The notes beneath the pieces are model-generated. The model searched no databases and had not been told where the DNA came from. It was given only the letters and a program-made list of their open reading frames with translations. Below are positions 1-64,000 of a DNA stretch of 64,000 bases, piece by piece. Position 1 is the first letter of the stretch, and every line of letters begins with the position of its first letter. The stretch spans positions 124,001 through 188,000 of the forward strand of contig NZ_JACSCY010000007.1 in NCBI RefSeq assembly GCF_014333615.1, written 5' to 3'. Made by a program: the position numbers and the translations under genes. The stretch comes from Hymenobacter citatus (GTDB taxonomy: Bacteria; Bacteroidota; Bacteroidia; Cytophagales; Hymenobacteraceae).

Positions 1-1080
1 TTCTGGGTGCCAGGCGTATTCCGCACCCAGGCGAAGCGCTTTATTGGTCTGGTGACGGGCCGTGCGGCCCGCTTGGTCGAGACTGGTGGTGCGGCCTTCA
101 GCGGTGGCTGTTTGCTGCAAGGCGGAGCTTCCCTGAAACCGATTGCTCAGCCCATCAACACTGCCAAATACATTGAATTTGCCTACCCTGCGGCTGAGGT
201 TGAGCGAGGCGCTGTACTTGTCGCGGGTGCCCACGGTGGCTAGCGCTTCCCCGTTCCAACCGTCCGGACGCTGCTTTTTCTGCACCAGGTTGATGATGCC
301 GCCCGTACCCTGGGCCGAGTACCGCGCCCCCGGATTGGTGATGACCTCAATCGTTTCGAGGCGGCTGGCGGGTAGCTGGTCGAGGCGCAGGCTGCTGGGC
401 GCGGGCTTGCCATCGAGGTAGAGCGTCACGTCCGCGTTGCCCCGTAGGCTCACCTGCCCATTCGCATCGACGGCCACCGAAGGTACCTTTTGCAGCACAT
501 CCGCCGCCGTGCCGCCCGCGCTGTTCAGGTCTTTGTCTACGTTGATAACCTTCTTGTCGAGGTCTTCTACCAGCACCGCCTTTTCGCCCTGCACCACCAC
601 GCCATCAAGCTGCACCACCATGGGTACGACGGGCCACTCGCCCAGACGAATGGCTGGGGTAGCCAGGCTCAGCGCGACCACGCGGCGGGCAGGCTGGTAG
701 CCCAGCGCTACCGCCCGCACCACGTAGCGGCCCAATGGCACGTTGGGCAGCGCAAATGTGCCATTATCTGCGGTTTGCGTGTTGCCTACCAGGGTAGAGT
801 CGGGCAGCCGCACTAGCAAAACGTTGGCGAAAGGCAGCGGCTGACGCGTACTCTGGTCCAGCAGCGTGCCCGATACTTCGCCTACCATTTGAGCAGAAGC
901 CGAGCCGGCGAACAGTCCGAAGAACAGAAGCAAGAACAGCCCGAACGGCCATGCGGAGCGAGTAGGACGAGGCTGTATATATGCTATTAGTTTGATAAGT
1001 GATTGATTAATAAAGTTATTTGTAATGCAAGTTACCATGTAATACATAGTAGGTAACGCTGCGTGTATCATCAGTTTCAT
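1..1080 (-). CDS. TonB-dependent outer-membrane receptor, N-terminal part (cut by window edge)
   Basis: The reverse strand is open from an ATG at 1080 to the left edge (360 codons). A long N-terminus leads to a hydrophobic segment (FGLFLLLFFGLFAGSASAQ, about residues 46-64) that looks like an export signal. Next comes a carboxypeptidase-regulatory-like beta-sandwich (GTLLDQSTRQPLPFANVLL to about residue 150), then a plug domain (DVLQKVPSVAVDANGQVSLRG, VTLYLDGKPAPSS, ETIEVITNPGARYSAQG, GGIINL). This order is typical of outer-membrane beta-barrel/TonB receptors of Bacteroidota that import oligomers or chelates; the substrate is not visible. ATGs at residues 4, 12 and 15 leave the start uncertain. 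The barrel lies outside the window. Confidence 0.85.
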   Translation of the reverse strand, partial: MKLMIHAALPTMYYMVTCITNNFINQSLIKLIAYIQPRPTRSAWPFGLFLLLFFGLFAGSASAQMVGEVSGTLLDQSTRQPLPFANVLLVRLPDSTLVGNTQTADNGTFALPNVPLGRYVVRAVALGYQPARRVVALSLATPAIRLGEWPVVPMVVQLDGVVVQGEKAVLVEDLDKKVINVDKDLNSAGGTAADVLQKVPSVAVDANGQVSLRGNADVTLYLDGKPAPSSLRLDQLPASRLETIEVITNPGARYSAQGTGGIINLVQKKQRPDGWNGEALATVGTRDKYSASLNLSRRVGKFNVFGSVDGLSNRFQGSSALQQTATAEGRTTSLDQAGRTARHQTNKALRLGAEYAWHPE

Positions 1081-1198
1081 AAAAGAAAGGATTAGGGTGA
1101 CAGAAGATGTGAAGACACTAGAGCAGCTTCGCAAACTATGTGCTCCAGAGCTAAGGCTTTGGGTTAGTCAGCGCGATATTGCACGAAGCCACTCTACA

Positions 1199-1221
1199 GC
1201 CCAGGGCTTCAGCCCTGGGAC
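1199..1221. repeat. short GC palindrome in the 1081-1300 gap
   Basis: A palindrome (CCCAGGGCTTCAGCCCTGGG, 1201-1220) sits in the 220-bp gap between the receptor start and the next stop codon. It could be a dispersed repeat or a terminator for the membrane protein gene, which ends at 1301 reading leftwards. No gene is seen in this gap. Confidence 0.5.
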
Positions 1222-1300
1222 GTGCGGTTTGCAAAGCCCTCATCCAGTCGCTATACGCTGCGGATGAAGACACGAAAGAAGCAGAAGGACGAGGCGGAGC

Positions 1301-1759
1301 CTATTTTGCCTGGCGACGCAGAAACAGGTAGTAAACCAGAAAACCGAGCGCTGTGCTAAACAGCAGAATGATAACGGAATGCAGCCCTAGCGGCAGAAAC
1401 AGGCTACAGAGCGTAAGCCCCGCCCCGCTGCTCAGCAGCAGCGCAATCCACTTCACTACCTTGTTCTGCTCGTCCTGGGGGCCGGGTAGCAGGCGCTCCA
1501 CCACGTTATCCGACACGGCCGACGCCACAATTTGCTTTTTCAGCAGGTAGTTCAAAATCAGCCTGATGGCGGTCAGTACGAAGCTACAGAGCAGGTAGAA
1601 CCCGAATAGTGGCAGGAAAACATGCTTGGCAAGCAGATACGACGGGCTGCTATCGAAGTCGAAGGACAGGGTAGCAATACTGTCGAGGGCAGAAGTTCCC
1701 TGAGCCTGGGCGTGCCAGGTGGTCATGGTGAGAAGCAGAAGCAGCAAAAAACCTTTCAT
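1301..1759 (-). CDS. small membrane protein with signal peptide, unknown function
   Basis: This 152-residue protein begins with a clear signal peptide (MKGFLLLLLLTMTTWHAQAQ). About three hydrophobic segments follow, near residues 47-72 (VFLPLFGFYLLCSFVLTAI), 102-122 and 127-147, with a short charged cytoplasmic-type tail (FLRRQAK). I do not recognise a family. It stands alone, over 200 bp from its neighbours on both sides, and no RBS or promoter is clear. The signal peptide and consistent membrane topology support a real gene. Confidence 0.6.
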   Translation of the reverse strand: MKGFLLLLLLTMTTWHAQAQGTSALDSIATLSFDFDSSPSYLLAKHVFLPLFGFYLLCSFVLTAIRLILNYLLKKQIVASAVSDNVVERLLPGPQDEQNKVVKWIALLLSSGAGLTLCSLFLPLGLHSVIILLFSTALGFLVYYLFLRRQAK

Positions 1760-1809
1760 ACGCCGGGCCGTGGGGTGGTACTGAAGCTGTTTAGAAAACC
1801 AACAGAACT

Positions 1810-1904
1810 GTCATGCTCATCTGGCGTCCGCCTGTCGAAGCATCTCTACCGAACAATTCTGAGGTAACGAAGCGGTAGAGATGCTTCGACAAACTCAGCA
1901 TGAC
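1810..1904. repeat. inverted repeat, GTCATGCTGAGC/CGAAGCATCTC family
   Basis: An imperfect inverted repeat: the left arm GTCATGCTCATCTGGCG...GTCGAAGCATCTCTACCG is matched on the right by CGGTAGAGATGCTTCGAC...CTCAGCATGAC. Related copies occur at 22073, 30932 and 46134. It lies between the small membrane protein and the anti-sigma gene. Confidence 0.85.
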
Positions 1905-1980
1905 GTTCTGGTTGATTTCAGCGACTTTCTAAACAGCCTCACTGCATGAGACCGGTCAGTGCCGTTCGTGTTGCAAAAAT

Positions 1981-2424
1981 TTATGAAAAAGACAGTAGGC
2001 GCATTTGCCGGCGGTGGCGGGCCAGCAGCTCCACGCCTTGCCCCGCTACCAAGAGGGTAGCCACTAGGGCCAGCCCAGTCCCAAGCAGGGGCGTCGGCAG
2101 GCTTTGGAAGGCCTGCGCCACGGCGCCACCAAACACCAGCAGAAACACCACAACTACCCCCAGCACAAGGGCCGCTACCCCGCCAAGCATCCAGGGAAAG
2201 GCAGGTTTCTGACGGGGTAGCTGCGCCAATACGCTGGCCGTGAGGTCGAAAGTAAATGCTGGCTGGGGTAGGCGGGCCGTTGCCACAAACAAGTGCTGAT
2301 AGGTAGCCACCCGGTCTTGGCACAGGCGGCAGCCGCGCAGGTGGTCGGCCTGGGGGGTAGGCAGCAGGGCCTCCGATTCGGCCGCTGCTTGCAGGTCGCG
2401 CTCGGAAAGGTGGGTACTGGTCAT
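1981..2424 (-). CDS. putative anti-sigma factor, membrane protein
   Basis: 147 residues. The N-terminal part has a CxxC pair within HLRGCRLCQDRV (about residues 28-39), a zinc-finger-like arrangement seen in anti-sigma factors that hold an ECF sigma at the membrane. Two hydrophobic segments follow (about 79-103, LGGVAALVLGVVVVFLLVF, and 112-130). Its ATG overlaps the sigma gene's stop by 4 bp (ATGA), so the pair is translationally coupled. Assignment rests on context, CxxC and topology; the full HxxxCxxC signature is not intact (the upstream His is five residues before the first Cys). Confidence 0.65.
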   Translation of the reverse strand: MTSTHLSERDLQAAAESEALLPTPQADHLRGCRLCQDRVATYQHLFVATARLPQPAFTFDLTASVLAQLPRQKPAFPWMLGGVAALVLGVVVVFLLVFGGAVAQAFQSLPTPLLGTGLALVATLLVAGQGVELLARHRRQMRLLSFS

Positions 2425-3035
2425 AGGTCTTGGCGTTGGTAACGGGTTAGGAGCTGCTGTTTTAGGAGCTTCCGGGCCCGGAAGAGGTAGTTTTTCACGG
2501 TGCCGTCTGGCAAGGACGTTATCTGGGCAATTTCCTCGTAGCTCAGCTCCTGCTGGTGGTACAAGGAAATTAGGGTGCGGTAGAGCGGGGGGAGTTGCTC
2601 AATGGCCGCGCTCAGAATGGCCGTTAAATCGTTGTCGAACAGAGCCGTTTCGGGGTCGTAGTCGGAGCCGGCCACGAGCGGGGGTAGGGCACGGCGACCT
2701 TCCTCGGCGGCATCGTCCGGGGGAGGCTCGGCGGGGTCTACCAGCACCAGCTGCTTTTTTTCCAGGTAGTGCAGGCAGGTGTTGTAGGTGATTTGGCCGA
2801 CCCACGTAGAGAGCTTCGCCTGAAATTTAAACCCGGCCAGGTTCTTAAACACCTTCAAATAAACTTCCTGCGCAATATCTGGCCGGTCGGCCGGGTGCCG
2901 GATCATTTTGAATACCAGCTGCGTCACCAACCCTTCCGTGCGCTGCACAATCTGCCCAAAGGCCGCAGTGTTGCCGGCCAGCACTTGCCGGACAAGCTGC
3001 TGGTCGGTGGCGGAAGGGGTAGGCGCGTCGCTCAT
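2421..3035 (-). CDS. ECF-family RNA polymerase sigma factor
   Basis: 204 residues. Sigma region 2 (LVRQVLAGNTAAFGQIV through DIAQEVYLKVFKNLAGF, about 14-69, with WVGQITYNTCLHYL) should bind core polymerase and the -10 element. Region 4 (LPPLYRTLISLYHQQELSYE, then IAQITSLPDGTVKNYLFRAR, about 146-190) is the helix-turn-helix for the -35 element. Between them is an acidic, Pro-rich linker. Directly upstream of, and overlapping, the putative anti-sigma gene; the stimulus cannot be read from sequence. Confidence 0.92.
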   Translation of the reverse strand: MSDAPTPSATDQQLVRQVLAGNTAAFGQIVQRTEGLVTQLVFKMIRHPADRPDIAQEVYLKVFKNLAGFKFQAKLSTWVGQITYNTCLHYLEKKQLVLVDPAEPPPDDAAEEGRRALPPLVAGSDYDPETALFDNDLTAILSAAIEQLPPLYRTLISLYHQQELSYEEIAQITSLPDGTVKNYLFRARKLLKQQLLTRYQRQDL

Positions 3036-3170
3036 CTAGGCATGAGACCGGCCAACCCGCAGGATGTTGCACTACCTTGCGCAGGCGCCTCGTTTTTCTG
3101 AAAAGAGGATAGTGTTGATGTTGATACCGCCCGTCATGCAGGTAGTGCCGTCGTTGAACAAATACACTAT

Positions 3171-3349
3171 TCTAGGCCAACAACATCAGCAACGACGAGA
3201 CACAAAATGTTGTGTCTCTACTGAAAAGGCAGCCAGAACGGTGTAGAGACGCATACTTGCGTCTCGTCGTTGCTGATGTTGTTGGCCTAGAGCGGTGCTG
3301 ACGCGAGTTGCTCAACGACGAGACGCAAATATGCGTCTCTACACCGTTC
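3171..3349. repeat. nested inverted repeats, AGAGACGCA/TGCGTCTC family
   Basis: This fills most of the gene-free 3036-3376 gap. The 30-nt arm at 3171-3200 (TCTAGGCCAACAACATCAGC...) is perfectly repeated inverted at 3262-3291. A second inverted pair uses 3237-3272 and 3313-3349 (AACGGTGTAGAGACGCAT / ATGCGTCTCTACACCGTT), so one central arm can pair with either side. The same unit recurs at 14044-14174 before alaS. No coding potential is apparent. Confidence 0.9.
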
Positions 3350-3376
3350 AGTGTTTGGCCCAAATACCTTCTAACC

Positions 3377-5677
3377 CTACGACACCGGCACGGCCTCGCG
3401 CACGGCGGCGGGTTGGTGGCGGTAGAACCACAGAATCAGAATCGGCAGCAACGTCAGCTCGGCCACTACCCCAAACAGCAGCGTGAGGCCGATGAGCAGG
3501 CCCACGTAAAACGTGCCGTCAAACGACGAAAAGATCAGGGTAGAGAAGCCGCCCACCAAAATCAACGACGTGACAATGACCGCCTTGCCGGCCATGAGGT
3601 AGGTTTTGCGCACGGCCCGGAACAAGCTGTCTTCTTTCAGCAACACCAATTTCAACTTGCTGATAAAGTGGATGGTATCGTCCACGGCAATGCCGAAGGC
3701 GATGGTGAAGATGATGCTGGTGCTGACTTTCATGCTCACGCCGGCCAGGCCCATCACGCCCGCTACTATCAGGATGGGTACCAGGTTGGGAATCAGCACA
3801 ATCAGCGTCATGCGCAGGGAGCGGAACAGGGCCAGCACAATCAGCGTCACCATCAGGATGTCGATGCTCATGCCGGTTATCATGTTCAGCGACAGGTTTT
3901 CGTTGTTTTTGTCGATGAGGTTGGCCGAGCCGGTGAGGCGGGTTTGCACGATGGTAGAATCAATGCGCTGGCGCAAAAACTGGCGTAGGTCGGCATTGAG
4001 GGCACCGGCGCGCAGGCTGCCCACGTCGGGCATGCGGCCGGTGAGCCTACCCTCCGAGCCATTGGGTAGGACCAGCGCCCGGAACTCGGGCTTTTTGCGG
4101 AAGGGCTTGGCGCGGCGCAGCAGGCGTTGCAGCTCGGCGTCGGAGGCGGGGAGGCGGTACTCGGCCACGTCGCCGCCGTTCAGGGCCTTGCGCACCGATT
4201 TTACCAGCGTGACGGGCGAGGCCACGAAACGCAGGCCATAGGTGCGCTGGAGGTAGGTTTCAATCTGCTCGGTCTGGCGCAGCACGGGTAGGGAAAGCAC
4301 CGAACCGCCGGCCGCGGGCGTGAGTGCCATTTCAAAAGGCCGCACGCCGGCAAACTGCCGCTCAAAAAACCGAAAATCCTGCTTCACCGGGTCATTCTGC
4401 GACAAATCGTCCAGCAGCGCCGAGTTGATACGGATGCGCGAGGCCGAGGCCACCGAGGCAATCAGCACCACGGCACTTACGGCCACCACCAGCCGCCGCC
4501 GCGCCAGCACCTGCCGGAACAGCCGGCCCAGCACGCCGTCCCAGCTGCGACCTTCCCGGCGCGGCACCCGCAATTGCGGCTTGCGCAGCAACAGCAGCAT
4601 AGCGGGTAGGAGGGTGAAACTGAGCACAAACGTGAGCAGCACGGCAATACCCGTAAACAGTCCGAAGTTGTAAATGGGCCGGATGGTGCTGGTCATCAGC
4701 GTGAAAAAGCCGATGCTGGTGGTCAAGGCCGACAGCCCTGAGCCAAAGCCCGATTCCTTGAGCGTGACCCACAGCGCGGCCCGTTTCTCGGTGCCGTAGC
4801 CCAGCTCCGTGACGTAGCGCGTGATGATGTGGATAGTATCCGACATGCCCACCACAAACAGCATCACCGGCAGCAGGGCCGTCATCAGATCAATGCTGAT
4901 ACCGAAGGCGCCCATCACGCCCAGCCCCCACACAATGGCGCCCAGCACCACCACCAGCGGCAGCACCACGCCCCACCACGTCCGAAATGTGAACCAGAGC
5001 AGGGCCGTCACCAGAATCACCGACAGGCTCATAAACACGGCCAGCTCCACCTGCAAGCGGTCCACGAATACGGACTGCGCCACCATTTTGCCGGCCAGAT
5101 GGTAGTCGGTCTCCGCGAAGCCCTGGCGCGTCAGCTCCCGGCGCACGGCGGCCAGCAGCGAGTCGCCGGGCGGTTTGGCGAGATTGGGCGAGGTTTGCAG
5201 CAGCACGGTAGCGGCGCGGGCGTCCGGCGAAATCAGGTTGCCCACCAGCCCCGGCGTGCGGTACACAGTGCTGGAGTCCTGCGCCCGCCGCGCCGGGTCC
5301 GTATCGCCGGGGTGGAAATAAGGGATATTAAACACGCCAAAGCCCTCTACCACCGGGTTGGTGGCCGTGGTAGGCGACGTGACGCTGACCACGTGCGGCC
5401 GCCGCTGCACAAACCGCGTCAGCGAATCGACGCGCACCAGAAACTGCGGGTCGAAGACGGTCTTGCCGGCGGGCGCTTCCAGACCCAGCAGCACGTAGTC
5501 GTTGTCGTTGCCGAAGCGCTGGGCGTACTGCTCGTAGTAGGCCAGGTCGGGGTCGCCGGCGGGGTAGAAATCGTTGAAATTGTAGTTGAAGCGCAGCTGG
5601 GCGGCAAAGTAGCCCGCCAGACCCGTAAGGAGAAACAGGGCCAGCAGGATAGGGTAGGCGAGTCGGCGAGTGGGCAT
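3377..5677 (-). CDS. RND-superfamily (MMPL-type) exporter
   Basis: 766 residues. It shows the duplicated RND layout: an N-terminal membrane helix (about 8-28), a large periplasmic loop, five helices (about 215-365), another helix (about 395-412), a second loop and five final helices (about 595-750). The fourth helix of each half carries the MMPL/RND proton-path type motif (LFVVGMSDTIHIITRY; FTIAFGIAVDDTIHFISK). Proteins of this type export lipids or hydrophobic compounds; no partner membrane-fusion or outer-membrane gene adjoins it, which fits an MMPL/HpnN-like rather than an AcrB-like role. Substrate unknown. Confidence 0.85.
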   Translation of the reverse strand: MPTRRLAYPILLALFLLTGLAGYFAAQLRFNYNFNDFYPAGDPDLAYYEQYAQRFGNDNDYVLLGLEAPAGKTVFDPQFLVRVDSLTRFVQRRPHVVSVTSPTTATNPVVEGFGVFNIPYFHPGDTDPARRAQDSSTVYRTPGLVGNLISPDARAATVLLQTSPNLAKPPGDSLLAAVRRELTRQGFAETDYHLAGKMVAQSVFVDRLQVELAVFMSLSVILVTALLWFTFRTWWGVVLPLVVVLGAIVWGLGVMGAFGISIDLMTALLPVMLFVVGMSDTIHIITRYVTELGYGTEKRAALWVTLKESGFGSGLSALTTSIGFFTLMTSTIRPIYNFGLFTGIAVLLTFVLSFTLLPAMLLLLRKPQLRVPRREGRSWDGVLGRLFRQVLARRRLVVAVSAVVLIASVASASRIRINSALLDDLSQNDPVKQDFRFFERQFAGVRPFEMALTPAAGGSVLSLPVLRQTEQIETYLQRTYGLRFVASPVTLVKSVRKALNGGDVAEYRLPASDAELQRLLRRAKPFRKKPEFRALVLPNGSEGRLTGRMPDVGSLRAGALNADLRQFLRQRIDSTIVQTRLTGSANLIDKNNENLSLNMITGMSIDILMVTLIVLALFRSLRMTLIVLIPNLVPILIVAGVMGLAGVSMKVSTSIIFTIAFGIAVDDTIHFISKLKLVLLKEDSLFRAVRKTYLMAGKAVIVTSLILVGGFSTLIFSSFDGTFYVGLLIGLTLLFGVVAELTLLPILILWFYRHQPAAVREAVPVS

Positions 5678-5721
5678 AGGGTAGGAGGGCGGACGCGCAA
5701 AGTCCGCCAGTGAACTAGAAA

Positions 5722-5729
5722 CAAAGGTA
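5722..5729 (-). promoter_or_regulatory. candidate Bacteroidota -7 promoter element for the RND exporter
   Basis: TACCTTTG on the minus strand matches TAnnTTTG and lies 44 nt before the exporter ATG. No convincing -33 TTG is present. Confidence 0.4.
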
Positions 5730-5938
5730 GGGGAGGAAACCGGCGCCGGATTGCCTACCTTTTAACTTCCTTTGCCAACCCTACGGGAAGGGCTTTTGTT
5801 CACTTTCATTGGCTCCCATATCTGCACTGATAAGCCAGCTACAATGAGTGTATTTCGACCAACAGTATGAAAGTATTTTGGAGAGTTTGAGCAAGAATAT
5901 TAGATTTCAGAATCTTACAATTTTATAAAAAATGATAT

Positions 5939-7060
5939 ATGGAGCTTATTGACCAGCTTACCAATTTGGCCGCACGCGCACAAAAACAAATTGGACACAT
6001 TCAGACGGAAGAAGCAACGAAAAACGCGTTGGTGATGCCGTTTATCAACGCACTAGGATACAATGTCTTCGATCCTACGGAAGTAGTGCCGGAGTTTATT
6101 TGTGATATCGGCACTAAAAAGGGAGAAAAAATAGATTATGCCATTATGCGTGAGGGTAAACCTATCATTCTGGTGGAATGCAAGCCAGTGAGCGGTGATT
6201 TAAGTATCAATCACGCTAGCCAGTTGTTTCGCTATTTCCACGTAACGGAGGCCCGCATTGCCATACTAACGAATGGCACTACTTATAAGCTGTTTACCGA
6301 TTTGGAGCAGCCAAATAAAATGGATGAACGTCCATTTATGGAATTTGATCTGTTCAATTTTCAGGAGAATGACGTTGCTGAAATCAAGAAGCTAAGTAAG
6401 GCTTCATTCAGCATAGAGGACATGCTTTTCGCCGCGTATAACTTAAAATATATGCGGGCCTTCAAAAAGTATTTCGATGAGCAATTCACACAGCCCTCGC
6501 CCGATTTCATAAATTTTGTATCGAAGCAGGTATATGATGGCGTGCTGACACCTAAATTAAAAGAGCAGTTTGCTATACTGGTACATCGCTCGTTTCATCA
6601 GTTTCTCAACGACAAAATAACTTCTCGGCTACGATCGGCTATGCTTGATACCAGCCAACCATTACTACCAACTGATTTACCGCCCATACCTGCAGCAGAA
6701 GCATTAGGTGCTTCTGCTGCTCCCGAACCGGAGGTGAAAGATCGAGATATTGTAACGACAGTAGAGGAGACAGAAGGCTTTATGATTGTACGCGCTATTT
6801 TGCGCAAAACAGTAGCCGTCAATCGTGTAATAATGCGTGACGTGCAATCGTATTGTGGTATCCTACTGGACGACAATAATCGTAAGCCTATCTGTCGCCT
6901 GCATTTCAATAGCAGTAAGAAGTTCGTAACAGTATTTGATGTAGAAGGTGGGGAACGGGTCGATATTAGCTCATTAGACGACTTATATGGACTTGCCTCT
7001 CGAATTCGCGCCGCTGTGCAGCGTCATGAGACGAAGCCAATAGAAGCACCAGCTTCTTAG
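5939..7060 (+). CDS. HsdR N-terminal-like nuclease domain protein (orphan restriction-type protein)
   Basis: 373 residues. Residues about 20-150 resemble the HsdR_N nuclease domain of type I restriction enzymes: EEATKNALVMPFINALGY, then D57-type VFDPTEVVPEF, KIDYAIMREGKPIILVECKP (the D...ExK nuclease motif) and ASQLFRYFHVTEARIAILTNG. A helical middle and a C-terminal region (about 255-365) follow. No helicase, HsdM or HsdS is nearby, so it is not a complete type I system. Base composition (about 42% GC in a sampled line) is far below most of the window. It is read alone and ends in a strong terminator. Likely acquired; a defence role is inferred from the fold only. Confidence 0.8.
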   Translation: MELIDQLTNLAARAQKQIGHIQTEEATKNALVMPFINALGYNVFDPTEVVPEFICDIGTKKGEKIDYAIMREGKPIILVECKPVSGDLSINHASQLFRYFHVTEARIAILTNGTTYKLFTDLEQPNKMDERPFMEFDLFNFQENDVAEIKKLSKASFSIEDMLFAAYNLKYMRAFKKYFDEQFTQPSPDFINFVSKQVYDGVLTPKLKEQFAILVHRSFHQFLNDKITSRLRSAMLDTSQPLLPTDLPPIPAAEALGASAAPEPEVKDRDIVTTVEETEGFMIVRAILRKTVAVNRVIMRDVQSYCGILLDDNNRKPICRLHFNSSKKFVTVFDVEGGERVDISSLDDLYGLASRIRAAVQRHETKPIEAPAS

Positions 7061-7084
7061 AGCATAGTAGAATCACCTATTCAA

Positions 7085-7121
7085 AGTAAGAAGACCTGCT
7101 CCCCTAGCAGGTTTTCTTATT
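7085..7121. terminator. terminator after the HsdR_N-type gene
   Basis: A stem ACCTGCT/AGCAGGT (7094-7100 / 7105-7111) extends outward through AAGAA...TTCTT, giving a long A-rich/T-rich hairpin 25 bp after the stop codon, typical of a bidirectional Rho-independent terminator. Confidence 0.8.
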
Positions 7122-7149
7122 TCTGATCTTCCTTTTCTGACACCGCTCG

Positions 7150-7240
7150 GCCGGATTTTCAATCCGGCTGCCATGAGTAGCGGATTTGCAATCTGCGCAG
7201 TAGAAATCAATAGCGTAAACAGGCGGATTAGAAATCTGCT
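7150..7240. repeat. three GCGGATT-N3-AATCCGC-type small palindromes
   Basis: Three degenerate copies in the gene-poor 7061-7360 stretch: GCCGGATTTTCAATCCGGC (7150-7168), GCGGATTTGCAATCTGC (7180-7196) and GCGGATTAGAAATCTGC (7223-7239). Each is an interrupted palindrome with a 3-nt centre. They look like a short dispersed repeat rather than operator sites, as spacing is irregular. Confidence 0.7.
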
Positions 7241-7326
7241 ATTGAGAATGATTAGGCTAAATAAATATATAACATTCTATTGGTCAAGTGTATGTAAAGA
7301 AATCTTATTGGCATTAACAGGTTGCT

Positions 7327-7334
7327 TACTTTTG
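7327..7334 (+). promoter_or_regulatory. candidate -7 promoter element for thyA
   Basis: TACTTTTG fits TAnnTTTG and lies 27 nt before the thyA ATG. A TTG at 7309-7311 is 15 nt upstream, somewhat closer than the usual 17-23 nt. Confidence 0.5.
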
Positions 7335-7360
7335 TGGATTCCAATATTTTTCCAGACGCC

Positions 7361-8155
7361 ATGAAATCCTACCTAGATCTTCTTCAACACATTCTGGATC
7401 AAGGTACTCTCAAGACTGATCGTACGGGCACCTGCACGATGGCCATTTTCGGCCATCAAATGCGATTCGATTTAAACCAGGGCTTTCCTTTGTTAACTAC
7501 AAAGAAGGTACATCTGAAAAGTGTTATCCATGAGTTGCTGTGGTTCCTAAAAGGTGATACTAATGTTGCTTATCTTCAGCAACATGGAGTAAAAATTTGG
7601 AATGAATGGGCTGATGAGAATGGCGATTTAGGTCCAGTTTATGGTTATCAATGGCGCTCATGGCCGGATGGTAATGGTGGGCATATTGACCAGATCAGTC
7701 AAATAGTTCACCAGCTTAAAACACAGCCAGATTCTCGTCGCATGGTAGTTTCTGCTTGGAACGTAGCCGATTTGCCAGCAATGAAATTACCAGCCTGCCA
7801 CGCCCTGTTTCAGTTCTACGTGGCCGACGGCAAGCTCTCCTGCCAACTCTACCAACGCTCGGCCGACGTGTTCCTGGGCGTGCCTTTCAACATTGCCAGC
7901 TACGCCCTGCTCACGCTCATGCTGGCGCAGGTAGCCGGCCTGCAACCCGGCGAGTTCATCTGGACCGGCGGCGACACTCACCTCTACAGCAACCACCTGG
8001 AGCAGGCCCGCGAGCAGCTCACCCGCACGCCGCGGCCGCTCCCCCAAATGCGCCTGAACCCGGCCGTAACCGACATTTTCGGCTTTCAGTACGACGATTT
8101 CAAGCTGGAAAACTACGACCCCTGGCCGGCTATTAAGGCCCCGGTAGCCGTGTAA
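7361..8155 (+). CDS. thyA: thymidylate synthase
   Basis: 264 residues from ATG 7361, the same length as E. coli ThyA. It converts dUMP to dTMP using methylene-tetrahydrofolate. The catalytic Cys falls at residue 146 within [20 protein letters not shown], as in the E. coli enzyme; the N-terminal LKTDRTGT, the dUMP-site [20 protein letters not shown] and the C-terminal folate-contact PAIKAPVAV are intact. An in-frame TTG at 7322 is rejected because it would add 13 unconserved residues upstream of MKSYLDLL. The gene is a compositional mosaic: codons 1-143 are AT-rich (line 7501-7560 is 38% GC), codons after about 146 are GC-rich (line 7921-7980 is 70% GC). The protein itself looks functional. 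Confidence 0.97.
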
Positions 8156-8249
8156 CATTCGGGCGAGCATACCGAGCGGTAACCTTGCGGCGTTAAGGGA
8201 GTAAAATAGGTAAACTCCTATTTCATCTCGTTAACGTGCTGCTAAGGAT

Positions 8250-8861
8250 ATGACAACGAAGACTATTCTCTCCCACAAGGCCCGTATCCAGCGTTGGTTG
8301 CCAGTAGGCGCGCTGGTGTTGCTGGCCCAGGCCGGTTACGCGCAAATGTCCTTCAACCGTTGGGAAGGCGGCACCAGCAGCCCCACCGATACGCCCGTTC
8401 GCAAGTCTGGTAAGCGAGCCACTGCCGATGCCACGTCATCAGCAGGAACTACCACCGCCACCCCCGAGCCGGCCCGGCGCACGCCGCCCGCCGTGGCAGC
8501 CTACTCCAAGCCCCTGCGGCGTGGTTTGGGGCAGCGCGTGCGGGCCAGCGCCTACAGCGCCCCCGATGCGGAGTTTTACCGCTACGCCTGGCAGCACCTG
8601 CACTACCCCGCCACGGCCTTGCAGGCGGGGCTATCGGGGCAAGTGCTGGTGCGCCTCAACGTCAACTCGGCCGGAGATGTGATTGATTCGGAGGTGCTGA
8701 GTACAGATATTCGGCAGGCTGCTATCGGCAAAGAAGCTGCCGCGTCGGCTGGTAAGGCTGCCATGCGCCAAAGTGCCGAAGATTTGCTGTGGGGACTGCA
8801 TTTTGAGCCTGCTGCGGGTACTACGCAGGAAGACGTGCCCGTACGCTACGTTATTCAGTAA
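8250..8861 (+). CDS. TonB C-terminal-like energy-transducer family protein
   Basis: 203 residues. Residues about 15-32 form a signal/anchor (WLPVGALVLLAQAGYAQ), followed by a Thr/Pro/Ala-rich linker. The C-terminal part (about 112-203: LHYPATALQAGLSGQVLVRL, NVNSAGDVIDSEVLS, ... LHFEPA) has the spacing of a TonB-C domain (YP..A...G..G.V.V...V...G.V). Such proteins reach across the periplasm to TonB receptors or have drifted to other roles. No exbB/exbD is nearby, and cleavage after YAQ would leave no membrane anchor, so true energy transduction is doubtful. Followed by a paralogue. Confidence 0.7.
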   Translation: MTTKTILSHKARIQRWLPVGALVLLAQAGYAQMSFNRWEGGTSSPTDTPVRKSGKRATADATSSAGTTTATPEPARRTPPAVAAYSKPLRRGLGQRVRASAYSAPDAEFYRYAWQHLHYPATALQAGLSGQVLVRLNVNSAGDVIDSEVLSTDIRQAAIGKEAAASAGKAAMRQSAEDLLWGLHFEPAAGTTQEDVPVRYVIQ

Positions 8862-9068
8862 GCATTTCAGACGGGTAGTAGAAGCTGCGATAATGGTGGC
8901 GCGGAAGGTCATACTTTACCGTAAACTTTGTATTTTTAGGCATAAAACAAGATAAAATTGCAGCAAAAGGGGCACCTGTTGCGTGCAGTTGTATGTTCTG
9001 CTCTGAAAAACCGGCCAGCGATAATCGGTTTTTCAGAGATAGTAGAAAGTTTAATGCAGTCTAGAGCA

Positions 9069-9626
9069 ATGAAAAAATGGTTTTACTACCCAGCTATTTG
9101 CTTGCTAACGCTAGTGGCCACGGCCGAGGCAAAAGCCCAAAACTTTAATACCTGGACGGCCGATCCTCCCGCCCCTATCACCCCACTACGCAAGCGGCCG
9201 GCTTCCAAACCCAAGCCCAAACCCGAAGTGCGGGATACGGTGGCCATAGAGGTGCCCAAGGTAGAGCAGTCCAGGCTCATCAAGCGCGGCCTGACGCAAC
9301 GCATGAAAGCGCACAAACCGCTGGAAGAAGACAATACATCAGTGGAGTTCTTCGCCAACAACAGCCGCTATCCGACGGCGGCGGCTATGGCCGGCGCTCA
9401 GGGCAATGTGCTTATCCGGTTGCAAATAGCACCCGATGGCCACGTGAGTCGCACCTCGGTGGTAGCAGTGGAGCCGCGGCCCATTCCGGGCTATAACACC
9501 ACTGTGCCTCCCGCTGCCATGGATGCGCTGGCCAATGAGGCGCAGCGCGTATTTCGGATGTTGAAATTTGAGCCAGCATCCAGTACGTCAGAAGAGGAGC
9601 TTAGTGCTAGTTTCTCGTTGCAATAG
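9069..9626 (+). CDS. TonB C-terminal-like protein (paralogue)
   Basis: 185 residues from ATG 9069 (MKKWFYYPAICLLTLVATAEAKAQ signal); an in-frame TTG at 8958 is less likely because the signal peptide starts only at 9069. After a Pro/Lys-rich spacer (RPASKPKPKPEV) comes a TonB-C-like domain (SRYPTAAAMAGAQGNVLIRL, QIAPDGHVSRTSVV, ... VFRMLKFEPAS). It shares architecture and the WxxGG/FNxW-type mature N-terminus with the gene at 8250 (SFNRW versus NFNTW), so the two are tandem paralogues. The gene is flanked by AT-rich spacers (8862-9068 and 9627-9821) with no other feature I can name. Confidence 0.7.
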   Translation: MKKWFYYPAICLLTLVATAEAKAQNFNTWTADPPAPITPLRKRPASKPKPKPEVRDTVAIEVPKVEQSRLIKRGLTQRMKAHKPLEEDNTSVEFFANNSRYPTAAAMAGAQGNVLIRLQIAPDGHVSRTSVVAVEPRPIPGYNTTVPPAAMDALANEAQRVFRMLKFEPASSTSEEELSASFSLQ

Positions 9627-9821
9627 AATTAGAATATTTATATTATTTATATGATATGTAAATTAAGTTTTATTGTGATAGTTATATTTACTATATAACT
9701 ATATTATTTGTTTATTCATGAAACGTGCATTGTGGGCTTTTTAAAGCCATATTCGATTGTTTTTAAATTTATACTTCAAAAATAAAATCCAATATTGCGG
9801 TGGATTTCGTATCTGCCTTTC

Positions 9822-10091
9822 ATGCGGGTTACTCCTAATTTTTCTTCCGACGCTATTGCAGAGTACGGGGGCAGGCCGAGCAGCCTGTCCCGCCAGTACC
9901 GAGCCTGGATAGCCTTATATGCCCTGGATGCAAATGAGCGGCCCCGCGCCGATATTCTACGCATCAACGAAGTTACGGAGGCAGATCTGGACGAATTTGA
10001 AGCCAGCTGGCTCCAGTTGCGTTGCCGGCCCGGCGGTACCCTACCTACACGGCTCGACTTGCCGCCGGTTGTGGATTCGCCGACTACCTAA
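9822..10091 (+). CDS. hypothetical protein, 89 residues
   Basis: A short soluble-looking protein (MRVTPNFSSDAIAEYGGRPS...) with a helical, acidic centre (RADILRINEVTEADLDEFEA) and a Pro-rich end. ATG 9822 is preferred over an in-frame ATG at 9795. Codon use in the second half is typical of the genome and its reading frame has GC-rich third positions, which supports it over the reverse-strand ORF at 9776-9967. No family recognised. Confidence 0.45.
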   Translation: MRVTPNFSSDAIAEYGGRPSSLSRQYRAWIALYALDANERPRADILRINEVTEADLDEFEASWLQLRCRPGGTLPTRLDLPPVVDSPTT

Positions 10092-10108
10092 GCTGGTAAA
10101 CTACCTGG

Positions 10109-10990
10109 CTAGCTGATTGCACTGGTTTCCCAATGGCGGAGTGCCCGCAGCAACGGATGCGCCGCCGAGGCTAACGTACTGCCTTCTAGGCGCTGTATAG
10201 GTCGCACTCCGGCAACATTGGCTGTGAAAACGGCTTCGGCAGCTAGTAATTGATCGGGGGTAACTAACTCTTCCTGACAGGGTAGGCCTTGTTGCCGGGC
10301 CACAGCCAACAGATGCGCCCGGCGCACGCCTGCCACGCAGCCCGTTGCTAGGGCAGGTGTGTATAGCTGTCCTTCTCGCACCCAAAATACCGCCGCCGAT
10401 ACAGCTTCTGCCACATGCCCGTTGGCATCCAGCAACAGCAATTCATCCAGGCCACGGGTTTGCCGCTCCAGCCCGGCCCGCACGTAATAGAGCGCGTGTG
10501 GTCCTTTGCAAAACGACAGTGGCGTATGAAAGGTGTGCGTTTCCCGGGCAAAGCCGGCCTGATCGATCGGCTGGTCGTTGGGTTGAAAGGGTAGGGCCGA
10601 GACGAGGTATTCGGTGGGGGCAGCAGGCAGCGGGGTATATAGGCCCCCGCCGCCGCGCCAGAGCTGTATGCGTACCCGCGCCTCGGCTAGCGAGTTGGCC
10701 GTAGCCACGCGCCGCACCGAGGCAACCAGGGATTCGGTAGTGGCGAGGGCAGGCGGTAGGGGCAGATGCAGCGCAACGGCTGCGGCCTGCATTCGGTATA
10801 GGTGGTGCGGCAGGTAGCGCACAGTATCGGCGGCCCACACCAGCGTTTCAAAGAAACCATCGTTGAATTGAAGCCCGCGGTTGGGTAGGGAGAGAGCAAA
10901 GTCAGCTGCTGGCAGCAGGTGGTCGTTGTATAGCAGCACGGATGGGTGAGTAATTGAGTGAACAGAGTGCCAGAGCCAAAAGTATGTCAT
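10109..10990 (-). CDS. aminotransferase class IV (PabC / branched-chain aminotransferase-like)
   Basis: Fold-type IV PLP enzyme. The N-terminal LSLPNRGLQFNDGFFETL is the family signature; the Schiff-base Lys is in LSFCKGPHALYYV; the later motifs ELLLLDANGHVAEAVSAAVF, TGCVAGVRRAHLL and AVFTANVAGVRPI complete the cofactor pocket. It could be 4-amino-4-deoxychorismate lyase or a D-/branched-chain amino acid aminotransferase; the sequence alone does not decide. The longest ORF starts with an ATG at 10990 that lies inside a repeat arm; a GTG at 10939 giving MLLYNDHLLPAAD would match the family N-terminus better. Confidence 0.85.
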   Translation of the reverse strand: MTYFWLWHSVHSITHPSVLLYNDHLLPAADFALSLPNRGLQFNDGFFETLVWAADTVRYLPHHLYRMQAAAVALHLPLPPALATTESLVASVRRVATANSLAEARVRIQLWRGGGGLYTPLPAAPTEYLVSALPFQPNDQPIDQAGFARETHTFHTPLSFCKGPHALYYVRAGLERQTRGLDELLLLDANGHVAEAVSAAVFWVREGQLYTPALATGCVAGVRRAHLLAVARQQGLPCQEELVTPDQLLAAEAVFTANVAGVRPIQRLEGSTLASAAHPLLRALRHWETSAIS

Positions 10991-11107
10991 CCTCCATCTG
11001 ACGTCTGCTTGTGAAGAACATTGTCACGATAGAACGATTACTATAACCACGACTCGTCCTGCGAACATAAGGTACTTCGCAAGCGGACGTCAGATAGAGG
11101 ATGACAG
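10985..11107. repeat. degenerate inverted repeat, GTCATCCT...AGGATGAC family
   Basis: Left arm TGTCATCCTCCATCTGACGT (from 10986) matches the inverted right arm ACGTCAGATAGAGGATGACA (to 11106) with a few mismatches; a GAAC...CGTTC-rich loop resembles those at 19513, 24931 and 42714. Confidence 0.7.
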
Positions 11108-11133
11108 CCGTGTTTTTACTTGCTCAGGCACTT

Positions 11134-12285
11134 CTATATGAGCACGAACTTTTTGCCGGGTAGGGCTTTCACTATCCCTCTGAATTCCAATCCAAGCAAC
11201 AGCGTAGCTACTTGGTGTACGGGCAACTGAGCTTTCCAACTCAGGTTGTCCAGTAGTTCTTCTTTTACGGCAGCGAGCAGGGTGATAAGCTGAAATTCCT
11301 CGGGGGTGAAGTCGTTGGGTAAATAAGCAGGCGCGGCCTTGTACTTGCCCGACTGGTGCAAAGCGGCATCCCAGTTCAGCAGTTCCTCCAGGTCCCTGGG
11401 CTCGGCGTAGAGGGCCGCTTTGTGCGTTTTGATGAGGTCGTGGCAGCCGGCGGAGACAGGGCTACCCAGCGGGCCGGGTAGGGCCAGCACTTCGCGGTCG
11501 TAGCTGATGGCCAGCTCAGCCGTAATAAGGGCACCGCCTTTGCGGGCCGCTTCTACCACCACCGTGCCGTCGGAAAGCCCGGCGATGATGCGGTTGCGCG
11601 AGGGGAAGTTGTACTTGTCGGGCTGGGTACTGAAGGGAAACTCGGTGAGCAAGCCGCCTTGCGTGAGCATTTTCTCGGCGGTTTTGCGGTGGGCGGCGGG
11701 GTAGAGCACGTCGAGGCCCGTGGCCATCACGCCCACGGTTTCCAGGCCGTCCTGCAAGGCGGCGCGGTGGGCAAAGATGTCGATGCCGTAGGCTAAACCA
11801 CTCACCACCAGCGGGCGGTGCGGCACCAGGCCGCGCACCAGCTGCTCGGTTTGCTCGCGGCCGTAGTCGGTGGCTTGGCGCGTGCCCACAATGCCTACCG
11901 TTTTGGGCGCGTTCAGGTCGGCGGTGCCTTGGTAGTAGAGCAGGGTAGGAGCGTCGGGCAGCTGCTTGAGGCGCTTCGGAAACTGCTTGCTGGTGTAGAA
12001 CAGCAGCTGCACGCCCTCCTTTTCGGCGCGGCGGAGGGTTTCCTCGGCCCGGCGCAGGGCGGTGGTGCGCTCGGGGCCGGTGAGCGTGGCTACGGCCTTG
12101 GGCCCTACCCCCGGAATCTTGCGCAGCTTGCCCGGCGGCAGGTGCAGCACGTTTTTGGCCGAGCTGCCGTAGCTCATCAGCTGCCGCGTAAGCTGCGGCC
12201 CGATACCGGGAAACAGCGTCAGGGCGACTTCGTGGAGGAGGGTGTCGTCGTGCATAGGGTAGGCCTCACCTCCTAGCTCCCGCAA
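11134..12285 (-). CDS. dprA: DNA-processing protein DprA
   Basis: DprA protects incoming single-stranded DNA and loads RecA during natural transformation. The N-terminal helix-hairpin-helix region (LTLFPGIGPQLTRQL, IPGVGPKAV) precedes the Rossmann domain with the family motifs VGIVGTRQATDYG, VVSGLAYGIDIFAHRAAL and FPSRNRIIAGLSDGTVVVEA. A C-terminal winged-helix region (about 310-383, FTPEEFQLITLLA...) is present. The first ATG gives 383 residues; MHDDTLLHEVALTLF at 12255 is the more natural start. It is followed downstream by a PabC-like gene and preceded by a MerR regulator. Confidence 0.93.
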   Translation of the reverse strand: MRELGGEAYPMHDDTLLHEVALTLFPGIGPQLTRQLMSYGSSAKNVLHLPPGKLRKIPGVGPKAVATLTGPERTTALRRAEETLRRAEKEGVQLLFYTSKQFPKRLKQLPDAPTLLYYQGTADLNAPKTVGIVGTRQATDYGREQTEQLVRGLVPHRPLVVSGLAYGIDIFAHRAALQDGLETVGVMATGLDVLYPAAHRKTAEKMLTQGGLLTEFPFSTQPDKYNFPSRNRIIAGLSDGTVVVEAARKGGALITAELAISYDREVLALPGPLGSPVSAGCHDLIKTHKAALYAEPRDLEELLNWDAALHQSGKYKAAPAYLPNDFTPEEFQLITLLAAVKEELLDNLSWKAQLPVHQVATLLLGLEFRGIVKALPGKKFVLI

Positions 12286-12322
12286 CGAAGAGGGGAGCCC
12301 GTAGCTAAATTCTAGGAACTAG

Positions 12323-12438
12323 CTCCCCTCTTTCAAGGAGGGGTTGGGGGTGGTCAAGCTAGAGTTAGGAATAAGATATAGTGCTATAGTATCGTGCAAC
12401 GATTGGACCACCCCCAACCCCTCCTTGAAAGAGGGGAG
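12323..12438. repeat. inverted repeat, CTCCCCTCTTTCAAGGAGGGG family
   Basis: A 33-nt arm at 12323-12355 (CTCCCCTCTTTCAAGGAGGG...) is perfectly repeated inverted at 12406-12438. Each arm is itself a small palindrome (CCCTCTTTCAAGGAGGG-like). It fills the gap between dprA and the MerR gene. Confidence 0.9.
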
Positions 12439-12481
12439 TTAATCCCTAAAATTCAGTTTTAGAAATGATAGGCTTTTTCTA

Positions 12482-12850
12482 CTAGGATGGGGTACCCGAC
12501 TGCTTCCCCAGCGCGTCCAGCTGCTTTTTCATCTCCACTAGAAACCCGCGCACTTTTTCCAGGGAGTGGGCCACTTCCATGCGCTCCTTGAGCTGGGGGC
12601 CGCGCTGGCGCATCAGGTCGCGGGCACCGGGAATGGTGTAGCCGCGCTCCTTCACCAGGTGGTAGATGGTGCGGAACGTTTCAATGTCCTGGGGCGTGTA
12701 GAGGCGGTTGCCCTTGCGGTTTTTGCGCGGGCTGAGGTCCTCAAACTCCGTTTCCCAGAACCGAATCAGCGAGGGCGCCACGTCGAACATGCGGGCCACC
12801 TCGCCAATGGTGTAGTACTCTTTCTTGATCTCGCGCTCTTTGTACGGCAT
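12482..12850 (-). CDS. MerR-family transcriptional regulator
   Basis: 122 residues. The N-terminal winged helix (YYTIGEVARMFDVAPSLIRF, then WETEFEDLSPRKNRKGNRLY, about 12-51) is the MerR DNA-binding domain; the Arg-rich wing ends in YTPQDIETFRTIYHLVKERG. A short coiled-coil dimerisation helix (about 88-114) follows and there is no effector-binding domain or metal-binding Cys, so this is a short-form MerR protein. Target unknown; an isolated gene between dprA and the galactanase. Confidence 0.9.
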   Translation of the reverse strand: MPYKEREIKKEYYTIGEVARMFDVAPSLIRFWETEFEDLSPRKNRKGNRLYTPQDIETFRTIYHLVKERGYTIPGARDLMRQRGPQLKERMEVAHSLEKVRGFLVEMKKQLDALGKQSGTPS

Positions 12851-12890
12851 GGGGTAGGGGCACCTGGCGGGCGTCCGTTGCGGGGTGACC

Positions 12891-12898
12891 CAAAGCTA
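12891..12898 (-). promoter_or_regulatory. candidate -7 promoter element for the MerR gene
   Basis: TAGCTTTG on the minus strand fits TAnnTTTG, 40 nt before the ATG at 12850. No well-placed -33 TTG. Confidence 0.4.
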
Positions 12899-12927
12899 AA
12901 GACCACACAACGGAGTTGAAACGGGTT

Positions 12928-14004
12928 CTATTTTACTTTATACTTTTTGCTGATTTCATCATACACCGGCAGCAGCTCATTGGCTTTCCCTTCTTTATCG
13001 AAGATCTGCTCCCAGGTGTTCAGCGGCTCCCAAATGAAAGTGCCCAGGCCTTTTTTGTGGGGTAGGTTGAAGGCCACCTCGTTCACTTCGCGCTTGCGGG
13101 CGGAGTACTCCACCACTACAACGTCCTGCGGGTAGCGCCGGGCCAGATCTGTCAGGTTGGCGCGCAGATCGGGGATGGTGCGGTGCCACTGCGGGTAGTA
13201 CGACTGCCCGATGACGTCGAACGTAACGCCGCGCCGGATCATATTGTCCAGCCAGTACACCGACTGCTCGTTCTGCCCGCCCAGGGCAATGTGCATCATG
13301 ACTAGGGCCTTGGGTGTGGTTTCGCGCACGGCCGCCACGCCGGCGCGTAGCAGGCCGGCCAGGTTGTCGAGGCGGGCCACGCTGTCGGCGCTGTGAATGT
13401 CGCCGTCTGGCCAGATCATGCCGTGGTTGATTTCGTTGCCTACCTGCACCATGTCGGGCGCGGTGCCTTGGGCTTGCAGGGCCAGCAGCACGTCGCGGGT
13501 GTAGTCGTGCACGGCTTGCTCTAGCAGGGCGCCGTGCAGGCCTTGCCAGGCGGCGGGCTTAAACTGCTTCTGCGGGTCGGCCCAGGTGTCGCTGTAGTGA
13601 AAATCGAGCAGGAACTTCAGCCCCGCCGCCTTGATGCGCTTGGCCATCTGCTGGGTGTGGGCCAGGTCGCAGAAGCCCTTGCCGGGCGAGTAGCCGCTGT
13701 CGGCCGCCGGGTTGTGGAACAGGCGTAGCCGGATATAGTTGAAGCCGTGATCTTTGAGAATCTGAATGGCGTCTTTCGGCTGGCCTTGGTCGGTGAAGGT
13801 GATGCCGCGGGCTTTCAGCTGGGGTAGGAAGGAAATATCAGCGCCCAGCATCTTGCCGGGCTTTTTCTTTTTGTGAGTGGTGGTTGCTGGCGAAAAGCTA
13901 GTGGTCTGGGCTACGGAAGGGTAGGAGAGGCCCAACAGCAGAAGTAACAGGACGCTGCTGAGCAGCTGGAGTTTTGAAACCGGATAGGTAGCACAAAGGC
14001 GCAT
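12928..14004 (-). CDS. GH53 endo-beta-1,4-galactanase
   Basis: 358 residues with a signal peptide (about 1-33, LLSSVLLLLLLGLSYPSVAQ). The mature protein is a GH53 barrel: GADISFLPQLKARGITF at the first strand, NYIRLRLFHNP, DFHYSDTWADPQKQFKPAAW, the acid/base Glu in VQVGNEINHGMIWPDG, and the nucleophile Glu in VVVVEYSA. It hydrolyses beta-1,4-galactan side chains of pectin in the periplasm or outside the cell. No SusC/SusD or other pectin genes are adjacent, so it is an isolated CAZyme. Confidence 0.92.
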   Translation of the reverse strand: MRLCATYPVSKLQLLSSVLLLLLLGLSYPSVAQTTSFSPATTTHKKKKPGKMLGADISFLPQLKARGITFTDQGQPKDAIQILKDHGFNYIRLRLFHNPAADSGYSPGKGFCDLAHTQQMAKRIKAAGLKFLLDFHYSDTWADPQKQFKPAAWQGLHGALLEQAVHDYTRDVLLALQAQGTAPDMVQVGNEINHGMIWPDGDIHSADSVARLDNLAGLLRAGVAAVRETTPKALVMMHIALGGQNEQSVYWLDNMIRRGVTFDVIGQSYYPQWHRTIPDLRANLTDLARRYPQDVVVVEYSARKREVNEVAFNLPHKKGLGTFIWEPLNTWEQIFDKEGKANELLPVYDEISKKYKVK

Positions 14005-14043
14005 AGGGGGTGAAATAGGTAGGTAGCGAAGTTACGAAACGCG

Positions 14044-14174
14044 GTAGAGACGCATACTTGCGTCTCGTCGTTGCTGATGGTGTGTATCTCTCAGCGTCGA
14101 ACGGTACGCATCGAACAACTACAAAGTGGTATAAACACCATCAGCAACGACGAGACGCAAGTATGCGTCTCTAC
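14044..14174. repeat. long inverted repeat, AGAGACGCATACTTGCGTCTC family
   Basis: 39-nt perfect arms: 14044-14082 (GTAGAGACGCATACTTGCGT...) and 14136-14174. Same family as 3171-3349. Located between the divergent galactanase and alaS starts. Confidence 0.93.
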
Positions 14175-14185
14175 GCTGTTCTGGC

Positions 14186-14193
14186 TACCTTTG
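14186..14193 (+). promoter_or_regulatory. candidate -7 promoter element for alaS
   Basis: TACCTTTG fits TAnnTTTG and lies 12 nt after the inverted repeat, giving a leader of about 125 nt before the alaS ATG. Confidence 0.4.
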
Positions 14194-14325
14194 CCGGAAA
14201 TGCCCTTCGGAACCACCAAGCCGGGATCTGGCATTTATATAAAATACTACCCTGCTAACCGCTACGGCGGCCTACTACGAAACCCCTGCTTCGCCAAGCC
14301 GGCGCTTGGTGCTACTCCTCCCTCT

Positions 14326-17019
14326 ATGTCACTCCCCAAGGCCTCACACGTTCGCCAACAGTTCCTCGACTTCTTCGCCTCCAAAGGTCACCACATTGTG
14401 CCCTCGGCCCCGCTGGTGCTCAAAGACGATCCTACCCTGCTGTTCGTCAACTCGGGCATGGCGCCGTTCAAAGACTACTTCCTCGGCAACAAGCCCGCCC
14501 CCTATAAGCGCGTGGCCGACACCCAGAAGTGCCTGCGCGTGAGCGGTAAACACAACGATTTGGAGGAGGTAGGCTACGACACCTACCACCACACCCTGTT
14601 CGAGATGCTAGGTAACTGGTCGTTTGGCGACTACTTCAAAACCGAAGCCATTGCCTGGGCCTGGGAGCTGCTGACTGACGTATACAAGCTGCCCAAAGAC
14701 CGCCTCTACGTGACCTATTTCCAGGGCGATGAGGGCGATAAGCTGGCCGCCGACACCGAGACGCAAAACCTGTGGCGCCAGTACACCACCGAGGACCGCA
14801 TCCTGCCCGGCAACAAGAAGGACAACTTCTGGGAGATGGGCGACACCGGCCCCTGCGGCCCCTGCACCGAAATTCACATCGACCTGCGCTCCGAAGAAGA
14901 GGTAGCCCAGAAGCCCGGCCGCGAGCTGGTGAATGCCGACCACCCGCAGGTGGTTGAAATCTGGAACAACGTGTTCATGGAGTTTCAGCGCCTGGCCGAT
15001 AAGTCGCTCATCAAGCTGCCCGCGCAGCACGTGGATACCGGCATGGGCTTCGAGCGCCTGATGATGGCCGTGTCGGGCGTGAAGTCGAACTACGATACCG
15101 ACGTGTTCCAGCCGCTGATTCAGTTCATCGCCAAGGAAGCCGGCGTAGAATACCACGGCACCGCCCCGGCCACCGTGAACGACCAGCCCACCACGGAAAA
15201 CGAGAAAACCGACATCGCCATTCGCGTTATTGCTGACCATATTCGCGCCATCAGCTTCACCATTGCCGACGGCCAGCTGCCCAGCAACGTGAAGGCCGGC
15301 TACGTGATTCGCCGCATTCTGCGCCGCGCCGTGCGCTACGCGTTTTCGTCGCTCAATCAGAAGCAGCCCTTCCTGTATAAGCTGGTGCCCGTGCTGGCCG
15401 ATCAGATGGCCGGTATTTTCCCCGAGCTGAAAGCCCAGCAGCAGTTTGTGCAGCGCGTGATTGAGGAGGAGGAAATCAGCTTCCTGAAAACGCTGGAAAA
15501 CGGCCTGCGCCGCATTGATGCGCTGGAAGAAGGCTTCAAAAACCAAGGCAACACCATCGACGGCAAAACGGCTTTCGAGCTGTCCGACACCTTCGGCTTC
15601 CCGCTCGACCTCACCGCCCTCATTGCCCGCGAGAAAGGCCTAACGGTAGACGAGGCCGGATTCCAGAAAGAGCTGGAAGCCCAGAAAAACCGCTCGCGCA
15701 ACGCCCAGGAAACGGAGCAGAGCGACTGGGTAGTGGTGAACTCCGACAACGGCGAGCTGCCCGTGTTTGTGGGCTACGACGTGGAGGAAGCCCCCGCCCG
15801 CTTGCTGCGCTACCGCAAAGTGACGCAGAAGAGCAAAACCGAGTACCACGTGGTGCTCGACCAAACGCCGTTCTACGCCGAGTCGGGCGGACAGGTAGGC
15901 GACACGGGCTACCTGGAAGGCGGCCTGTCGCGGGTGCGCGTGATTGACACCCGCAAGGAAAACGACCTCATCGTGCACACCGTGCTGGAGCTACCCCTCG
16001 CCGACGATCTGGAGGGCGAGTTCACGGCTCGCATCGACCAGAGCCGCCGCGCCCTGATTCGCAAGAACCACACAGCCACGCACTTGCTGCAAGCCGCCCT
16101 GCGCCGCGTGCTGGGCGAGCACGTGCAGCAGAAAGGCTCCCTGGTGAACGACAAGCTCCTGCGCTTCGACTTCTCCCACTTCACCAAGGTAACCGACGAG
16201 CAGCTGCGCGAAATCGAGCAGATCGTGAACGAGCGTATCCGTCAGCAAATCCCGTTGGATGAGCGCCGTAACGTGCCGATTGACGAGGCCAAAACGCTGG
16301 GTGCTATGGCGTTGTTTGGAGAGAAGTACGGCGACTTCGTGCGCGTGATTACCTTCGATAAGGAGTATTCCGTGGAGCTGTGCGGCGGCATTCACGTGCG
16401 TGCCACCGGTGAAATCGGCTTCTTCAAAATCACCAGCGAGTCGGCGGTAGGCGCCGGTGTGCGCCGCATTGAGGCCGTAACGGCCGACGCGGCCGAGGCC
16501 TACGTGGACCAGCAGCTGGATTTGCTGCGCCAGGTGCGCGAGCTGCTGGGCAACCCCCAGCACCTGCTGCCCAGCCTGCAAAAGGTAGGCGAAGAGAACG
16601 TCGCCCTGCGCAAGCAACTGGAGCAGGCCGAAAACCAGCAGCTCAGCCAACTAAAAGACCAACTCGTTTCACAAGCCAAAACGGTAGGTGGCGTGCAGCT
16701 CATTGCCGCCCAGGTGCCCGCCCGCTCCGCCGACGCTCTCAAGAAGCTGGCCTACGACTTGCGCCAGGTAGTGCCTAACCTCGTAGCCGTCCTCGGCGCC
16801 GACATCGATGGCAAGCCCCAATTGGCCGTGATTCTGGACGACGAAATCGCTAAAGCCGACAAGCTCAACGCCAAAACCCTGATTGGCGCGCTAGCCAAGG
16901 AAATCCAGGGCGGCGGCGGTGGCCAACCGTTCTTCGCTACGGCCGGTGGTAAGAACGTGGCTGGTCTGCCGGCGGCTATCGGCAAGGCTGAGGAGTTGGT
17001 AAGCCAAGCGCTGGCGTAA
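14326..17019 (+). CDS. alaS: alanyl-tRNA synthetase
   Basis: 897 residues from ATG 14326 (MSLPKASHVRQQFLDFFASK). The longer frame from 14071 is rejected because its extra 85 codons run through the inverted repeat. Class II catalytic core with HHIVPSAPLVLKDDPTLLF, NSGMAPFKDYFLG, CLRVSGKHNDLEEVG and HHTLFEMLGNWSFGDYFK; editing domain with zinc ligands HTATHLLQAAL and CGGIHVRATGEIG that clears Ser- and Gly-tRNA(Ala); C-terminal coiled coil and oligomerisation region ending in GGGGGQPFFATAGGKN. Its stop is followed at once by a 32-bp perfect hairpin. Confidence 0.98.
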   Translation: MSLPKASHVRQQFLDFFASKGHHIVPSAPLVLKDDPTLLFVNSGMAPFKDYFLGNKPAPYKRVADTQKCLRVSGKHNDLEEVGYDTYHHTLFEMLGNWSFGDYFKTEAIAWAWELLTDVYKLPKDRLYVTYFQGDEGDKLAADTETQNLWRQYTTEDRILPGNKKDNFWEMGDTGPCGPCTEIHIDLRSEEEVAQKPGRELVNADHPQVVEIWNNVFMEFQRLADKSLIKLPAQHVDTGMGFERLMMAVSGVKSNYDTDVFQPLIQFIAKEAGVEYHGTAPATVNDQPTTENEKTDIAIRVIADHIRAISFTIADGQLPSNVKAGYVIRRILRRAVRYAFSSLNQKQPFLYKLVPVLADQMAGIFPELKAQQQFVQRVIEEEEISFLKTLENGLRRIDALEEGFKNQGNTIDGKTAFELSDTFGFPLDLTALIAREKGLTVDEAGFQKELEAQKNRSRNAQETEQSDWVVVNSDNGELPVFVGYDVEEAPARLLRYRKVTQKSKTEYHVVLDQTPFYAESGGQVGDTGYLEGGLSRVRVIDTRKENDLIVHTVLELPLADDLEGEFTARIDQSRRALIRKNHTATHLLQAALRRVLGEHVQQKGSLVNDKLLRFDFSHFTKVTDEQLREIEQIVNERIRQQIPLDERRNVPIDEAKTLGAMALFGEKYGDFVRVITFDKEYSVELCGGIHVRATGEIGFFKITSESAVGAGVRRIEAVTADAAEAYVDQQLDLLRQVRELLGNPQHLLPSLQKVGEENVALRKQLEQAENQQLSQLKDQLVSQAKTVGGVQLIAAQVPARSADALKKLAYDLRQVVPNLVAVLGADIDGKPQLAVILDDEIAKADKLNAKTLIGALAKEIQGGGGGQPFFATAGGKNVAGLPAAIGKAEELVSQALA

Positions 17020-17020
17020 T

Positions 17021-17095
17021 AGTTGTGAATTGCAAACGCGGGTCTGAGCACTTATCTAATTGGAGTGCTCAGACCCGCGTTTGCAATTCACAACT
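17021..17095. terminator. 32-bp perfect hairpin after alaS
   Basis: Arms 17021-17052 (AGTTGTGAATTGCAAACGCG...) and 17064-17095 are perfect inverted copies with an 11-nt loop. It starts 2 nt after the alaS TAA and ends 18 bp before the next ATG. There is no T-tract, so it may be a dispersed repeat that also acts in RNA 3'-end formation. Confidence 0.7.
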
Positions 17096-17112
17096 ATCCC
17101 AATCATTCTTTA

Positions 17113-17907
17113 ATGAAGAAGTTTTACGTATTCTGTTTTCTACTAGCTGCGGGAAGTATTGGTGGTTATAATGCCACTGCTCAAATCAATAATGAGCCAC
17201 ATACAGTCAAGGAATATTTTGATGCCGCCGGTGAAAAGCTGTCGTCAGCTGAAGGCGCAGTTGAATGGAGCGAGTCAATTTATCAGGATAGTATTCGAGG
17301 CGTTGTACAAGGCTATTACGCCAATGGCCAATTAAAATGGCGTAGTGAATATGAAAATATCCGTCTGCATACCGTGCATGGTACGAGCGAGATGTGGTAC
17401 GAAAGCGGCCAACTGCGCCGCCGAGCGCGCGTGAGCCATGGTAAGAGGGATGGAGAATTAGTATCCTATCACCCAAACGGCACACTAAAGCGCCGTGAAT
17501 TATATAAAGAAGGGGAAAGCCTAGGCGGAGAATGTTTTGATGCCGCTGGAAAACCTGTTGCATTCTACGCATTTGAAAGGATGCCTTCACCACCTCTAGG
17601 GGGCTTTAATGGAATGCTTCAGTTTATTGGTAAGAATATGCGCTACCCTGCGGAGGCATTAAAAAAGAACGTTCAGGGCAAAGTCTTCATCAACTTTTAT
17701 GTCGACACGCTAGGGGTAGTCCGTAATGTACATATTAAACAAGGTGTACATCCGTCCATCGATAATGAGGCGGTACGAGTTATTGCTAGCTTGCCAGCAT
17801 GGGAGCCAGGTTATCAGGATGGCAACCCGGTTACGGTGAGCTTCACGGTGCCTGTTACATTTGCTATTCAAAACAAGAAGATAAAAAAGCGTATTTCTGC
17901 TGAATAA
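17113..17907 (+). CDS. MORN-repeat / TonB C-terminal fusion protein
   Basis: 264 residues from ATG 17113 with a signal peptide (MKKFYVFCFLLAAGSIGG...ATAQ). Residues about 70-150 hold MORN-type repeats of the YwqK kind (GYYANGQLKWRSEY, EMWYESGQLRRRARV, ELVSYHPNGTLKRRELYKEG). The C-terminal part (about 177-255: IGKNMRYPAEALKKNVQGKV, INFYVDTLGVVRNVHIKQGV, LPAWEPGYQDGNPV) is a TonB-C-like domain. The combination is recurrent in Bacteroidota secreted proteins. AT-rich relative to the flanking alaS and gatB. Role unknown; a periplasmic binding or envelope-contact function is inferred. Confidence 0.8.
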   Translation: MKKFYVFCFLLAAGSIGGYNATAQINNEPHTVKEYFDAAGEKLSSAEGAVEWSESIYQDSIRGVVQGYYANGQLKWRSEYENIRLHTVHGTSEMWYESGQLRRRARVSHGKRDGELVSYHPNGTLKRRELYKEGESLGGECFDAAGKPVAFYAFERMPSPPLGGFNGMLQFIGKNMRYPAEALKKNVQGKVFINFYVDTLGVVRNVHIKQGVHPSIDNEAVRVIASLPAWEPGYQDGNPVTVSFTVPVTFAIQNKKIKKRISAE

Positions 17908-17974
17908 ACGGAGAAAGCCGTGTTAGTACGCGGGCGAAGTTAATGACTGGCATAGTCGGCCTATTACGGCTTCT

Positions 17975-19453
17975 ATGTTTAACTTGCACCTTGATATGGA
18001 CGAAAGCATCAAAGCCAAATACCAGCCGGTCATCGGCCTCGAAGTACACGCGCAGCTGCTCACGCACAGCAAGATGTACTCCTCGGATGAAAACGAGTAC
18101 GGCGCCATGCCGAACAACAACCTGAGCGCGATTACGCTGGGCCACCCCGGCACGCTGCCCAAGGTGAACTACACGGCCGTGGAGTACGCCATGAAAATGG
18201 GCCTGGCCACCAACTGCCAGATCACGCGCGACAACTTATTTGCCCGCAAAAACTACTTCTACCCCGACCTACCCAAGGGTTACCAGATTACGCAGGATAA
18301 AACCCCCATCTGCACCGGCGGCCACGTGGATATTCGGGTAGCGGGTGCCGAGCCCAAGCGTATCGGCATCACGCGCATTCACATGGAGGAAGACGCGGGC
18401 AAGTCGATGCACTTGGCCGGCGAGGTGGAAACGCTGGTAGATTTGAACCGCGCCGGCGTGCCGCTCATTGAGATTGTGAGCGAGCCGGACCTGCGCACCG
18501 CCGACGAAGCCTACGCCTACCTGGCCGAAATCAAGAAGCTGGTGGAGTACCTGGAAGTGTGCGACGGCAACATGGAGGAAGGCTCCCTGCGCTGCGACGC
18601 CAACGTGTCGGTGATGCTGAAGGGCGCCGATAAGTTCGGAATGAAGGTGGAAGTGAAGAACATGAACTCCTTCCGCAACGTGCAGCGCGCCATCGACTAC
18701 GAGATTGAGCGGCAGATTGCGCTGCTGGAAGCCGGCGAGGAAATCATCAGCGAAACCCGCGGTTTCGACGCGGCCAGCGGCACCACCAACGGCCAGCGCT
18801 CCAAGGAGACGATGAACGACTACCGTTACTTCCCCGAGCCTGACCTACCCCCGGTGGTAATTGACGACGAGTGGCTGCACCGCATTCAGGCCGGGTTGCC
18901 GGCGCTGCCCCAGCAGCTCTACGCCCGCTTCACCGGCGAGCTGGGCCTGTCGGACTACGACGCCACGGTGCTGACCGCAGAGAAGGACGTGGCTTTGTTC
19001 TTCGACGAACTGACCCGCCTGACGCCCAATGCTAAAGCTGCTGCCAACTGGGTAACGGGTCCGGTGAAGGCCTACCTCAACGAGCGTGCTTTGCCCATGG
19101 CTGAGTTTCCGCTCACGGCGCAGCACTTGGCCGGCATCATTGAGCTGATTGACGAAAACAAAATCGGCCATTCAGTGGCGTCCAAGCAGCTGTTTCCCTA
19201 CCTGCTGGAGCATCCCACGGCCAACGTAACCGGCGCGGCCGAGCAGCTGGGCCTGTTGCAACAGTCGGATGCCGGGGCGCTGGAAGCCCAGGTGCAGCAG
19301 GTGCTGGCTGCCAACCCGGCCAAGGTAGCCGAATACAAAGCCGGTAAAAAGTCGCTGACGGGTATGTTTATGGGTGAGCTGATGAAGCTCACCGGCGGTA
19401 AAGCCGACCCGAAAATGGCCAACCAGCTCCTGCGCAAGGCGCTGGACGCGTAG
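17975..19453 (+). CDS. gatB: Asp-tRNA(Asn)/Glu-tRNA(Gln) amidotransferase subunit B
   Basis: 492 residues (485 from the alternative ATG at 17996). GatB is the kinase/tRNA-binding subunit of GatCAB, which amidates Glu-tRNA(Gln) or Asp-tRNA(Asn). Family marks include PVIGLEVHAQLLTHSKMY, LGHPGTLPKVN, RKNYFYPDLPKGYQITQ, IHMEEDAGKSMH, LIEIVSEPDLRT, GSLRCDANVSV and KNMNSFRNVQRAIDYEIERQ, then the helical GatB/YqeY tail (IGHSVASKQLFPYLLE...KSLTGMFMGELMKLTGGKADP). gatA and gatC are not adjacent. Its TAG stop is the first triplet of a GC-rich palindromic repeat. Confidence 0.97.
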   Translation: MFNLHLDMDESIKAKYQPVIGLEVHAQLLTHSKMYSSDENEYGAMPNNNLSAITLGHPGTLPKVNYTAVEYAMKMGLATNCQITRDNLFARKNYFYPDLPKGYQITQDKTPICTGGHVDIRVAGAEPKRIGITRIHMEEDAGKSMHLAGEVETLVDLNRAGVPLIEIVSEPDLRTADEAYAYLAEIKKLVEYLEVCDGNMEEGSLRCDANVSVMLKGADKFGMKVEVKNMNSFRNVQRAIDYEIERQIALLEAGEEIISETRGFDAASGTTNGQRSKETMNDYRYFPEPDLPPVVIDDEWLHRIQAGLPALPQQLYARFTGELGLSDYDATVLTAEKDVALFFDELTRLTPNAKAAANWVTGPVKAYLNERALPMAEFPLTAQHLAGIIELIDENKIGHSVASKQLFPYLLEHPTANVTGAAEQLGLLQQSDAGALEAQVQQVLAANPAKVAEYKAGKKSLTGMFMGELMKLTGGKADPKMANQLLRKALDA

Positions 19454-19480
19454 GGGCGCGTTGCACGCGCCCGTCGTTGC
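19451..19480 (+). repeat. stop-codon-linked GC palindrome, copy 1
   Basis: TAGGGGCGCGTTGCACGCGC followed by CCGTCGTTGC. The hairpin GGGCGCGT-TGC-ACGCGCCC starts right at the gatB TAG, so the repeat supplies the stop codon. Copies 2 and 3 are at 21955 and 22199. Confidence 0.85.
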
Positions 19481-19512
19481 CGGACGCGTAAGGTAATCGT
19501 TGAAAAAGCGTC

Positions 19513-19613
19513 TGTCATCCTGAGCTTGCGAAGGACCTTATGCCCGCAGAACGAGTCGTTAAGTACGCTTATCGTTCTAACGTGAGAAGGTCCTTCGCAA
19601 GCTCAGGATGACA
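19513..19613. repeat. inverted repeat, TGTCATCCTGAGC/AAGGACCTT family
   Basis: 27-nt perfect arms: 19513-19539 (TGTCATCCTGAGCTTGCGAA...) and 19587-19613, with a 47-nt loop containing CAGAACGAGTCGTT, also seen in related copies. It lies just before the first thioredoxin lipoprotein gene. Confidence 0.9.
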
Positions 19614-19638
19614 CACGCTTTTTTTTGATCTTTAGCTA

Positions 19639-20649
19639 ATGCGTACTCTGCAGTTATTGCCCTTCCTATTACTAAGTTGCCAACCGGCGAGTCAAGCGCC
19701 GCACACAGCATCGGCCACAGGCTACAAAATACAGGGTAGTATTCGACCCGCGGCCCCGCAGAGCCAGGTGGTGCTGGAGCAGCAGGTAGGCCGTACGATA
19801 CGGCTGGATTCTGCAGCCATCGACGCCAACGGTTATTTCACGCTGCGGGGGCAAGTGCCCGCGCCGGGCCTTTATCGGTTGGTACTGCGGGCACCCGGAG
19901 CCGATGCGCGCATTTTCCCCGTGCCCCTCGATAATCACGCTCATCTGACCTTGACCGCCGATGCCGCCAGTGCGCACTGGCAAGGTTCGCCGGAAGTAGA
20001 CTTGCTACATACCCTGGCCCAGGCCGAACTCGCTGAAAAACCGCGCATTGTGCGGCGCTACGCCACGTCCTACCTCGCCCCCAATGCAGTGTGGGACCTG
20101 AGCGCTGCCGGTGCGCCCGACGATTTTGTGGACTCCATGACCACGCGTTTCCAGGTGGCCGGCGACTCCAGCCGGGCCGCCCTGGGGCTCTACCAGTGGC
20201 AGCGCGCCTACCGCCTCACGGCGCCCGGCACACAGGTGCCAGACATAGCCCTACCCACCGTCGATGGCAACACGGTGAGGCTGAGTAGCCTGCGCGGCCA
20301 ATACGTGCTGCTGGATTTCTGGGCCTCGTGGTGCGGCCCTTGTCGCCAGGAGCACCACAGTCCGGAGCTACGCAAAATCCATCGGCTGTTTCGCGGGCGC
20401 GGGTTGGCGTACTATGGGGTGTCGCTGGACGAAAACGCCGCGAAGTGGCGCCGGGCGCTGGCAGCCGACAGCTTGCCTGGCGTACAGGTTCGGGCTGCTG
20501 AGGGCGAGCAGAGTGCGGCGGCGCAAGCGTTTGGCGTGACGACGCTACCCTTCAATCTGCTGCTCGACCAGGAGGGTAGGGTACTGGCCCGCAATCTGCA
20601 TGGGCATACCTTGGGCTCGCGCATTGCCAGCTATATTCCGCTGGATTGA
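19639..20649 (+). CDS. TlpA-like thioredoxin lipoprotein with DUF4369-type N-terminus (1)
   Basis: 336 residues. A lipobox (LLPFLLLSCQ) suggests a lipoprotein. Residues about 29-130 are a DUF4369-like beta domain (YKIQGSIRPAAPQSQVVLEQ, ...IRLDSAAIDANGYFTLRGQV), then a TlpA/AhpC-type thioredoxin domain with the active site FWASWCGPCRQE (about residues 228-239) and the cis-Pro loop TTLPFNLLLD. It should act as a periplasm-facing thiol-disulfide reductase. It differs from its downstream paralogue in the linker length (336 versus 382 residues). Confidence 0.88.
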   Translation: MRTLQLLPFLLLSCQPASQAPHTASATGYKIQGSIRPAAPQSQVVLEQQVGRTIRLDSAAIDANGYFTLRGQVPAPGLYRLVLRAPGADARIFPVPLDNHAHLTLTADAASAHWQGSPEVDLLHTLAQAELAEKPRIVRRYATSYLAPNAVWDLSAAGAPDDFVDSMTTRFQVAGDSSRAALGLYQWQRAYRLTAPGTQVPDIALPTVDGNTVRLSSLRGQYVLLDFWASWCGPCRQEHHSPELRKIHRLFRGRGLAYYGVSLDENAAKWRRALAADSLPGVQVRAAEGEQSAAAQAFGVTTLPFNLLLDQEGRVLARNLHGHTLGSRIASYIPLD

Positions 20650-20823
20650 TCCAATTCGGGAACCTGCGCGGCTGATTTGGGTTGTAGCAACGAAGGACGC
20701 GCCTAAAGCCGTGGATTCTGTCCAAAATCCGCAACTTGCGGCCGCAAACGCTGTCTTTTCCGTCAATTTTATTTAAACGCCTTGGCGTTTTGACCCCGCT
20801 TTCCTCGAATGAACCATCCTCCC

Positions 20824-21957
20824 ATGAAAAGTCTGTTGCTGTTTGGTGCCCTGCTTGGTATGGCAAACGCCTGTAATAAAGCTACTTCGCCTACCTCTAG
20901 CGCTGGAAATAGCACTGGTTATCAAATCAACGGCGAGCTAACCAACGCCCAGGCCGGTGCCAAGGTGTATCTGGCTGAATTGGAAGATAATCAACTCGTT
21001 TCGCGTGATACAGCTACTATTGACGAAAAAGGTCGCTTCACCTTTACGGGTACTACCCCGGCGCCTAGCATTTATCAGGTGAAGGTAGACGACACCAACC
21101 AGGCCCTGGTAGCCCTCGACAACCAAACCAAGCTCACGCTGCGCGGCGACGCTACCAAGCTTAACAACAGCTACACCGTGCAGGGCTCGCCTGACTCGGA
21201 GCTGTTGCAACAGGTGAGCAATGCGTTGCAGATGAACAAGACCAGCATGGACCGCTTGGAGCAGCGTTACGTGCAGGCCCGGCAGGCCGGCTTGGCCGAC
21301 TCGGTGGCCGCCATTCAGCAGGAGGCGCAGCAGATACAGGAGCGTGGGCAGGGGGGCGTGCGCCGCTTGGTGCGCCAGCACCCAGGCTCGGTGGTATCGG
21401 GCTTCGTGCTGACGGCTGTGTTGAATCCGGACGATAACTTCGGCCTGGCCGATACCGTGGCTACGGCCCTGAAAGCCGCCCACCCTGAGTCGCGCTACGC
21501 TAAGGCGCTGACCGCCAAGGTGGACGCATCCCGCGCCACTGCCACCGGCGCCGTAGCGCCCGACATCAAGCTGCCTACCCCCGAGGGCAACGTGGTACCC
21601 CTGAGCAGCCTGCGTGGCAAGTACGTGCTGCTGGATTTCTGGGCCTCGTGGTGCGGCCCCTGCCGCCAGGAAAACCCCAACGTGGTGCGCGCCTACCAAA
21701 AATACAAGGACAAAGGGTTTACCGTCTACAGCGTGTCGCTGGACCAAAGCCGCGATAAGTGGGTGAATGCCATTGCCAAAGACAACCTGACCTGGACGCA
21801 CGTATCGGACCTGCAATACTGGCAGAGCGCGGCGGCCCAGACCTATAAGATTGAAGCCATTCCGCAGTCGTATCTGCTTGATCCGCAGGGCCGTATCATC
21901 GGCAAAAACCTACGCGGCCCAGCCCTGGAAGCCAAGCTGGCCCAGGTGCTGAAGTAG
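20824..21957 (+). CDS. TlpA-like thioredoxin lipoprotein with DUF4369-type N-terminus (2)
   Basis: 377 residues from ATG 20824 (MKSLLLFGALLGMANACNKA, lipobox ANAC); an in-frame ATG at 20809 would add MNHPP. The DUF4369-like domain (YQINGELTNAQAGAKVYLAE, ...DEKGRFTFTGT) is followed by a Gln-rich helical linker (about 140-185) and the thioredoxin domain (FWASWCGPCRQENPN; cis-Pro AIPQSYLLDPQGRII). Tandem paralogue of the previous gene; the active-site segment is almost identical at DNA level. The TAG stop is the first triplet of a GC-rich palindromic repeat. Confidence 0.88.
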   Translation: MKSLLLFGALLGMANACNKATSPTSSAGNSTGYQINGELTNAQAGAKVYLAELEDNQLVSRDTATIDEKGRFTFTGTTPAPSIYQVKVDDTNQALVALDNQTKLTLRGDATKLNNSYTVQGSPDSELLQQVSNALQMNKTSMDRLEQRYVQARQAGLADSVAAIQQEAQQIQERGQGGVRRLVRQHPGSVVSGFVLTAVLNPDDNFGLADTVATALKAAHPESRYAKALTAKVDASRATATGAVAPDIKLPTPEGNVVPLSSLRGKYVLLDFWASWCGPCRQENPNVVRAYQKYKDKGFTVYSVSLDQSRDKWVNAIAKDNLTWTHVSDLQYWQSAAAQTYKIEAIPQSYLLDPQGRIIGKNLRGPALEAKLAQVLK

Positions 21958-21986
21958 GGGCGCGTTGCACGCGCCCTTCGTTGCTG
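21955..21986 (+). repeat. stop-codon-linked GC palindrome, copy 2
   Basis: Same element as 19451: TAGGGGCGCGTTGCACGCGC then CCTTCGTTGCTGA. The first TAG is the stop codon of the second thioredoxin lipoprotein. Confidence 0.85.
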
Positions 21987-21995
21987 ACGTTGCAT

Positions 21996-22033
21996 AAAAA
22001 ACGCCCGCTGAATTCGTTCAGCGGGCGTTTTTT
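21996..22033. terminator. bidirectional terminator
   Basis: 17-bp perfect stem AAAAAACGCCCGCTGAA (21996-22012) / 22017-22033 with a TTCG loop, T-rich on both strands. It sits between the convergent thioredoxin and Pro-rich protein genes. Confidence 0.92.
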
Positions 22034-22072
22034 ATTTTGAAGCTGTTTATAAAGTCAAAAATTCTGAAATGG

Positions 22073-22170
22073 ACCGTCATGCTGAGCGGAGTTGAAGCAT
22101 CACGCGTGCTGATGGTAGATAGTAACTTTCGTCAGCACGCGAGATGCTTCGACAAGCTCAACATGACGGT
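22073..22170. repeat. inverted repeat, CGTCATGCTGAGC/GAAGCATC family
   Basis: Outer arms ACCGTCATGCTGAGC and its inverse at 22156-22170 (with one mismatch), inner arms GAAGCATCACGCGTGCTGA / CGTCAGCACGCGAGATGCTTC. Related to 1810, 30932 and 46134. Confidence 0.85.
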
Positions 22171-22198
22171 CTTAATACGTTCTATACCGCAACTATCC

Positions 22199-22228
22199 GC
22201 AACGACGGGCGCGTGCAACGCGCCCCTA
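22199..22228 (-). repeat. stop-codon-linked GC palindrome, copy 3 (inverted)
   Basis: Reverse-strand TAGGGGCGCGTTGCACGCGC then CCGTCGTTGC. Its TAG is the stop codon of the Pro-rich protein gene on the minus strand. With copy 2 it brackets the terminator and the 22073 repeat. Confidence 0.85.
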
Positions 22229-22993
22229 CAGGAACATGCGTTTCATGGCGTTCCAGAGCAGCTTTTTGCGACCCTGGTCTTCCTCAATCACGTCTAGCTC
22301 GGCGGCGGGTAGGTAGGCAGCGTCGCCGGCCAGGATAACGGGCTCGTAGAGCTGGGTTTTGTGTACGGCCACGTCGAGCAGGTTTTTGCCGAAGCCGATA
22401 ATCTGCTTAGCCTCCAGCTTGGTACGCAGCGTGCTCAGCGCCACCGGCAAGTGCGACTCCACGTTGATGAGCACCGTGTCTTCCACAATCTGCCCGATGG
22501 CTTTCAGCACGTTGTTCAGGAACACGTGTCGGGGCAGGCGCTGAAACTTCACCGCATCCAGGCGTACCAGAATCACAATGCCGCGGGCATTGCTGCCCAG
22601 GGTAGAAAACGGTGTTTCGGTGAGGGGTGGGGCGGTGCGCTGGGGTGGGGCGGGAGGAGCCGGGGGGGTAATTCTGGTAACAGGAGGCGGTGGGATTGGT
22701 GCACTACTGGGCACTGTAGCCGGCGGGCGACTGACTGGTGGTGTGACAGGCGGAACCGAAGCAGCTGGGCGACTCGCGGGCGGCGTTGGCGGCACCGCAA
22801 CCGCCGGCGTGGCGGGATGTGGTGCTGGTGCGGCAGCTAGCGGGGTAGGCAGCGTGGGCGCAGCCGGCGCTGGGGTAGGCGCTGGCGGCTGAGCGGTAGG
22901 CGCGGCCACAGCTTCCCCTACCTCGGGCACCACGTAGAGTGTGAGGTCGGCGTAAAATTGCTGATAGAAAGCCAGAGCCGCGTCGTGGTTCAT
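22226..22993 (-). CDS. Pro-rich linker protein, unknown function
   Basis: 255 residues in three parts: a short N-terminal helix region (MNHDAALAFYQQFYADLTLY), a Pro/Ala/Thr-rich linker of about 100 residues (25-130), and a compact C-terminal domain (about 130-255: FSTLGSNARGIVILVRLDAV, RHVFLNNVLKAIGQIVEDTV, IIGFGKNLLDVAVHKTQLYE). The layout suggests two small folded parts joined by a flexible tether. No signal peptide, so cytoplasmic. I do not recognise the family. It is 3 bp downstream of the thioesterase gene on the same strand, so probably co-transcribed. The TAG stop belongs to a palindromic repeat. Confidence 0.7.
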   Translation of the reverse strand: MNHDAALAFYQQFYADLTLYVVPEVGEAVAAPTAQPPAPTPAPAAPTLPTPLAAAPAPHPATPAVAVPPTPPASRPAASVPPVTPPVSRPPATVPSSAPIPPPPVTRITPPAPPAPPQRTAPPLTETPFSTLGSNARGIVILVRLDAVKFQRLPRHVFLNNVLKAIGQIVEDTVLINVESHLPVALSTLRTKLEAKQIIGFGKNLLDVAVHKTQLYEPVILAGDAAYLPAAELDVIEEDQGRKKLLWNAMKRMFL

Positions 22994-22996
22994 GGT

Positions 22997-23512
22997 TTAG
23001 AGGTCGAATAGGGCCTTTAGCTCGGTGGCGTCGGCAGGTTGCATGCGGCCAGCCAGCACCAGGCGTAGCTGCCGCCGCTGGAGGGCACCATCAAAAAGAC
23101 GTACTTCTTCGGGCGTTTCGGGGAGGGCATCGGGCACGTCGATGGGGCGGCCCGACTGATCCACGGCCACGAAGGTGAAGAAGGCCTCGTTGGATTTCAC
23201 CTTGGTGCCGCTGGGAATGTCCTCGGCCCACACATCAATATGCACTTCCATTGAGGAGCTGAACGCGCGCGTCACTTGCGCCTCCAGCGTCACCACGCTG
23301 CCCAGCCGGATGCCTTCCCGAAACGACACGTTATCGACAGAAGCCGTCACCACAATGCGGTTGCTGTGGCGCTGTGCCGACACGGCGGCGGCAATGTCCA
23401 TCAGGTGCATCATGCGGCCACCCATCAGGTTGTTGAGCGTGTTGGTATCATTGGGCAGCACCAGCTCGGTCATGCTCACAAAGGATTCTTTAACGGGTTT
23501 TTGCTTGCGCAT
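22997..23512 (-). CDS. hotdog-fold acyl-CoA thioesterase (1)
   Basis: 171 residues. A YciA/BACH-type hotdog domain: SMTELVLPNDTNTLNNLMGG, RMMHLMDIAAAVSAQRHS (the hotdog helix), TASVDNVSFREGIRLGSVVT, FFTFVAVDQSGRPIDVPD. It should hydrolyse acyl-CoA to free CoA and fatty acid in the cytoplasm. A C-terminal extension of about 35 residues (RLFDGALQRRQLRLVLAGRM...) goes beyond the core. A shorter relative is at 54132. Confidence 0.9.
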   Translation of the reverse strand: MRKQKPVKESFVSMTELVLPNDTNTLNNLMGGRMMHLMDIAAAVSAQRHSNRIVVTASVDNVSFREGIRLGSVVTLEAQVTRAFSSSMEVHIDVWAEDIPSGTKVKSNEAFFTFVAVDQSGRPIDVPDALPETPEEVRLFDGALQRRQLRLVLAGRMQPADATELKALFDL

Positions 23513-23543
23513 GGGGGTAGGCGAGAGTAGGCGAAAAGAGCCG

Positions 23544-23551
23544 CAAAGATA
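23544..23551 (-). promoter_or_regulatory. candidate -7 promoter element for the thioesterase operon
   Basis: TATCTTTG on the minus strand fits TAnnTTTG, 31 nt before the ATG at 23512. Confidence 0.45.
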
Positions 23552-23690
23552 GGTAGTCGCGCCGGGTATGTTCGGGCCTTATCTGAATTGTTTACTTAAG
23601 CAACGCGTGCCTTGCAACCTTTAATTAGCTTACCTGCCTCTTCCAGATAAGCAGAGTTGGGAGTCGTATACTTTTCATTGAGCAGGTTTT

Positions 23691-24929
23691 ATGAACGCAT
23701 TGTTTACAAAAAGCAGATTGATGGTACTATGCAGCGCCGCGCTGCTGGCTGCGTGCCAAACCGATAGCGACGTGTCGCCCGACAATACACCCAACGTACG
23801 GCCCCTCACGGCGCAGGAGTCGCAAACCGTTGGGAGTGCCAACGATTTTGCTTTTCGCAGCTTTGCCGCGTTGCGGAAGGCCGAGGCTGCCAACAACCTA
23901 TTTATCTCGCCCCTGAGTATCTCTGCGGCCCTCACCATGACCTACAACGGCGCCGATGGGACGACCAAAGAGGCCATGCGCAAAACGTTGGGCTACGCGC
24001 CGACTGCCACCAACGAAGAAATCAGCCAGTCGTACAAAAGCCTGTTTGCGCTGCTGCAAGGGGTAGACAAGAAGGTGAACTTCGCTGCCGCCAACTCGCT
24101 CTGGTATGCGCAGCAGTACAAGCTGCAAGCGCCCTTCGTACAGCTCAACCAAACGTATTTCGACGCCAAGGTGCAGGGCGTAAACTTTGCCGAGAGCAGC
24201 ACCAAGAACACGATTAACAAGTGGGTAGAAAGCAAAACCAATGGTAGGATTAAAGACCTGATCAAGCAGACTACGAGCGATGATGCCCTATACCTGGTGA
24301 ATGCGCTTTACTTCAAAGGCACTTGGACCTACACCTTCGATAAGAAGCAAACGCAAAAAGCGCCTTTCTACCTAGAAGACGGCAGCACTACCTCCCGTGA
24401 TTTTATGGCGCTGACCAAAGGGCGCTACCTGTACGCTGCCGACGCCGATATGCAACTCATCGACCTGCCCTACGGCAACCGCCAGTACAGCCTGACCCTG
24501 CTGCAACCCAGTGGCACACGCACGCTGGCTGCCCTCACCGCCACGCTCAGCAGCGCCAAGCTCGCCGCGTGCCTGTCCCGCGCCGATACCATGAGTATGC
24601 CGCTGCGCCTACCCAAGTTCAAGCTGGAGTACGAAGCTGACCTTAAACAAGTGCTGATACAGCTTGGTATGGGCGAAGCGTTTGGCAGAGGAGCCAACTT
24701 TAGCAAGATGCTAGAAGGGCGCAGCGATTTAGCTATTGATAAAGTGCTGCACAAAACCTTTGTAGAGGTAGATGAAGAAGGCACCGAAGCTGCTGCCGCC
24801 ACGGCAGTAGGCATGGTTACTACAAGCATTGGCCCCCCGCCCGAAATCTGGCTGAACCGCCCCTTCCTGTTTCTGATTCGGGAAAAATCCTCCAACGCCA
24901 TTCTTTTTATTGGACAGTTGGTGAAATAG
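23691..24929 (+). CDS. serpin-family protease inhibitor, lipoprotein
   Basis: 412 residues with a lipobox (LLAACQTD, Cys about residue 22). The serpin fold is recognisable by NDFAFRSFAALRKAEAANNL, FISPLSISAALTMTYNGADG, NSLWYAQQYKL, INKWVESKTNGRIKDLI, LVNALYFKGTWTYTF and the C-terminal NRPFLFLIREKSSNAILFIG. The reactive-centre hinge EEGTEAAAATA is small-residue rich, as in inhibitory serpins. Counting 17 residues from the hinge Glu puts P1-P1' at Thr-Ser in GMVTTSIG (inference by analogy with alpha-1-antitrypsin). Membrane-anchored serpins may guard against proteases. The last codons and TAG lie inside a TGAAATGGTGAG repeat. Confidence 0.93.
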   Translation: MNALFTKSRLMVLCSAALLAACQTDSDVSPDNTPNVRPLTAQESQTVGSANDFAFRSFAALRKAEAANNLFISPLSISAALTMTYNGADGTTKEAMRKTLGYAPTATNEEISQSYKSLFALLQGVDKKVNFAAANSLWYAQQYKLQAPFVQLNQTYFDAKVQGVNFAESSTKNTINKWVESKTNGRIKDLIKQTTSDDALYLVNALYFKGTWTYTFDKKQTQKAPFYLEDGSTTSRDFMALTKGRYLYAADADMQLIDLPYGNRQYSLTLLQPSGTRTLAALTATLSSAKLAACLSRADTMSMPLRLPKFKLEYEADLKQVLIQLGMGEAFGRGANFSKMLEGRSDLAIDKVLHKTFVEVDEEGTEAAAATAVGMVTTSIGPPPEIWLNRPFLFLIREKSSNAILFIGQLVK

Positions 24930-24930
24930 T

Positions 24931-25076
24931 GAAATGGTGAGTTTTGCTGTTCTGTCATCCTGAGCGCAGCGAAGGATCTTCTCACGTCAGAACAAGTTGT
25001 AATAACGAGTATCGTTCACACGTGACAAGGTCCTTCGCTGCGCTCAGGATGACAGAACAGCAAAACTCACCATTTC
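24931..25076. repeat. long inverted repeat between serpin and pcm, TGTCATCCTGAGC family with TGGTGAAA flanks
   Basis: 50-nt arms (24931-24980 and 25027-25076) that match with one mismatch; outer part GAAATGGTGAGTTTTGCTGT, inner part TGTCATCCTGAGCGCAGCGA. The tandem TGGTGA-type units continue outward to the stop codons of both flanking convergent genes (24927 and 25099). Confidence 0.93.
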
Positions 25077-25096
25077 ACCACTCACCATTTCACCAT

Positions 25097-25750
25097 CTAC
25101 CCCTCCCAGCCGGCCCTACCCAGCAGCGGCACGAAGCGGAACGTTTCGAATTCCTCGCGCACAAATTCCTCTTCGCTTTCGCGCACGATGCGCAGCATGC
25201 GCTGGGTTTGCGCATCGCCTACCGGGATGACCAACGCGCCGCCTACCCGCAGCTGGCGGAGTAGGGGGCGCGGGATGGTAGGCGAACCGGCCGTCACGAG
25301 AATCTTATCGAAAGGGGCGTGGGCGGGTAGGCCCAGCGAGCCGTCGCCGCAGAACAGGTGTGCCGGCTGGTGCATGGCGGCCAGGCGGCGGCGCGTACGC
25401 TCAAATAGCACCTGGTTGTACTCGATGCTGAATACGTGGCTGGTGAGCTGGAGCAGCACGCAGCACTGGTAGCCCGAGCCCGTTCCAATTTCCAGCACCC
25501 GGTCGGTGGGGCGCACGCGCAGCAGCTGCGTCTGGTAGGCCACGGTGTAGGGCTGCGAGATGGTCTGGCCTTCGCCGATAGGAAAGGCCTTGTCCTGGTA
25601 GGCGTGAGCCTGAAATGCAGGATCGAAAAACTGATGGCGCGGTACGGCCAGCAGGGCCGTAAGCACTTGCTCGTCGTGAATGCCTTTGTGGCGCAGCTCG
25701 GCCGCGAGGGCGCGGCGCTGGCCACGGTGCCGGTAGCTGTCGGGGTCCAT
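25097..25750 (-). CDS. pcm: protein-L-isoaspartate O-methyltransferase
   Basis: 217 residues from ATG 25750 (MDPDSYRHRGQRRALAAELR); the frame is open further upstream to 25996 but that part overlaps the opposite gene's promoter region and is not family-like. SAM-binding motifs: VLEIGTGSGYQCCVLL, then SIEYNQVLFERTRRRL, GDGSLGLPAHAPFDKILVTA; the substrate region SQPYTVAYQTQLL is typical. It methylates isoaspartyl residues to start repair of aged proteins. Its TAG is followed directly by ATGGTGAAATGGTGAG repeats. Confidence 0.94.
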   Translation of the reverse strand: MDPDSYRHRGQRRALAAELRHKGIHDEQVLTALLAVPRHQFFDPAFQAHAYQDKAFPIGEGQTISQPYTVAYQTQLLRVRPTDRVLEIGTGSGYQCCVLLQLTSHVFSIEYNQVLFERTRRRLAAMHQPAHLFCGDGSLGLPAHAPFDKILVTAGSPTIPRPLLRQLRVGGALVIPVGDAQTQRMLRIVRESEEEFVREEFETFRFVPLLGRAGWEG

Positions 25751-25797
25751 AGCGGAAGGAAGAGGCCGGGCGGTGTAGCGGGTTCCAGTGTATGCCC

Positions 25798-25805
25798 TAC
25801 CTTTG
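25798..25805 (+). promoter_or_regulatory. candidate -7 promoter element for the sugar transferase
   Basis: TACCTTTG fits TAnnTTTG in the space between the divergent pcm and sugar-transferase genes; leader about 115 nt. Confidence 0.35.
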
Positions 25806-25919
25806 TGCCCGGCCAGCCCGCAGGGCCAGGCTGGCGGCACGGGCTGCGAAACTACGGTTTCGGCCCCGAAAAACCGCTTTTCCGCCTCACCTTTTCCTTT
25901 CTTTCCCTTGCTCCGAACC

Positions 25920-27326
25920 TTGCAGAAGCTCAAACTGGTGGCCGCCGACTTCGGCGCGGCGCTGCTGGCCTGGATCTGCTTCTTCCTGCTACGCAAATAC
26001 TTACTGAAGGAAGCCGATGCGGGCTTTCACCTTACCACCAGCATGTGGTTCTTTATGCTGGGCGCGGCCGTGCTGATTGCTACATTCTGGACGATACTTT
26101 ACACGCTCATCGGCGAGTACCGCGACATTTTTCGCAAGTCCCGCCTCACGGAGGTTATCCGGCTGGGGCGCGTGTCGGTAGCGGGCGCCGTTGTTATCTT
26201 TTTCACCCGGCTGCTCGATGATGAAGGCGTGAATGACTACCGACTGTACTACAAAACCATTACGGTCTACTTTCTGCTGCATTTTGTGCTCACGGCGGTA
26301 GTGCGCACTTGGGCCGTATCGAGTGTGCAGCGGTTGGTGCGCAGTGGTGTTATCTCCTTTAATACCCTGCTGGTAGGGGCGCAGGCACTGGCTCATGAAA
26401 CCTTCCACGATTTGCGCCGGACGGGCCAGCACCTGGGACTGCGGCTGGTAGGGTTTGCGCAGGTAGGCGAGCAGCCCGATGCGCGCCTGGCCGCCGAGCT
26501 GCCAAACGTGGGCTCCTACCAGGAACTGGTCAGCATCATCGCGGAGCAGAAGATTGAACAGGTGGTTATTGCCATTGAGCCCTCCGAGCACCGCCTTATT
26601 CAGGATATTCTAACGCTTCTGCAAGGCGTGCCTGTGCGCATCAGTGTACTACCCGACCTCTACCAGATGCTGCTAGGCTCGGTGAAGGTGAATCACCTGT
26701 TCGGAACGCCGCTTATCGAGATCAAGCAGGATTTGCTACCCGTATGGCAGGCTGTGCTCAAGCGTAGTGGCGACGTAGGCTTGGCCATCATCTTTCTGTT
26801 GCTGGCTTGGCCTATCTACCTGTTCACGGCCTTGATGGTGAAGCTGACTTCTACAGGGCCCGTGTTCTACGCGCAGGAGCGTATTGGGCGTCACGGAGAA
26901 CCATTTCGGATCTACAAATTCCGCTCAATGGTGGTAGACGCCGAGAAAATGGGCCCCGCCCTTAGCTCCGACTACGACCCGCGCATTACGCGCTGGGGAC
27001 GCTTTATGCGCAAGGTGCGCCTTGATGAGCTGCCCCAGTTCTGGAACGTGCTAAAAGGCGACATGAGCGTAGTAGGTCCTCGCCCCGAGCGGCGGTACTA
27101 CATCGAGCAAATTGCCAAAATAGCGCCCCACTACCGCCACTTGCACCGCGTGCGCCCCGGCCTAACCTCCCTGGGCCAAGTGAAGTATGGCTACGCCGAA
27201 ACTGTTCCGCAGATGGTAGAACGTCTCAAATTCGACATTCTCTACATCGAAAACATGAGCCTGGCTATGGACCTGCGGGTGCTCCTTTACACGCTCAAGA
27301 TTATTATGGAAGGGAGAGGAAAATGA
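25920..27326 (+). CDS. polyprenyl glycosylphosphotransferase (initiating sugar transferase)
   Basis: 468 residues from TTG 25920 ([20 protein letters not shown]); the frame extends upstream to 25788 but only this start begins at the first membrane helix. Four N-terminal helices (to about 150), a CoA-binding-like domain with [18 protein letters not shown] (about 155-270), a further helix ([20 protein letters not shown], about 290), and the bacterial sugar-transferase domain: [74 protein letters not shown]. It adds the first sugar phosphate to undecaprenyl phosphate for exopolysaccharide. No other glycosyltransferases are adjacent. Confidence 0.92.
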
Positions 27327-27358
27327 TGTGCTGATTTTTAATGTGTTGATTTATTGGT
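27324..27358 (+). repeat. TGATGTGCTGATT repeat, left flank of four-helix-bundle gene
   Basis: TGATGTGCTGATTTTTAATG continuing TGTTGATTTATTGG; the leading TGA is the stop codon of the sugar transferase. Matched in inverted orientation at 27784-27850. Confidence 0.7.
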
Positions 27359-27404
27359 TGAAATGATTTTTTACAGATTGATGATGTATATTTTTCGATG
27401 ATAA

Positions 27405-27755
27405 ATGATGCCGGAACGGGATAATCTGATTGTGCAGCTGACATTTGATTTTGCGCTGTGCATCATTCAATTCACTCAGCAATTGGAAGATAAACGGCGG
27501 TTTGTTATAGCGAATCAACTGTTGAAGAGTGGCACTGCCATTGGAGCAAATGTGCGGGAAGCGCAGAGCGCGGAGAGTCGAGCCGATTTCACCCATAAGT
27601 GCAAGGTAGCTGCGAAGGAAGCCGAAGAAACAGAGTATTGGTTGTTGCTCTGTCATCATTCCGTTGGCTACGGCGATACAAACGAACTGAGAGCAAAGCT
27701 GTTGAGTATTCGCAAGGTTCTCTCAAAAATCATTTCTTCTTCCCGCGCTGTTTAA
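27405..27755 (+). CDS. four-helix-bundle protein (23S rRNA IVS-type family)
   Basis: 116 residues (MMPERDNLIVQLTFDFALCI...). Matches the four-helix-bundle family related to proteins encoded in 23S rRNA intervening sequences: a first helix with IVQLTFDFALCIIQF, then LEDKRRFVIANQLLKSGTAI, GANVREAQSAESRADFTHKC, and AAKEAEETEYWLLLCH with a final helix. Function of the family is unknown; structural members form pentamers. More AT-rich than its neighbours and bracketed by inverted TGATGTGCTGAT-type repeats, suggesting insertion as a unit. The second ATG (27408) is an equal start candidate. Confidence 0.88.
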   Translation: MMPERDNLIVQLTFDFALCIIQFTQQLEDKRRFVIANQLLKSGTAIGANVREAQSAESRADFTHKCKVAAKEAEETEYWLLLCHHSVGYGDTNELRAKLLSIRKVLSKIISSSRAV

Positions 27756-27783
27756 AATACAAAAGGATATGTGTTGCCAACAA

Positions 27784-27850
27784 GTAGCACATCAATAATC
27801 AGCATATCAGCCATTAGCATATCAACACATCATCAATCAGCACATCAACC
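27784..27850 (-). repeat. ATCAGCACATCA tandem units, right flank of four-helix-bundle gene
   Basis: Units such as CACATCAATAATCAGCATAT, CAGCCATTAGCATATCAACA and CATCATCAATCAGCACATCA are the reverse complement of the 27324 repeat. They end 3 nt before the GTG start of riboflavin synthase. Confidence 0.75.
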
Positions 27851-27853
27851 AAC

Positions 27854-28444
27854 GTGTTTACCGGAATCATAGAAGCCCTGGGCACTATCGCCGCCGTACG
27901 GCGCGACGCCTCCAACATTCACTTTACGGTTGAATCGCCCTTCGCCGGCGAGTTGCAAATCGACCAGAGCGTGGCCCACGACGGCGTGTGCCTGACGGTG
28001 GTGGCCGTGGATGCCGCGGCCGGCACGCACACCGTAACGGCCATCGACGAGACGCTGCAAAAAACCAACCTGGCCAACTGGCAGCCTGGCCGCCGCGTGA
28101 ACCTGGAGCGCTGCCTCTCCGCCAACGGCCGCTTCGACGGCCATATCGTGCAGGGCCACGTGGACCTCACGGCCGAGTGCGAGTCGGTGGAGGACCAGAA
28201 CGGCTCTTGGCGCTACCGCTTCCGTCACGCGCCCGGACCCGGCCGCGTGACGGTCGAAAAGGGCTCCATCTGCATCAACGGCACCAGCCTCACGTGCTTC
28301 GACTCGACCGACGACGGCTTTTCGGTGGCCATCATTCCCTACACCTACGAGCATACCACCTTCCAGGACCTGCGCCCCGGCGACCGGGTGAATCTGGAAT
28401 TTGATATTGTGGGCAAGTACGTGGCGAAGTTGCTGGGGCGATAA
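27854..28444 (+). CDS. ribE: riboflavin synthase alpha subunit
   Basis: 196 residues from GTG 27854 (MFTGIIEALGTIAAVRRD). Two tandem lumazine-binding domains: the first with FTGIIE, SVAHDGVCLTVV and VNLERCLSANGRFDGHIVQG, the second with GSWRYRFRHA, VEKGSICINGTSLTCFD and FSVAIIPYTYEHTTF ending in VNLEFDIVGKYVAKL. It dismutates two 6,7-dimethyl-8-ribityllumazine molecules to riboflavin. The GTG start is directly preceded by repeats that probably replaced its native leader; no Shine-Dalgarno sequence is seen. Ends in a terminator. Confidence 0.96.
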   Translation: MFTGIIEALGTIAAVRRDASNIHFTVESPFAGELQIDQSVAHDGVCLTVVAVDAAAGTHTVTAIDETLQKTNLANWQPGRRVNLERCLSANGRFDGHIVQGHVDLTAECESVEDQNGSWRYRFRHAPGPGRVTVEKGSICINGTSLTCFDSTDDGFSVAIIPYTYEHTTFQDLRPGDRVNLEFDIVGKYVAKLLGR

Positions 28445-28449
28445 AAACA

Positions 28450-28481
28450 CGACGCCTACCCTCTGCGGAGGGTAGGCGTCG
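28450..28481. terminator. hairpin between ribE and the GH92 gene
   Basis: 14-bp perfect stem CGACGCCTACCCTC (28450-28463) / 28468-28481 with a TGCG loop, just after the ribE stop; no long T-tract. It can serve both convergent genes. Confidence 0.7.
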
Positions 28482-28517
28482 GTTGGTTGTACAACGAATG
28501 CGAGGGTAGTAAAACCC

Positions 28518-30893
28518 TTACTGCGCCGACGGCGGCGGAGTTTTGGTGCCCCAGGTTGTGTTAGGCTGGCTTCCCATCGTGAACACCAGCGTGCCACCCT
28601 GCATCAGTTCGTCGCGGTAGAGCCAGCAGTTGTTGAGCGGCTTGCCGTTCATGGTGGCCGACTGCACGTACACGTTTTCCTTGGAAGTGTTCTTGGCCTC
28701 GATGATCAGCTTTTTCTGATTGCCCAGTTGAATGGTGGCCTTGCTGAAGAGGGGGCTACCCAGCTGCACGATGGGGCGGGCATCGGTGAAGCCCTTCACA
28801 TCGAACAAGCCCAGGGCCGTGATAACGTACCACGAGCCCAACTGGCCCTGGTCCTCGTCTTGCCCGTAGCCGTAGCCGTGGATGGGCTCGGTGCCGTAGA
28901 AATCGTCGCAGATCTGGCGGGTCCACTTCTGGGTGAGCCAGGGCTTGCCCGAGAAGTTGAACAGCCAGCTGATGTGTAGGCAGGGCTGGTTGCCGTGGTT
29001 GTAGATGGCATTCACGCCGGCAAACGCGTCTATTTCCTTGCCGCCCCCAAAGTCCGTTTTGGCCGAGGCCGTGAAGATGCTGTCGAGGCGGTTGTTGAAC
29101 TTCTCGCGGCCCATGGCGTCAATCAGGCCGGCGGGGTTTTGGGGCACGTAGAAGGTGTACTGCATGGCGTTGCCCTCCTGGAAGCCGCGCCACGGCTCGT
29201 AGGGCTTGAAATTGCTCACAAACGAGCCGTCGGCTAGCTTGGGCTGCATCAGCTTGTTCTGCGGGTTCAGAATTTTCTTCCAGCCATTGGAAAGCGTAAT
29301 CAGGCGTTCGTAATCGTCCTTTTTACCCAAAGACTTCGCCATTTGGGCCGCTGCAAAGGCGCTGTAGCTGTACTCCAGCGTGTGCGAGTTGGCGAAATAA
29401 GCGCCCGTAGAATCGGTTTTATACCACTCGCCTTTGTACTCTTTGTATTCCTCCTTAAAGGGCACATAGCCGTACTGCGTGAAAGCTTTTACGTCCATTT
29501 TGCCCGAGCCGAAGGGGCGGTTGCGCCAGTTCAGTTCGTTGGCGCGCACGGCCTGGTAGGCCAGGTTCACATCGTAGTTGCGGATGCCGGTTTGGTAGGC
29601 GGCGGCAATGGCTAGCCCCACAAAGTTGGTGCCTACCCCCGATACGTACTGGCTGTTGGCCATGCCGTCGCTAAACCAGCCCCGGTCGCGGTACACTTGC
29701 AGCTGGGTGTTCACGAAGCTGCCGTACCACTCGGGGTAGGACAGTGCCCAGAGTTGCGTGAGGTTCCAGTAGCCACCCCAAATGGCGTCCGTGTTGATGA
29801 ACTCGGGCTTGGGGCCGCGGCCGGTGGTTACCAGCTTGCCCGTCTGGCCGGCGTGCTTGGGGTAGTCGCCGTTCACGTCGCTGGCAATGCCGCGCCCCAG
29901 CAGGGCGTGAAAGAGGCCAGTGTAGAACTTGGTCTTGTCCTGTTCGTTGGGTCCTTCTACGGCCAGTTTGCCCAGCTCGCGCTGCCACGTGGCCTGGGCG
30001 GCGGTGCGGGCCTGATCGAACGTCAGCGTGCGTGCTTCCGCTTGCAGGTTGGCTTTCGCATTGGCAATAGAGGTGTAGGACATCCCTACCTTCAACTCAA
30101 CTTTTTCCTGCGCGGCGGTCTGGTAGTTCAGCACCAGGCCCGCACCTTTGCCGGTGGCTTCATTCTTCTTTCCCTGCGTGCCCGCGGCCGTGAAGGCCTC
30201 TACGCTTGCCGGTTTTTTGCTGATTTCGCCAAAGAAATACATGTTTACCTGGCCCTGTGGGTCGTAGGTTTTCACGTATTTGGGGTAGGTTTTCACGAAG
30301 CCCTCCACGTGCGTGGCGTCTACCATCCGGATGTTGGCATTGGTTACCTCGCCGCTCTCGCCCTGCGTGTTGCCGATGTCGAGGATGATGTGGGCCTGGT
30401 CGTTTTTGGGGAAGGTGTAGCGGTGGAAACCTACCCGCTTGGTGGCGGTCAGCTCGGCCGTGATGTTGTAATCATCGAGCAGAACCTTGTAGTAGCCCGG
30501 CTCGGCCACCTGGTTTTTGCGGTCGAAGCGGGAACGGTAGCCGCTGTCGGGTTTTTCCAGCTCGCCGGGCTGCACTTGTAGCTTGCCGGTGGTGGGCATG
30601 AAGCTCACGCCGCCTACCTGCCACTCGTGGAAGTGCACGAAGCCTTCGATAGAGTTTTGGCGGGTGTCGTAGCCCACGGCTTCCCAGCCCGACTTATTGC
30701 CGTAGTGGCCGTTGGTGGAAGGCGCTAGCTTGGCCATGCCGTAGGGCACGGCCGCCGGGGTGTAGAAAAACCACCGGCTGTGCGCCGTGCCAATGTTGGG
30801 GTTCACGTACTTGAGCACGTTCTGCGCGCCGGCTTCGCTGAGCGTTAGCAGCAGAGCCAGGGGCAAAACGCCGGTAGGGAAAGACAGTTTCAT
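28518..30893 (-). CDS. GH92 alpha-mannosidase (1)
   Basis: 791 residues from ATG 30893 (signal MKLSFPTGVLPLALLLTLSE AGAQ). The GH92 fold starts at VLKYVNPNIGTAHSRWFFYT and contains the family marks SIEGFVHFHEWQVGGVSF, GYYKVLLDDYNITAELTATK, NTDAIWGGYWNLTQLWALSY, LEYSYSAFAAAQMAKSLGK, EGNAMQYTFYVPQNPAGLI, QPCLHISWLFNFSGKPWLT, and GYGQDEDQGQLGSWYVITALG (catalytic acid region). GH92 enzymes are calcium-dependent exo-alpha-mannosidases, exported to the periplasm. First of two GH92 genes flanking a mannose-use cluster. A TTG/ATG further upstream (30932) is less likely as it precedes the signal. Confidence 0.93.
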   Translation of the reverse strand: MKLSFPTGVLPLALLLTLSEAGAQNVLKYVNPNIGTAHSRWFFYTPAAVPYGMAKLAPSTNGHYGNKSGWEAVGYDTRQNSIEGFVHFHEWQVGGVSFMPTTGKLQVQPGELEKPDSGYRSRFDRKNQVAEPGYYKVLLDDYNITAELTATKRVGFHRYTFPKNDQAHIILDIGNTQGESGEVTNANIRMVDATHVEGFVKTYPKYVKTYDPQGQVNMYFFGEISKKPASVEAFTAAGTQGKKNEATGKGAGLVLNYQTAAQEKVELKVGMSYTSIANAKANLQAEARTLTFDQARTAAQATWQRELGKLAVEGPNEQDKTKFYTGLFHALLGRGIASDVNGDYPKHAGQTGKLVTTGRGPKPEFINTDAIWGGYWNLTQLWALSYPEWYGSFVNTQLQVYRDRGWFSDGMANSQYVSGVGTNFVGLAIAAAYQTGIRNYDVNLAYQAVRANELNWRNRPFGSGKMDVKAFTQYGYVPFKEEYKEYKGEWYKTDSTGAYFANSHTLEYSYSAFAAAQMAKSLGKKDDYERLITLSNGWKKILNPQNKLMQPKLADGSFVSNFKPYEPWRGFQEGNAMQYTFYVPQNPAGLIDAMGREKFNNRLDSIFTASAKTDFGGGKEIDAFAGVNAIYNHGNQPCLHISWLFNFSGKPWLTQKWTRQICDDFYGTEPIHGYGYGQDEDQGQLGSWYVITALGLFDVKGFTDARPIVQLGSPLFSKATIQLGNQKKLIIEAKNTSKENVYVQSATMNGKPLNNCWLYRDELMQGGTLVFTMGSQPNTTWGTKTPPPSAQ

Positions 30894-30931
30894 ATACAGG
30901 GTAGTGTTAATTTTTAAGAGTTGATCAAGCA

Positions 30932-31036
30932 TGTCCTGCTTGATCTGGCGTCCGCTTGTCGAAGCATCTCGCGTGCTGATGTGAGATACTAATTAGAAGT
31001 CAGCACGCGAGATGCTTCGACAAGCTCAGCATGACT
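30932..31036. repeat. inverted repeat, GTCGAAGCATCTCGCGTGCTGA family
   Basis: Core arms CTTGTCGAAGCATCTCGCGT (from 30955) and the inverse ACGCGAGATGCTTCGACAAG (to 31024), with weaker TCATGC...GCATGA ends. Between the GH92 start and the transporter stop (31046). Confidence 0.88.
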
Positions 31037-31045
31037 GTCTATTTG

Positions 31046-32422
31046 CTACTGCCAGCTGCGCTCGATTTCTTCTAGGCTTCGGCCTTTGGTTTCGGGGACG
31101 GCCCGCCACACAAAGAAGAAGGTGAAGGCCGACAGCACCGCATAGAGCCCAAAGGCGCCGGCTAAGCCCGCAGTTTTCACCAGCGACAGAAACGTGTAGG
31201 AAATCAGCGTGCAGGCTATCCAGAGGGCCACCGTGGCCAGCGAGGCGGCCCGGCCGCGCACGGCGTTCGGGAAAATCTCGGTGATGACCACCCACACGCC
31301 CGGTCCCAGACCCACGGCAAAACAGGCCACGTAGAGCATAATCAGCCCTAGCAGCAGCGTGCCCGGTGCGTGCAGCTGCAAGGCTACCACCAGTGCGCCC
31401 AGCGCCAGCGCCATGCCCCCCGAGGCAAAAAGTAGCAGCGGCTTGCGCCCTACCCGGTCAATCACGAACAGGGCCACCACAGTGCCCGCGAAGTTGATGC
31501 CCCCGATAAGGGCATTAGCCCCAATGGCCGACGAGGCGCTTTGCCCGTTGTACTCGGTGAAAATGATGGAGCCGTAGTAGAGAATAGTGTTGATGCCCGT
31601 GATTTGCTGCAACACGGCCAGCACCACCGCAATCCGTAGCGGCTGGCGCAAGCGCGGCTGATACAGATTGGCATCTTCGCCGCGCTCGGCCACCAGGGCC
31701 GCCTGAATTTCCTCGGCTTCGGCTGCCGCGGCAGCCGGGCCGTTGAGGCGGGTGAGCGTACCCAGGGCTTCGGCCTCGCGGCCCCTACCCAGCAACCAGC
31801 GCGGGCTCTCGGGCACCAGCAGCAGCGTGAGCATAAACAGCAACGAAGGCGCCGCCGCCGACGCGAACATCCAGCGCCACGACGCCAACCCTAAATCGGC
31901 CAGGTAGTAGCTGGCCACGTAGGCCAGCAGAATACCCGTCACAATGGCCAACTGATTCAGCGTCACCAGCTTGCCGCGAATGCGGGCCGGGGCAATTTCG
32001 GCTATGTAGAGCGGCACGAGCAAGGAGGCTACCCCAATGGCGAGGCCGCCCGCCAGCCGTGCCACCACAAACTCGGTGAGCGTGCGCGGCACCGCCGCCG
32101 CCAGCGCCGAAAGCGTGAACAGCATGGCGGCCCCAAACAGCAAACGACGACGGCCGTAGCGGTCGGTGAGCCAGCCGGCTACGGCAGCACCAGCCACTGC
32201 CCCAAACAGGATGGCGCTGGCCGCCAGCTCGGTTTGCGCGTCGGTCAAGCCAAAGTCCTTCTTCAAAAAGACCAGCGCACCGTTAATGATGGCCGTATCG
32301 AAACCAAACAGCAGGCCACCCAATGCCGCTACGGTGGCAATCAGGTACACGTAGCCGGCACTACCAGTTGGACCATCAGCAGCGTGACGAGGGGTAGGGC
32401 CTGGGGCAGCGGGTGTAAGCAT
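31046..32422 (-). CDS. MFS sugar porter
   Basis: 458 residues, 12 predicted membrane helices. Sugar-porter motifs: GGLLFGFDTAIINGAL in helix 1, WLTDRYGRRRLL between helices 2-3, PLYIAEIAPARIRGKLVTLN, LLVPESPRWLLGRGR before the central loop, LQQITGINTILYYG in helix 7, DRVGRKPLLL, and the C-terminal VPETKGRSLEEIERSW. The QQxTGIN motif is typical of hexose:proton symporters (XylE/GLUT group). Within the locus it most likely imports mannose released by the GH92 enzymes (inference from context). Confidence 0.93.
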   Translation of the reverse strand: MLTPAAPGPTPRHAADGPTGSAGYVYLIATVAALGGLLFGFDTAIINGALVFLKKDFGLTDAQTELAASAILFGAVAGAAVAGWLTDRYGRRRLLFGAAMLFTLSALAAAVPRTLTEFVVARLAGGLAIGVASLLVPLYIAEIAPARIRGKLVTLNQLAIVTGILLAYVASYYLADLGLASWRWMFASAAAPSLLFMLTLLLVPESPRWLLGRGREAEALGTLTRLNGPAAAAAEAEEIQAALVAERGEDANLYQPRLRQPLRIAVVLAVLQQITGINTILYYGSIIFTEYNGQSASSAIGANALIGGINFAGTVVALFVIDRVGRKPLLLFASGGMALALGALVVALQLHAPGTLLLGLIMLYVACFAVGLGPGVWVVITEIFPNAVRGRAASLATVALWIACTLISYTFLSLVKTAGLAGAFGLYAVLSAFTFFFVWRAVPETKGRSLEEIERSWQ

Positions 32423-32555
32423 CAGAAGGTGGGTAGGTTAGGGTAAGAATCAGAAGGAAGCGGCGCTTTGCCGATAAGGAGAAGTATTCGTAAAGGCCAC
32501 CTGTTTTTCTAGGCGGGTGTCACACAATTCAGGTCATTTATAGAGACGAGGTGCC

Positions 32556-33356
32556 TCATACCAGCATCACGTCGATGCCCAGGGCACGGAAAGGAGCTAC
32601 TTGGGCCTCCGTCGCGCCGGTATCGGTGATGATTTGGTGCACATCGGTAGCCGGGCAGATCAGCGACGTGGCTACCGTGCCGAGCTTGGTGTGGTCGGCC
32701 ACTACAATGCAGCGTTTGGCCTGGCGCACCATCACCTGAATTACGGCGGCTTCTTCGGGGTGCAGAGAAGTCAGTCCCTTCTGGGCATCGATGCCATTGA
32801 CGCCGATAAAGAGCTTATCCACAAAGAATTGGCTGAGTGCCTGCACCGTGGCTGGCCCTACCACCGAAAACCAGCTGCCCGTCAGGAAACCGCCCGTCAC
32901 GAACACGCGCACGTCGTCGCGGTGGCTGAGCTCCATGGCCACATTCACAGTATTGGTAATGACCGTCACGTTGGACCCCGGCCGTAGGCTGCGCGTTACC
33001 TGCGTGGTGGTGGTGCCGGCCGTAAGGGAAATCATTTCGCCAGTCTGGATAAGGCCCGCGGCGGCCAGTCCAATGCGGCGCTTTTCGGAGAGGTTGCGGT
33101 CTATTTGCTCGTGAAAGCTTGAGTTATAACGAAACGGCTCGTAGAGCAGGGGCTCCCGGGGCACTGCGCCACCGTGGGTGCGGCGCAGCCACCCCTGCTG
33201 CTCCAGCTCTGTCAGGTCGCGACGGATGGTAGCCACGGATACACCAAACTCGGCGGCCAGCTCCTCCACGGCTACGGTGCCGGTGTGCAGAAGCTTTTCA
33301 ACAATAGTTTGGGCGCGGGTGGTGGCGGCGTTATCGGAGGTCAGTAAATCAGACAC
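32556..33356 (-). CDS. DeoR/GlpR-family transcriptional regulator
   Basis: 266 residues from GTG 33356. N-terminal DeoR helix-turn-helix (ELAAEFGVSVATIRRDLTEL, then LEQQGWLRRTHGGAV), C-terminal DeoRC sensor domain of the sugar-phosphate isomerase fold (MISLTAGTTTTQVTRSL, VTVITNTVNVAMEL, FIGVNGIDAQKGLTSLHPEE, AKRCIVVADHTKLG). Members sense phosphorylated sugars and repress carbohydrate genes; with mannosidases, a sugar porter and mannose-6-phosphate isomerase around it, mannose or fructose phosphate is a likely ligand. Followed by a candidate palindromic site at 35510. Confidence 0.93.
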   Translation of the reverse strand: MSDLLTSDNAATTRAQTIVEKLLHTGTVAVEELAAEFGVSVATIRRDLTELEQQGWLRRTHGGAVPREPLLYEPFRYNSSFHEQIDRNLSEKRRIGLAAAGLIQTGEMISLTAGTTTTQVTRSLRPGSNVTVITNTVNVAMELSHRDDVRVFVTGGFLTGSWFSVVGPATVQALSQFFVDKLFIGVNGIDAQKGLTSLHPEEAAVIQVMVRQAKRCIVVADHTKLGTVATSLICPATDVHQIITDTGATEAQVAPFRALGIDVMLV

Positions 33357-33466
33357 GATGAAATGGTGAAGTGGTGAAAAGTGAAGTTATGAATGTAGGG
33401 GATTCACATTTCACGGTTTCTTGCCTATGGGGGCCGGAGGCGTCTGCCGGCCCGACGTAGGCGCCC

Positions 33467-33563
33467 GACCGGTATCGTTGCTATATGCCTGCGTCGCTTG
33501 TTTCTCGATCTACTAGCAAGGGCGTGTAAACGGTAGCACGAAGCTCGTGCAACGATACCGGTC
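33467..33563. repeat. inverted repeat in the DeoR-PMI gap
   Basis: 15-nt perfect arms GACCGGTATCGTTGC (33467-33481) and 33549-33563 around a loop that contains AGCACGAAGCTCGTGC, itself a palindrome. Within the 246-bp gap after the PMI gene and before the DeoR start; the remaining part has TGGTGAAA-type units (33358-33390). Confidence 0.8.
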
Positions 33564-33602
33564 CGACGCCGCAAGCATCGAACCGGCTGGCGGGTGCTCT
33601 CA

Positions 33603-35372
33603 CTAGGTTCGCACGTAGGCTTTCAGGGTAGCACACTCTGTCCCGACGGCTGCGCCGTAGGGCCGAATGGTGTAGGCGCCTACGGCAGCGGGCACGATAA
33701 ACGTCTCGGCGTAGTGTACCACAAAGGGCTCGAAGGCGCCATCGGGGCTTTCTACAATAGCTTCGGCGCCCTCTACCAAGTTGAGCACCTGCACGCCGCC
33801 GTGGGTGTGGTGGGGCACAACATCCGTAAACCAGTGGCGGCGCGTCTCAATGAATTCGCGCTCGTGCAGGCCGGTGCGCTCCTCCCGCCAGCCGGGGCCA
33901 CTGGCTACGGGCTCCAAGTGGTTTACCAGGTTCTGCTCTACCCACGTGGTAGTGCGGTCGGGTTGGATGTTGGCCGCGCCGTGGGTGAGGTGGATGGGTC
34001 GGGGGCGACCATCGAGGCCCAGTCGGTCCCAATCCCAGAGCTTGAAGGTGAAGATGTAGGGCGTGGCCGAAATTTCCAGCACCATGCTGCCCGCACCCGA
34101 ACAGTGGATCGTGCCCGCCGGAATCAGGAAGTGGTCGTGCTTGCGGGCCGGAAACTCGTTGACGTACTCCGTGGCCGGAAAGGGTGCGGCGGGGTCGTCC
34201 TGGGCGCGCTGCAAATCGGCCAGCATGGCGGGAAAATCAGCGTTTTCCTTCATGCCCAGGTATACCACAGCATCTGGCTCGGCGTCCAGCATGTAGTAGC
34301 TTTCGTCCTGCGTATAGGCCAGGCCGAACTTGTCGAAAGCGTACTCCGTGAGCGGGTGTACTTGCAGCGAGAGGTTGCCGCCGCCCATGGTATCGAGAAA
34401 GTCGAAGCGGATGGGAAACTCGGTGCCGAAGCGTCCGTGCACTGCCTCGCCCAGCAGCTCGCGAGGGTGGGCAAACACCAGGTTGATGCTCGGGATTTCC
34501 ACGCGCGCCTCGCCAAAGCCCAGCAGCAGCGAGTTTTCCTCGGGCACGCAGTCGAAGCCCCAGGCGTAGTTGGGCGGACCGTCGGGCAGGTCGCATACCT
34601 CGCGCAGCCACTGCCCGCCCCACACCCCAGGGTCAAAAAACGGCACCACCCGGAACGGCCGCCGCACGGCGGCCGCTAGTCCGGCTTGGAGGTCGGCGCC
34701 CGTAATGAGCTTGGGTAGGGTAGGGTCGTTGGTATCGAGTAGAAAATCGGCGCGGGGTAGAACTTGCTTTTTCAGGCGGTCAGCCGCACGCCAATCTACG
34801 AAATACGCCCGCTTGTACTTCAGGCTGGCTTTTTCGGTGAAGTTTTCGCTGCCCAGGTTGGCAATCTCGCCGCGCCGCTGACGCAGTTGAATCTCCCAGC
34901 GGGCCAGGTCAGCGTAGACTACAAGAGTAGGGGTAGGGCACACCAACGTAGCGCCAGTGCCTATAATTACCACCAGTTTGCCCGCTGCCGAAGCCAGCGT
35001 CGCCTGCGCTTCCTGAAGCTTCGCCGGGGCAAAGAAGTCGGCCACCGTCAGCCCATTGAGTCGGCCGAAAACGGGGTCGTCGGTGAGCGGACCCGCCACC
35101 ATGGCGTCGATGTCGGCGGGGGAGCGGTAGAGGTCGTCGGCTACCAGGCACTGCGTTGGCTGCAAGGCCTGTACGAGTTCTTGTTGGAGTTGCTTGAGGT
35201 CGGTACCAGGGTAGCATTCCACGGCCAGCACCAGAGGGTGGTCAGGGGGAGTGGCAGCTGCGGGTAGGGCGGCGCGCAATGCTTCAGCAATAGCAGGCCA
35301 CCCGGCTTGGCAAGCCTGCGGCCTCGCGGCAACCGGCACAAAGGGAAATTTATCGTAAGTAGAAGAGCGCAT
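33603..35372 (-). CDS. manA: class I mannose-6-phosphate isomerase fused to a degenerate kinase-like N-terminal domain
   Basis: 589 residues from ATG 35372 (MRSSTYDKFPFVPVAARP). The C-terminal half (about 245-589) is a cupin-type phosphomannose isomerase: FFDPGVWGGQWLREV, LSLQVHPLTEYAFDKFGLAY (Gln-x-His zinc ligands), KHDHFLIPAGTIHCSGAGSM and LEISATPYIFTFKLWDWDR. It interconverts mannose-6-P and fructose-6-P. The N-terminal half resembles a uridine-kinase-like P-loop fold (LVLAVECYPGTDLKQLQQEL, CLVADDLYRSPADIDAM, KLVVIIGTGATLV, ...VVYADLARWEIQLRQRRGE), but the Walker A lysine pattern is missing, so kinase activity is doubtful. Confidence 0.85.
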   Translation of the reverse strand: MRSSTYDKFPFVPVAARPQACQAGWPAIAEALRAALPAAATPPDHPLVLAVECYPGTDLKQLQQELVQALQPTQCLVADDLYRSPADIDAMVAGPLTDDPVFGRLNGLTVADFFAPAKLQEAQATLASAAGKLVVIIGTGATLVCPTPTLVVYADLARWEIQLRQRRGEIANLGSENFTEKASLKYKRAYFVDWRAADRLKKQVLPRADFLLDTNDPTLPKLITGADLQAGLAAAVRRPFRVVPFFDPGVWGGQWLREVCDLPDGPPNYAWGFDCVPEENSLLLGFGEARVEIPSINLVFAHPRELLGEAVHGRFGTEFPIRFDFLDTMGGGNLSLQVHPLTEYAFDKFGLAYTQDESYYMLDAEPDAVVYLGMKENADFPAMLADLQRAQDDPAAPFPATEYVNEFPARKHDHFLIPAGTIHCSGAGSMVLEISATPYIFTFKLWDWDRLGLDGRPRPIHLTHGAANIQPDRTTTWVEQNLVNHLEPVASGPGWREERTGLHEREFIETRRHWFTDVVPHHTHGGVQVLNLVEGAEAIVESPDGAFEPFVVHYAETFIVPAAVGAYTIRPYGAAVGTECATLKAYVRT

Positions 35373-35509
35373 AGAAAGGCAGCAACAGGGGTAGTATAGG
35401 CACCGCATCACACTTGTAAAGAGGGACGCGAAACTTGGTATCATCGCGTGCCGACGGCTGTTGTCGACCAGTTAGCGGTGAGTTTGTCGCTGCTATATTA
35501 AGAATAATA

Positions 35510-35534
35510 TGATCGTTTTGACAGTAAACGATCA
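35510..35534. promoter_or_regulatory. candidate operator upstream of manA (9-7-9 palindrome)
   Basis: Perfect inverted repeat TGATCGTTT-N7-AAACGATCA, 138 bp before the manA ATG and next to an AT-rich stretch. Half-sites of the TGATCGTTTT kind fit a DeoR-family dimer or tetramer. It is the best candidate site for the regulator at 32556; no second copy was seen near the GH92 or porter starts. Confidence 0.5.
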
Positions 35535-35564
35535 AAATAACTTGCTCGATTTACTATATAACGC

Positions 35565-38500
35565 TCATTTAGCCGGGGCTATTCCCCACTGTTCGTTGAG
35601 CTGCGGACCCATCACGAGAACCAACGAGCCCCCCTTCAACAACTCCGCTGCCGGAAACTGAAAGGACTGCAACGGCTTGCCGTTGAGCGTGGCAGCCTGC
35701 ACGTAGAGGTTGCGGCGGGAAGCGTTTTTGGCCTCAATGGTAAACTTACGGCCCCGCCCAAACCGCTGCCCCAAGTCAATTTCAACCTTAGTATACAGCG
35801 GACTGCCAATCTCGTACACCGGGGCGGCGCTGGTGCCGCCGTCGGTCTGAAACAGGCCTAAGGCCGCCATTACCAACCACGCGCTCATCTGGCCCTGGTC
35901 CTCGTCGCCGAGGTAGGCGTTGCCCACGCCGTAGCCGTAGTAGCGTTCCAGAATAGAGCGGCTCCATTTCTGGGTAGACCACGGCTTGCCGGCCCAGTTG
36001 AACAGAAAGGCAAAGTGCATCGACTGCTGGTTGCCCTGCACCACGGGGTAGTTCCAGTACTGGTCGTTTAGGCCATTGTAGCGCCACGGCTCACTTTCGC
36101 GGAAGCCCCACTCCAACCGGTCGATGAAGGTTTGCCTACCCACCCGGTTGATCAGCGCGGGTACATCCTGGGGCACAAAAAACGTGAGCTGCCATGCGTT
36201 GCCCTCCACGTATTCCTCGTTGGCGCCGCTGCGGAACGGGTCAAAACTCTTTGTCCAGGTGCCGTTGCTGAGTTTGGTGTGGCTGTAGCCGGCGCTATCT
36301 ATCGTGTTTTGCCACCAATAGCCACGGTCATTAAATTTTTGATAGAGAGCAGGTTGGTTGAGCGACTTGGCCAGTTGCCCTACCGTCCAATCGTCGAAGG
36401 AATACTCCAGCGAGTTGGAAAAGCGGCCTTTGTCGGAGGGCACGTAGTGGTAGCGCTCGTAGGCCACCAGGTCGCGGTTGCCGGCAAATCCCGTGAAAAC
36501 TTTTTGGGCCGGGGTAGTCTGCATTTTCACCGCCGCTGCCAGCACTTTGTTCGCGTCAAAATCCCGAATACCCATATGGTAGGCGGCCACCATCTGCGGA
36601 ATTTCGTGCTCGGCCACCATCACCGGAATGTAGTTCATGCCGGCCGGGCCCTTCGCCAGCCAGCCGTAGGCGTCGTAGAGTGCTAGTTGCGACCGTACCC
36701 AGCGGCTGCTCCATTCGGGCGTAATGAGATTCCAGACCTGGTTCAGGTTCCAGAAGGTATTCCAGAACGCGTCGCAGCCCAGGGCCACATCGTCGGCGGG
36801 GTGGGGTAGGCGATGCACTTGGCCGTCGGTGCCGCGCCAGTCGCCGTTGGTGTCGCTCCAGGTGTTGCGGCTGCAAATAGACCGGTACAGGGCGTTGTAG
36901 AACCGCGCCTTTTCCAACCGGTTGGTGGTGGTGATCTGCACACGATTGAGCAGTTCATTCCACGTATCGAGTTGGTGCTGGCGCACGGCTTCAAAGCGCC
37001 AGCCGAAGGGCGTTGTTACTTCGGTTTGCAGGTTTTGGGCGGCATTGGCAATGCTTACCAGCGAAATGCCGGACCGCACCTGCACCACAGGATGCTGCTG
37101 GGCGTCGAACTCAGCAAACAAGCCGGCGTCTTTCAAGTCTTTGCCAGTGAGGGTAGTACCGTACTGCACCTGGTTGTTGCGCCAGCCACCCAGCCGTTTG
37201 ATGGGCTGGTCGAACTCGACCACGAAATGCAGCGTGTAGTTCTGGTCCGCGTCGTGGCTCCACACGCCACCCGAAAACTGGTGGATGCTCCCTTCGAGGC
37301 GGTAGGGGCTCACCTGCTTCACCTGTACGTCCTTCAACTGATAATCGTACTCCGACGGAATGTGAAAATCGAGCAGCACGCGGGCGCTGTCGCGGTCCTG
37401 CGGAAACGTGAACCGCTCGAACCCGCAGCGAGTAGTGGCCGTCACCTCGGCCTTGATGCCGTAATCAGCCAGCTGCACGGCGTAGTAGCCAATGGGGGCC
37501 TGTTCCGTTTTCTTGTCGATACGCGAGCGGTACCCCGATTCTGGCCTCAACTCGTCGCCGATGCTGGTCTGGAGCTTGCCGTTGGTGGCGAATACGCCCA
37601 GGCCGGCCATCGTCCACTCGTGGATGTGGCTGAAGGTGCCCACGCTTTCATAAGTAGGCTGGTAGCCCGCTTGCCAACCGCCGTTCTGGTTGTCGGGGCT
37701 CATTTTTACCATGCTGAACGGCATCCACGGTCCCGGTGCAATCATCCACCGAGAGTGGGCCGTGCCCATGCGCGTATCCACGTAGTCGGCTAGGGTTTGC
37801 TGTTTCTGAGGTGCCCGTTGCACCACGCCTTCCTGCACCACTTTTCCATTTTCCAGGATGGCGTAGCGACTTTGGGTAAGAGCGGTTACGGCCGGCATCA
37901 GCGCCTCAAACTCGTATGCGCCTTTTTCTACCGGCTCGCTGAAAATAGTCTGCTTATCCAGCTGCACGCTCAGGGTAGGCGTGCCCGTCACGTGCTGCAC
38001 GCTCACCAGCAACGGCTGCCGGCGCTGCCCATCGGCGGGTAGCTCGTACGGAGCGGGCGTTACGGAGCGCACAAAAAGCTGCTGGGGCCGTTGCACCGTC
38101 ACGCCCGCTGGGCCAAGCAGGCTTACCTGGTCAAAAAGAATCCAGGAGCCTTCCGTGATGGTGATAGTTACGTGGTTGCCACCTGCTTGCAAAACGCCTT
38201 TATCCAGCGGAATTTCGATGACTTTGGGGGTAGCCTTTGCCAGGTTACCGCTAATAGAAGCTGTGTCAACGGGGCTTTCGGTCATCTTAGGCCGGCGCTG
38301 TTGGCGCACGTCGTAGCCCGCGGCGGTCAGTTGTATTCGTTCTTCCTGCCCGTTGATGCTAACGTGCAGCAGCGGCAAAAACGTTTTAGCATAGTCGGCC
38401 AGGCGAATGACGAGTCTGTAGCTGCCAGCAGCGGGCAGTTTCTTCAAAGTAAATAGAAGATTCACCTGGTTGGTGCGCCAGCCGGCGGTGCTCCAAGTGC

Positions 38501-38756
38501 CGCCCCACGTGTCTACTGGCCCAGGCAATACGTAGGGAAAGTCCTGCTTCTCCTTCGACGCCCCAATGAAAAAACACTTGTCTTCGTAGCCAAAATCCTG
38601 GCCCACAAACTTGCGAAAGCCCGCCGGAGCCAGCGCAAACTCCGCTCCCGATCGATCAGCTTTGCCTATTTGCCAGAGCACGCGCTCCGGCTGTTGCGCG
38701 TAGGAGGAGGCCGCTACGCTCAACAGCAGCAATAGCCCAAAAAGTGTTTTCATCAT
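35565..38756 (-). CDS. GH92 alpha-mannosidase with N-terminal carbohydrate-binding-type domain (2)
   Basis: 1063 residues with a signal peptide (MMKTLFGLLLLLSVAASSYA). Residues about 22-220 form a beta-sandwich like polysaccharide-lyase 4 domain III/CBM modules (ERVLWQIGKADRSGAEFALA, WRTNQVNLLFTLKK, YRLVIRLADYAKTFLPLLHV). The GH92 module starts at LADYVDTRMGTAHSRWMIAP and includes SHIHEWTMAGLGVFATNGKL, GCDAFWNTFWNLNQVWNLIT, LEYSFDDWTVGQLAKSLNQ, EGNAWQLTFFVPQDVPALI, MHFAFLFNWAGKPWSTQKW and YLGDEDQGQMSAWLVMAALG. Exported exo-alpha-mannosidase; the extra module sets it apart from GH92 (1) and may bind glycan. Ends the mannose locus. Confidence 0.93.
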   Translation of the reverse strand: MMKTLFGLLLLLSVAASSYAQQPERVLWQIGKADRSGAEFALAPAGFRKFVGQDFGYEDKCFFIGASKEKQDFPYVLPGPVDTWGGTWSTAGWRTNQVNLLFTLKKLPAAGSYRLVIRLADYAKTFLPLLHVSINGQEERIQLTAAGYDVRQQRRPKMTESPVDTASISGNLAKATPKVIEIPLDKGVLQAGGNHVTITITEGSWILFDQVSLLGPAGVTVQRPQQLFVRSVTPAPYELPADGQRRQPLLVSVQHVTGTPTLSVQLDKQTIFSEPVEKGAYEFEALMPAVTALTQSRYAILENGKVVQEGVVQRAPQKQQTLADYVDTRMGTAHSRWMIAPGPWMPFSMVKMSPDNQNGGWQAGYQPTYESVGTFSHIHEWTMAGLGVFATNGKLQTSIGDELRPESGYRSRIDKKTEQAPIGYYAVQLADYGIKAEVTATTRCGFERFTFPQDRDSARVLLDFHIPSEYDYQLKDVQVKQVSPYRLEGSIHQFSGGVWSHDADQNYTLHFVVEFDQPIKRLGGWRNNQVQYGTTLTGKDLKDAGLFAEFDAQQHPVVQVRSGISLVSIANAAQNLQTEVTTPFGWRFEAVRQHQLDTWNELLNRVQITTTNRLEKARFYNALYRSICSRNTWSDTNGDWRGTDGQVHRLPHPADDVALGCDAFWNTFWNLNQVWNLITPEWSSRWVRSQLALYDAYGWLAKGPAGMNYIPVMVAEHEIPQMVAAYHMGIRDFDANKVLAAAVKMQTTPAQKVFTGFAGNRDLVAYERYHYVPSDKGRFSNSLEYSFDDWTVGQLAKSLNQPALYQKFNDRGYWWQNTIDSAGYSHTKLSNGTWTKSFDPFRSGANEEYVEGNAWQLTFFVPQDVPALINRVGRQTFIDRLEWGFRESEPWRYNGLNDQYWNYPVVQGNQQSMHFAFLFNWAGKPWSTQKWSRSILERYYGYGVGNAYLGDEDQGQMSAWLVMAALGLFQTDGGTSAAPVYEIGSPLYTKVEIDLGQRFGRGRKFTIEAKNASRRNLYVQAATLNGKPLQSFQFPAAELLKGGSLVLVMGPQLNEQWGIAPAK

Positions 38757-38850
38757 GCCTGTCGTGCCAAAAGAACGGGCAGAAGATAGGCAGAATTAGG
38801 AGGAAACAAACTGCGTAAGGCTGATACTCATGCGGTTCCCGGCAGTAGGG

Positions 38851-38886
38851 CAGAAGCACCCCGCCGTGAAAGGGCGCGTGCTTCTG
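38851..38886. terminator. candidate terminator after PAP2 gene
   Basis: 9-bp stem CAGAAGCAC (38851-38859) / GTGCTTCTG (38878-38886), just past the PAP2 stop when read on the minus strand; only a short T run. Confidence 0.4.
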
Positions 38887-38894
38887 ACTGCTCT

Positions 38895-39482
38895 TTATCG
38901 CATGCGGGTGGTTGCCTGCGGCCACCAGCGAGCAGCGCCCCATTTGTAGAGCTCGGCACAGCCCCAAGCCGTGAGGCTGCCCAGCGTGGCGCCGGCCAGC
39001 ACGTCGGTGGGGTAGTGGGCGCCCAAATAGATACGGCTATAGGACACCACGACGGCCCACGCCAGCGTGAGCCACTTAGCCAGGCGGTAGCGCGTGGGCA
39101 GTACCAGCCACAGGAAGACGACTAAGGCAAAGGCATTGGCCGCGTGCGACGAGAGAAACCCGAACTGCCCGCCGCACCCGTTCACTAGGTTCAGCGTAGT
39201 CGATACCTGTGGGTCGTGGCAGGGGCGCAGGCGGGCGAAGTAGGGCTTAAAGAAGCGGCTGGAAATCACGTCGGCCAGCGCCACGCTCAGGCCCAGCAGG
39301 GGCAGCAGCAGCAGGGCCCGGCGCTGGTAGAGGTAGCCAAGCACCACCACCAGCACAAAATACGCCGGAAACCACACGAAGCGCTCCGAAAAGAACACCA
39401 TCCATTTATCCAGGGCGGGCGAGTGATGCAGGTTGATGGCAATGATCAGCCACCGGTCTAAGGCGCGCAGTTGCTCAAGCAA
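38895..39482 (-). CDS. PAP2-family membrane phosphatase
   Basis: 195 residues with about five membrane helices. The three PAP2 motifs are present: KPYFARLRP (KxxxxxxRP), FLSSHAANAFALVVFLWLVL (SxH, in place of PSGH), and SRIYLGAHYPTDVLAG (SRxxxxxHxxxD). Members dephosphorylate undecaprenyl pyrophosphate, phosphatidic acid or similar lipids at the membrane. Start overlaps the end of hemF by 8 bp, so the two are co-translated. Confidence 0.93.
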   Translation of the reverse strand: MLEQLRALDRWLIIAINLHHSPALDKWMVFFSERFVWFPAYFVLVVVLGYLYQRRALLLLPLLGLSVALADVISSRFFKPYFARLRPCHDPQVSTTLNLVNGCGGQFGFLSSHAANAFALVVFLWLVLPTRYRLAKWLTLAWAVVVSYSRIYLGAHYPTDVLAGATLGSLTAWGCAELYKWGAARWWPQATTRMR

Positions 39483-40431
39483 GGGAATCGGCGTTTGGGG
39501 TAGAAGATACCCAGTCGACGCCCTTGCGCAGCCAGGCCAGGGTAGCGGCCTCCGGCGAGCCGGGCGCGGGCACGCGGTTGTAGTGCCACTCGGCGCGGGG
39601 CGGCATGCTCATCAGGATGCTTTCGGTGCGGCCGCCGGTTTCCAGCCCGAAGCGCGTGCCCCGGTCGAAAGCCAGGTTGAACTCGGCGTAGCGGGCGCGG
39701 CGCACCAGCTGCCACTGCTTTTCCGCTTCGCCGAAGGGTAGGGCCTGATTCTGGCGCATCAGCTCGGTGTAGGTAGGGCCGAACAGGTTGCCTATGTCCT
39801 GCACGAAGGTAAATAATTCCTCGGCCGAGCCGTCTTTGCCCACCGTGAGGCGGTCGAAGAAGATGCCACCCACGCCTCGGGTTTCCTGGCGGTGGGGTAG
39901 GAAAAAGTAGTCATCGGCCCACTGCTTGAAGCGGGGGTAGGAGGCTACTTCGTGGCGCTGGCACACAGCCTGAATTTGCTCGTGAAACCAGCGGGCCTGG
40001 GCTTCATCTACATAAATGGGTGTTAGGTCGAGCCCGCCACCAAACCACGCCTGCCCGTCGCCGGCCTCGAAGTAGCGCACGTTCATGTGGGCAATGGGCA
40101 CGCGCGGGCTGCGCGGGTGCAGCACCACCGACACACCCGTGGCGAAAAACGCTGGGTTGGGCATGTGCAGCAGCTGGGCCGCCTGGGCACTCATCTCGCC
40201 GGCCACCGCCGAAAACGCCACGCCAGCCTTTTCCAGCACCGTGCCCTCGATGAGCACGCGGGTGCGGCCGCCGCCGCTCTGATGGTGCTGCCAAGCATCG
40301 GTCAGGAACTCACTGGTGCCGTCGGCCTGCTCTAGCTGTTGGCAAAGACGGTCCTGAAAGTCACGCATCCAGCTTTCCACAGTGGCGCGAAAAGTGGTAG
40401 GAAGAGGGGAGGGAGTTGCAGACAAAAGCAC
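39475..40431 (-). CDS. hemF: oxygen-dependent coproporphyrinogen III oxidase
   Basis: 318 residues. HemF decarboxylates coproporphyrinogen III to protoporphyrinogen IX using O2. Family motifs: HPRSPRVPIAHMNVRYFE, WFGGGLDLTPIYVDEAQARW, FKQWADDYFFLPHRQETRGV, GGIFFDRLTVG, RARYAEFNLAFDRGTRFGLE and ESILMSMPPRAEWHY. Its presence implies aerobic haem synthesis. Downstream PAP2 gene overlaps by 8 bp. Confidence 0.96.
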   Translation of the reverse strand: MLLSATPSPLPTTFRATVESWMRDFQDRLCQQLEQADGTSEFLTDAWQHHQSGGGRTRVLIEGTVLEKAGVAFSAVAGEMSAQAAQLLHMPNPAFFATGVSVVLHPRSPRVPIAHMNVRYFEAGDGQAWFGGGLDLTPIYVDEAQARWFHEQIQAVCQRHEVASYPRFKQWADDYFFLPHRQETRGVGGIFFDRLTVGKDGSAEELFTFVQDIGNLFGPTYTELMRQNQALPFGEAEKQWQLVRRARYAEFNLAFDRGTRFGLETGGRTESILMSMPPRAEWHYNRVPAPGSPEAATLAWLRKGVDWVSSTPNADSLA

Positions 40432-40484
40432 GGTAGATGTAGCCTAACAAAAGCCGCCGCGCTAGGGCGCCGGGGCCGAAGGTG

Positions 40485-40492
40485 CAAAAATA
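40485..40492 (-). promoter_or_regulatory. candidate -7 promoter element for hemF
   Basis: TATTTTTG on the minus strand fits TAnnTTTG, 53 nt before the hemF ATG. Confidence 0.4.
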
Positions 40493-40561
40493 CGTACAAA
40501 ACCTGCCCCGCAGGCATTCTTCGCCCAAAGCCGTACTTTCGCTTTTTCCTACCCCACCCGC

Positions 40562-42667
40562 ATGACCACCCCACCCATCCCGTTTTCCGACCCTGCTTCC
40601 CCGTTCACCGTTCCCCGCCCGGATACCCAGATGCGCGCCTACCGCCTGATGCACACGGCCGCCGAGCTGGCGCGTCTTTACGAAGAAAATAAGGCCGTGA
40701 CGGCCCGCTACGTGCACGCTACCGCCCGCGGCCACGAGGCCGTGCAGCTGGCCGCCGCCTTCCACCTGCGCCCCACCGACTACGCCGCTCCCTACTACCG
40801 CGACGACGCCCTGCTGCTGGGCCTGGGCCTGGCGCCCTACGAGCTGATGCTGCAACTACTGGCCAAGCGCGACGACCCGTTTTCGGGCGGGCGGACCTAC
40901 TACGGGCACCCCTCGCTACGCCGGGAGGGTTTCCCCATGATTCCGCACCAAAGCTCGGCCACCGGCATGCAGGCCATTCCGGCCACCGGCATGGCCCACG
41001 GCATCAAATACCTAGAAAGCCAGGGCCTGCTGAAAACCGCCGACCAGCGCCCCGTGGTGCTGTGCTCCATCGGCGACGGGGCCATGACCGAGGGCGAGGT
41101 GAGCGAGGCCCTGCAAATGGCCGTGCTGCATGAGCTGCCCATTATTTTTCTGGTGCAGGACAATGACTGGGGCATTTCGGCCACTGGCGCGGAGATGCGC
41201 GCCATGAACGCCTACGAGTTTGCGGCCGGCTTCAAGGGGCTGCATCGACTCAAGATTGATGGGGCCGATTTTGCCGTGTCCTACGCCGGGCTGGCCGCTG
41301 CCTTTGCCCACGCCCGCGACACCCGCGGGCCGGTGCTGGTGCACGCTACCTGCCCACTGCTGGCCCACCACACCAGCGGCGTGCGGCGCGAAAAGTACCG
41401 CGGCGACAACCTCGCCCAGCACGAACCCCACGACCCCCTGCCGCGCCTACACCGCCAATTGCTGGACATGGGCCTGGCCACCGAAACCGAGCTGGACGAC
41501 CTCGCCGCCCAGGCCCGCACTACGGTATCAACCGACTACCAGCGCGCCCTGCAAGCCGCCGACCCCGACCCGGCTACCTTCGCCGACCATGAATTTGCCC
41601 CACCCGCCGTGACCGAGGAAGCCGGCGAGCGAAGCCCAGTCGGTGCCGAGAAAGTAACGATGGTAGACGCCGCCCTGCACGCCGTGGACGATATTCTGCG
41701 CGAGTTTCCGGAGGCGCTATTCTATGGACAGGACGTGGGCGGCGCTCTGGGCGGCGTGTTCCGGGAGGCGGCGTTGCTGGCGCAGAAGCACGGCGCGGCG
41801 CGGGTGTTCAATACGCCCATTCAGGAGGCGTATATTGTGGGTAGCACGGCCGGTATGTCGGCGGTAGGGGCGAAGGCCATTGTTGAAATTCAGTTTGCCG
41901 ATTATATCTGGCCGGGCCTGAACCAGCTGGTAGAGGAGCTGTCGAAATCGTGCTACCTCTCCAACGGCCAGTTTCCGGTGCAGAGCCTGATTCGGGTGCC
42001 GGTAGGCGCCTACGGTGGGGGCGGCCCCTACCACTCGGGCTCGGTGGAAAGCACCCTGCTGAACATCCGGGGCATCAAAGTGGTCTACCCCAGCAACGCC
42101 GCCGATATGAAGGGCCTGCTGCGCGCCGCTTTCCTCGACCCCAACCCGGTGGTGTTGCTGGAGCACAAAGGCCTGTACTGGAGTAAAGTACCCGGCACCG
42201 AAGACGCCCGCACGCCCGAGCCCGCCACCGGCTACGTGCTGCCCCTGGGTCAGGCCGCCATTGCCCAACCCGCCGACCCCGAGCAGACGCGCCGGGGCGC
42301 TACCTGCGTGGTCATCACCTACGGTATGGGCGTGTACTGGGCCAAAACCGCCAGCCAGCAGTTTCCCGGCCGCGTCGAAATCCTGGATCTGCGCACGCTC
42401 AATCCCCTCGACTACGCGGCAGTAGAACGAGCCGTACGTCAGCACAGCAAAGTGCTGGTGCTCACCGAAGAACCCCTGCTCAACTCCTTCGCCGAAAGCC
42501 TCGCGGGCCGCATCCAGCGCACCTGCTTCCAGCACCTCGACGCGCCCGTCTTCACCCTAGGCGCCGCCAATCTACCTGCCGTTCCGCTAAACGTAGCATT
42601 GGAAAACCAAATGCTCCCCAACGCTGAGAAGGTAGCCAAAACGCTGGGTGAGCTACTGGGGTGGTAA
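40562..42667 (+). CDS. 2-oxo acid dehydrogenase E1, fused alpha and beta subunits
   Basis: 701 residues. The alpha part (1-about 345) has the thiamine-diphosphate motif IGDGAMTEGEVSEALQMAVL...QDNDWGIS and HATCPLLAHHTSGVRREKYR; the beta part (about 360-701) has LFYGQDVGGALGGVF, FNTPIQEAYIVGSTAGMSAV, VEIQFADYIWPGLNQLVEEL, RVPVGAYGGGGPYHSGSVES, VYPSNAADMKGLL and LDLRTLNPLDYAAVERAV. E1 of the branched-chain 2-oxo acid or pyruvate dehydrogenase complex: decarboxylates the keto acid and passes the acyl group to E2. The subunits, usually separate, are one chain here, as in several Bacteroidota. No E2/E3 nearby. The TAA stop is directly followed by TGGTGAAA-type repeats. Confidence 0.93.
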   Translation: MTTPPIPFSDPASPFTVPRPDTQMRAYRLMHTAAELARLYEENKAVTARYVHATARGHEAVQLAAAFHLRPTDYAAPYYRDDALLLGLGLAPYELMLQLLAKRDDPFSGGRTYYGHPSLRREGFPMIPHQSSATGMQAIPATGMAHGIKYLESQGLLKTADQRPVVLCSIGDGAMTEGEVSEALQMAVLHELPIIFLVQDNDWGISATGAEMRAMNAYEFAAGFKGLHRLKIDGADFAVSYAGLAAAFAHARDTRGPVLVHATCPLLAHHTSGVRREKYRGDNLAQHEPHDPLPRLHRQLLDMGLATETELDDLAAQARTTVSTDYQRALQAADPDPATFADHEFAPPAVTEEAGERSPVGAEKVTMVDAALHAVDDILREFPEALFYGQDVGGALGGVFREAALLAQKHGAARVFNTPIQEAYIVGSTAGMSAVGAKAIVEIQFADYIWPGLNQLVEELSKSCYLSNGQFPVQSLIRVPVGAYGGGGPYHSGSVESTLLNIRGIKVVYPSNAADMKGLLRAAFLDPNPVVLLEHKGLYWSKVPGTEDARTPEPATGYVLPLGQAAIAQPADPEQTRRGATCVVITYGMGVYWAKTASQQFPGRVEILDLRTLNPLDYAAVERAVRQHSKVLVLTEEPLLNSFAESLAGRIQRTCFQHLDAPVFTLGAANLPAVPLNVALENQMLPNAEKVAKTLGELLGW

Positions 42668-42883
42668 GTGGTGAAATTGTGAGTGGTGAGTGGTGAGTTT
42701 GTGAGTAGAAAATACGCCTGTCATCCTGAGCAGAGCGAAGGACCTTCTGCCAGTTGAACGAGTCGTTGTTACGCCTGTCGTTCTACCTTGAGAAGGTCCT
42801 TCGCTGCGCTCAGGATGACAGGCGTATTTTCTACTTATAAACTCACCACTCACCACTCACCACTCACAATTTCACCACTCTTA
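42665..42883. repeat. inverted repeat with TGGTGAG tandem arrays between E1 and tamL
   Basis: The outer arms are tandem units GTGGTGAAATTGTGAGTGGT... running from the E1 TAA (42665) and, inverted, back to the tamL TAA (42883). The inner arms are AAATACGCCTGTCATCCTGA...AAGGACCTTCT and its inverse (42709-42838), of the TGTCATCCTGAGC family. The whole convergent gap is repeat. Confidence 0.92.
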
Positions 42884-45361
42884 GAATGGATACCCGATAC
42901 CCAGGTTAAAGGCCGTTTGGCGGGCGCCGAAGCCGAAGTTGCGAATCACCCAACGGTTGCCGGGGTGGGTAGGGTCATAGACTTTGGTGGCGACGTCGAG
43001 GCGCAGGATGAGGAAGGTGAAGTCGAAGCGCAGGCCGAAGCCCGAGCCCACGGCAAACTCCTTGTAGAAGCGATTGAGCTGGAAATCAGCGTTTTCGCGG
43101 CTGTCTTTGTGCAGCAGCCAGGCGTTGCCGTAGTCCGTAAACACGGCCCCGTTGATGAAGCTGTACAGCGGGAAGCGGTACTCCAGGTTGCCTTCCAGCA
43201 GCAGCTCGCCGGGCTGTTCCAGCGCCAGGTTTTGGCGGCCATCGGCGTCGAGCGTCTGCGCCGAGCCCAGGCCCAGGCGGCGCGGCGCCCATGCCCGTAC
43301 GCTGGAGCTACCACCGGCAAACACAAATTTATCGTAAGGGATAATCAGGCCCGTGCGCTGCACGTCGGAGCCGGGGGGGTAATACGTGGTAGGGGTGAGG
43401 GCCCGCGCCACGCCCACATTGAAGCGGTAGACGAAATACGACTTCGGATTCAGCTTGATGTAGCGGCGATAATCGGCGCTGAAACGGGCAAAGTTAAATA
43501 CGTTCAGATTCGGGAAAACCGCTTGGTAAAGCTTGCGTGTGAGGCCACCTACCTCAGTGTACACGCGCAGATAGCGCGCGTCGCGGGTTTCGTTGAAATC
43601 GTTGGAATTGTAGAGGGAAGTGAAGTTGATGCTGGGCACCAGCTGCCGCGTAAAACTCTGAATCAGCGGAAAGCCCTGGTTTGACAGCGCTTGTAAGTTC
43701 GCTAAGAAAGCCTTGTCAATTGAGTTGAAGGGCGTATTTACCACGCTTAAATCGGCGGGCGTGAACACATACTGGTGAAACTCGGAGCGCTGCCAGATGT
43801 AGTCGTAGGTGGCCTCGGCGTTGGTGCGCGTGTACTGCGGCCGGCTCACGAAGGTGTACGACGCGTTGATGCGGGTGCGCGGGTTGTAGCGCACCAGGTA
43901 GCGCTGGGGCCGAAATGGAATGATAAACTGCGGAATCACCAAGTTCACGTTGCCGCCAATCTGGGTGGTAAGCACCGCCCGCGGGGTGCTGCCGTCGTTG
44001 TTGTCGGTATTGGCAATGTTGTACTGCCCTTCGAAGCCAGTACGCACGCCAAATTCCAGCACCTCGGCCCCACCAAACGGATTGCGCACGCGCAGGCGCA
44101 CGTTGGCAAACGGCCCTACCAGACCGCTCACGTAGGTGCCGCCAAACTCGGTGGTTTCCTGGTACTTCTTGGCCGGCGAGGCATTCACGATGGCCGCCAG
44201 CTGGCCCTGCACCGAGTCGGCCAGGGTGTTCGACTGGCGGGGGAGGCGGCGGTAGTTCACCGTGTTGAAGCGAAACATATCCAGCGTGCCCAGCTGCCGC
44301 TGCGTGAGCAGGGTGTTGGCCAGGCTGTAATGGTCGCCGGGGCGCACTTCCAGCTTGTCGTCCAGGATGCGCGGCCGGATTTTGTGCTCGTAGGCCAGAA
44401 ACTTGATGGAGTCGCGCACCACTGTGTCGCGGGCTACCCCGAAGCGCACGATGCCGGCGTCGGCAATAAAGCTCACGCGCTCAATAGTATACAGGCGGTG
44501 CGACTGGCCCGGGGCCGGATCGGCAATGAAGGTGCGCAGGCGTACGGTGGTCGGCACAAAGCTAGTATCGGCCTCCAGCGTGATGTACTGGTCCCGAAAA
44601 TCGTAGTAGCCCGCGTTTTTCAGCAGCGTCTCGATGCGGGTGCGTTCCTGCCCAATCACCTCCTCATCGTACTGGTCGCCCACGTGCAGCAACGACTGGG
44701 GCCGCGAGGCCAACACCCGCCGCTCCACGGCCGTGTCGGGGATGGTGTAGTCGAGCTGGGCGTAATGGAAGGGTGGGCCCTCGTGCACGTGGTAGGTCAC
44801 GGTCACGCGGCGGTCCTCCACGGTATCGGTGGCGTACACGCTGCTGCGGAAGAAACCCTTGGATTTCAAAAAGATACCGAGCTGCGTAACAGTTTGGCGC
44901 GTGAGGGCCGTGTCGTAGAGCACGGGCGGCTCGCCGATGCGCATGATGGCGTTGCCCTTATCGAGCTTCTGCTGGTAGCGGCGGTTGCGCCGCTCCCGCT
45001 TCAGCGTGAGCTTAGCTACTTCGGCCGAGTCGGGGCGGGCCTGGGCAATGAGGCGGTTGTAGCGCTCAAGGTCGGCATTGAGCTTACGCCGAACTTTCGC
45101 TGAGTCATAAAAATTCGTCCCCAGCTGATAGATGAGTAGCTTTGGGATGGGAAACCGGGAGTTGGGCTTTTGTTGATAGAGCGTTTGCATGCGCTCGGCA
45201 TCGGCCTTGTCTACCCCCTTCAACTCAATCTCATTCAGCAGATTCCGGCCGGGCGGCAATAGCTTGGTGGGCGCGCAGCCGGCTAGCGCCAGCAGCAGCC
45301 AGCACACGGGTAGCAAGCGGCGCCAGGGTAGGCTTCCTGCGGATGTATTACGAAATAACAA
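42881..45361 (-). CDS. tamL: TamL-type BamA/TamA-family outer-membrane lipoprotein
   Basis: 826 residues if started at TTG 45361 (LFRNTSAGSLPWRRLLPVCW); the frame stays open to 45535, so the start is uncertain. A lipobox (WLLLALAGCAP) then POTRA-like periplasmic domains (IELKGVDKADAERMQTLYQQ, YHVHEGPPFHYAQLDYTIPD, YTIERVSFIADAG) lead to a 16-strand Omp85 barrel with the C-terminal motif FVFAGGSSSVRAWAPRRLG and end ITNFGFGARQTAFNLGIGYPF-like. TamL with TamB helps place outer-membrane proteins in Bacteroidota. tamB is not in the window. Divergent from the TrmH gene with essentially no gap. Confidence 0.9.
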   Translation of the reverse strand: MLFRNTSAGSLPWRRLLPVCWLLLALAGCAPTKLLPPGRNLLNEIELKGVDKADAERMQTLYQQKPNSRFPIPKLLIYQLGTNFYDSAKVRRKLNADLERYNRLIAQARPDSAEVAKLTLKRERRNRRYQQKLDKGNAIMRIGEPPVLYDTALTRQTVTQLGIFLKSKGFFRSSVYATDTVEDRRVTVTYHVHEGPPFHYAQLDYTIPDTAVERRVLASRPQSLLHVGDQYDEEVIGQERTRIETLLKNAGYYDFRDQYITLEADTSFVPTTVRLRTFIADPAPGQSHRLYTIERVSFIADAGIVRFGVARDTVVRDSIKFLAYEHKIRPRILDDKLEVRPGDHYSLANTLLTQRQLGTLDMFRFNTVNYRRLPRQSNTLADSVQGQLAAIVNASPAKKYQETTEFGGTYVSGLVGPFANVRLRVRNPFGGAEVLEFGVRTGFEGQYNIANTDNNDGSTPRAVLTTQIGGNVNLVIPQFIIPFRPQRYLVRYNPRTRINASYTFVSRPQYTRTNAEATYDYIWQRSEFHQYVFTPADLSVVNTPFNSIDKAFLANLQALSNQGFPLIQSFTRQLVPSINFTSLYNSNDFNETRDARYLRVYTEVGGLTRKLYQAVFPNLNVFNFARFSADYRRYIKLNPKSYFVYRFNVGVARALTPTTYYPPGSDVQRTGLIIPYDKFVFAGGSSSVRAWAPRRLGLGSAQTLDADGRQNLALEQPGELLLEGNLEYRFPLYSFINGAVFTDYGNAWLLHKDSRENADFQLNRFYKEFAVGSGFGLRFDFTFLILRLDVATKVYDPTHPGNRWVIRNFGFGARQTAFNLGIGYPF

Positions 45362-46101
45362 TGGTCTCAAAAGCAGTAGCGAAATACGTGCACGCCTTGC
45401 ACCAGAAAAAATACCGCTTGCGGCACGGCGCTTTTTTGGTGGAAGGGGGCAAAAGCGTTCAGGAGCTGCTAAGTTCTGCACTTCTGACCGAACGGTTGTT
45501 CGTGACAGCGGAGTTTGCGGCAAAAATTTCGCCATTGCCGCCTCAGATACCCGTGGAGGTGGTTTCGGCCGAGGAGCTGACGCGCCTAGGTACGCTGGCT
45601 ACCAACCAAACGGCGCTGGCTGTGGCCCGCCTACCTCAGGAGCCGCCCCTACCCACCGCGCCCGGCCTGCTGCTGGCCTTGGATGAAGTGCGCGACCCCG
45701 GCAACCTGGGCACCCTCATCCGCCTGGCCGATTGGTACGGCCTGCCCGGCGTGGTGTGCTCCGACACCTGCGCCGACCCCTGGAGCCCTAAAACCGTGGC
45801 CGCCACTATGGGCTCGTTCACCCGCGTGCCGGTCTGGCAGCGCGACTTACCACAATGGCTGGCCGCCCTACCCCCCGGCACGCCCATCTACGGCGCCGAC
45901 CTGCACGGCGACAACGTGCACCGCCTGCAACTGCAACCCCAGGGCGTGCTGGTGATGGGCAGCGAAAGCCATGGCCTCACGCCGGCCGTAGAGCAGTGCC
46001 TCACCCAGCGCCTGCACATCCCCGGCCGCGGCCAGGCCGAAAGCCTGAACGTGGCCATTTCAGCGGCTATCCTGCTAGATAACTTCTTCCGGGCAGGGTA
46101 G
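45361..46101 (+). CDS. TrmH/SpoU-family RNA methyltransferase
   Basis: 246 residues from ATG 45361 (MVSKAVAKYVHALHQKKYRL); an in-frame ATG at 45343 adds six residues. An N-terminal substrate-binding domain (FLVEGGKSVQELLSS) is followed by the SPOUT knot: LALDEVRDPGNLGTLIRLAD, GVVCSDTCADPWSPKTVAAT, MGSFTRVPVW, VLVMGSESHGLTPAVEQ and AESLNVAISAAILL. It 2'-O-methylates a tRNA or 23S rRNA ribose using SAM; the exact target is not decided (RlmB or TrmH type). Divergent from tamL. Confidence 0.93.
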   Translation: MVSKAVAKYVHALHQKKYRLRHGAFLVEGGKSVQELLSSALLTERLFVTAEFAAKISPLPPQIPVEVVSAEELTRLGTLATNQTALAVARLPQEPPLPTAPGLLLALDEVRDPGNLGTLIRLADWYGLPGVVCSDTCADPWSPKTVAATMGSFTRVPVWQRDLPQWLAALPPGTPIYGADLHGDNVHRLQLQPQGVLVMGSESHGLTPAVEQCLTQRLHIPGRGQAESLNVAISAAILLDNFFRAG

Positions 46102-46133
46102 GGAGTTGAGGGGCATTTGCTCCAAAAAAAGAA

Positions 46134-46249
46134 CGTCATGCTGAGCGCAGCGGAGCGGAGTCGAAGCATCTCGCGTGCTGACGTCTGATACTAATTCAAC
46201 GTCAGCACGCGAGATGCTTCGACTCCGCTCCGCTGCGCTCAGCATGACG
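46134..46249. repeat. 49-bp perfect inverted repeat, CGTCATGCTGAGC family
   Basis: Arms 46134-46182 (CGTCATGCTGAGCGCAGCGG...) and 46201-46249 are perfect inverse copies, 18-nt loop TCTGATACTAATTCA-like. It is the longest perfect hairpin of the family and lies between the TrmH stop (46101) and the OMP stop (46280). Confidence 0.95.
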
Positions 46250-46279
46250 GGACGGGCTCTATACAGCCAATACTACTCG

Positions 46280-47491
46280 TTAATCCAGCCCGAAGAGCGT
46301 GATGCCGAAGCTTAGGCTCTGGGCCTGGGGGCCGCGGTTGTCTTTGAAGAGCTGGTTGAGGTGGTACTTGGCAAACAGGTCTACCTTGCGGAAGCCAATG
46401 CTACCCTGCAAGCCGTACTGAAAGTCTTCCAGGTTGTAGCTGCCGCGGTCTTTGTCTTTGCGGGTGTCGCCGTCCTGGTCGTACTTCAGCTTGGTGTGCG
46501 TGCCCAGGCGGTAGCCCACAAAACCACCAGCGGCCAGCCTGAACGTTTTGCGGTATTCCTTGTCGCGCAGATTCGCTTGCAGCATGATGGGCAGGTTGAC
46601 GCTGGACATCGTCAGCTTGCTCTTTTCCACGTTGAAACCGGTGCGCTGCACGGTGGTGAAGTCGGGCTGGCCGCTTACCAAACTGGAGTTCGACACAAAC
46701 CGGGTGTTGTTGTCGAGCATGTAGTTGTTGAAGGAAAACTCGGGGCCTAGCAGCAGGTACATAGGCGAGCCTTTACTACCCAAACGCTGGGCGTAGCGCC
46801 AGTACAGGCTTACGTAGCGCGAGCCAAAGGGCCGCAGATCAATGGGCTGGCCGTTGGTGGGCATGCTCTTGTTCACCAGCGCATTCAAGCCCAAATCCAT
46901 CCCGAAGGCGTTTTTACTGCTGCGGTTGGCCTCGTGCTGGCGCCGGGCCAGGCGCACCGAGTCGCGGTTGACTTCCTTCTTGCCGTCGTTGTCGATGTGG
47001 ATGGAGACGTGGCCGTTGCCTTGGCCGTCTTTGTTTTCTACCACCGTCACGCTCCCCACGCGGCCCAGGGTCACGTCTACGCGCTCGGCAGTGGGCTTCT
47101 GAGGCTTACCCTGCGCGTCCTCGTTGCGCACCGTGATGCGGATTTGCTCGGGTACGCCGGCGCCGGGGTGGTCTTTGGCGGGGTAGAACTCCGTCGTCAC
47201 CTCACCCGACTGTGAGTTTTTGCCAGCGGCCTCAGCCTGCGAGATGTAGCCGTTCAGCACGGTCATCAGCGAGTCGAGCTTGTAGTTCTGGAGCTGGCGC
47301 AGCTGGGCTTTGTTCTTCACATACAGCGTCATCACGGCCTGATTGGGTAGGCGCACGATGATGGTATCGTCGTTGTGGACAGGGGTAGGACGAAGCGAGC
47401 GAACGGAGAAGAGGTCGGTAGCGCGGGCCGAGCAAGGCGCGGCCAGGGCCAGCAGCGCGGCGGCGGCTAGCAGGGAAGATACGCGTTTCAT
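46280..47491 (-). CDS. outer-membrane beta-barrel protein (sigma/anti-sigma operon)
   Basis: 403 residues. Signal peptide (MKRVSSLLAAAALLALAAPC...). The mature N-terminus carries a short YVKNKAQLRQLQNYKLDSL region and an acidic region (SIHIDNDGKKEVNRDSVRLA), then a barrel (FGMDLGLNALVNKSMPTN..., YVSLYWRYAQRLG, MYLLLGPEFSFNNY, LPIMLQANLRDKEYRKTFRL, AGGFVGYRLGTHTKLKYD, LFAKYHLNQLFKD, SLSFGITLFGLD). It resembles PorT-like/porin-type barrels. It follows a sigma and anti-sigma gene, 12 bp downstream of the latter, so it may be both regulated and part of the signalling unit. Confidence 0.8.
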   Translation of the reverse strand: MKRVSSLLAAAALLALAAPCSARATDLFSVRSLRPTPVHNDDTIIVRLPNQAVMTLYVKNKAQLRQLQNYKLDSLMTVLNGYISQAEAAGKNSQSGEVTTEFYPAKDHPGAGVPEQIRITVRNEDAQGKPQKPTAERVDVTLGRVGSVTVVENKDGQGNGHVSIHIDNDGKKEVNRDSVRLARRQHEANRSSKNAFGMDLGLNALVNKSMPTNGQPIDLRPFGSRYVSLYWRYAQRLGSKGSPMYLLLGPEFSFNNYMLDNNTRFVSNSSLVSGQPDFTTVQRTGFNVEKSKLTMSSVNLPIMLQANLRDKEYRKTFRLAAGGFVGYRLGTHTKLKYDQDGDTRKDKDRGSYNLEDFQYGLQGSIGFRKVDLFAKYHLNQLFKDNRGPQAQSLSFGITLFGLD

Positions 47492-47503
47492 GGCGTGGGA
47501 GCG

Positions 47504-48289
47504 TTAGAGTTGAATCGTTTTGTTGAGCTGATGGCCGGCCACGCGGGCCTGCACCGTCAGGGTTTCGGGTAAGCCTACTTGCTGTAGGTCTACCGGGTCG
47601 CCCACCACGGCATTGCGGGCCTGGCGCAGCACCGCACCCAGGCGGCTACGCTGCTGGGGCGTGGAAGCCGGAGTTTCGGCTGCGGCCAGCACCGGTGTTG
47701 CTGTTTCGCGCACTACCTCCACCTCAATGGGCCTGGTGGGCACCTGGGTGGTGGTCAGCGTGGCTGGCACAGCTACAGCCGCTACTTCCGAAGTCGTTAC
47801 CGCACCTAGGCGCTCCGGACGCGCCTTGGGGGTAACAAGCGTAGCCACGGCAGCCGGCGCCGGGCGAGCAGAAGTAGTGGCGGCCGCCACCATACCCGAA
47901 GCGGCTGCTTCTTGGTGGTAGGCTGGTAGCGCCGATTGCGCTGCCGAAGCATCGGGGGCGGTAGCAACCGGGGCTTCTGAAGGGGTAGATGCGAGGTCTT
48001 GGGGAGCGGTTGCCTGGGTAGGCAATTCTTTTTTTGGGGCTGAAGTTGTAGGGGAATTAGTAGCCAGTTGGCCCGCTGTATCTACGGTGCCGGGAGCTTG
48101 CAGCAGCCAGCCCAGGCCCACAGCCAGCAGCAGGGCTACCACTGCGGCCATGGAATATAACCACATGGTAGGGCGCTTCTTAGCAGGTTGCAGCTCTTCT
48201 TCCAGTTGAGCCCATAGATGGTCGGGCGGGGTAGGGGCGTGGCCCTGGAGCCGGTCCCGAAACAGCTGATCAATATCTTCCGGTAGCAT
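47504..48289 (-). CDS. putative anti-sigma factor, membrane protein with Ala/Thr-rich tail
   Basis: 261 residues. A short cytoplasmic N-terminus (MLPEDIDQLFRDRLQGHAPT...LWAQLEEELQP), one membrane helix (about 41-63, WLYSMAAVVALLLAVGLGW), and a long Ala/Thr/Pro/Val-rich periplasmic tail to the end (VARVAGHQLNKTIQL). Position after, and 20-bp overlap with, the ECF sigma gene, and a cytosolic sigma-binding-size N-terminus suggest an anti-sigma factor; no zinc signature is present, so this is inference. Confidence 0.65.
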   Translation of the reverse strand: MLPEDIDQLFRDRLQGHAPTPPDHLWAQLEEELQPAKKRPTMWLYSMAAVVALLLAVGLGWLLQAPGTVDTAGQLATNSPTTSAPKKELPTQATAPQDLASTPSEAPVATAPDASAAQSALPAYHQEAAASGMVAAATTSARPAPAAVATLVTPKARPERLGAVTTSEVAAVAVPATLTTTQVPTRPIEVEVVRETATPVLAAAETPASTPQQRSRLGAVLRQARNAVVGDPVDLQQVGLPETLTVQARVAGHQLNKTIQL

Positions 48290-48848
48290 AGTATTCTTTT
48301 GGTGGGGTGGTAGAAATGGCCGTGGCGTTGGCTACGGTCAGGCGGCGCTGCAACATGGCCCGCGCCTTACTCAGCTGCGACTTGCTGGTACCTTCCGAAA
48401 TGCCCAGCAGCTCGGCAATTTCGGGGTGGGAGTAGCCCTCCAACGCGTACAGGTTGAACACCGTCCGGTAGCCGGCGGGCAGCTCGGCCAGCAGGGCCAG
48501 CATGTCGTCGGCCTGCAGCTGGGTGTCGGCGGTGGCGGGCGTCACGGCGGCGGTGCTGGGCACGTCGTCGATTGCTAGGTGCAGAGGCTCCTTGCGACGC
48601 AGCTGCCCCAGGGCCTCATTCACCATAATCCGCCGGATCCAGCCCTCAAACGAGCCTTCGTGCCGGTACTGGTCCAGCGCCCGAAACACCTTCACGAAGC
48701 CGCCAATCATCACTTCCTCGGCATCCTCGCGGTGGCGTAGGTAGCGCAGGCACACGGAGAGCATCAGCCCCGCAAACCGCTCGTAGAGCAGCTTTTGGGC
48801 GCGGCTGTTGCCCTGGCGGCAAGCGGCAATGAGGTCGGCGTCGGTCAC
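48270..48848 (-). CDS. ECF-family RNA polymerase sigma factor
   Basis: 192 residues. Region 2: LIAACRQGNSRAQKLLYERF, LRYLRHREDAEEVMIGGFVK, FKGWIRRI-like FEGWIRRIMVNEALGQLRRK; region 4: LPAGYRTVFNLYALEGYSHP, EIAELLGISEGTSKSQLSKA. This is a second, different ECF system from the one at 2421. Three-gene unit: sigma, putative anti-sigma, outer-membrane barrel. The overlap with the anti-sigma gene indicates coupled translation. Confidence 0.92.
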   Translation of the reverse strand: MTDADLIAACRQGNSRAQKLLYERFAGLMLSVCLRYLRHREDAEEVMIGGFVKVFRALDQYRHEGSFEGWIRRIMVNEALGQLRRKEPLHLAIDDVPSTAAVTPATADTQLQADDMLALLAELPAGYRTVFNLYALEGYSHPEIAELLGISEGTSKSQLSKARAMLQRRLTVANATAISTTPPKEYYATGRY

Positions 48849-49036
48849 GGGTGCGGGGGTAGAGGTCTAGGGCAATAGAGAGCGTGTTTGGGAAGGTAGA
48901 TGGAGGGGTAGTGAAAACGGTTGCCTGAGTTGATAAAAATAATTGTGCGGGGCCTGGAATAGCGTGAGAGGCAAAGGGCAAGCACAACAATTCGACGAGT
49001 AGTACTGTTATATGTACCAACATTAATTCTGCTGCT

Positions 49037-49831
49037 ATGAGTACGATGAAAGGAAAAGTAATGCTGATTACGGGCGCCGCCATGGGACTGGGCCTAGCCG
49101 CCGCCAAAGAGCTGGCCAGCCGGGGCGCTACCCTGGTACTGGTGGATTACAACGAGCAAGGCCTACAAGAGGCGCGCCAAGCCATTACCGAGCAGTTCTC
49201 AGAGGTGGAAGTGCTGACCGTAGTAGCCGATGTATCGGATGAGGCGGCCGTGAAAAACTACGTCGATGAAGCTGTGGCCCAGTTTGGCCGCATTGATGGC
49301 TTCTACAATAACGCAGGCATCGAAGGCAAACAAGCCAGCATCACCGAGTACGATATGGTCGTATTCAAAAAGGTCATCGACATCAACCTGATGGGCGTAT
49401 ATTACGGCCTGCGCTACGTGCTGCCCGTGATGCAGCAGCAGGGTAGTGGCCGCATTGTGAATGTGGCCTCCGTTGGCGGCATCCGGGGCGTGCTGAACCA
49501 GATGCCCTATGTAGCCAGCAAGCACGCCGTGTCGGGCATGACCAAAAACGCAGCCCTGGAATACGGCCGCTACGGCATCACTACCAATGCCATTGCGCCC
49601 GGCGCCATCCTGACGCCCATGGTCGCCGAGGCGTTCAAGCAGGTCAACCCCACCGACCCCAAGCAGGCCGAAGCGCAGTACGCCAGCAACAACCCTACCC
49701 GGCGCCTGGGCCAACCAGAAGAGGTAGCGAAGTTGGTGGCGTTTTTATTGAGCGAAGACGCTTCCTATGTGAGCGGCCAGACCATTGCCGTGGATGGCGG
49801 TGAGTCGAACATGTACGGCAACGCGGAGTAA
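49037..49831 (+). CDS. SDR-family oxidoreductase (1)
   Basis: 264 residues. Classical short-chain dehydrogenase: NAD(P) motif ITGAAMGLGLAAA, VDYNEQG (acidic residue after strand 2 suggests NAD preference), NNAG, the Ser of NVASVGGIRG, YVASKHAVSG (YxxxK), and APGAILTPM; C-terminal GQTIAVDGGES. Substrate unknown. A strong terminator follows at 49858. The stretch 48849-49036 before it has no gene. Confidence 0.93.
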   Translation: MSTMKGKVMLITGAAMGLGLAAAKELASRGATLVLVDYNEQGLQEARQAITEQFSEVEVLTVVADVSDEAAVKNYVDEAVAQFGRIDGFYNNAGIEGKQASITEYDMVVFKKVIDINLMGVYYGLRYVLPVMQQQGSGRIVNVASVGGIRGVLNQMPYVASKHAVSGMTKNAALEYGRYGITTNAIAPGAILTPMVAEAFKQVNPTDPKQAEAQYASNNPTRRLGQPEEVAKLVAFLLSEDASYVSGQTIAVDGGESNMYGNAE

Positions 49832-49857
49832 GCTGGTCTTTCTTGAACCACGCTAAT

Positions 49858-49894
49858 AAAGAAGCCCTCGTACGCTACGTACGGGGGCTTCTTT
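49858..49894. terminator. bidirectional terminator
   Basis: 17-bp stem AAAGAAGCCCTCGTACG (49858-49874) / 49878-49894 with one mismatch, T-rich after the right arm, between the convergent SDR and CoA-binding genes. Confidence 0.85.
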
Positions 49895-49932
49895 GTGGGC
49901 CTGACTACCAGCAGAATCTCTGGTTTCCGGTG

Positions 49933-50292
49933 CTAATAATTCCCGATGGACAGCATCACCAGCGTGCAGGCTTCTTCGGTGCGGATGCCTTTCGCTTGGG
50001 CCATTTTCTCCAACTCTTCATTCTCGGTGCCAGGGTTGAAGATGATGCGCTTGGGCTTGAGGTCCAGGATGTAATCATACCAGCTGGGCTGGTTCTGGGG
50101 CCCGACGTACAGCGTCACGGTATCTACGGCTTCCTCTGCGGGGCGGTCGGTGTGAATGTCGAGGCCGGCCACCTGGCCCTTGCGGATGCCCACGGGCACT
50201 ACCTCGTGGCCGTGGTTTTTGAGCATGTTTACGGCCCGGAACGAATAGCGGGCGGGGTTGTCACTGGCCCCGATAACAACGGTCTTTTTCAT
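49933..50292 (-). CDS. CoA-binding domain protein (YccU-like)
   Basis: 119 residues, a single Rossmann-like CoA-binding domain (KKTVVIGASDNPARYSFRAV, MLKNHGHEVVPVGIRKGQVA, VDTVTLYVGPQNQPSWYDYI, KRIIFNPGTENEELEKMAQA). Related to the CoA-binding domain of succinyl-CoA synthetase and to YccU. Cellular role is unknown. Stands alone. Confidence 0.9.
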   Translation of the reverse strand: MKKTVVIGASDNPARYSFRAVNMLKNHGHEVVPVGIRKGQVAGLDIHTDRPAEEAVDTVTLYVGPQNQPSWYDYILDLKPKRIIFNPGTENEELEKMAQAKGIRTEEACTLVMLSIGNY

Positions 50293-50444
50293 AAGCTGAG
50301 GGCTAGTAGCGGTTGGCTGCTAGCATTTGTGTTCAGGTTAAACACAAGGGTATACGTAGAGTTTTCGTAAACCAGTTGACTAACCGCCGCTAGTTTGAAA
50401 TACGGGCGTCGGTCGACCCTGCCGCATTCAACCCGTAACCAACG

Positions 50445-51239
50445 CTATACCACGGGCACAGTACCCCCATCAACCAGATAGTTGGCGCCGGTGAGGTAGG
50501 ACGCGGCGGGCGAAACCAGAAAATGAACCAGCGCCGCCACTTCCTCCGGTTCCGCCATCCGACCCATCGGAATGCCGCCCGCTCGCGTCGCCATTTGCTG
50601 AAAGGTTTCCTCTGCACTCAGGCCGGAAGTGGCCGCCGCCTTCTGGATGAGCTGCTGCATCAGGGGCGTGTTGGTGGCCCCGGGGGAAACGGTCAGCACG
50701 CGGATACCTTTGGGGGCCAGCTCATTCGACAGAGCTTTGCTGTAGGCATTTAGCGCCGCTTTCGACGTGGCATAGGCCAGATTTTGATACCACACGGGCT
50801 TCACCCCCGCCACCGACGAAACGTGAATAATCACCCCGCTTTTTTTCTCCAGCATGTGGGGTAGCAGCGCACGATCCAGCCGAATGGCCGCCAGCAGGTT
50901 GAATTGCAGCTCCTGCTCCCAGTCTTGATCCGTTAGGCTGCTAAAGCCCCCACCGGGCGCCGTTACGCCGCCAATATTGTCGATTAGAATATCCAGGCCA
51001 CCAAATGTGTCCTGGATGGTTTGGGCCAGCTGGTCTACCTGTTGCGGCTGGGTTAGATCGGCTGCGATAAAGTGATGGGCCGGGTTGGTTTCCGCGGGCT
51101 GCTGTCGGGCGGTAATGAGTACCTGGGCTCCTGCTTGCGTTAACTTGTCTGCAATGGCTTTGCCAATGCCTTTGGTGCCGCCCGTTACCAACGCCGTTTT
51201 CCCGGCGAGGTCTGGGTAGGGTTTGTGGTTGCTTTCCAT
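50445..51239 (-). CDS. SDR-family oxidoreductase (2)
   Basis: 264 residues from ATG 51239 ([20 protein letters not shown]). Motifs: [29 protein letters not shown] (IDNIGG in place of NNAG), [10 protein letters not shown] (catalytic Ser), [15 protein letters not shown] (YxxxK), [23 protein letters not shown]. Lies downstream of an AraC-type regulator on the same strand, 162 bp apart, which may control it. Substrate unknown. Confidence 0.92.
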
Positions 51240-51401
51240 CTGACTGTTGCTTCTGAAGTAAGATACAGACGCAAAGGTCCGGCCTTCCCCAACGGGCAGG
51301 TAACTGAAATCAATCGAAAAAGTATACAAATCACGCCACCTATATCCCTGCCCTACCCCCAGCAGGCCATGATGCGCCGGTAGAGTAGGGCAATGCCTAA
51401 C

Positions 51402-52283
51402 TCAATCTTTGCGGCGCAGTGACAGGGGCGTAACGCCGGTGTGCTTCTTAAAGAAGTTGTTGAAATAGGTAGGGTATTCGAAGCCGAGGCAAGTGGCAAT
51501 GCTGGCTACGCTCCAATCGGTGTGTTGCAGCAGCGCCTTGGCCTCGTCCAGGATGCGGCCGGCAATGTGGGCGCTGGTGGGCTTACCCGTCACCTGCTTC
51601 ACGGCTTTGTTGAGGTGATTGACGTGCACGGCCAGCCGGTCGGCGAAGTCCTGCGGTGTTTTGAGGGTCAGCTGCTGCGTTGGAAGCTCGATGGGAAACA
51701 GGCGCTCCAGCAGTTCCAGAAACAGCGACGTGAGGCGGGTGGCGGCATTGTTCGGCTGCACAACGGGATCTGCCGGCTGTAGGTGCAGCGCCTCATGAAT
51801 GAGCAGCTGTACATACGTGCGAATCAGGTCGCCCTTGAACGGATAGTCCCCTTGCTGTTCGGCCAGCATCTTGTGAAAGATACCCCTAACGTAGTCCGCC
51901 TGGGACGCCGGGAGTTTAAACAGCGGCGTGCTGCCAATGCGAAACAGCGGCGACTGGTGCAGGCTTTCTGACCGGGCGGCGGCCACAAACTCCTCAGTAA
52001 ACAGGCAGGCGTAGGCGTGCAGCCGGTCCGTGCGCAGCTCCAGCGAATACGGAATATGCGGATTGGTAAAGAACAGGTACTGCCCCCCGTCCAGCTCCAG
52101 GCGTTGGTGCGCGTAGTGAAGCACACATTTACTCTCCAGCAGCAGCACCTTATAATAGTCGCGCCGGCTGAAGATCTGCGCCGCCAGCAGCGGCCGTTCT
52201 GCCTCCTGCAACGTCAGGTTTTTCTCGTACACCTTAAAGCCTTTCAACTGTAAGTCTATAAGGGGAGAAAGGGTAGTGCTCAT
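51402..52283 (-). CDS. AraC-family transcriptional regulator
   Basis: 293 residues from ATG 52283 (MSTTLSPLIDLQLKGFKVYE). The N-terminal cupin-like half senses a ligand (VLLLESKCVLHYAHQRLELD, YLFFTNPHIPYSLELRTDRL). The C-terminal AraC DNA-binding pair of helix-turn-helices includes FADRLAVHVNHLNKAVKQVT, DEAKALLQHTDWSVASIATC and LGFEYPTYFNNFFKKHTGVT. A common partner of SDR or aldo/keto reductase genes; the SDR downstream at 50445 is a likely target. Confidence 0.92.
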   Translation of the reverse strand: MSTTLSPLIDLQLKGFKVYEKNLTLQEAERPLLAAQIFSRRDYYKVLLLESKCVLHYAHQRLELDGGQYLFFTNPHIPYSLELRTDRLHAYACLFTEEFVAAARSESLHQSPLFRIGSTPLFKLPASQADYVRGIFHKMLAEQQGDYPFKGDLIRTYVQLLIHEALHLQPADPVVQPNNAATRLTSLFLELLERLFPIELPTQQLTLKTPQDFADRLAVHVNHLNKAVKQVTGKPTSAHIAGRILDEAKALLQHTDWSVASIATCLGFEYPTYFNNFFKKHTGVTPLSLRRKD

Positions 52284-52335
52284 GTGGCAAAAGCCTGTAA
52301 ATGCTTGAAAAAAGCAAACTAACAACTACTAGCCA

Positions 52336-53913
52336 TCAGCCAACAGCTACGCCAACCGCCTCCGCGCACCGCTCGCCGTCCATTGCCGCCGATACGATGC
52401 CGCCGGCGTAGCCCGCGCCCTCGCCGCACGGAAACAGCCCGCGCACCACCGGGTGCTGCAAGGTGTCCCGGTCGCGGGGAATGCGCACGGGCGAGGAGGT
52501 GCGGCTTTCTACCCCCACAATCTGGGCGGCGTTGGTGGCGTAGCCCGGAATCTTGCGGCCAAAGTTCTCGAAGCCCTGCCGCAGCCGGCCCGCCAGATTC
52601 TTACCCAGCACCTTGTCCATGGGCACCGATACCAGGCCCGGCTGGTAGGACGTTTCCTGCAGCTCGGCCGATACCTTGCCTTTCAGGAAGTCGCCCAGGC
52701 GCTGGGCGGGGGCGGCCTGGGTGTGGCCGGCCAGCTGGCAGGCGCGCTGCTCAATCTGCTGTTGCAGGCGCAGGCCGGCCAGTGGGCCGTGCTGGCGCAG
52801 GTCCATATCCTCCAGCTCCACGGCCGTTACGATACCGGAATTGGCATACTGCGAGTCGCGGCGGCTGGGGCTCATGCCGTTGACTACTACCTCACCGGGG
52901 GCAGTGGCGGCGGGCACAATGAAGCCGCCGGGGCACATGCAAAACGAAAAGACGCCCCGTTGCCCGCCCTGGCCCTGGGTTTGGTGCACCAGCGCGTAGG
53001 AAGCGGCCGGCAGCAGGCCACGGTCGGGTAGGCGGTACTGGGCCTTGTCAATAAGCTGCTGCTGGTGCTCCACGCGCACGCCCAGGGCAAAGGGCTTGGC
53101 CTCGATGAGCACGCCGCGGCGGTGCAGCAGCTCGTAGATGTCGCGGGCCGAGTGGCCGGTGGCCAGAATCACGGCATCGGCCAGCAGCTCCTCGCCCTGG
53201 GCCGTGACCACGCCGCGCAGGTGGTTGCCGGTCAGTACCAGATCATCTACCCGCGTGTCAAACCGCACCTCGCCGCCGGCCTGGCGCACCGAGTCGCGCA
53301 GAGCAGCTACCACGGCAGGCAGCTTGTTTGTGCCGATGTGCGGATGGGCATCTACCAATATATCGGGGGTAGCGCCGTGCTGCACCAGCAGGCGCAGGAT
53401 GCGTTGCACGTCGCCGCGCTTGGTGGAGCGGGTGTAGAGCTTGCCATCGGAGTAGGTGCCCGCGCCGCCCTCGCCGAAGCAGTAGTTGCTGTCGGGGTTC
53501 ACGACTTGCTGCTTGTTGAGGGCGGCCAGGTCGCGGCGGCGGGTGCGCACGTCCTTGCCGCGCTCCACCACAATGGGGCTGATACCAAGTTCAATAGCCC
53601 GCAGCGCCGCAAACAGCCCAGCCGGACCCGCGCCCACAATCAGCACCGTGCGGCGGGCCCGACTGACGTCGGGAAACTGGAACCACGGCCCGAATAGCTC
53701 GGCCGGGGGCGCCGTGCGGTAGATGTCGGCGCGCAGGCGCACCAACGGTTGCCGGCCGCGGGCGTCGATGCTGCGCTTGCGCAGGTGCACAAAATCGGCC
53801 TGGCCGGGGCGCAAGCCGGCAGCAGCCAGTAGGGCTTCGTAGCGGGTAAGTTCGTCGTAAGCTTGCTCGGGCGCAAGCAGCAGCTCGACTTCCTGGGGGG
53901 AAGGGGTAGACAT
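52336..53913 (-). CDS. FAD-dependent oxidoreductase (NAD(P)/FAD dehydrogenase family)
   Basis: 525 residues from ATG 53913 (MSTPSPQEVELLLAPEQAYD). An N-terminal region with LRKRSIDARGRQPLVRLRAD leads to the FAD Rossmann motif VLIVGAGPAGLFAALRAIEL, then PIVVERGKDVRTRRRDL, YCFGEGGAGTYSDGKLYTRS, ADAVILATGHSARDIYELL, FSFCMCPGGFIVPAATAPGE and a C-terminal RGLFPCGEGAGYAGGIVSAA. A FAD-dependent dehydrogenase family protein; the precise substrate is unknown. Confidence 0.9.
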   Translation of the reverse strand: MSTPSPQEVELLLAPEQAYDELTRYEALLAAAGLRPGQADFVHLRKRSIDARGRQPLVRLRADIYRTAPPAELFGPWFQFPDVSRARRTVLIVGAGPAGLFAALRAIELGISPIVVERGKDVRTRRRDLAALNKQQVVNPDSNYCFGEGGAGTYSDGKLYTRSTKRGDVQRILRLLVQHGATPDILVDAHPHIGTNKLPAVVAALRDSVRQAGGEVRFDTRVDDLVLTGNHLRGVVTAQGEELLADAVILATGHSARDIYELLHRRGVLIEAKPFALGVRVEHQQQLIDKAQYRLPDRGLLPAASYALVHQTQGQGGQRGVFSFCMCPGGFIVPAATAPGEVVVNGMSPSRRDSQYANSGIVTAVELEDMDLRQHGPLAGLRLQQQIEQRACQLAGHTQAAPAQRLGDFLKGKVSAELQETSYQPGLVSVPMDKVLGKNLAGRLRQGFENFGRKIPGYATNAAQIVGVESRTSSPVRIPRDRDTLQHPVVRGLFPCGEGAGYAGGIVSAAMDGERCAEAVGVAVG

Positions 53914-53958
53914 GGGTGAAAGGTAGTTACCCTTTAAACCGGCGTAGGAAAAGGACCG

Positions 53959-53966
53959 CAAAGATA
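53959..53966 (-). promoter_or_regulatory. candidate -7 promoter element for the FAD oxidoreductase
   Basis: TATCTTTG on the minus strand fits TAnnTTTG, 45 nt before the ATG at 53913. Confidence 0.45.
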
Positions 53967-54001
53967 CGCAGGAGCTGGTTTCTGTAGCAGAAAATAGCCA
54001 T

Positions 54002-54112
54002 TAGAACGTCATTTCGACCGTAGGGAGAAATCTCGCGTGCTTCCGCTAATTCCTGACGATTGAAATTACCGTGGCACGCGAGATTCCTTGACAAGCTCGG
54101 AATGACGTTCTA
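54002..54112. repeat. inverted repeat, CGTCATTTCGACCG/AGGGAGAAATCTCGCGTGC family
   Basis: Arms TAGAACGTCATTTCGACCGT... (54002-54040) and GCACGCGAGATTCCTTGACA...GTTCTA (54074-54112) match at the ends (TAGAACGTCATT, AATCTCGCGTGC) but differ in the middle, as if two related repeat variants were joined. Confidence 0.8.
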
Positions 54113-54131
54113 AATGATGCTCTCAAACCGC

Positions 54132-54539
54132 CTACCCCACCGCCTCCACGGGCGTATCCAGAATGCGGACGGGGCGCTTGTTCTCATCAATGGCCACAAA
54201 CGTAAACACGCCCGACACAGCCTTTTCACGCTCCTCGGAATACATCTGCTCCACAAACAGGTCCACGCGCACTTTCAGGCTGGTGTTGCCAACGTGCTCC
54301 ACGCGACCAATTAGCTCTACCAAGGTGCCACCGGGGATGGGGTGGGTGAAATCGACCCGCTCGGAGGAAACTGTTACCATTTTCAGGCGCGAGAAGCGGG
54401 TGGCCGCGATGAAGGCTACCTCGTCCATCATGTGCAGGGTAGCGCCGCCAAACAGCGTGTCGTAGTGGTTGGTGGTGTTGGGGAATACGGCTTTGAAGAT
54501 GCGCGTTTCGGCGCGGGTAATCTTTTCTTCGAGGGTCAT
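54132..54539 (-). CDS. hotdog-fold acyl-CoA thioesterase (2)
   Basis: 135 residues from ATG 54539 (MTLEEKITRAETRIFKAVFP). BACH/YciA-type hotdog: NTTNHYDTLFGGATLHMMDE, VAFIAATRFSRLKMVTVSSE, RVDFTHPIPGGTLVELIGRV, VSGVFTFVAIDENKRP. Hydrolyses acyl-CoA esters. The longer frame to 54632 is unlikely because MTLEEK is the family N-terminus. It is the first gene after a cobalamin riboswitch read in the same direction (54722-54950), with a 183-nt spacer; regulation by B12 is therefore possible but unproven. Confidence 0.9.
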   Translation of the reverse strand: MTLEEKITRAETRIFKAVFPNTTNHYDTLFGGATLHMMDEVAFIAATRFSRLKMVTVSSERVDFTHPIPGGTLVELIGRVEHVGNTSLKVRVDLFVEQMYSEEREKAVSGVFTFVAIDENKRPVRILDTPVEAVG

Positions 54540-54626
54540 CACAACGGAGTGAAAGGGTGAAACGCCCTTCGACGGCCTTCCGCAGGAAGCCACCGCACCA
54601 CAAAGCCGATAGGAGGGTAGGAAGAT

Positions 54627-54677
54627 GCGCACGACCCCAGGCCGGCGGCGCGAGGCGCTCCGGGGTGGGTCGTGTGC
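54627..54677. promoter_or_regulatory. inverted repeat between riboswitch and thioesterase
   Basis: Arms GCGCACGACCC (54627-54637) and GGGTCGTGTGC (54667-54677), one mismatch, GC-rich loop; could be a terminator stem or part of the expression platform of the adjacent riboswitch. No T-tract. Confidence 0.35.
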
Positions 54678-54721
54678 TTTCTCGCATACCCGACAACGGC
54701 CCCAGGCGCGGGGGCAACATG

Positions 54722-54950
54722 TTGCCAGTCGACGGCAGGCAGGTCTCCTGACTCGTGCCGTATCACCCGACCCTTCTCACCCGGCCGCGGAGCCAGGCAA
54801 TGGGTAGCAAAGCGGGGACACTGTGGGGCACTCACAGTAGCGCGTCTGTTCGGGAGTTGCACCCGATTCCCTTTTCAGGCCACTCGCAGGAGTGGCCACC
54901 TTCCGTCGTCTGTTGGAAAACAGGCAAAGAACAACTGCCGGCAAAGGTAG
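54722..54950 (-). ncRNA. cobalamin riboswitch (minus strand)
   Basis: Read on the minus strand, the conserved B12-riboswitch segments appear in order: AAAGGGAATCGGGTGCAACT with CCCGAACAG (54850s-54870s), CGCGCTACTGTGAG (54830-54845), and the 3' AGTCAGGAGACCTGCC (54737-54755 region). Outer bases TTGCC...GGCAA can form the P1 stem. It binds adenosyl- or hydroxocobalamin and usually shuts off B12 uptake or synthesis genes. It lies in a 463-bp stretch (54540-55002) with no protein gene, and the gene downstream is a thioesterase, not a known B12 gene. Confidence 0.88.
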
Positions 54951-55002
54951 GCGCTGGCGCGGGAATACGCATGTAAGCGTTACATAGCAGCAAACACAAC
55001 AG

Positions 55003-55368
55003 TTATTCGACGCGGTAGGTAAAGGTAAAAACAGTATTGTAGGCTGGTCCCATTGTCGTGCAAGCGCGTTCCTCATCGGGCTTGAGTTGACGGATGGTGA
55101 TGTATACTTTCGTGCCTTGAGGTATAGTTGTAGGTAGGTTGAGAGCGTAATAGCGTCCGCTCTCAGAGTAAGCGCTTAGCGAGGAGCCGAACATTCGCCC
55201 CACTTCTTTATTCTGCTGCTTATCAACAAAATCTATCAACGGCAAGCGGCAGTCACCGCCGACCCCCTGGGCTACCACCTCGTACTCTTTCGGTGCAGCG
55301 TCGTTTTTCTGGCAGCTAAACGCCACCAATAGAATGCCCAGCAATAGGAAATAGCGTATCATGGCCAA
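55003..55368 (-). CDS. small lipoprotein, unknown function
   Basis: 121 residues (119 from the alternative ATG 55362, MIRYFLLLGILLVAFSCQ). The lipobox VAFSC places Cys about residue 19. The mature domain has alternating polar strands (YEVVAQGVGGDCRLPLIDFV, ... KVYITIRQLKPDEERACTTM, AYNTVFTFTYRVE) and two Cys that could pair. Not recognised; likely a periplasm-facing lipoprotein. Just upstream, in transcription order, of the cobalamin riboswitch. Confidence 0.7.
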   Translation of the reverse strand: MAMIRYFLLLGILLVAFSCQKNDAAPKEYEVVAQGVGGDCRLPLIDFVDKQQNKEVGRMFGSSLSAYSESGRYYALNLPTTIPQGTKVYITIRQLKPDEERACTTMGPAYNTVFTFTYRVE

Positions 55369-55541
55369 AGAGTTATCGGGATAGAAACCGCCTTATGAAT
55401 GACTGTTAGAAAATTCTTCGCTACAGATAGGAGGGTTGAAAAGGCGAGAATGGTTGCACATTGCACGAAGCATAGCATATGGAATGGCGTAATAAGCAAT
55501 TTCAACCCTTATTTAGAAAACAACGCCCCGCCGGATACTGC

Positions 55542-56846
55542 ATGACAACAACACCTACCCGCACTATGGCTTCGCGGGTGAAATCCATCTTCAGCGGCTC
55601 CATCGGCAACCTGGTAGAATGGTACGACTGGTACATCTACTCGGCGTTTGCGCTGTACTTCGCGCCGGCTTTCTTTCCCAAAGGCAATCAAACGGCGCAG
55701 CTGCTCAACTCGGCGGCCATCTTTGCGGTGGGGTTTCTGATGCGGCCGTTGGGTGGCTGGCTGCTGGGCCTCTACGCCGACCGTCGGGGTAGGAAAGCCG
55801 CCCTGTTGCTGTCGGTGCTGCTGATGTGCGCCGGCTCTCTTCTTATTGCCCTCACGCCCGGCTACGCCAGCATTGGCGTATTGGCGCCGGTGATGCTGGT
55901 AGTAGCGCGGCTGCTGCAAGGCCTGAGCGTGGGCGGCGAGTACGGCACCTCGGCCACCTACCTCAGCGAAATGGCCGATCAGAAGAATCGGGGGTTCTTT
56001 TCCAGCTTTCAATACGTGACCCTGATTGCCGGGCAATTGGTGGCTCTACTGGTACAGCTGGGCCTGCAGGCGCTGCTAACCGCAGAGCAACTGCACGCCT
56101 GGGGCTGGCGCATTCCGTTTGTGATAGGGGCAGCGGCGGCCGTAGTAGCGCTGTTTCTGCGCCAGCATATGGAAGAAACCGACGCCTTCGTGCAAGCCGA
56201 TAAGCCGGGCGCGCCAACACCAGAGCAAGCCGAAAGCAAGCTGCGCGTGCTGCTGCGCTACCCCCGCGAAGTGCTTACGGTGGTGTGCCTCACGCTGGGC
56301 GGCACCATTGTATTCTATACGTTTACCACGTACACGCAGAAGTTTTTAGTGAATACGGCGGGCTTCAGCAAGGACCAGGCTACGCTGGTGTCGTTTGGGG
56401 CGCTGGCCGTGGCTATGGTGCTGCAACCCGTGGTGGGGGCGCTGTCGGATAGGGTAGGGCGGCGGCCGGTGCTGCTGGCCTTTGGGGTAGGCGCCACCCT
56501 GGGCACCGTGCCGCTGCTGACGGCTTTGGGCCACGCCGGCAGCAGCTGGGAAGCCTTTGGGTTGCTGGTCATTGCCATGCTTATTATGAGCGGCTACACG
56601 GCCATCAACGCCGTGGTAAAAGCCGAGCTATTTCCGACCGAAATCCGGGCGTTGGGGGTAGGGCTACCCTATGCCCTCACGGTGGCCATCTTCGGAGGTA
56701 CGGCTGAGTATGTAGCGCTGTTGGCGAAGCAGCACAATGTGGAAGTATGGTTTTACTGGTACGTGACGGCCTGCGCCAGTATTTCCCTTGTCACCTACCT
56801 GCGCATGGCCGACACCCGGCACACCTCGCGCATGAACCAAGTATAA
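55542..56846 (+). CDS. MFS metabolite:proton symporter (MHS family)
   Basis: 434 residues from ATG 55542 (MTTTPTRTMASRVKSIFSGS); a longer frame to 55479 is less likely. Twelve helices with MHS-family signatures GNLVEWYDWYIYSAFALYFA, FLMRPLGGWLLGLYADRRGR, GLSVGGEYGTSATYLSEMAD and SDRVGRRPVLL. Members carry alpha-ketoglutarate, citrate, proline/betaine or shikimate with protons; KgtP-like transport of a dicarboxylate is most likely but not proved. No adjacent metabolic gene to decide. Confidence 0.92.
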   Translation: MTTTPTRTMASRVKSIFSGSIGNLVEWYDWYIYSAFALYFAPAFFPKGNQTAQLLNSAAIFAVGFLMRPLGGWLLGLYADRRGRKAALLLSVLLMCAGSLLIALTPGYASIGVLAPVMLVVARLLQGLSVGGEYGTSATYLSEMADQKNRGFFSSFQYVTLIAGQLVALLVQLGLQALLTAEQLHAWGWRIPFVIGAAAAVVALFLRQHMEETDAFVQADKPGAPTPEQAESKLRVLLRYPREVLTVVCLTLGGTIVFYTFTTYTQKFLVNTAGFSKDQATLVSFGALAVAMVLQPVVGALSDRVGRRPVLLAFGVGATLGTVPLLTALGHAGSSWEAFGLLVIAMLIMSGYTAINAVVKAELFPTEIRALGVGLPYALTVAIFGGTAEYVALLAKQHNVEVWFYWYVTACASISLVTYLRMADTRHTSRMNQV

Positions 56847-56853
56847 AAGCTGA

Positions 56854-57294
56854 CTACCGGGCACTCCACTCGGCCGCGAGGGCCGGAAGGCGGTCTGAGT
56901 CATCCGTCAGCCAGCCCATAGCCGATTGTATATCAGAAAAATACTGCGCATCGAAGCGAATGGCTGGCTGTACCAGGTCGTGCAACGCATCAATGGCCAA
57001 CTGGTTATGCATCTGCCCGCTATCCAGCACCAATACCAGTCGCTCCAGGGGTAGGGCCACCAAGCCAGGCATCCAGTGTGTGCCCAGCCATAGCTCATCT
57101 TCTACTGATAGGTCGGGGACGCTGTCCATGTCAAGCAGCAACCGGCGCACGGCTAGTTGTTGTAGCAGCAGGAGCAACTGACTGGCACTACGGCGTAGTT
57201 GGCGCACGTTGCGCCCGCTTATCCATTCCACTCGCAGCACGCTTACTACCTCGTCATATTGCAAACAGAAGTCGGTAATAGTGCGCAAAATCAC
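56854..57294 (-). CDS. hypothetical protein, possibly STAS/SpoIIAA-like
   Basis: 146 residues, no signal peptide. The pattern of short strands and helices (ITDFCLQYDEVVSVLRVEWI, RRSASQLLLLLQQLAVRRLL, LDMDSVPDLSVEDELWLGTH) resembles SpoIIAA/STAS-like proteins of Bacteroidota, but key STAS residues cannot be confirmed. Convergent with the MFS gene, with 7 bp between the stops. Function unknown. Confidence 0.6.
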   Translation of the reverse strand: MILRTITDFCLQYDEVVSVLRVEWISGRNVRQLRRSASQLLLLLQQLAVRRLLLDMDSVPDLSVEDELWLGTHWMPGLVALPLERLVLVLDSGQMHNQLAIDALHDLVQPAIRFDAQYFSDIQSAMGWLTDDSDRLPALAAEWSAR

Positions 57295-57408
57295 GGATTA
57301 TATCTATAAAAGTACAGTTATAAAGATAAGATTTGTAGTAGGTTGAATCAATATGACACAATCTTTTTTATTTTGGGAAAATTAGGTTGCTCACTGGCGT
57401 AAACAAGA

Positions 57409-57436
57409 AACCCTGGCTACTGCAGCAGCCAGGGTT
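57409..57436. terminator. hairpin after the old-yellow-enzyme gene
   Basis: 10-bp perfect stem AACCCTGGCT (57409-57418) / 57427-57436 with an 8-nt loop. Downstream of the stop at 57468 on the minus strand; weak T-tract. Confidence 0.7.
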
Positions 57437-57467
57437 ATATCAGAACTAGTCTTATTTACGGGAAAAC

Positions 57468-58556
57468 CTACTTATCCGCCCGCTTCGGACGCTTGGCGCG
57501 CTCGTACTGCACAGGCCAGGCCAGGTCCACGTCCAACTCGGAGGCGGCGTGCAAAGGGAAATAGGGGTCGCGCAGAAACTCGCGGGCTAGCAGCACCAAG
57601 TCGGCTTGGCCTTTTTGCAGGATTTCCTCGGCTTGCTGGGCGGTGGTGATGATGCCCACCGCACCCGTGGGCATCCCGGTTTGCTGTTTCACGGCCTCGG
57701 CAAACTCCACTTGGTAGCCGGGGCCGGTCGGGATTTTGGCATCGGGCACGTTGCCGCCAGTAGAGGCATCCAGCAGATCGACGCCATTGGCCTGGAGCAC
57801 GCGGGCCAGCTGCACCGAATCGTCCTTGGTCCAGCCGCCCTCGGTCCAGTCGGTGGCCGAAACGCGCACGATAACGGGGTAGTCGTCGGGTACCTCGGCG
57901 CGGATGGCGGCCACCACGTCCAGCAGCAAGCGGCTGCGGTTCTCGAAGGAGCCACCGTATTGGTCGGTGCGCTTGTTACTGAGCGGCGACAGAAACTCGT
58001 GCAGCAGATAGCCGTGGGCGGCGTGCACTTCAATCAGCTGAAAACCAGCGGCCAGGCTGCGGCGGGCGGCGGCCCTAAAATCAGCCGTTATCTGCTGGAT
58101 TTCGGCTTCGCTCAGCGCGTGCGGCGTGGCTTTGTCGGAGGAGAAGGGGAGGGCGCTGGGCGCTACCACCTCCCAGCCGTCGGGCTGGGTGGCCGCAATG
58201 GCTTTGCCGCCTTCCCAGGGAGGCGTGGTGCTGGCCTTGCGACCGGCGTGGGCCAGCTGCACGCCCATGGCGGTGCCCTGCTGGCGCACAAAGTCGTTGA
58301 TGCGCTTCAGGAAGGGCACGTGCTCGTCTTTCCAGATGCCCAGGTCCTGGGGCGTGATGCGGCCTTCGGGCGCCACGGCGGCGGCCTCCGAGATGATGAG
58401 GCCTACCCCGCCCACGGCGCGGCTGCCCAGGTGTACCAGGTGCCAGTCGTTGGCAAAGCCGTCTTCCGAGGAATACTGGCACATCGGCGACACCACAATG
58501 CGGTTTTTAAGCTCAAGGCCGCGCAAACGCAGCGGGGAAAAAAGAAGCGTAGACAT
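57468..58556 (-). CDS. old-yellow-enzyme NADH:flavin oxidoreductase (YqjM-like)
   Basis: 362 residues from ATG 58556 (MSTLLFSPLRLRGLELKNRI). FMN TIM barrel of the YqjM group: VVSPMCQYSSEDGFANDWHL (Cys-Gln-Tyr that tunes FMN), QLAHAGRKA, VEVHAAHGYLLHEFLSPLSN (His-x-x-His that binds the substrate), KRTDQYGGSFENRSRLLLDV, VRVSATDWTEGGW, and LVLLAREFLRDPYFPL. It reduces activated C=C bonds of enones or nitro-compounds with NAD(P)H. Often linked to oxidative stress; no neighbour decides the substrate. Frame extends to 58595 but this start fits the family. Confidence 0.94.
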   Translation of the reverse strand: MSTLLFSPLRLRGLELKNRIVVSPMCQYSSEDGFANDWHLVHLGSRAVGGVGLIISEAAAVAPEGRITPQDLGIWKDEHVPFLKRINDFVRQQGTAMGVQLAHAGRKASTTPPWEGGKAIAATQPDGWEVVAPSALPFSSDKATPHALSEAEIQQITADFRAAARRSLAAGFQLIEVHAAHGYLLHEFLSPLSNKRTDQYGGSFENRSRLLLDVVAAIRAEVPDDYPVIVRVSATDWTEGGWTKDDSVQLARVLQANGVDLLDASTGGNVPDAKIPTGPGYQVEFAEAVKQQTGMPTGAVGIITTAQQAEEILQKGQADLVLLAREFLRDPYFPLHAASELDVDLAWPVQYERAKRPKRADK

Positions 58557-58648
58557 AGGTAGGAAAAGCGTGAACGAAAACCCTAGCCCCGGCAACGGCC
58601 AAGTCGGAACTGCCGGGGTAGGGAAAACAGCACGCCCCCCAATAAGTT

Positions 58649-58684
58649 ACGACGCCTCTTCCGCGGGGGCAGAAGAGGCGTCGT
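58649..58684. terminator. terminator of the DUF937-OmpA gene
   Basis: 13-bp perfect stem ACGACGCCTCTTC (58649-58661) / 58672-58684 with a 10-nt loop, 24 bp after the stop at 58708 on the minus strand. Confidence 0.75.
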
Positions 58685-58707
58685 GTAATAGGCAAAGAAA
58701 GTAGTGG

Positions 58708-60030
58708 TTATTTCTTCACTACCCGAATGCTGATGCGGCGGTTGAGGGCGCGGCCCTCCACGGTTTCGTTGCTGGTGAGCGAATGTTTGGAACCGTAGCC
58801 TTTGGCTTGCAGCTGGGCCACAGGAATTCCCATATCGGCCAGGGCAAACATGGCGGCGCGGGCGCGCTCCTCGCTTAGGTGCAGGTTTTGTAAGTCGTTG
58901 CCGAGGCTGTCGGTGTAGCCGCCTATCTTCACCACGGCCTTCGGAAACGACTTCAGAATGCCGGCCACGTTTACCAGCTGCTGGTGCGATTCCGCCGTGA
59001 GCACGGCTTTGGCCGGCTCAAAGTACACGCGGTCGAAGTTGATCCAGCCCTTCGTGCGGTTCACCGGGTCCACCTGAATGCTGGGTTCGGCCAGGAAGGT
59101 ATACAGGCGGTTTTCGGTGGAGCGGGCGCCTACCTTCTGGGTAGTGCCATTGGCGAGTTGCAGGATAACCGGCTGGCCCGTATCGTAGATGTAGCTGTCG
59201 CTCTCGCTGTCGTAGTGGCCGGTAGCAGCTGTGCTGGTAGCCGTAGCCGCGTTTTCCGTGCCCGCATAGGTAGTGGCGGCAGGAGTAGGAGCAGTGCCCG
59301 CAAAGGCCACAGTACCCGGCACGGCCGACAGCCGCTCGTGCCCGAAATAGTACCCCAGGCTAACGGCCAGCAGCAACAGCAGTCCCCACTGCCAGCGTAG
59401 CGAGGTAGCGGCGCGCCCACCCTCAACGGGCTCAGGAGAGGCAGGGGAAGTGCCCCAGCTACCCACCCCAGCACGCACCAGCTCGGGCGTTGGCCGGGGT
59501 GCCAGCTCGGGTGTACCAGCGCTAACGGGATGCCAGGCGGCTGCTCCAATGGCCCCTAGTTCCTCCGGCTGGTTTTGCAGGTAGGAACTGAGCTGTTGTA
59601 CGCTCAGCTCTTGCTCGGCGGCGTAGCGCCCCAGCGCTGCCAGCGTAGCCGCGGCCACGGTACCCAGCAGCGTGCGGGCCGCCGTGGGCTCCACGTAGGC
59701 CGATACAGACAATCGGTTGAGCGTGAGAGCATAGGCATCGCCCAGCAGGCCCTGCATCAGGTCAAGGCCGCGGCGCTGCCAGTCGGTGGTGTGCAGGTCG
59801 GCTAGGTGGTGCAACACGCCGGCGCGGTAAGCTTCCTGCGCCAGTGTGGCCAGTACTTCGGTGCCACCTGGTCGCTGCGCCCGCGCCATCAGGTGCTGCA
59901 CCACCAGGGTAGCCGCTTGGTTGACGACCTGTTCAACACCCGCTTCGTTCTCCCGAACTGTGGCGCTAATCTGGCTGATCTGCTGCGCGGTGAAGCAGCT
60001 TTTCACCGTTTGAAGTAAACTTTTTCCCAT
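58708..60030 (-). CDS. DUF937-OmpA C-terminal fusion protein
   Basis: 440 residues. The N-terminal half (about 1-150) is a DUF937-like helical region (MGKSLLQTVKSCFTAQQISQ, YRAGVLHHLADLHTTDW, AAATLAALGRYAAEQ). A Pro-rich linker with TSPASPEPVEGGRAATSLRW is followed by a membrane helix (about 213-230, GLLLLLAVSLGYYFGHERLS), a spacer, and an OmpA domain (WINFDRVYFEPAKAVLTAES, VVKIGGYTDSLGNDLQNLHL, LSEERARAAMFALADMGI, GYGSKHSLTSNETVEGRALN RRISIRVVKK) that binds peptidoglycan. The order places DUF937 in the cytoplasm and OmpA in the periplasm. Possible envelope-anchored regulator; role unknown. Confidence 0.88.
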   Translation of the reverse strand: MGKSLLQTVKSCFTAQQISQISATVRENEAGVEQVVNQAATLVVQHLMARAQRPGGTEVLATLAQEAYRAGVLHHLADLHTTDWQRRGLDLMQGLLGDAYALTLNRLSVSAYVEPTAARTLLGTVAAATLAALGRYAAEQELSVQQLSSYLQNQPEELGAIGAAAWHPVSAGTPELAPRPTPELVRAGVGSWGTSPASPEPVEGGRAATSLRWQWGLLLLLAVSLGYYFGHERLSAVPGTVAFAGTAPTPAATTYAGTENAATATSTAATGHYDSESDSYIYDTGQPVILQLANGTTQKVGARSTENRLYTFLAEPSIQVDPVNRTKGWINFDRVYFEPAKAVLTAESHQQLVNVAGILKSFPKAVVKIGGYTDSLGNDLQNLHLSEERARAAMFALADMGIPVAQLQAKGYGSKHSLTSNETVEGRALNRRISIRVVKK

Positions 60031-60280
60031 GGCTGTAAGAGATAGAACGTGCGGATGGATGCACCGAAGATAAAGGTTTTTAAGCGCTTTTTGAACAAAA
60101 AAAGATAGGTAAAATGCTATTATTCAATTAGATAACTTGTACTAAAATTACCTGGTTTGCACTAAATTCCGCAACTGTCCAACGTCAGTGCGGATAGAAG
60201 AAAAAAGGTAGTGTTGGGTATCGGAAAAATACTCTTTCAAACAAGCTGTACTGTAGCATGATGGTATCGGAATAAAATAA

Positions 60281-60326
60281 AACGCTCAGGGGCAGCAAAA
60301 TTTTGGTTTTGTTGCCCCTGAGCGTT
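60281..60326. terminator. strong terminator of the aldo/keto reductase gene
   Basis: 20-bp stem AACGCTCAGGGGCAGCAAAA (60281-60300) / TTTTGTTGCCCCTGAGCGTT (60307-60326) with a TTTTGG loop and one G-T wobble. It sits past the stop at 60360 on the minus strand; the 60031-60280 stretch before the OmpA gene is AT-rich and otherwise unassigned. Confidence 0.85.
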
Positions 60327-60359
60327 CAATCAAGGCAGAGTTGGTGTAGATGGGAGCAG

Positions 60360-61361
60360 TTACCGCGCCCCCAAAATCTGCTCAATGCGTTGCAGCTCGT
60401 CGTCCTGGAAACCGGTGTTGCGCAGGCATTGCAAGGAGTCGAGCAGCTGGGCGGGGCGGCTGGCACCAATGAGCACCGACGTGACGCGCGGGTCCTTTAG
60501 CAGCCACGACAGTGCCATCTGGGCCAGGCTTTGCCCGCGCTCCTGGGCCAATTCGTTGAGCTGCCGGATTTGCTCTAGGCGCTCGGGCGTGAGCTGCTCG
60601 GGCGTGAGGTGGCGCCCCTCGCGGCCCGCCCGCGAGTCGGCCGGGATGCCGTGCAGGTACTTATCCGTGAGCATGCCCTGGGCCAGTGGCGAAAACGGAA
60701 TGCAGCCCACTCCTTGCTCTTCCAGCAAATCGAGCAGGCCACCTTCCACCCAGCGCTCAAACAGCGAGTATTTGGGCTGATGAATCAGGCAGGGCGTGCC
60801 CAGCTCGCGCAGAATACGAATGGCCTCGGCGGCCTCCTCGGGCTGGTAGTTGCTGATGCCCACGTACAGCGCCTTGCCCTGGCGCACCACGTGGTCGAGG
60901 GCGCCCATGGTTTCTTCCAGGGGCGTTTCGGGGTCGGGGCGGTGCGAGTAGAAGATGTCCACGTACTCCAGGCCCATGCGCTTGAGGCTTTGGTCGAGGC
61001 TGGCAATGAGGTACTTGCGGGAGCCCCACTCGCCGTAGGGGCCGGGCCACATGTCGTAACCAGCCTTGGTGGAAATGATGAGCTCGTCGCGGTAGGGTAG
61101 GAAATCCTCTTTCAGAATCCGGCCAAAGTTGGTTTCGGCGGTGCCGTAGGGCGGGCCATAGTTGTTGGCCAGATCGAAGTGCGTGATGCCGTGGTCGAAG
61201 GCCGTGCGCAGCGTTTCGCGAAACGTGGCGGGCACGTCTACGTCGCCGAAGTTGTGCCACAGGCCCAGCGATATAGCGGGCAATTTCAGGCCGCTGCGCC
61301 CGCAGCGGCGGTATTCCATCTGGTGGTAGCGGTCGGGGTTGGGGTGGTAGGGCGTCGTCAT
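60360..61361 (-). CDS. aldo/keto reductase (L-glyceraldehyde-3-phosphate reductase type)
   Basis: 333 residues. Aldo/keto reductase barrel with catalytic Asp and Tyr in FDLANNYGPPYGTAE, Lys in IISTKAGYDMWPGPYGEWGS, and His in YSHRPDPETPLEETM. Other marks: YVGISNYQPEEAAEA, LIHQPKYSLFER, GCIPFSPLAQGMLTDKYLHG, VTSVLIGASRPAQLLD (NADPH site). The GYDMWPGPYGEWGSRKYL and SHRPDPETPLEETMGAL motifs match YghZ/GprA-type L-glyceraldehyde-3-phosphate reductases. Detoxifies aldehydes. Single gene with its own terminator. Confidence 0.92.
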   Translation of the reverse strand: MTTPYHPNPDRYHQMEYRRCGRSGLKLPAISLGLWHNFGDVDVPATFRETLRTAFDHGITHFDLANNYGPPYGTAETNFGRILKEDFLPYRDELIISTKAGYDMWPGPYGEWGSRKYLIASLDQSLKRMGLEYVDIFYSHRPDPETPLEETMGALDHVVRQGKALYVGISNYQPEEAAEAIRILRELGTPCLIHQPKYSLFERWVEGGLLDLLEEQGVGCIPFSPLAQGMLTDKYLHGIPADSRAGREGRHLTPEQLTPERLEQIRQLNELAQERGQSLAQMALSWLLKDPRVTSVLIGASRPAQLLDSLQCLRNTGFQDDELQRIEQILGAR

Positions 61362-61513
61362 GAGGGTAGGGGTGAAAAGAAGATCAGCAGCCGCAAATAA
61401 CGAAAAGCTGCTTATCTAGTGGTCTACTTATGCAGGCGAAAGCTATTGGGGAGGAAACAAAGCCCAACCGTTCTGGCTTATAGCCGCAGTACTCATCTCA
61501 ACCTATTTCTCTC

Positions 61514-62065
61514 ATGAAACGCATTTCCTTCTTGCTGGGCGCCTGCGCCCTTCTGCTAGTGGCGGCTCCTACCCGCAGCCACGCCCAAATGACCACCTCT
61601 ACCACCAAGCCCGCGCAGGACAAGTCCAAGCGGCCCAGCCCGCCAGCTACTGCTTCGGCCACCGTGGGCGGCACCAAGGTGATGATTGACTACAGCCAAC
61701 CATCGGTGAAAGGCCGGGAAATATTCGGTGCCCTGGAGCCTTACGGCAAAGTGTGGCGCACCGGCGCCAACGAAGCCACCACCTTCACGGTAAGCAAAGA
61801 CGTGAAAATCAACGGGCAGGCGCTGCCAGCCGGCACCTACGCCTTGTTTTCCATCCCCGGCAAAGATGAGTGGACGATTATCTTCAACAAAACTGCCAAG
61901 CAATGGGGTGCTTTCGAGTATAAAGAAAGCGAGGATGCGCTACGCGTGAAAGTGAAGCCTACCACGCTCAAACAACCTGTAGAGCGCTTCACCATCACGG
62001 CTGCCAACTCCGGCAAAGTGACCATGCAGTGGGCCACGACGGGGGTGGAATTTATGGTGAAGTAA
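61514..62065 (+). CDS. DUF2911 domain protein, exported
   Basis: 183 residues with a signal peptide (MKRISFLLGACALLLVAAPT...AHAQ). The domain signature follows: ASATVGGTKVMIDYSQPSVK, GREIFGALEPYGKVWRTGAN, EATTFTVSKDVKINGQ, LPAGTYALFSIPGKDEW, TIIFNKTAKQWGAFEYKES, EDALRVKVKP. DUF2911 proteins are common in Bacteroidota; function unknown, structural form is a beta-sandwich. Starts a 460-bp stretch (62066-62527) with only a small ORF and hairpins after it. Confidence 0.93.
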   Translation: MKRISFLLGACALLLVAAPTRSHAQMTTSTTKPAQDKSKRPSPPATASATVGGTKVMIDYSQPSVKGREIFGALEPYGKVWRTGANEATTFTVSKDVKINGQALPAGTYALFSIPGKDEWTIIFNKTAKQWGAFEYKESEDALRVKVKPTTLKQPVERFTITAANSGKVTMQWATTGVEFMVK

Positions 62066-62164
62066 AGGCAATGCGTAGCAAGTCAGCCACATACGCTTGA
62101 TACCCGGGCGCTACCCTTACCTTGCCGGTTTCCGTTACATATTGAAAATATCGCGTATGTTTGT

Positions 62165-62207
62165 GTAGCGAAAATGGCAGCCAACCTTACTAGGCTGACT
62201 GCCATCT
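62165..62207. terminator. hairpin downstream of the 46-residue ORF
   Basis: AAATGGCAGCCAACCTTACT...AGGCTGACTGCCATCTT contains GATGGCAG/CTGCCATC arms with a mismatched middle, about 5 nt past the stop of the small minus-strand ORF at 62211. Could also end the DUF2911 transcript. Confidence 0.55.
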
Positions 62208-62210
62208 TCA

Positions 62211-62351
62211 CTACTTCAGCCAGTGCGACAGTAGCAGGTACAATCCGCTCCCGCCGCTGCAGGCTGCCAGCACTTTTACAACGAAAGTGCTGCTTACCTG
62301 GATGTCGAAGCGCAGCTTCAAGCCATCCAGCGGCATACGTCTCTTACCCAT
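62211..62351 (-). CDS. small hydrophobic protein, 46 residues, uncertain
   Basis: Minus-strand ORF from ATG 62351 to TAG 62213: MGKRRMPLDGLKLRFDIQVS then a hydrophobic stretch STFVVKVLAACSGGSGLYLL and LSHWLK. A basic N-terminus followed by a single hydrophobic span suggests a small membrane protein. Support comes from a hairpin right behind the stop and a TATCTTTG promoter-like motif upstream at 62471. The gene is too short for length statistics to help. Confidence 0.45.
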   Translation of the reverse strand: MGKRRMPLDGLKLRFDIQVSSTFVVKVLAACSGGSGLYLLLSHWLK

Positions 62352-62394
62352 AGTCCAGTGGATTTGAGGGTGGCCAAAACACCCTACTTATCCA

Positions 62395-62421
62395 GAAGCC
62401 CGTGCTCGCAACACGGGCTTC
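62395..62421. promoter_or_regulatory. hairpin in the leader of the 46-residue ORF
   Basis: 10-bp perfect stem GAAGCCCGTG (62395-62404) / CACGGGCTTC (62412-62421), loop of 7 nt, 44 nt before the small ORF start on the minus strand. It may be a leader structure, or the terminator of the upstream SRPBCC gene (stop 62528). Confidence 0.5.
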
Positions 62422-62470
62422 GCTGTTTCAGAAGCAGCCGTGTTGGCGGGGTGACAACCGTACGTTAGTT

Positions 62471-62478
62471 CAAAGATA
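62471..62478 (-). promoter_or_regulatory. candidate -7 promoter element for the 46-residue ORF
   Basis: TATCTTTG on the minus strand fits TAnnTTTG; a TTG at 62489-62491 is too close to be the -33 box. Leader would be about 110 nt. Confidence 0.35.
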
Positions 62479-62527
62479 AGGATATTAGCAAGATAGTAGA
62501 AGTATTTTGCTAATTATTTTAGTAATG

Positions 62528-63442
62528 TTAGAACTTGGCTTGCCCGTACGCTCGTTCTAAATCCTGCCGCAGATTATCGAATACGTACTGGTGCTCCTGC
62601 GAAATGCCGAGTTGCTCCAGCGGCTGCCAGTAAGCACGGGGGTTTAGCTCGGAGGTGTAGGTGGTGATGCGGCTAAGGCGCGTTTGGTGCGCATCTACTT
62701 GCTCAAACAGGTAGATAGCTTCTTTAAAACCCAGCCACTTACGCCCTGTTAACTGATACTTCACCACATCCATGCGCAGGATTTCCCCTGGGCGTAGTTC
62801 TGTGACGCGCTCTACTATCTGACCACCACTGAAGTAGCAGATGCGACGGGCACCCACTGCTTCGCGCTCCAGCACACATTTCTGCGGAATGGGTAGGCCG
62901 ATTTGTAATAAGAAGGGCTTCGGCGCATCCAGCGTATCCACCGATTTTATTTGCTCATACACCTGTGCTGCTGAGTAAGGCAGGAGAATATCAGTGCGAA
63001 CCGCGACGATGGCAGGACGACTTTCCAGCGCTTTTTCGGCAGGGGCGCTCAGCAAAAAAAGCAGGAATGGAAGCACTATTACCGGCAGGCTGTTCTGGTC
63101 GAGTAGCTGTTGTCGGCGACGCAGCAGATGCGTGGCCACGCTCCCCACAAACAAGCACGATACCACCAAGGGCAAGGCCATCAGTACGCAAATCATGCCT
63201 TCCAGCTGGCCAACTAGTAGCAGTAGAAAAAATATCGCCAGGCTTGTGATTAACCCAATGTGTGCCCACTTGCGGTTAGGCAGCGCCCCAATGGCTACCC
63301 CCGTCACAATGGGTAGCAGAATAAAAAATGCCCAACCATAGGCTACCAAGCCATAATGGAGCAGCAGAAAGCCGAGCGATAGGAAAACGAATGAAATAAT
63401 AGCGGCCGTGCGGAAGCTTTTATCGGCGAATAAGGACTTCAT
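62528..63442 (-). CDS. membrane protein with SRPBCC-like C-terminal domain
   Basis: 304 residues. Four or five N-terminal membrane helices (about 12-140: FLSLGFLLLHYGLVAYGWAF, LITSLAIFFLLLLVGQLEGM, ICVLMALPLVVSCLFVGSVA, LPVIVLPFLLFLLSAPAE). The C-terminal half (about 143-304) resembles an SRPBCC/polyketide-cyclase-like domain (AQVYEQIKSVDTLDAPKPFL, RICYFSGGQIVERVTELRPG, QTRLSRITTYTSELNPRAYW). Such domains bind hydrophobic ligands. Function unknown. Not clearly in an operon with its neighbours. Confidence 0.75.
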   Translation of the reverse strand: MKSLFADKSFRTAAIISFVFLSLGFLLLHYGLVAYGWAFFILLPIVTGVAIGALPNRKWAHIGLITSLAIFFLLLLVGQLEGMICVLMALPLVVSCLFVGSVATHLLRRRQQLLDQNSLPVIVLPFLLFLLSAPAEKALESRPAIVAVRTDILLPYSAAQVYEQIKSVDTLDAPKPFLLQIGLPIPQKCVLEREAVGARRICYFSGGQIVERVTELRPGEILRMDVVKYQLTGRKWLGFKEAIYLFEQVDAHQTRLSRITTYTSELNPRAYWQPLEQLGISQEHQYVFDNLRQDLERAYGQAKF

Positions 63443-63496
63443 ATCACTTCAATATATCCTGATTAAAAATAGCCTAGCCGCACAGCACTTCCTTAT

Positions 63497-64000
63497 CTAC
63501 ATTTCCTCTCCCAGTACCTCTTCCACCCAGGCCTTGCCCCAATCGGCTTGCTCTTGCTCGGTCCAGAGCTGGGGGTAGAAGATGCGGCGCTGAAACTTGG
63601 GAGGCAGGTAGTTGCGCCAGTTGGTGCCGCCGGTGGCGGGCACATCGGTGGGGTCGCGCTGGAGGTAGCGCACCGCCGATTTGAAGTGCATCAGTGGCCA
63701 GTTCACGTTCACGCTCACATCGAGCTGGCGCAGAGCGCGCACCAGGCGCGGGTGGCGCTGGTCTTGCTGGGGTAGGCGCTGCACCACGCTCCACACGTTG
63801 CGGTCCGTGTATTCGGCGGCGTGCTGGTGCAGCTGCTTGGTGTATTTTTCCTCAAACTGGGTGAGCGTAAGCGCTTTGGCGCCGGTTTCTTCCACCGTAG
63901 CGCCGGCCTTCCAGTAGATGCAGCCTAGTAGCTCCGTCGCGTCGGCCGATTCGCCCAGCAGGCGGCGCTTTTCCTTGTCTACCAGATTGTCGAGGGAGGT
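63497..64000 (-). CDS. tryptophan 2,3-dioxygenase, C-terminal part (cut by window edge)
   Basis: The minus-strand frame is open from the right edge to a stop at 63497 (167 residues visible). GCIYWKAGATVEETGAKALT, SVNVNWPLMHFKSAVRYLQR, ATGGTNWRNYLPPKFQRRIF and YPQLWTEQEQADWGKAW match the C-terminal region of bacterial tryptophan 2,3-dioxygenase, which opens the indole ring of Trp to N-formylkynurenine using haem and O2. The haem ligand His and substrate loop (TGGTNW) region is consistent; the N-terminal part lies outside. Confidence is limited by the partial view. Confidence 0.75.
   Translation of the reverse strand, partial: TSLDNLVDKEKRRLLGESADATELLGCIYWKAGATVEETGAKALTLTQFEEKYTKQLHQHAAEYTDRNVWSVVQRLPQQDQRHPRLVRALRQLDVSVNVNWPLMHFKSAVRYLQRDPTDVPATGGTNWRNYLPPKFQRRIFYPQLWTEQEQADWGKAWVEEVLGEEM

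Follow-up and report, generated by a model that had tools for sequence, protein, structure and literature searches.

A GTAG-headed REP family on the stop codons of upstream genes in Hymenobacter citatus

The locus and the repeat family

When examining a 64,000-nt stretch of the Hymenobacter citatus genome (hereinafter, the window), we found three exact copies of TAGGGGCGCGTTGCACGCGC, at 19451-19470 (+), 21955-21974 (+) and 22209-22228 (-), whereas dinucleotide-shuffled versions of the window contain 0.02 copies on average. A G stands before each of the three copies, making GTAG the common head. The initial annotation of this DNA had noted the element three times within 2.8 kb, with its TAG serving in each case as the in-frame stop codon of the preceding gene, and both observations hold. 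The features are as follows.

17975-19453, + strand: gatB (Pfam GatB_N, 1.3e-119), stop codon 19451-19453
19444-19452, + strand: GGACGCGTA, left-hand member of a 9-nt direct repeat around REP copy 1
19450-19480, + strand: GC-class REP copy 1; GTAG head with TAG as the gatB stop, stem GGGCGCGT/ACGCGCCC, loop TGC, tail GTCGTTGC
19482-19490, + strand: GGACGCGTA, right-hand member of this repeat, with AGG after it; the old GCG-TAA is still readable here
20809-21957, + strand: gene for TlpA/thioredoxin-like lipoprotein 2 (Pfam thioredoxin/AhpC-TSA), stop 21955-21957
21954-21984, + strand: GC-class REP copy 2; TAG is the stop of the TlpA-like gene
22002-22033, + strand: terminator-like hairpin with a T-tract, separate from the REPs and lying between copies 2 and 3; the terminator scan gives its inner part, 22015-22027
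22199-22229, - strand: GC-class REP copy 3, inverted; TAG is the stop of the Pro-rich ORF and the tail extends back to 22199
22226-22993, - strand: Pro-rich ORF of 255 aa, stop codon 22228-22226

Copies 2 and 3 enclose the whole of the region separating two convergent genes, with a head-to-head distance of 274 bp. The Pro-rich ORF gave no match in a Pfam search at E <= 0.001; the two closest relatives, G002 and G055, conserve its C-terminus, LWNAMKRMFL.

The element belongs to a GTAG-headed REP family, that is, a palindrome of 20-40 bp present in many copies, as singletons and pairs, with the layout GTAG-GGGCGCGT-TGC-ACGCGCCC-GTCGTTG. Allowing up to 3 mismatches, a genome-wide search yielded 78 matches (37 forward and 41 reverse), and a reversed control pattern yielded none. 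This search used the main GC pattern, while the 86 copies scored in the examined stretches of the H. citatus genome (G000) include the sister variant GC2, the copies of which come from those stretches alone. The TAG is preceded by G in 85 of these 86 copies, which makes up the unpaired GTAG head; farther upstream, no base exceeds 49%, a feature in which a second family of the same genome, AC, differs. Overlap with a called gene was found for 4 of the 86 copies, so the family is mostly intergenic. The copies form 58 elements, namely, 29 singletons and 29 pairs (one copy is counted in two pairs); 12 of the 29 pairs, which are arranged tail to tail, measure 86-96 bp, and the pair interiors, judged by eye, look unrelated.

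The three window copies fold into an 8-bp core stem with a TGC loop, with folding energies near those of shuffled sequences (z from -0.5 to -1.6). The suggestion that this stem caps mRNAs finds no direct backing: the hairpin is followed by the tail GTCGTTG, which contains no T-tract, and the TlpA-like gene has the separate terminator-like hairpin further on. A role as an intrinsic terminator was rejected, the scan having returned 5 terminator-like sites, against 3.9 in shuffles, none of them at the REPs. A known structured RNA was also discarded as a candidate, with no Rfam match at gathering scores across 17500-24000.

Stop-codon placement across genomes and families

Gene boundaries come from a simple codon-usage script that had been trained on the window rather than from curated annotation, and start positions are approximate. 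The background consisted of the window together with 20 (for a set of 353 genes) or 40 (for counts of GTAG sites) stretches of G002; in the set of 20, all but three had been positioned on a listed REP.

Among the 46 copies in G000 with a same-strand upstream gene, the TAG is the stop codon of that gene in 38, and in the remaining 8, it lies 3-24 nt downstream of the stop. By comparison, of 911 GTAG sites that lie outside these REPs, downstream of genes and on the coding strand, 129 (~14%) coincide with a stop, and the binomial probability of the observed excess, with copies treated as independent, is about 4e-25. Thus, the placement of the GC-class REP is far from random, and the proposal that it is targeted to, or selected at, stop codons withstands this genome-wide tabulation. 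The pattern extends to singletons: where the upstream gene is on the same strand, 14 are at a stop and 4 are not; in 12 of these 14, the next called gene begins at least 100 nt past the element. On the start side, 22 of 37 heads are no more than 30 nt from a called start or slightly inside it, compared with 184 of 1237 background GTAG sites. Stop fusion recurs in the sister genomes (13/16 in G002 and 18/19 in G055) and at other loci of the genus (11/14); these counts include a few heads with TAA and some sites inherited from a common ancestor.

Stop fusion is not a rule for the REPs of the genus, which is refuted by two other families. In the AC family of the same genome, for which 112 of 124 copies were scored, the TAG coincides with the upstream stop in 2 of 64 copies and the other 62 lie 7-835 nt beyond it; the comparison is limited in that AC elements carry conserved outer arms, several of which begin at or near a stop, so that the AC TAG is not the outer end. 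In the TAACGCGAAG family, stop fusion occurs in 4 of 20 copies at the examined loci of three genomes (G098, 1/11; G000, 2/7; G063, 1/2). Among 10 REP heads in 100 kb of Escherichia coli, all within one of two stretches, none of the 8 with an upstream frame is on a stop, the nearest being 17 nt away, although this sample is small.

Empty sites and ancestral stops

The gatB gene ends at the same codon, without the repeat, in all six distinct Hymenobacter relatives examined; the stop is TAA in the two nearest (GCG-TAA in both G055 and G002) and TAG in four. The gatB loci of named species are the basis for assigning the compared genomes to Hymenobacter, and over the portion compared, the gatB stretch of G063 is identical to that of H. 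roseosalivarius. The TlpA-like gene of H. rigui has the identical AAG-TAG stop and lacks the repeat. The palindrome thus did not supply the position of the gatB stop, and the initial claim is not supported in its original wording; at some other sites, the TAG of the repeat does shift the C-terminus, by 1-4 codons relative to the stop of the relative.

Sixteen G002 orthologues of genes with stop-fused copies contain no copy within 5 mismatches. One could not be scored; in the other 15, with classes read by eye, the stops coincide in nine and differ by 1-4 codons in six. Clean GTAG or GTAA empty sites are found only at gatB, L018 and L063, the latter two reading GTAG; L051 and L006 have TGA stops and four orthologues resemble decayed copies. 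Conversely, the empty G002 counterpart of the G055 copy L368 reads GTAA. Only gatB shows the polarity of insertion clearly; the other sites could reflect loss in G002, and at L063, G055 also carries the copy that G002 does not. The rfbB slot contains a different spacer in nearly every species (28 of 30 loci read) and so does not reveal the ancestral stop. The proportions of occupied orthologues do not estimate genome-wide sharing because the stretches had been placed on REPs (17 of 20 in G002; in G055, on its own copies). To judge from these comparisons, a stop was usually already present at or near the place of the repeat, and the GC-class REP seems to occupy existing gene ends, not to create them.

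Possible routes to the gene end

The best explanation, which we consider fairly probable, is that the GC-class REP is mobile and inserts so that its head falls on a G-T-A at the gene end. The element would spread non-autonomously in this Hymenobacter lineage, as singletons and as tail-to-tail pairs, the latter possibly arising in two ways, as units and by independent insertion of the two copies. In a new copy, the GTAG head would point out of the intergenic region and rest on a gene edge, most commonly on a G-T-A at the upstream gene's 3' end. Where this GTA begins an existing stop (xxG TAA or xxG TAG), the length of the gene would be kept, with the stop reading TAG and the hairpin following immediately; where it does not, the TAG of the repeat would become the stop a few codons from the old one. 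The placement would arise at insertion, through targeting, and not through later selection only. Landing on GTA does not, however, account for the avoidance of intergenic GTAG sites.

The element would presumably be moved by a transposase acting in trans. No link to a RAYT was found: in the loci of the three Y1_Tnp genes of G000 (one locus is truncated at a contig end), there are no GC or AC copies with up to 3 mismatches, and G002 yielded no Y1_Tnp match at E <= 0.001 and yet has 20 GC-class copies within 2 mismatches. Neither did the mobilization of a MITE by a DDE transposase, with general target-site duplication, gain support, there being no clear excess over shuffled controls. Flanking repeats of at least 9 nt within 300 nt accompany 3 of 86 copies, with about 0.8 expected, and those of at least 8 nt within 68 nt accompany 1 of 192, with about 0.3 expected. 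That one is gatB, where the GGACGCGTA pair ranks first in the 68-nt and second in the 300-nt ranking, a single case that makes no general rule. In IS200/IS605 elements, a short fixed target beside the left foot of the hairpin would explain a constant GTA junction such as the one seen here; however, a 9-nt direct repeat like that at gatB is not expected from such insertion.

A more specific, tentative version is true stop-codon targeting, whereby the insertion machinery would recognize GTA-purine at the ends of reading frames, directly or via a DNA or RNA state found only there, and put the palindrome head on it. If so, the element could proliferate in a dense genome and leave the genes intact.

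Alternatively, though less probably, insertion could be broad, with stop-flush copies kept because the hairpin helps, by protecting mRNA 3' ends or by tuning translation. In E. coli, REPs located less than 16 nt from the stop reportedly lower translation (PMC12306157), and the REP pair of the window is common to three species. The stems themselves speak both ways: among 47 changed stem pairs in 30 orthologous copy pairs, pairing is kept in 28 and broken in one of the two species in 19, so the hairpin is not strictly kept. Selection is further weakened by the orthologous spacers of other species, which contain unrelated repeats or none, and by the AC family, which is tolerated well past stops in the same genome.

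It is rather unlikely that the repeat creates the stop, inserting into the last codons and truncating the protein, with only in-frame insertions surviving. Such truncation would fit L041, L055, L026 and L045, where the protein is 1-2 residues shorter in G000 than in G002, and the G055 copy L380, where it is 4 codons shorter than in G000, in which the site reads GCG TAT. However, at gatB, L018, L063, L051, L006 and the G055 copy L368, a repeat-free relative has the same stop codon, and at L016 and L011, the protein is longer in G000. Finally, insertion after any GTAG with purging from within genes, such that stops are simply the commonest tolerated GTAG, is compatible with the nearly invariant G at -1 and with the 83 of 353 background genes that finish in GTAG, but is strongly disfavoured: whole intergenic regions predict only the 14% given above, site availability within 30 nt of stops predicts 52% at the stop versus 83% observed (p about 2e-5), and none of the 46 scored G000 copies with a same-strand upstream gene lies more than 24 nt past its stop, although 5 of 49 in sister and other genomes do (55, 72, 129, 307 and 1316 nt).

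The closest known counterpart is the GTAG-tagged REP super-family (Di Nocera, De Gregorio and Rocco, 2013, PMC3733652), which comprises short, largely intergenic palindromes with an unpaired GTAG at one end, in many copies, as singletons and pairs, near the 3' ends of upstream ORFs, and which was reported 'often' to provide TAG stops. In the portions of that report available to us, GTAG repeats are described from Proteobacteria, Cyanobacteria, Chloroflexi and PVC, and Bacteroidetes are named once, for CGTC repeats; its section on genome distribution gives no per-family rate of stop fusion, whereas in the present data, stop fusion reaches 38 of 46 in a single family and is uncommon in two more. 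This nearly exclusive, family-specific placement, along with the empty sites, is what the present analysis adds. The tail-to-tail pairs of about 90 bp also recall the REPIN/RAYT system (Bertels and Rainey, 2011, PMC3116915; Nunvar et al., PMC2817692 and PMC3686654), where REPs have been described very near or directly downstream of the stop codons of rayt genes (Nunvar et al., 2010, PMC2817692). Unlike REPINs, half of the GC-class elements are singletons, the pair interiors appear unrelated, and a RAYT flanked by the GC-class REP was not found, although over-represented REPs without a cognate RAYT are also on record (Nunvar et al., 2013, PMC3686654). The dissemination of REPINs has been called a central but unresolved issue (PMC3116915). 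The GC-class REP combines gene-end copies that are nearly all in the stop register with two contrast families and an unambiguous empty site at gatB, and so makes targeting versus selection directly testable; it presents a repeat that fills a compact genome while the reading frames stay almost unchanged.

Position of the repeat relative to gene ends

The palindrome TAGGGGCGCGTTGCACGCGC is present in three exact copies in the window, against a mean of 0.02 copies in the shuffled window:

19451, plus strand: copy at the end of gatB
21955, plus strand: copy at the end of the TlpA-like lipoprotein gene
22209-22228, minus strand: copy at the end of the Pro-rich ORF

In all three, the head reads GTAG and the stem is followed by a tail resembling GTCGTTG, and the sequence and ORF list bear out the initial annotation in that the TAG of the head is the in-frame stop codon of the neighboring gene. 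At no more than 3 mismatches, the genome contains 78 copies of this GC-family pattern (none of the control pattern), along with 124 copies (control, 1) of a second REP family, AC, GTAGAGACGCATACTTGCGTCTCGTCGTTG, that has the same head and tail and is represented in the window as follows:

3243, plus strand: AC-family copy; minus-strand partner with its head near 3341
14044, plus strand: AC-family copy; minus-strand partner with its head near 14173

The stretches around the copies were fetched and genes were called there by codon usage, so that 86 GC-class and 112 AC-class copies were scored. Among the 46 GC copies that have an upstream gene on the same strand, the TAG is exactly the stop codon of that gene in 38, and the remaining 8 lie 3-24 nt past the stop, with none beyond 24 nt; for 37 copies, the closest gene upstream lies on the opposite strand, with its start facing the REP head, and for 3, no upstream gene was called. 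Four of the 86 overlap a called gene. Counted as elements, 14 of 29 singletons are on a stop, and the 29 pairs have stops at both ends (5, including the TlpA/Pro-rich pair), one end (14) or neither (10).

By contrast, AC copies coincide exactly with a stop in just 2 of 64 cases, their distances to the stop being widely spread, and for a third, GTAA-headed REP family the exact rates at the loci examined are 2/7 in the H. citatus genome and 1/11 and 1/2 in two other genomes, G098 and G063. The background, sampled from the window and 40 stretches of the relative G002, has 129 of 911 GTAG sites on a stop (coding strand, downstream of genes, outside GC-class REPs). With copies treated as independent, 38/46 exceeds this background at p of about 4e-25, and the rate at GTAG sites restricted to within 30 nt at p of about 2e-5. 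Thus, the suspicion that the coincidence with stops is unlikely under random insertion was justified: the placement is real and strongly non-random. The exact rate is 13/16 in G002, 18/19 in another close relative, G055, and 11/14 at other loci of the genus, these 49 copies being partly shared by descent; 5 of the 7 exceptions sit 55-1316 nt past the stop.

The base preceding TAG is G in 85 of the 86 GC copies and, further upstream, no base exceeds 49%, unlike AC copies, in which conservation reaches about -8 and outer arms are present; the true outer boundary of the GC element therefore appears to be GTAG. The AC outer arms resemble AAGAAGCTGTTTGAGTTAGC, and several start on or near a stop codon.

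Orthologous sites with and without the repeat

The closest relatives are G002 and G055, with two proteins at 95-99% identity. Their gatB genes end without a repeat, as ctggacgcg-TAA-GCTGCGA and ttggacgcg-TAA-GCTGCGA, respectively, and the occupied end in the window reads ctggacgcg-TAG-GGGCGCG...GTTGCC-GGACGCGTAAGG, with a copy of GGACGCGTA after the REP. The gatB stop thus predates the repeat, as TAA, and its third base is now G. The claim that the palindrome supplies this stop fails for its position: all six distinct Hymenobacter relatives examined lack the repeat and end gatB at that very codon (TAG in four; two loci of identical sequence counted as one). In H. rigui, the TlpA gene ends AAG-TAG with no repeat; the TlpA/Pro-rich REP pair is common to G002 and G055, with altered stems or loops.

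For 28 of the 38 stop-fused copies, a G002 orthologue was available in the stretches examined, 12 occupied (at no more than 5 mismatches) and 16 not. The latter, classified by reading the sequences, comprise four that look decayed with the stop unmoved (L059 at both ends, L008 minus, L066), five with the stop at the same position without the repeat (gatB, GTAA; L018 and L063, GTAG; L051 and L006, TGA), six with the stop shifted by 1-4 codons (H. citatus longer at L016 and L011, shorter at L041, L055, L026 and L045) and one left unscored (L008 plus). Of 12 sites with a G055 orthologue in the examined stretches, 10 are occupied, one is decayed (Pro-rich) and one is empty (gatB). In reverse, where a copy in a relative has an H. 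citatus orthologue among the loci examined, H. citatus is occupied as well at 17 of 21 sites for G002 and at 17 of 23 for G055; opposite the G055 copy L368, G002 is empty and reads GTAA, and opposite another G055 copy, L380, H. citatus reads GCG-TAT and the frame runs four codons more. Stops thus remain at or close to their former place, and GTA is the most frequent junction among the clean cases, in a sample that is small. We favor insertion targeted to G-T-A at the gene end; the main rival is selection that keeps copies flush with the stop.

In L051, GGGCGGTATTTCCACC after the first of two REPs resembles, by eye, the G002 sequence spanning the end of the gene and what lies downstream, GGCGGTATGATTTCACC; this would fit a partial duplication of the gene end, like that at gatB. 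At L353, the G002 orthologue of the L059 site, one small decayed palindrome (GTAGGG...CCCTAC) separates two convergent genes and gives both a TAG stop.

Relation to known repeats and mobility

Di Nocera et al. (2013, PMC3733652) report that REPs are located near 3' ends and that flanking ORFs often take their TAG stop from the end of a GTAG REP, so the kind is already known. Within that kind, the rule by which the GC REP is placed is unusual; added here are the near-exclusive stop-fusion rate of one family, the other families that contrast with it, and empty sites at which the position of the stop is often seen to be older than the repeat. In the library searched, no paper on intergenic palindromic repeats in Hymenobacter was found. 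In three other REP papers, "stop codon" is absent from PMC3116915 and PMC3686654 and occurs twice in PMC2817692, both times concerning rayt genes; Bertels and Rainey (PMC3116915) call the mechanism of REPIN dissemination unresolved.

The H. citatus genome has three Y1_Tnp genes, and no GC or AC copies were found in their loci; in G002, Y1_Tnp had no match at E <= 0.001, although 20 copies are present at no more than 2 mismatches. Flanking direct repeats show no general excess (at least 9 nt, 3 of 86 copies against about 0.8 expected; close-by and at least 8 nt, 1 of 192 against about 0.3). In L031 (1250-2200), a Y1 transposase-like gene lies amid several copies of a different repeat with GCGTAGCGGTCATAGG or close variants.

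Another type of long inverted repeat, GTCATCCTGAGC / CGTCATGCTGAGC, with one copy directly past the gatB REP, probably belongs to the CGTC-tagged REP super-family, going by the name in PMC3733652:

19503-19623: long inverted repeat
24929-25078: long inverted repeat
30954-31025: long inverted repeat
42679-42860: long inverted repeat
46134-46249: long inverted repeat

Around the start called for the ORF at 17065 lies an inverted repeat with perfect 34-nt arms (17019-17052 / 17064-17097) and a loop of 11 nt. After an rfbB-like gene (L282-L311), the inverted repeat in the spacer between the stop and the next start differs in nearly every Hymenobacter genome read (GC REP, GTAACGCGAAG, TAATGTG-type, AATTAAAAATTG-type and others) and, by eye, the TAA stop is the first triplet of the spacer repeat in several genomes.
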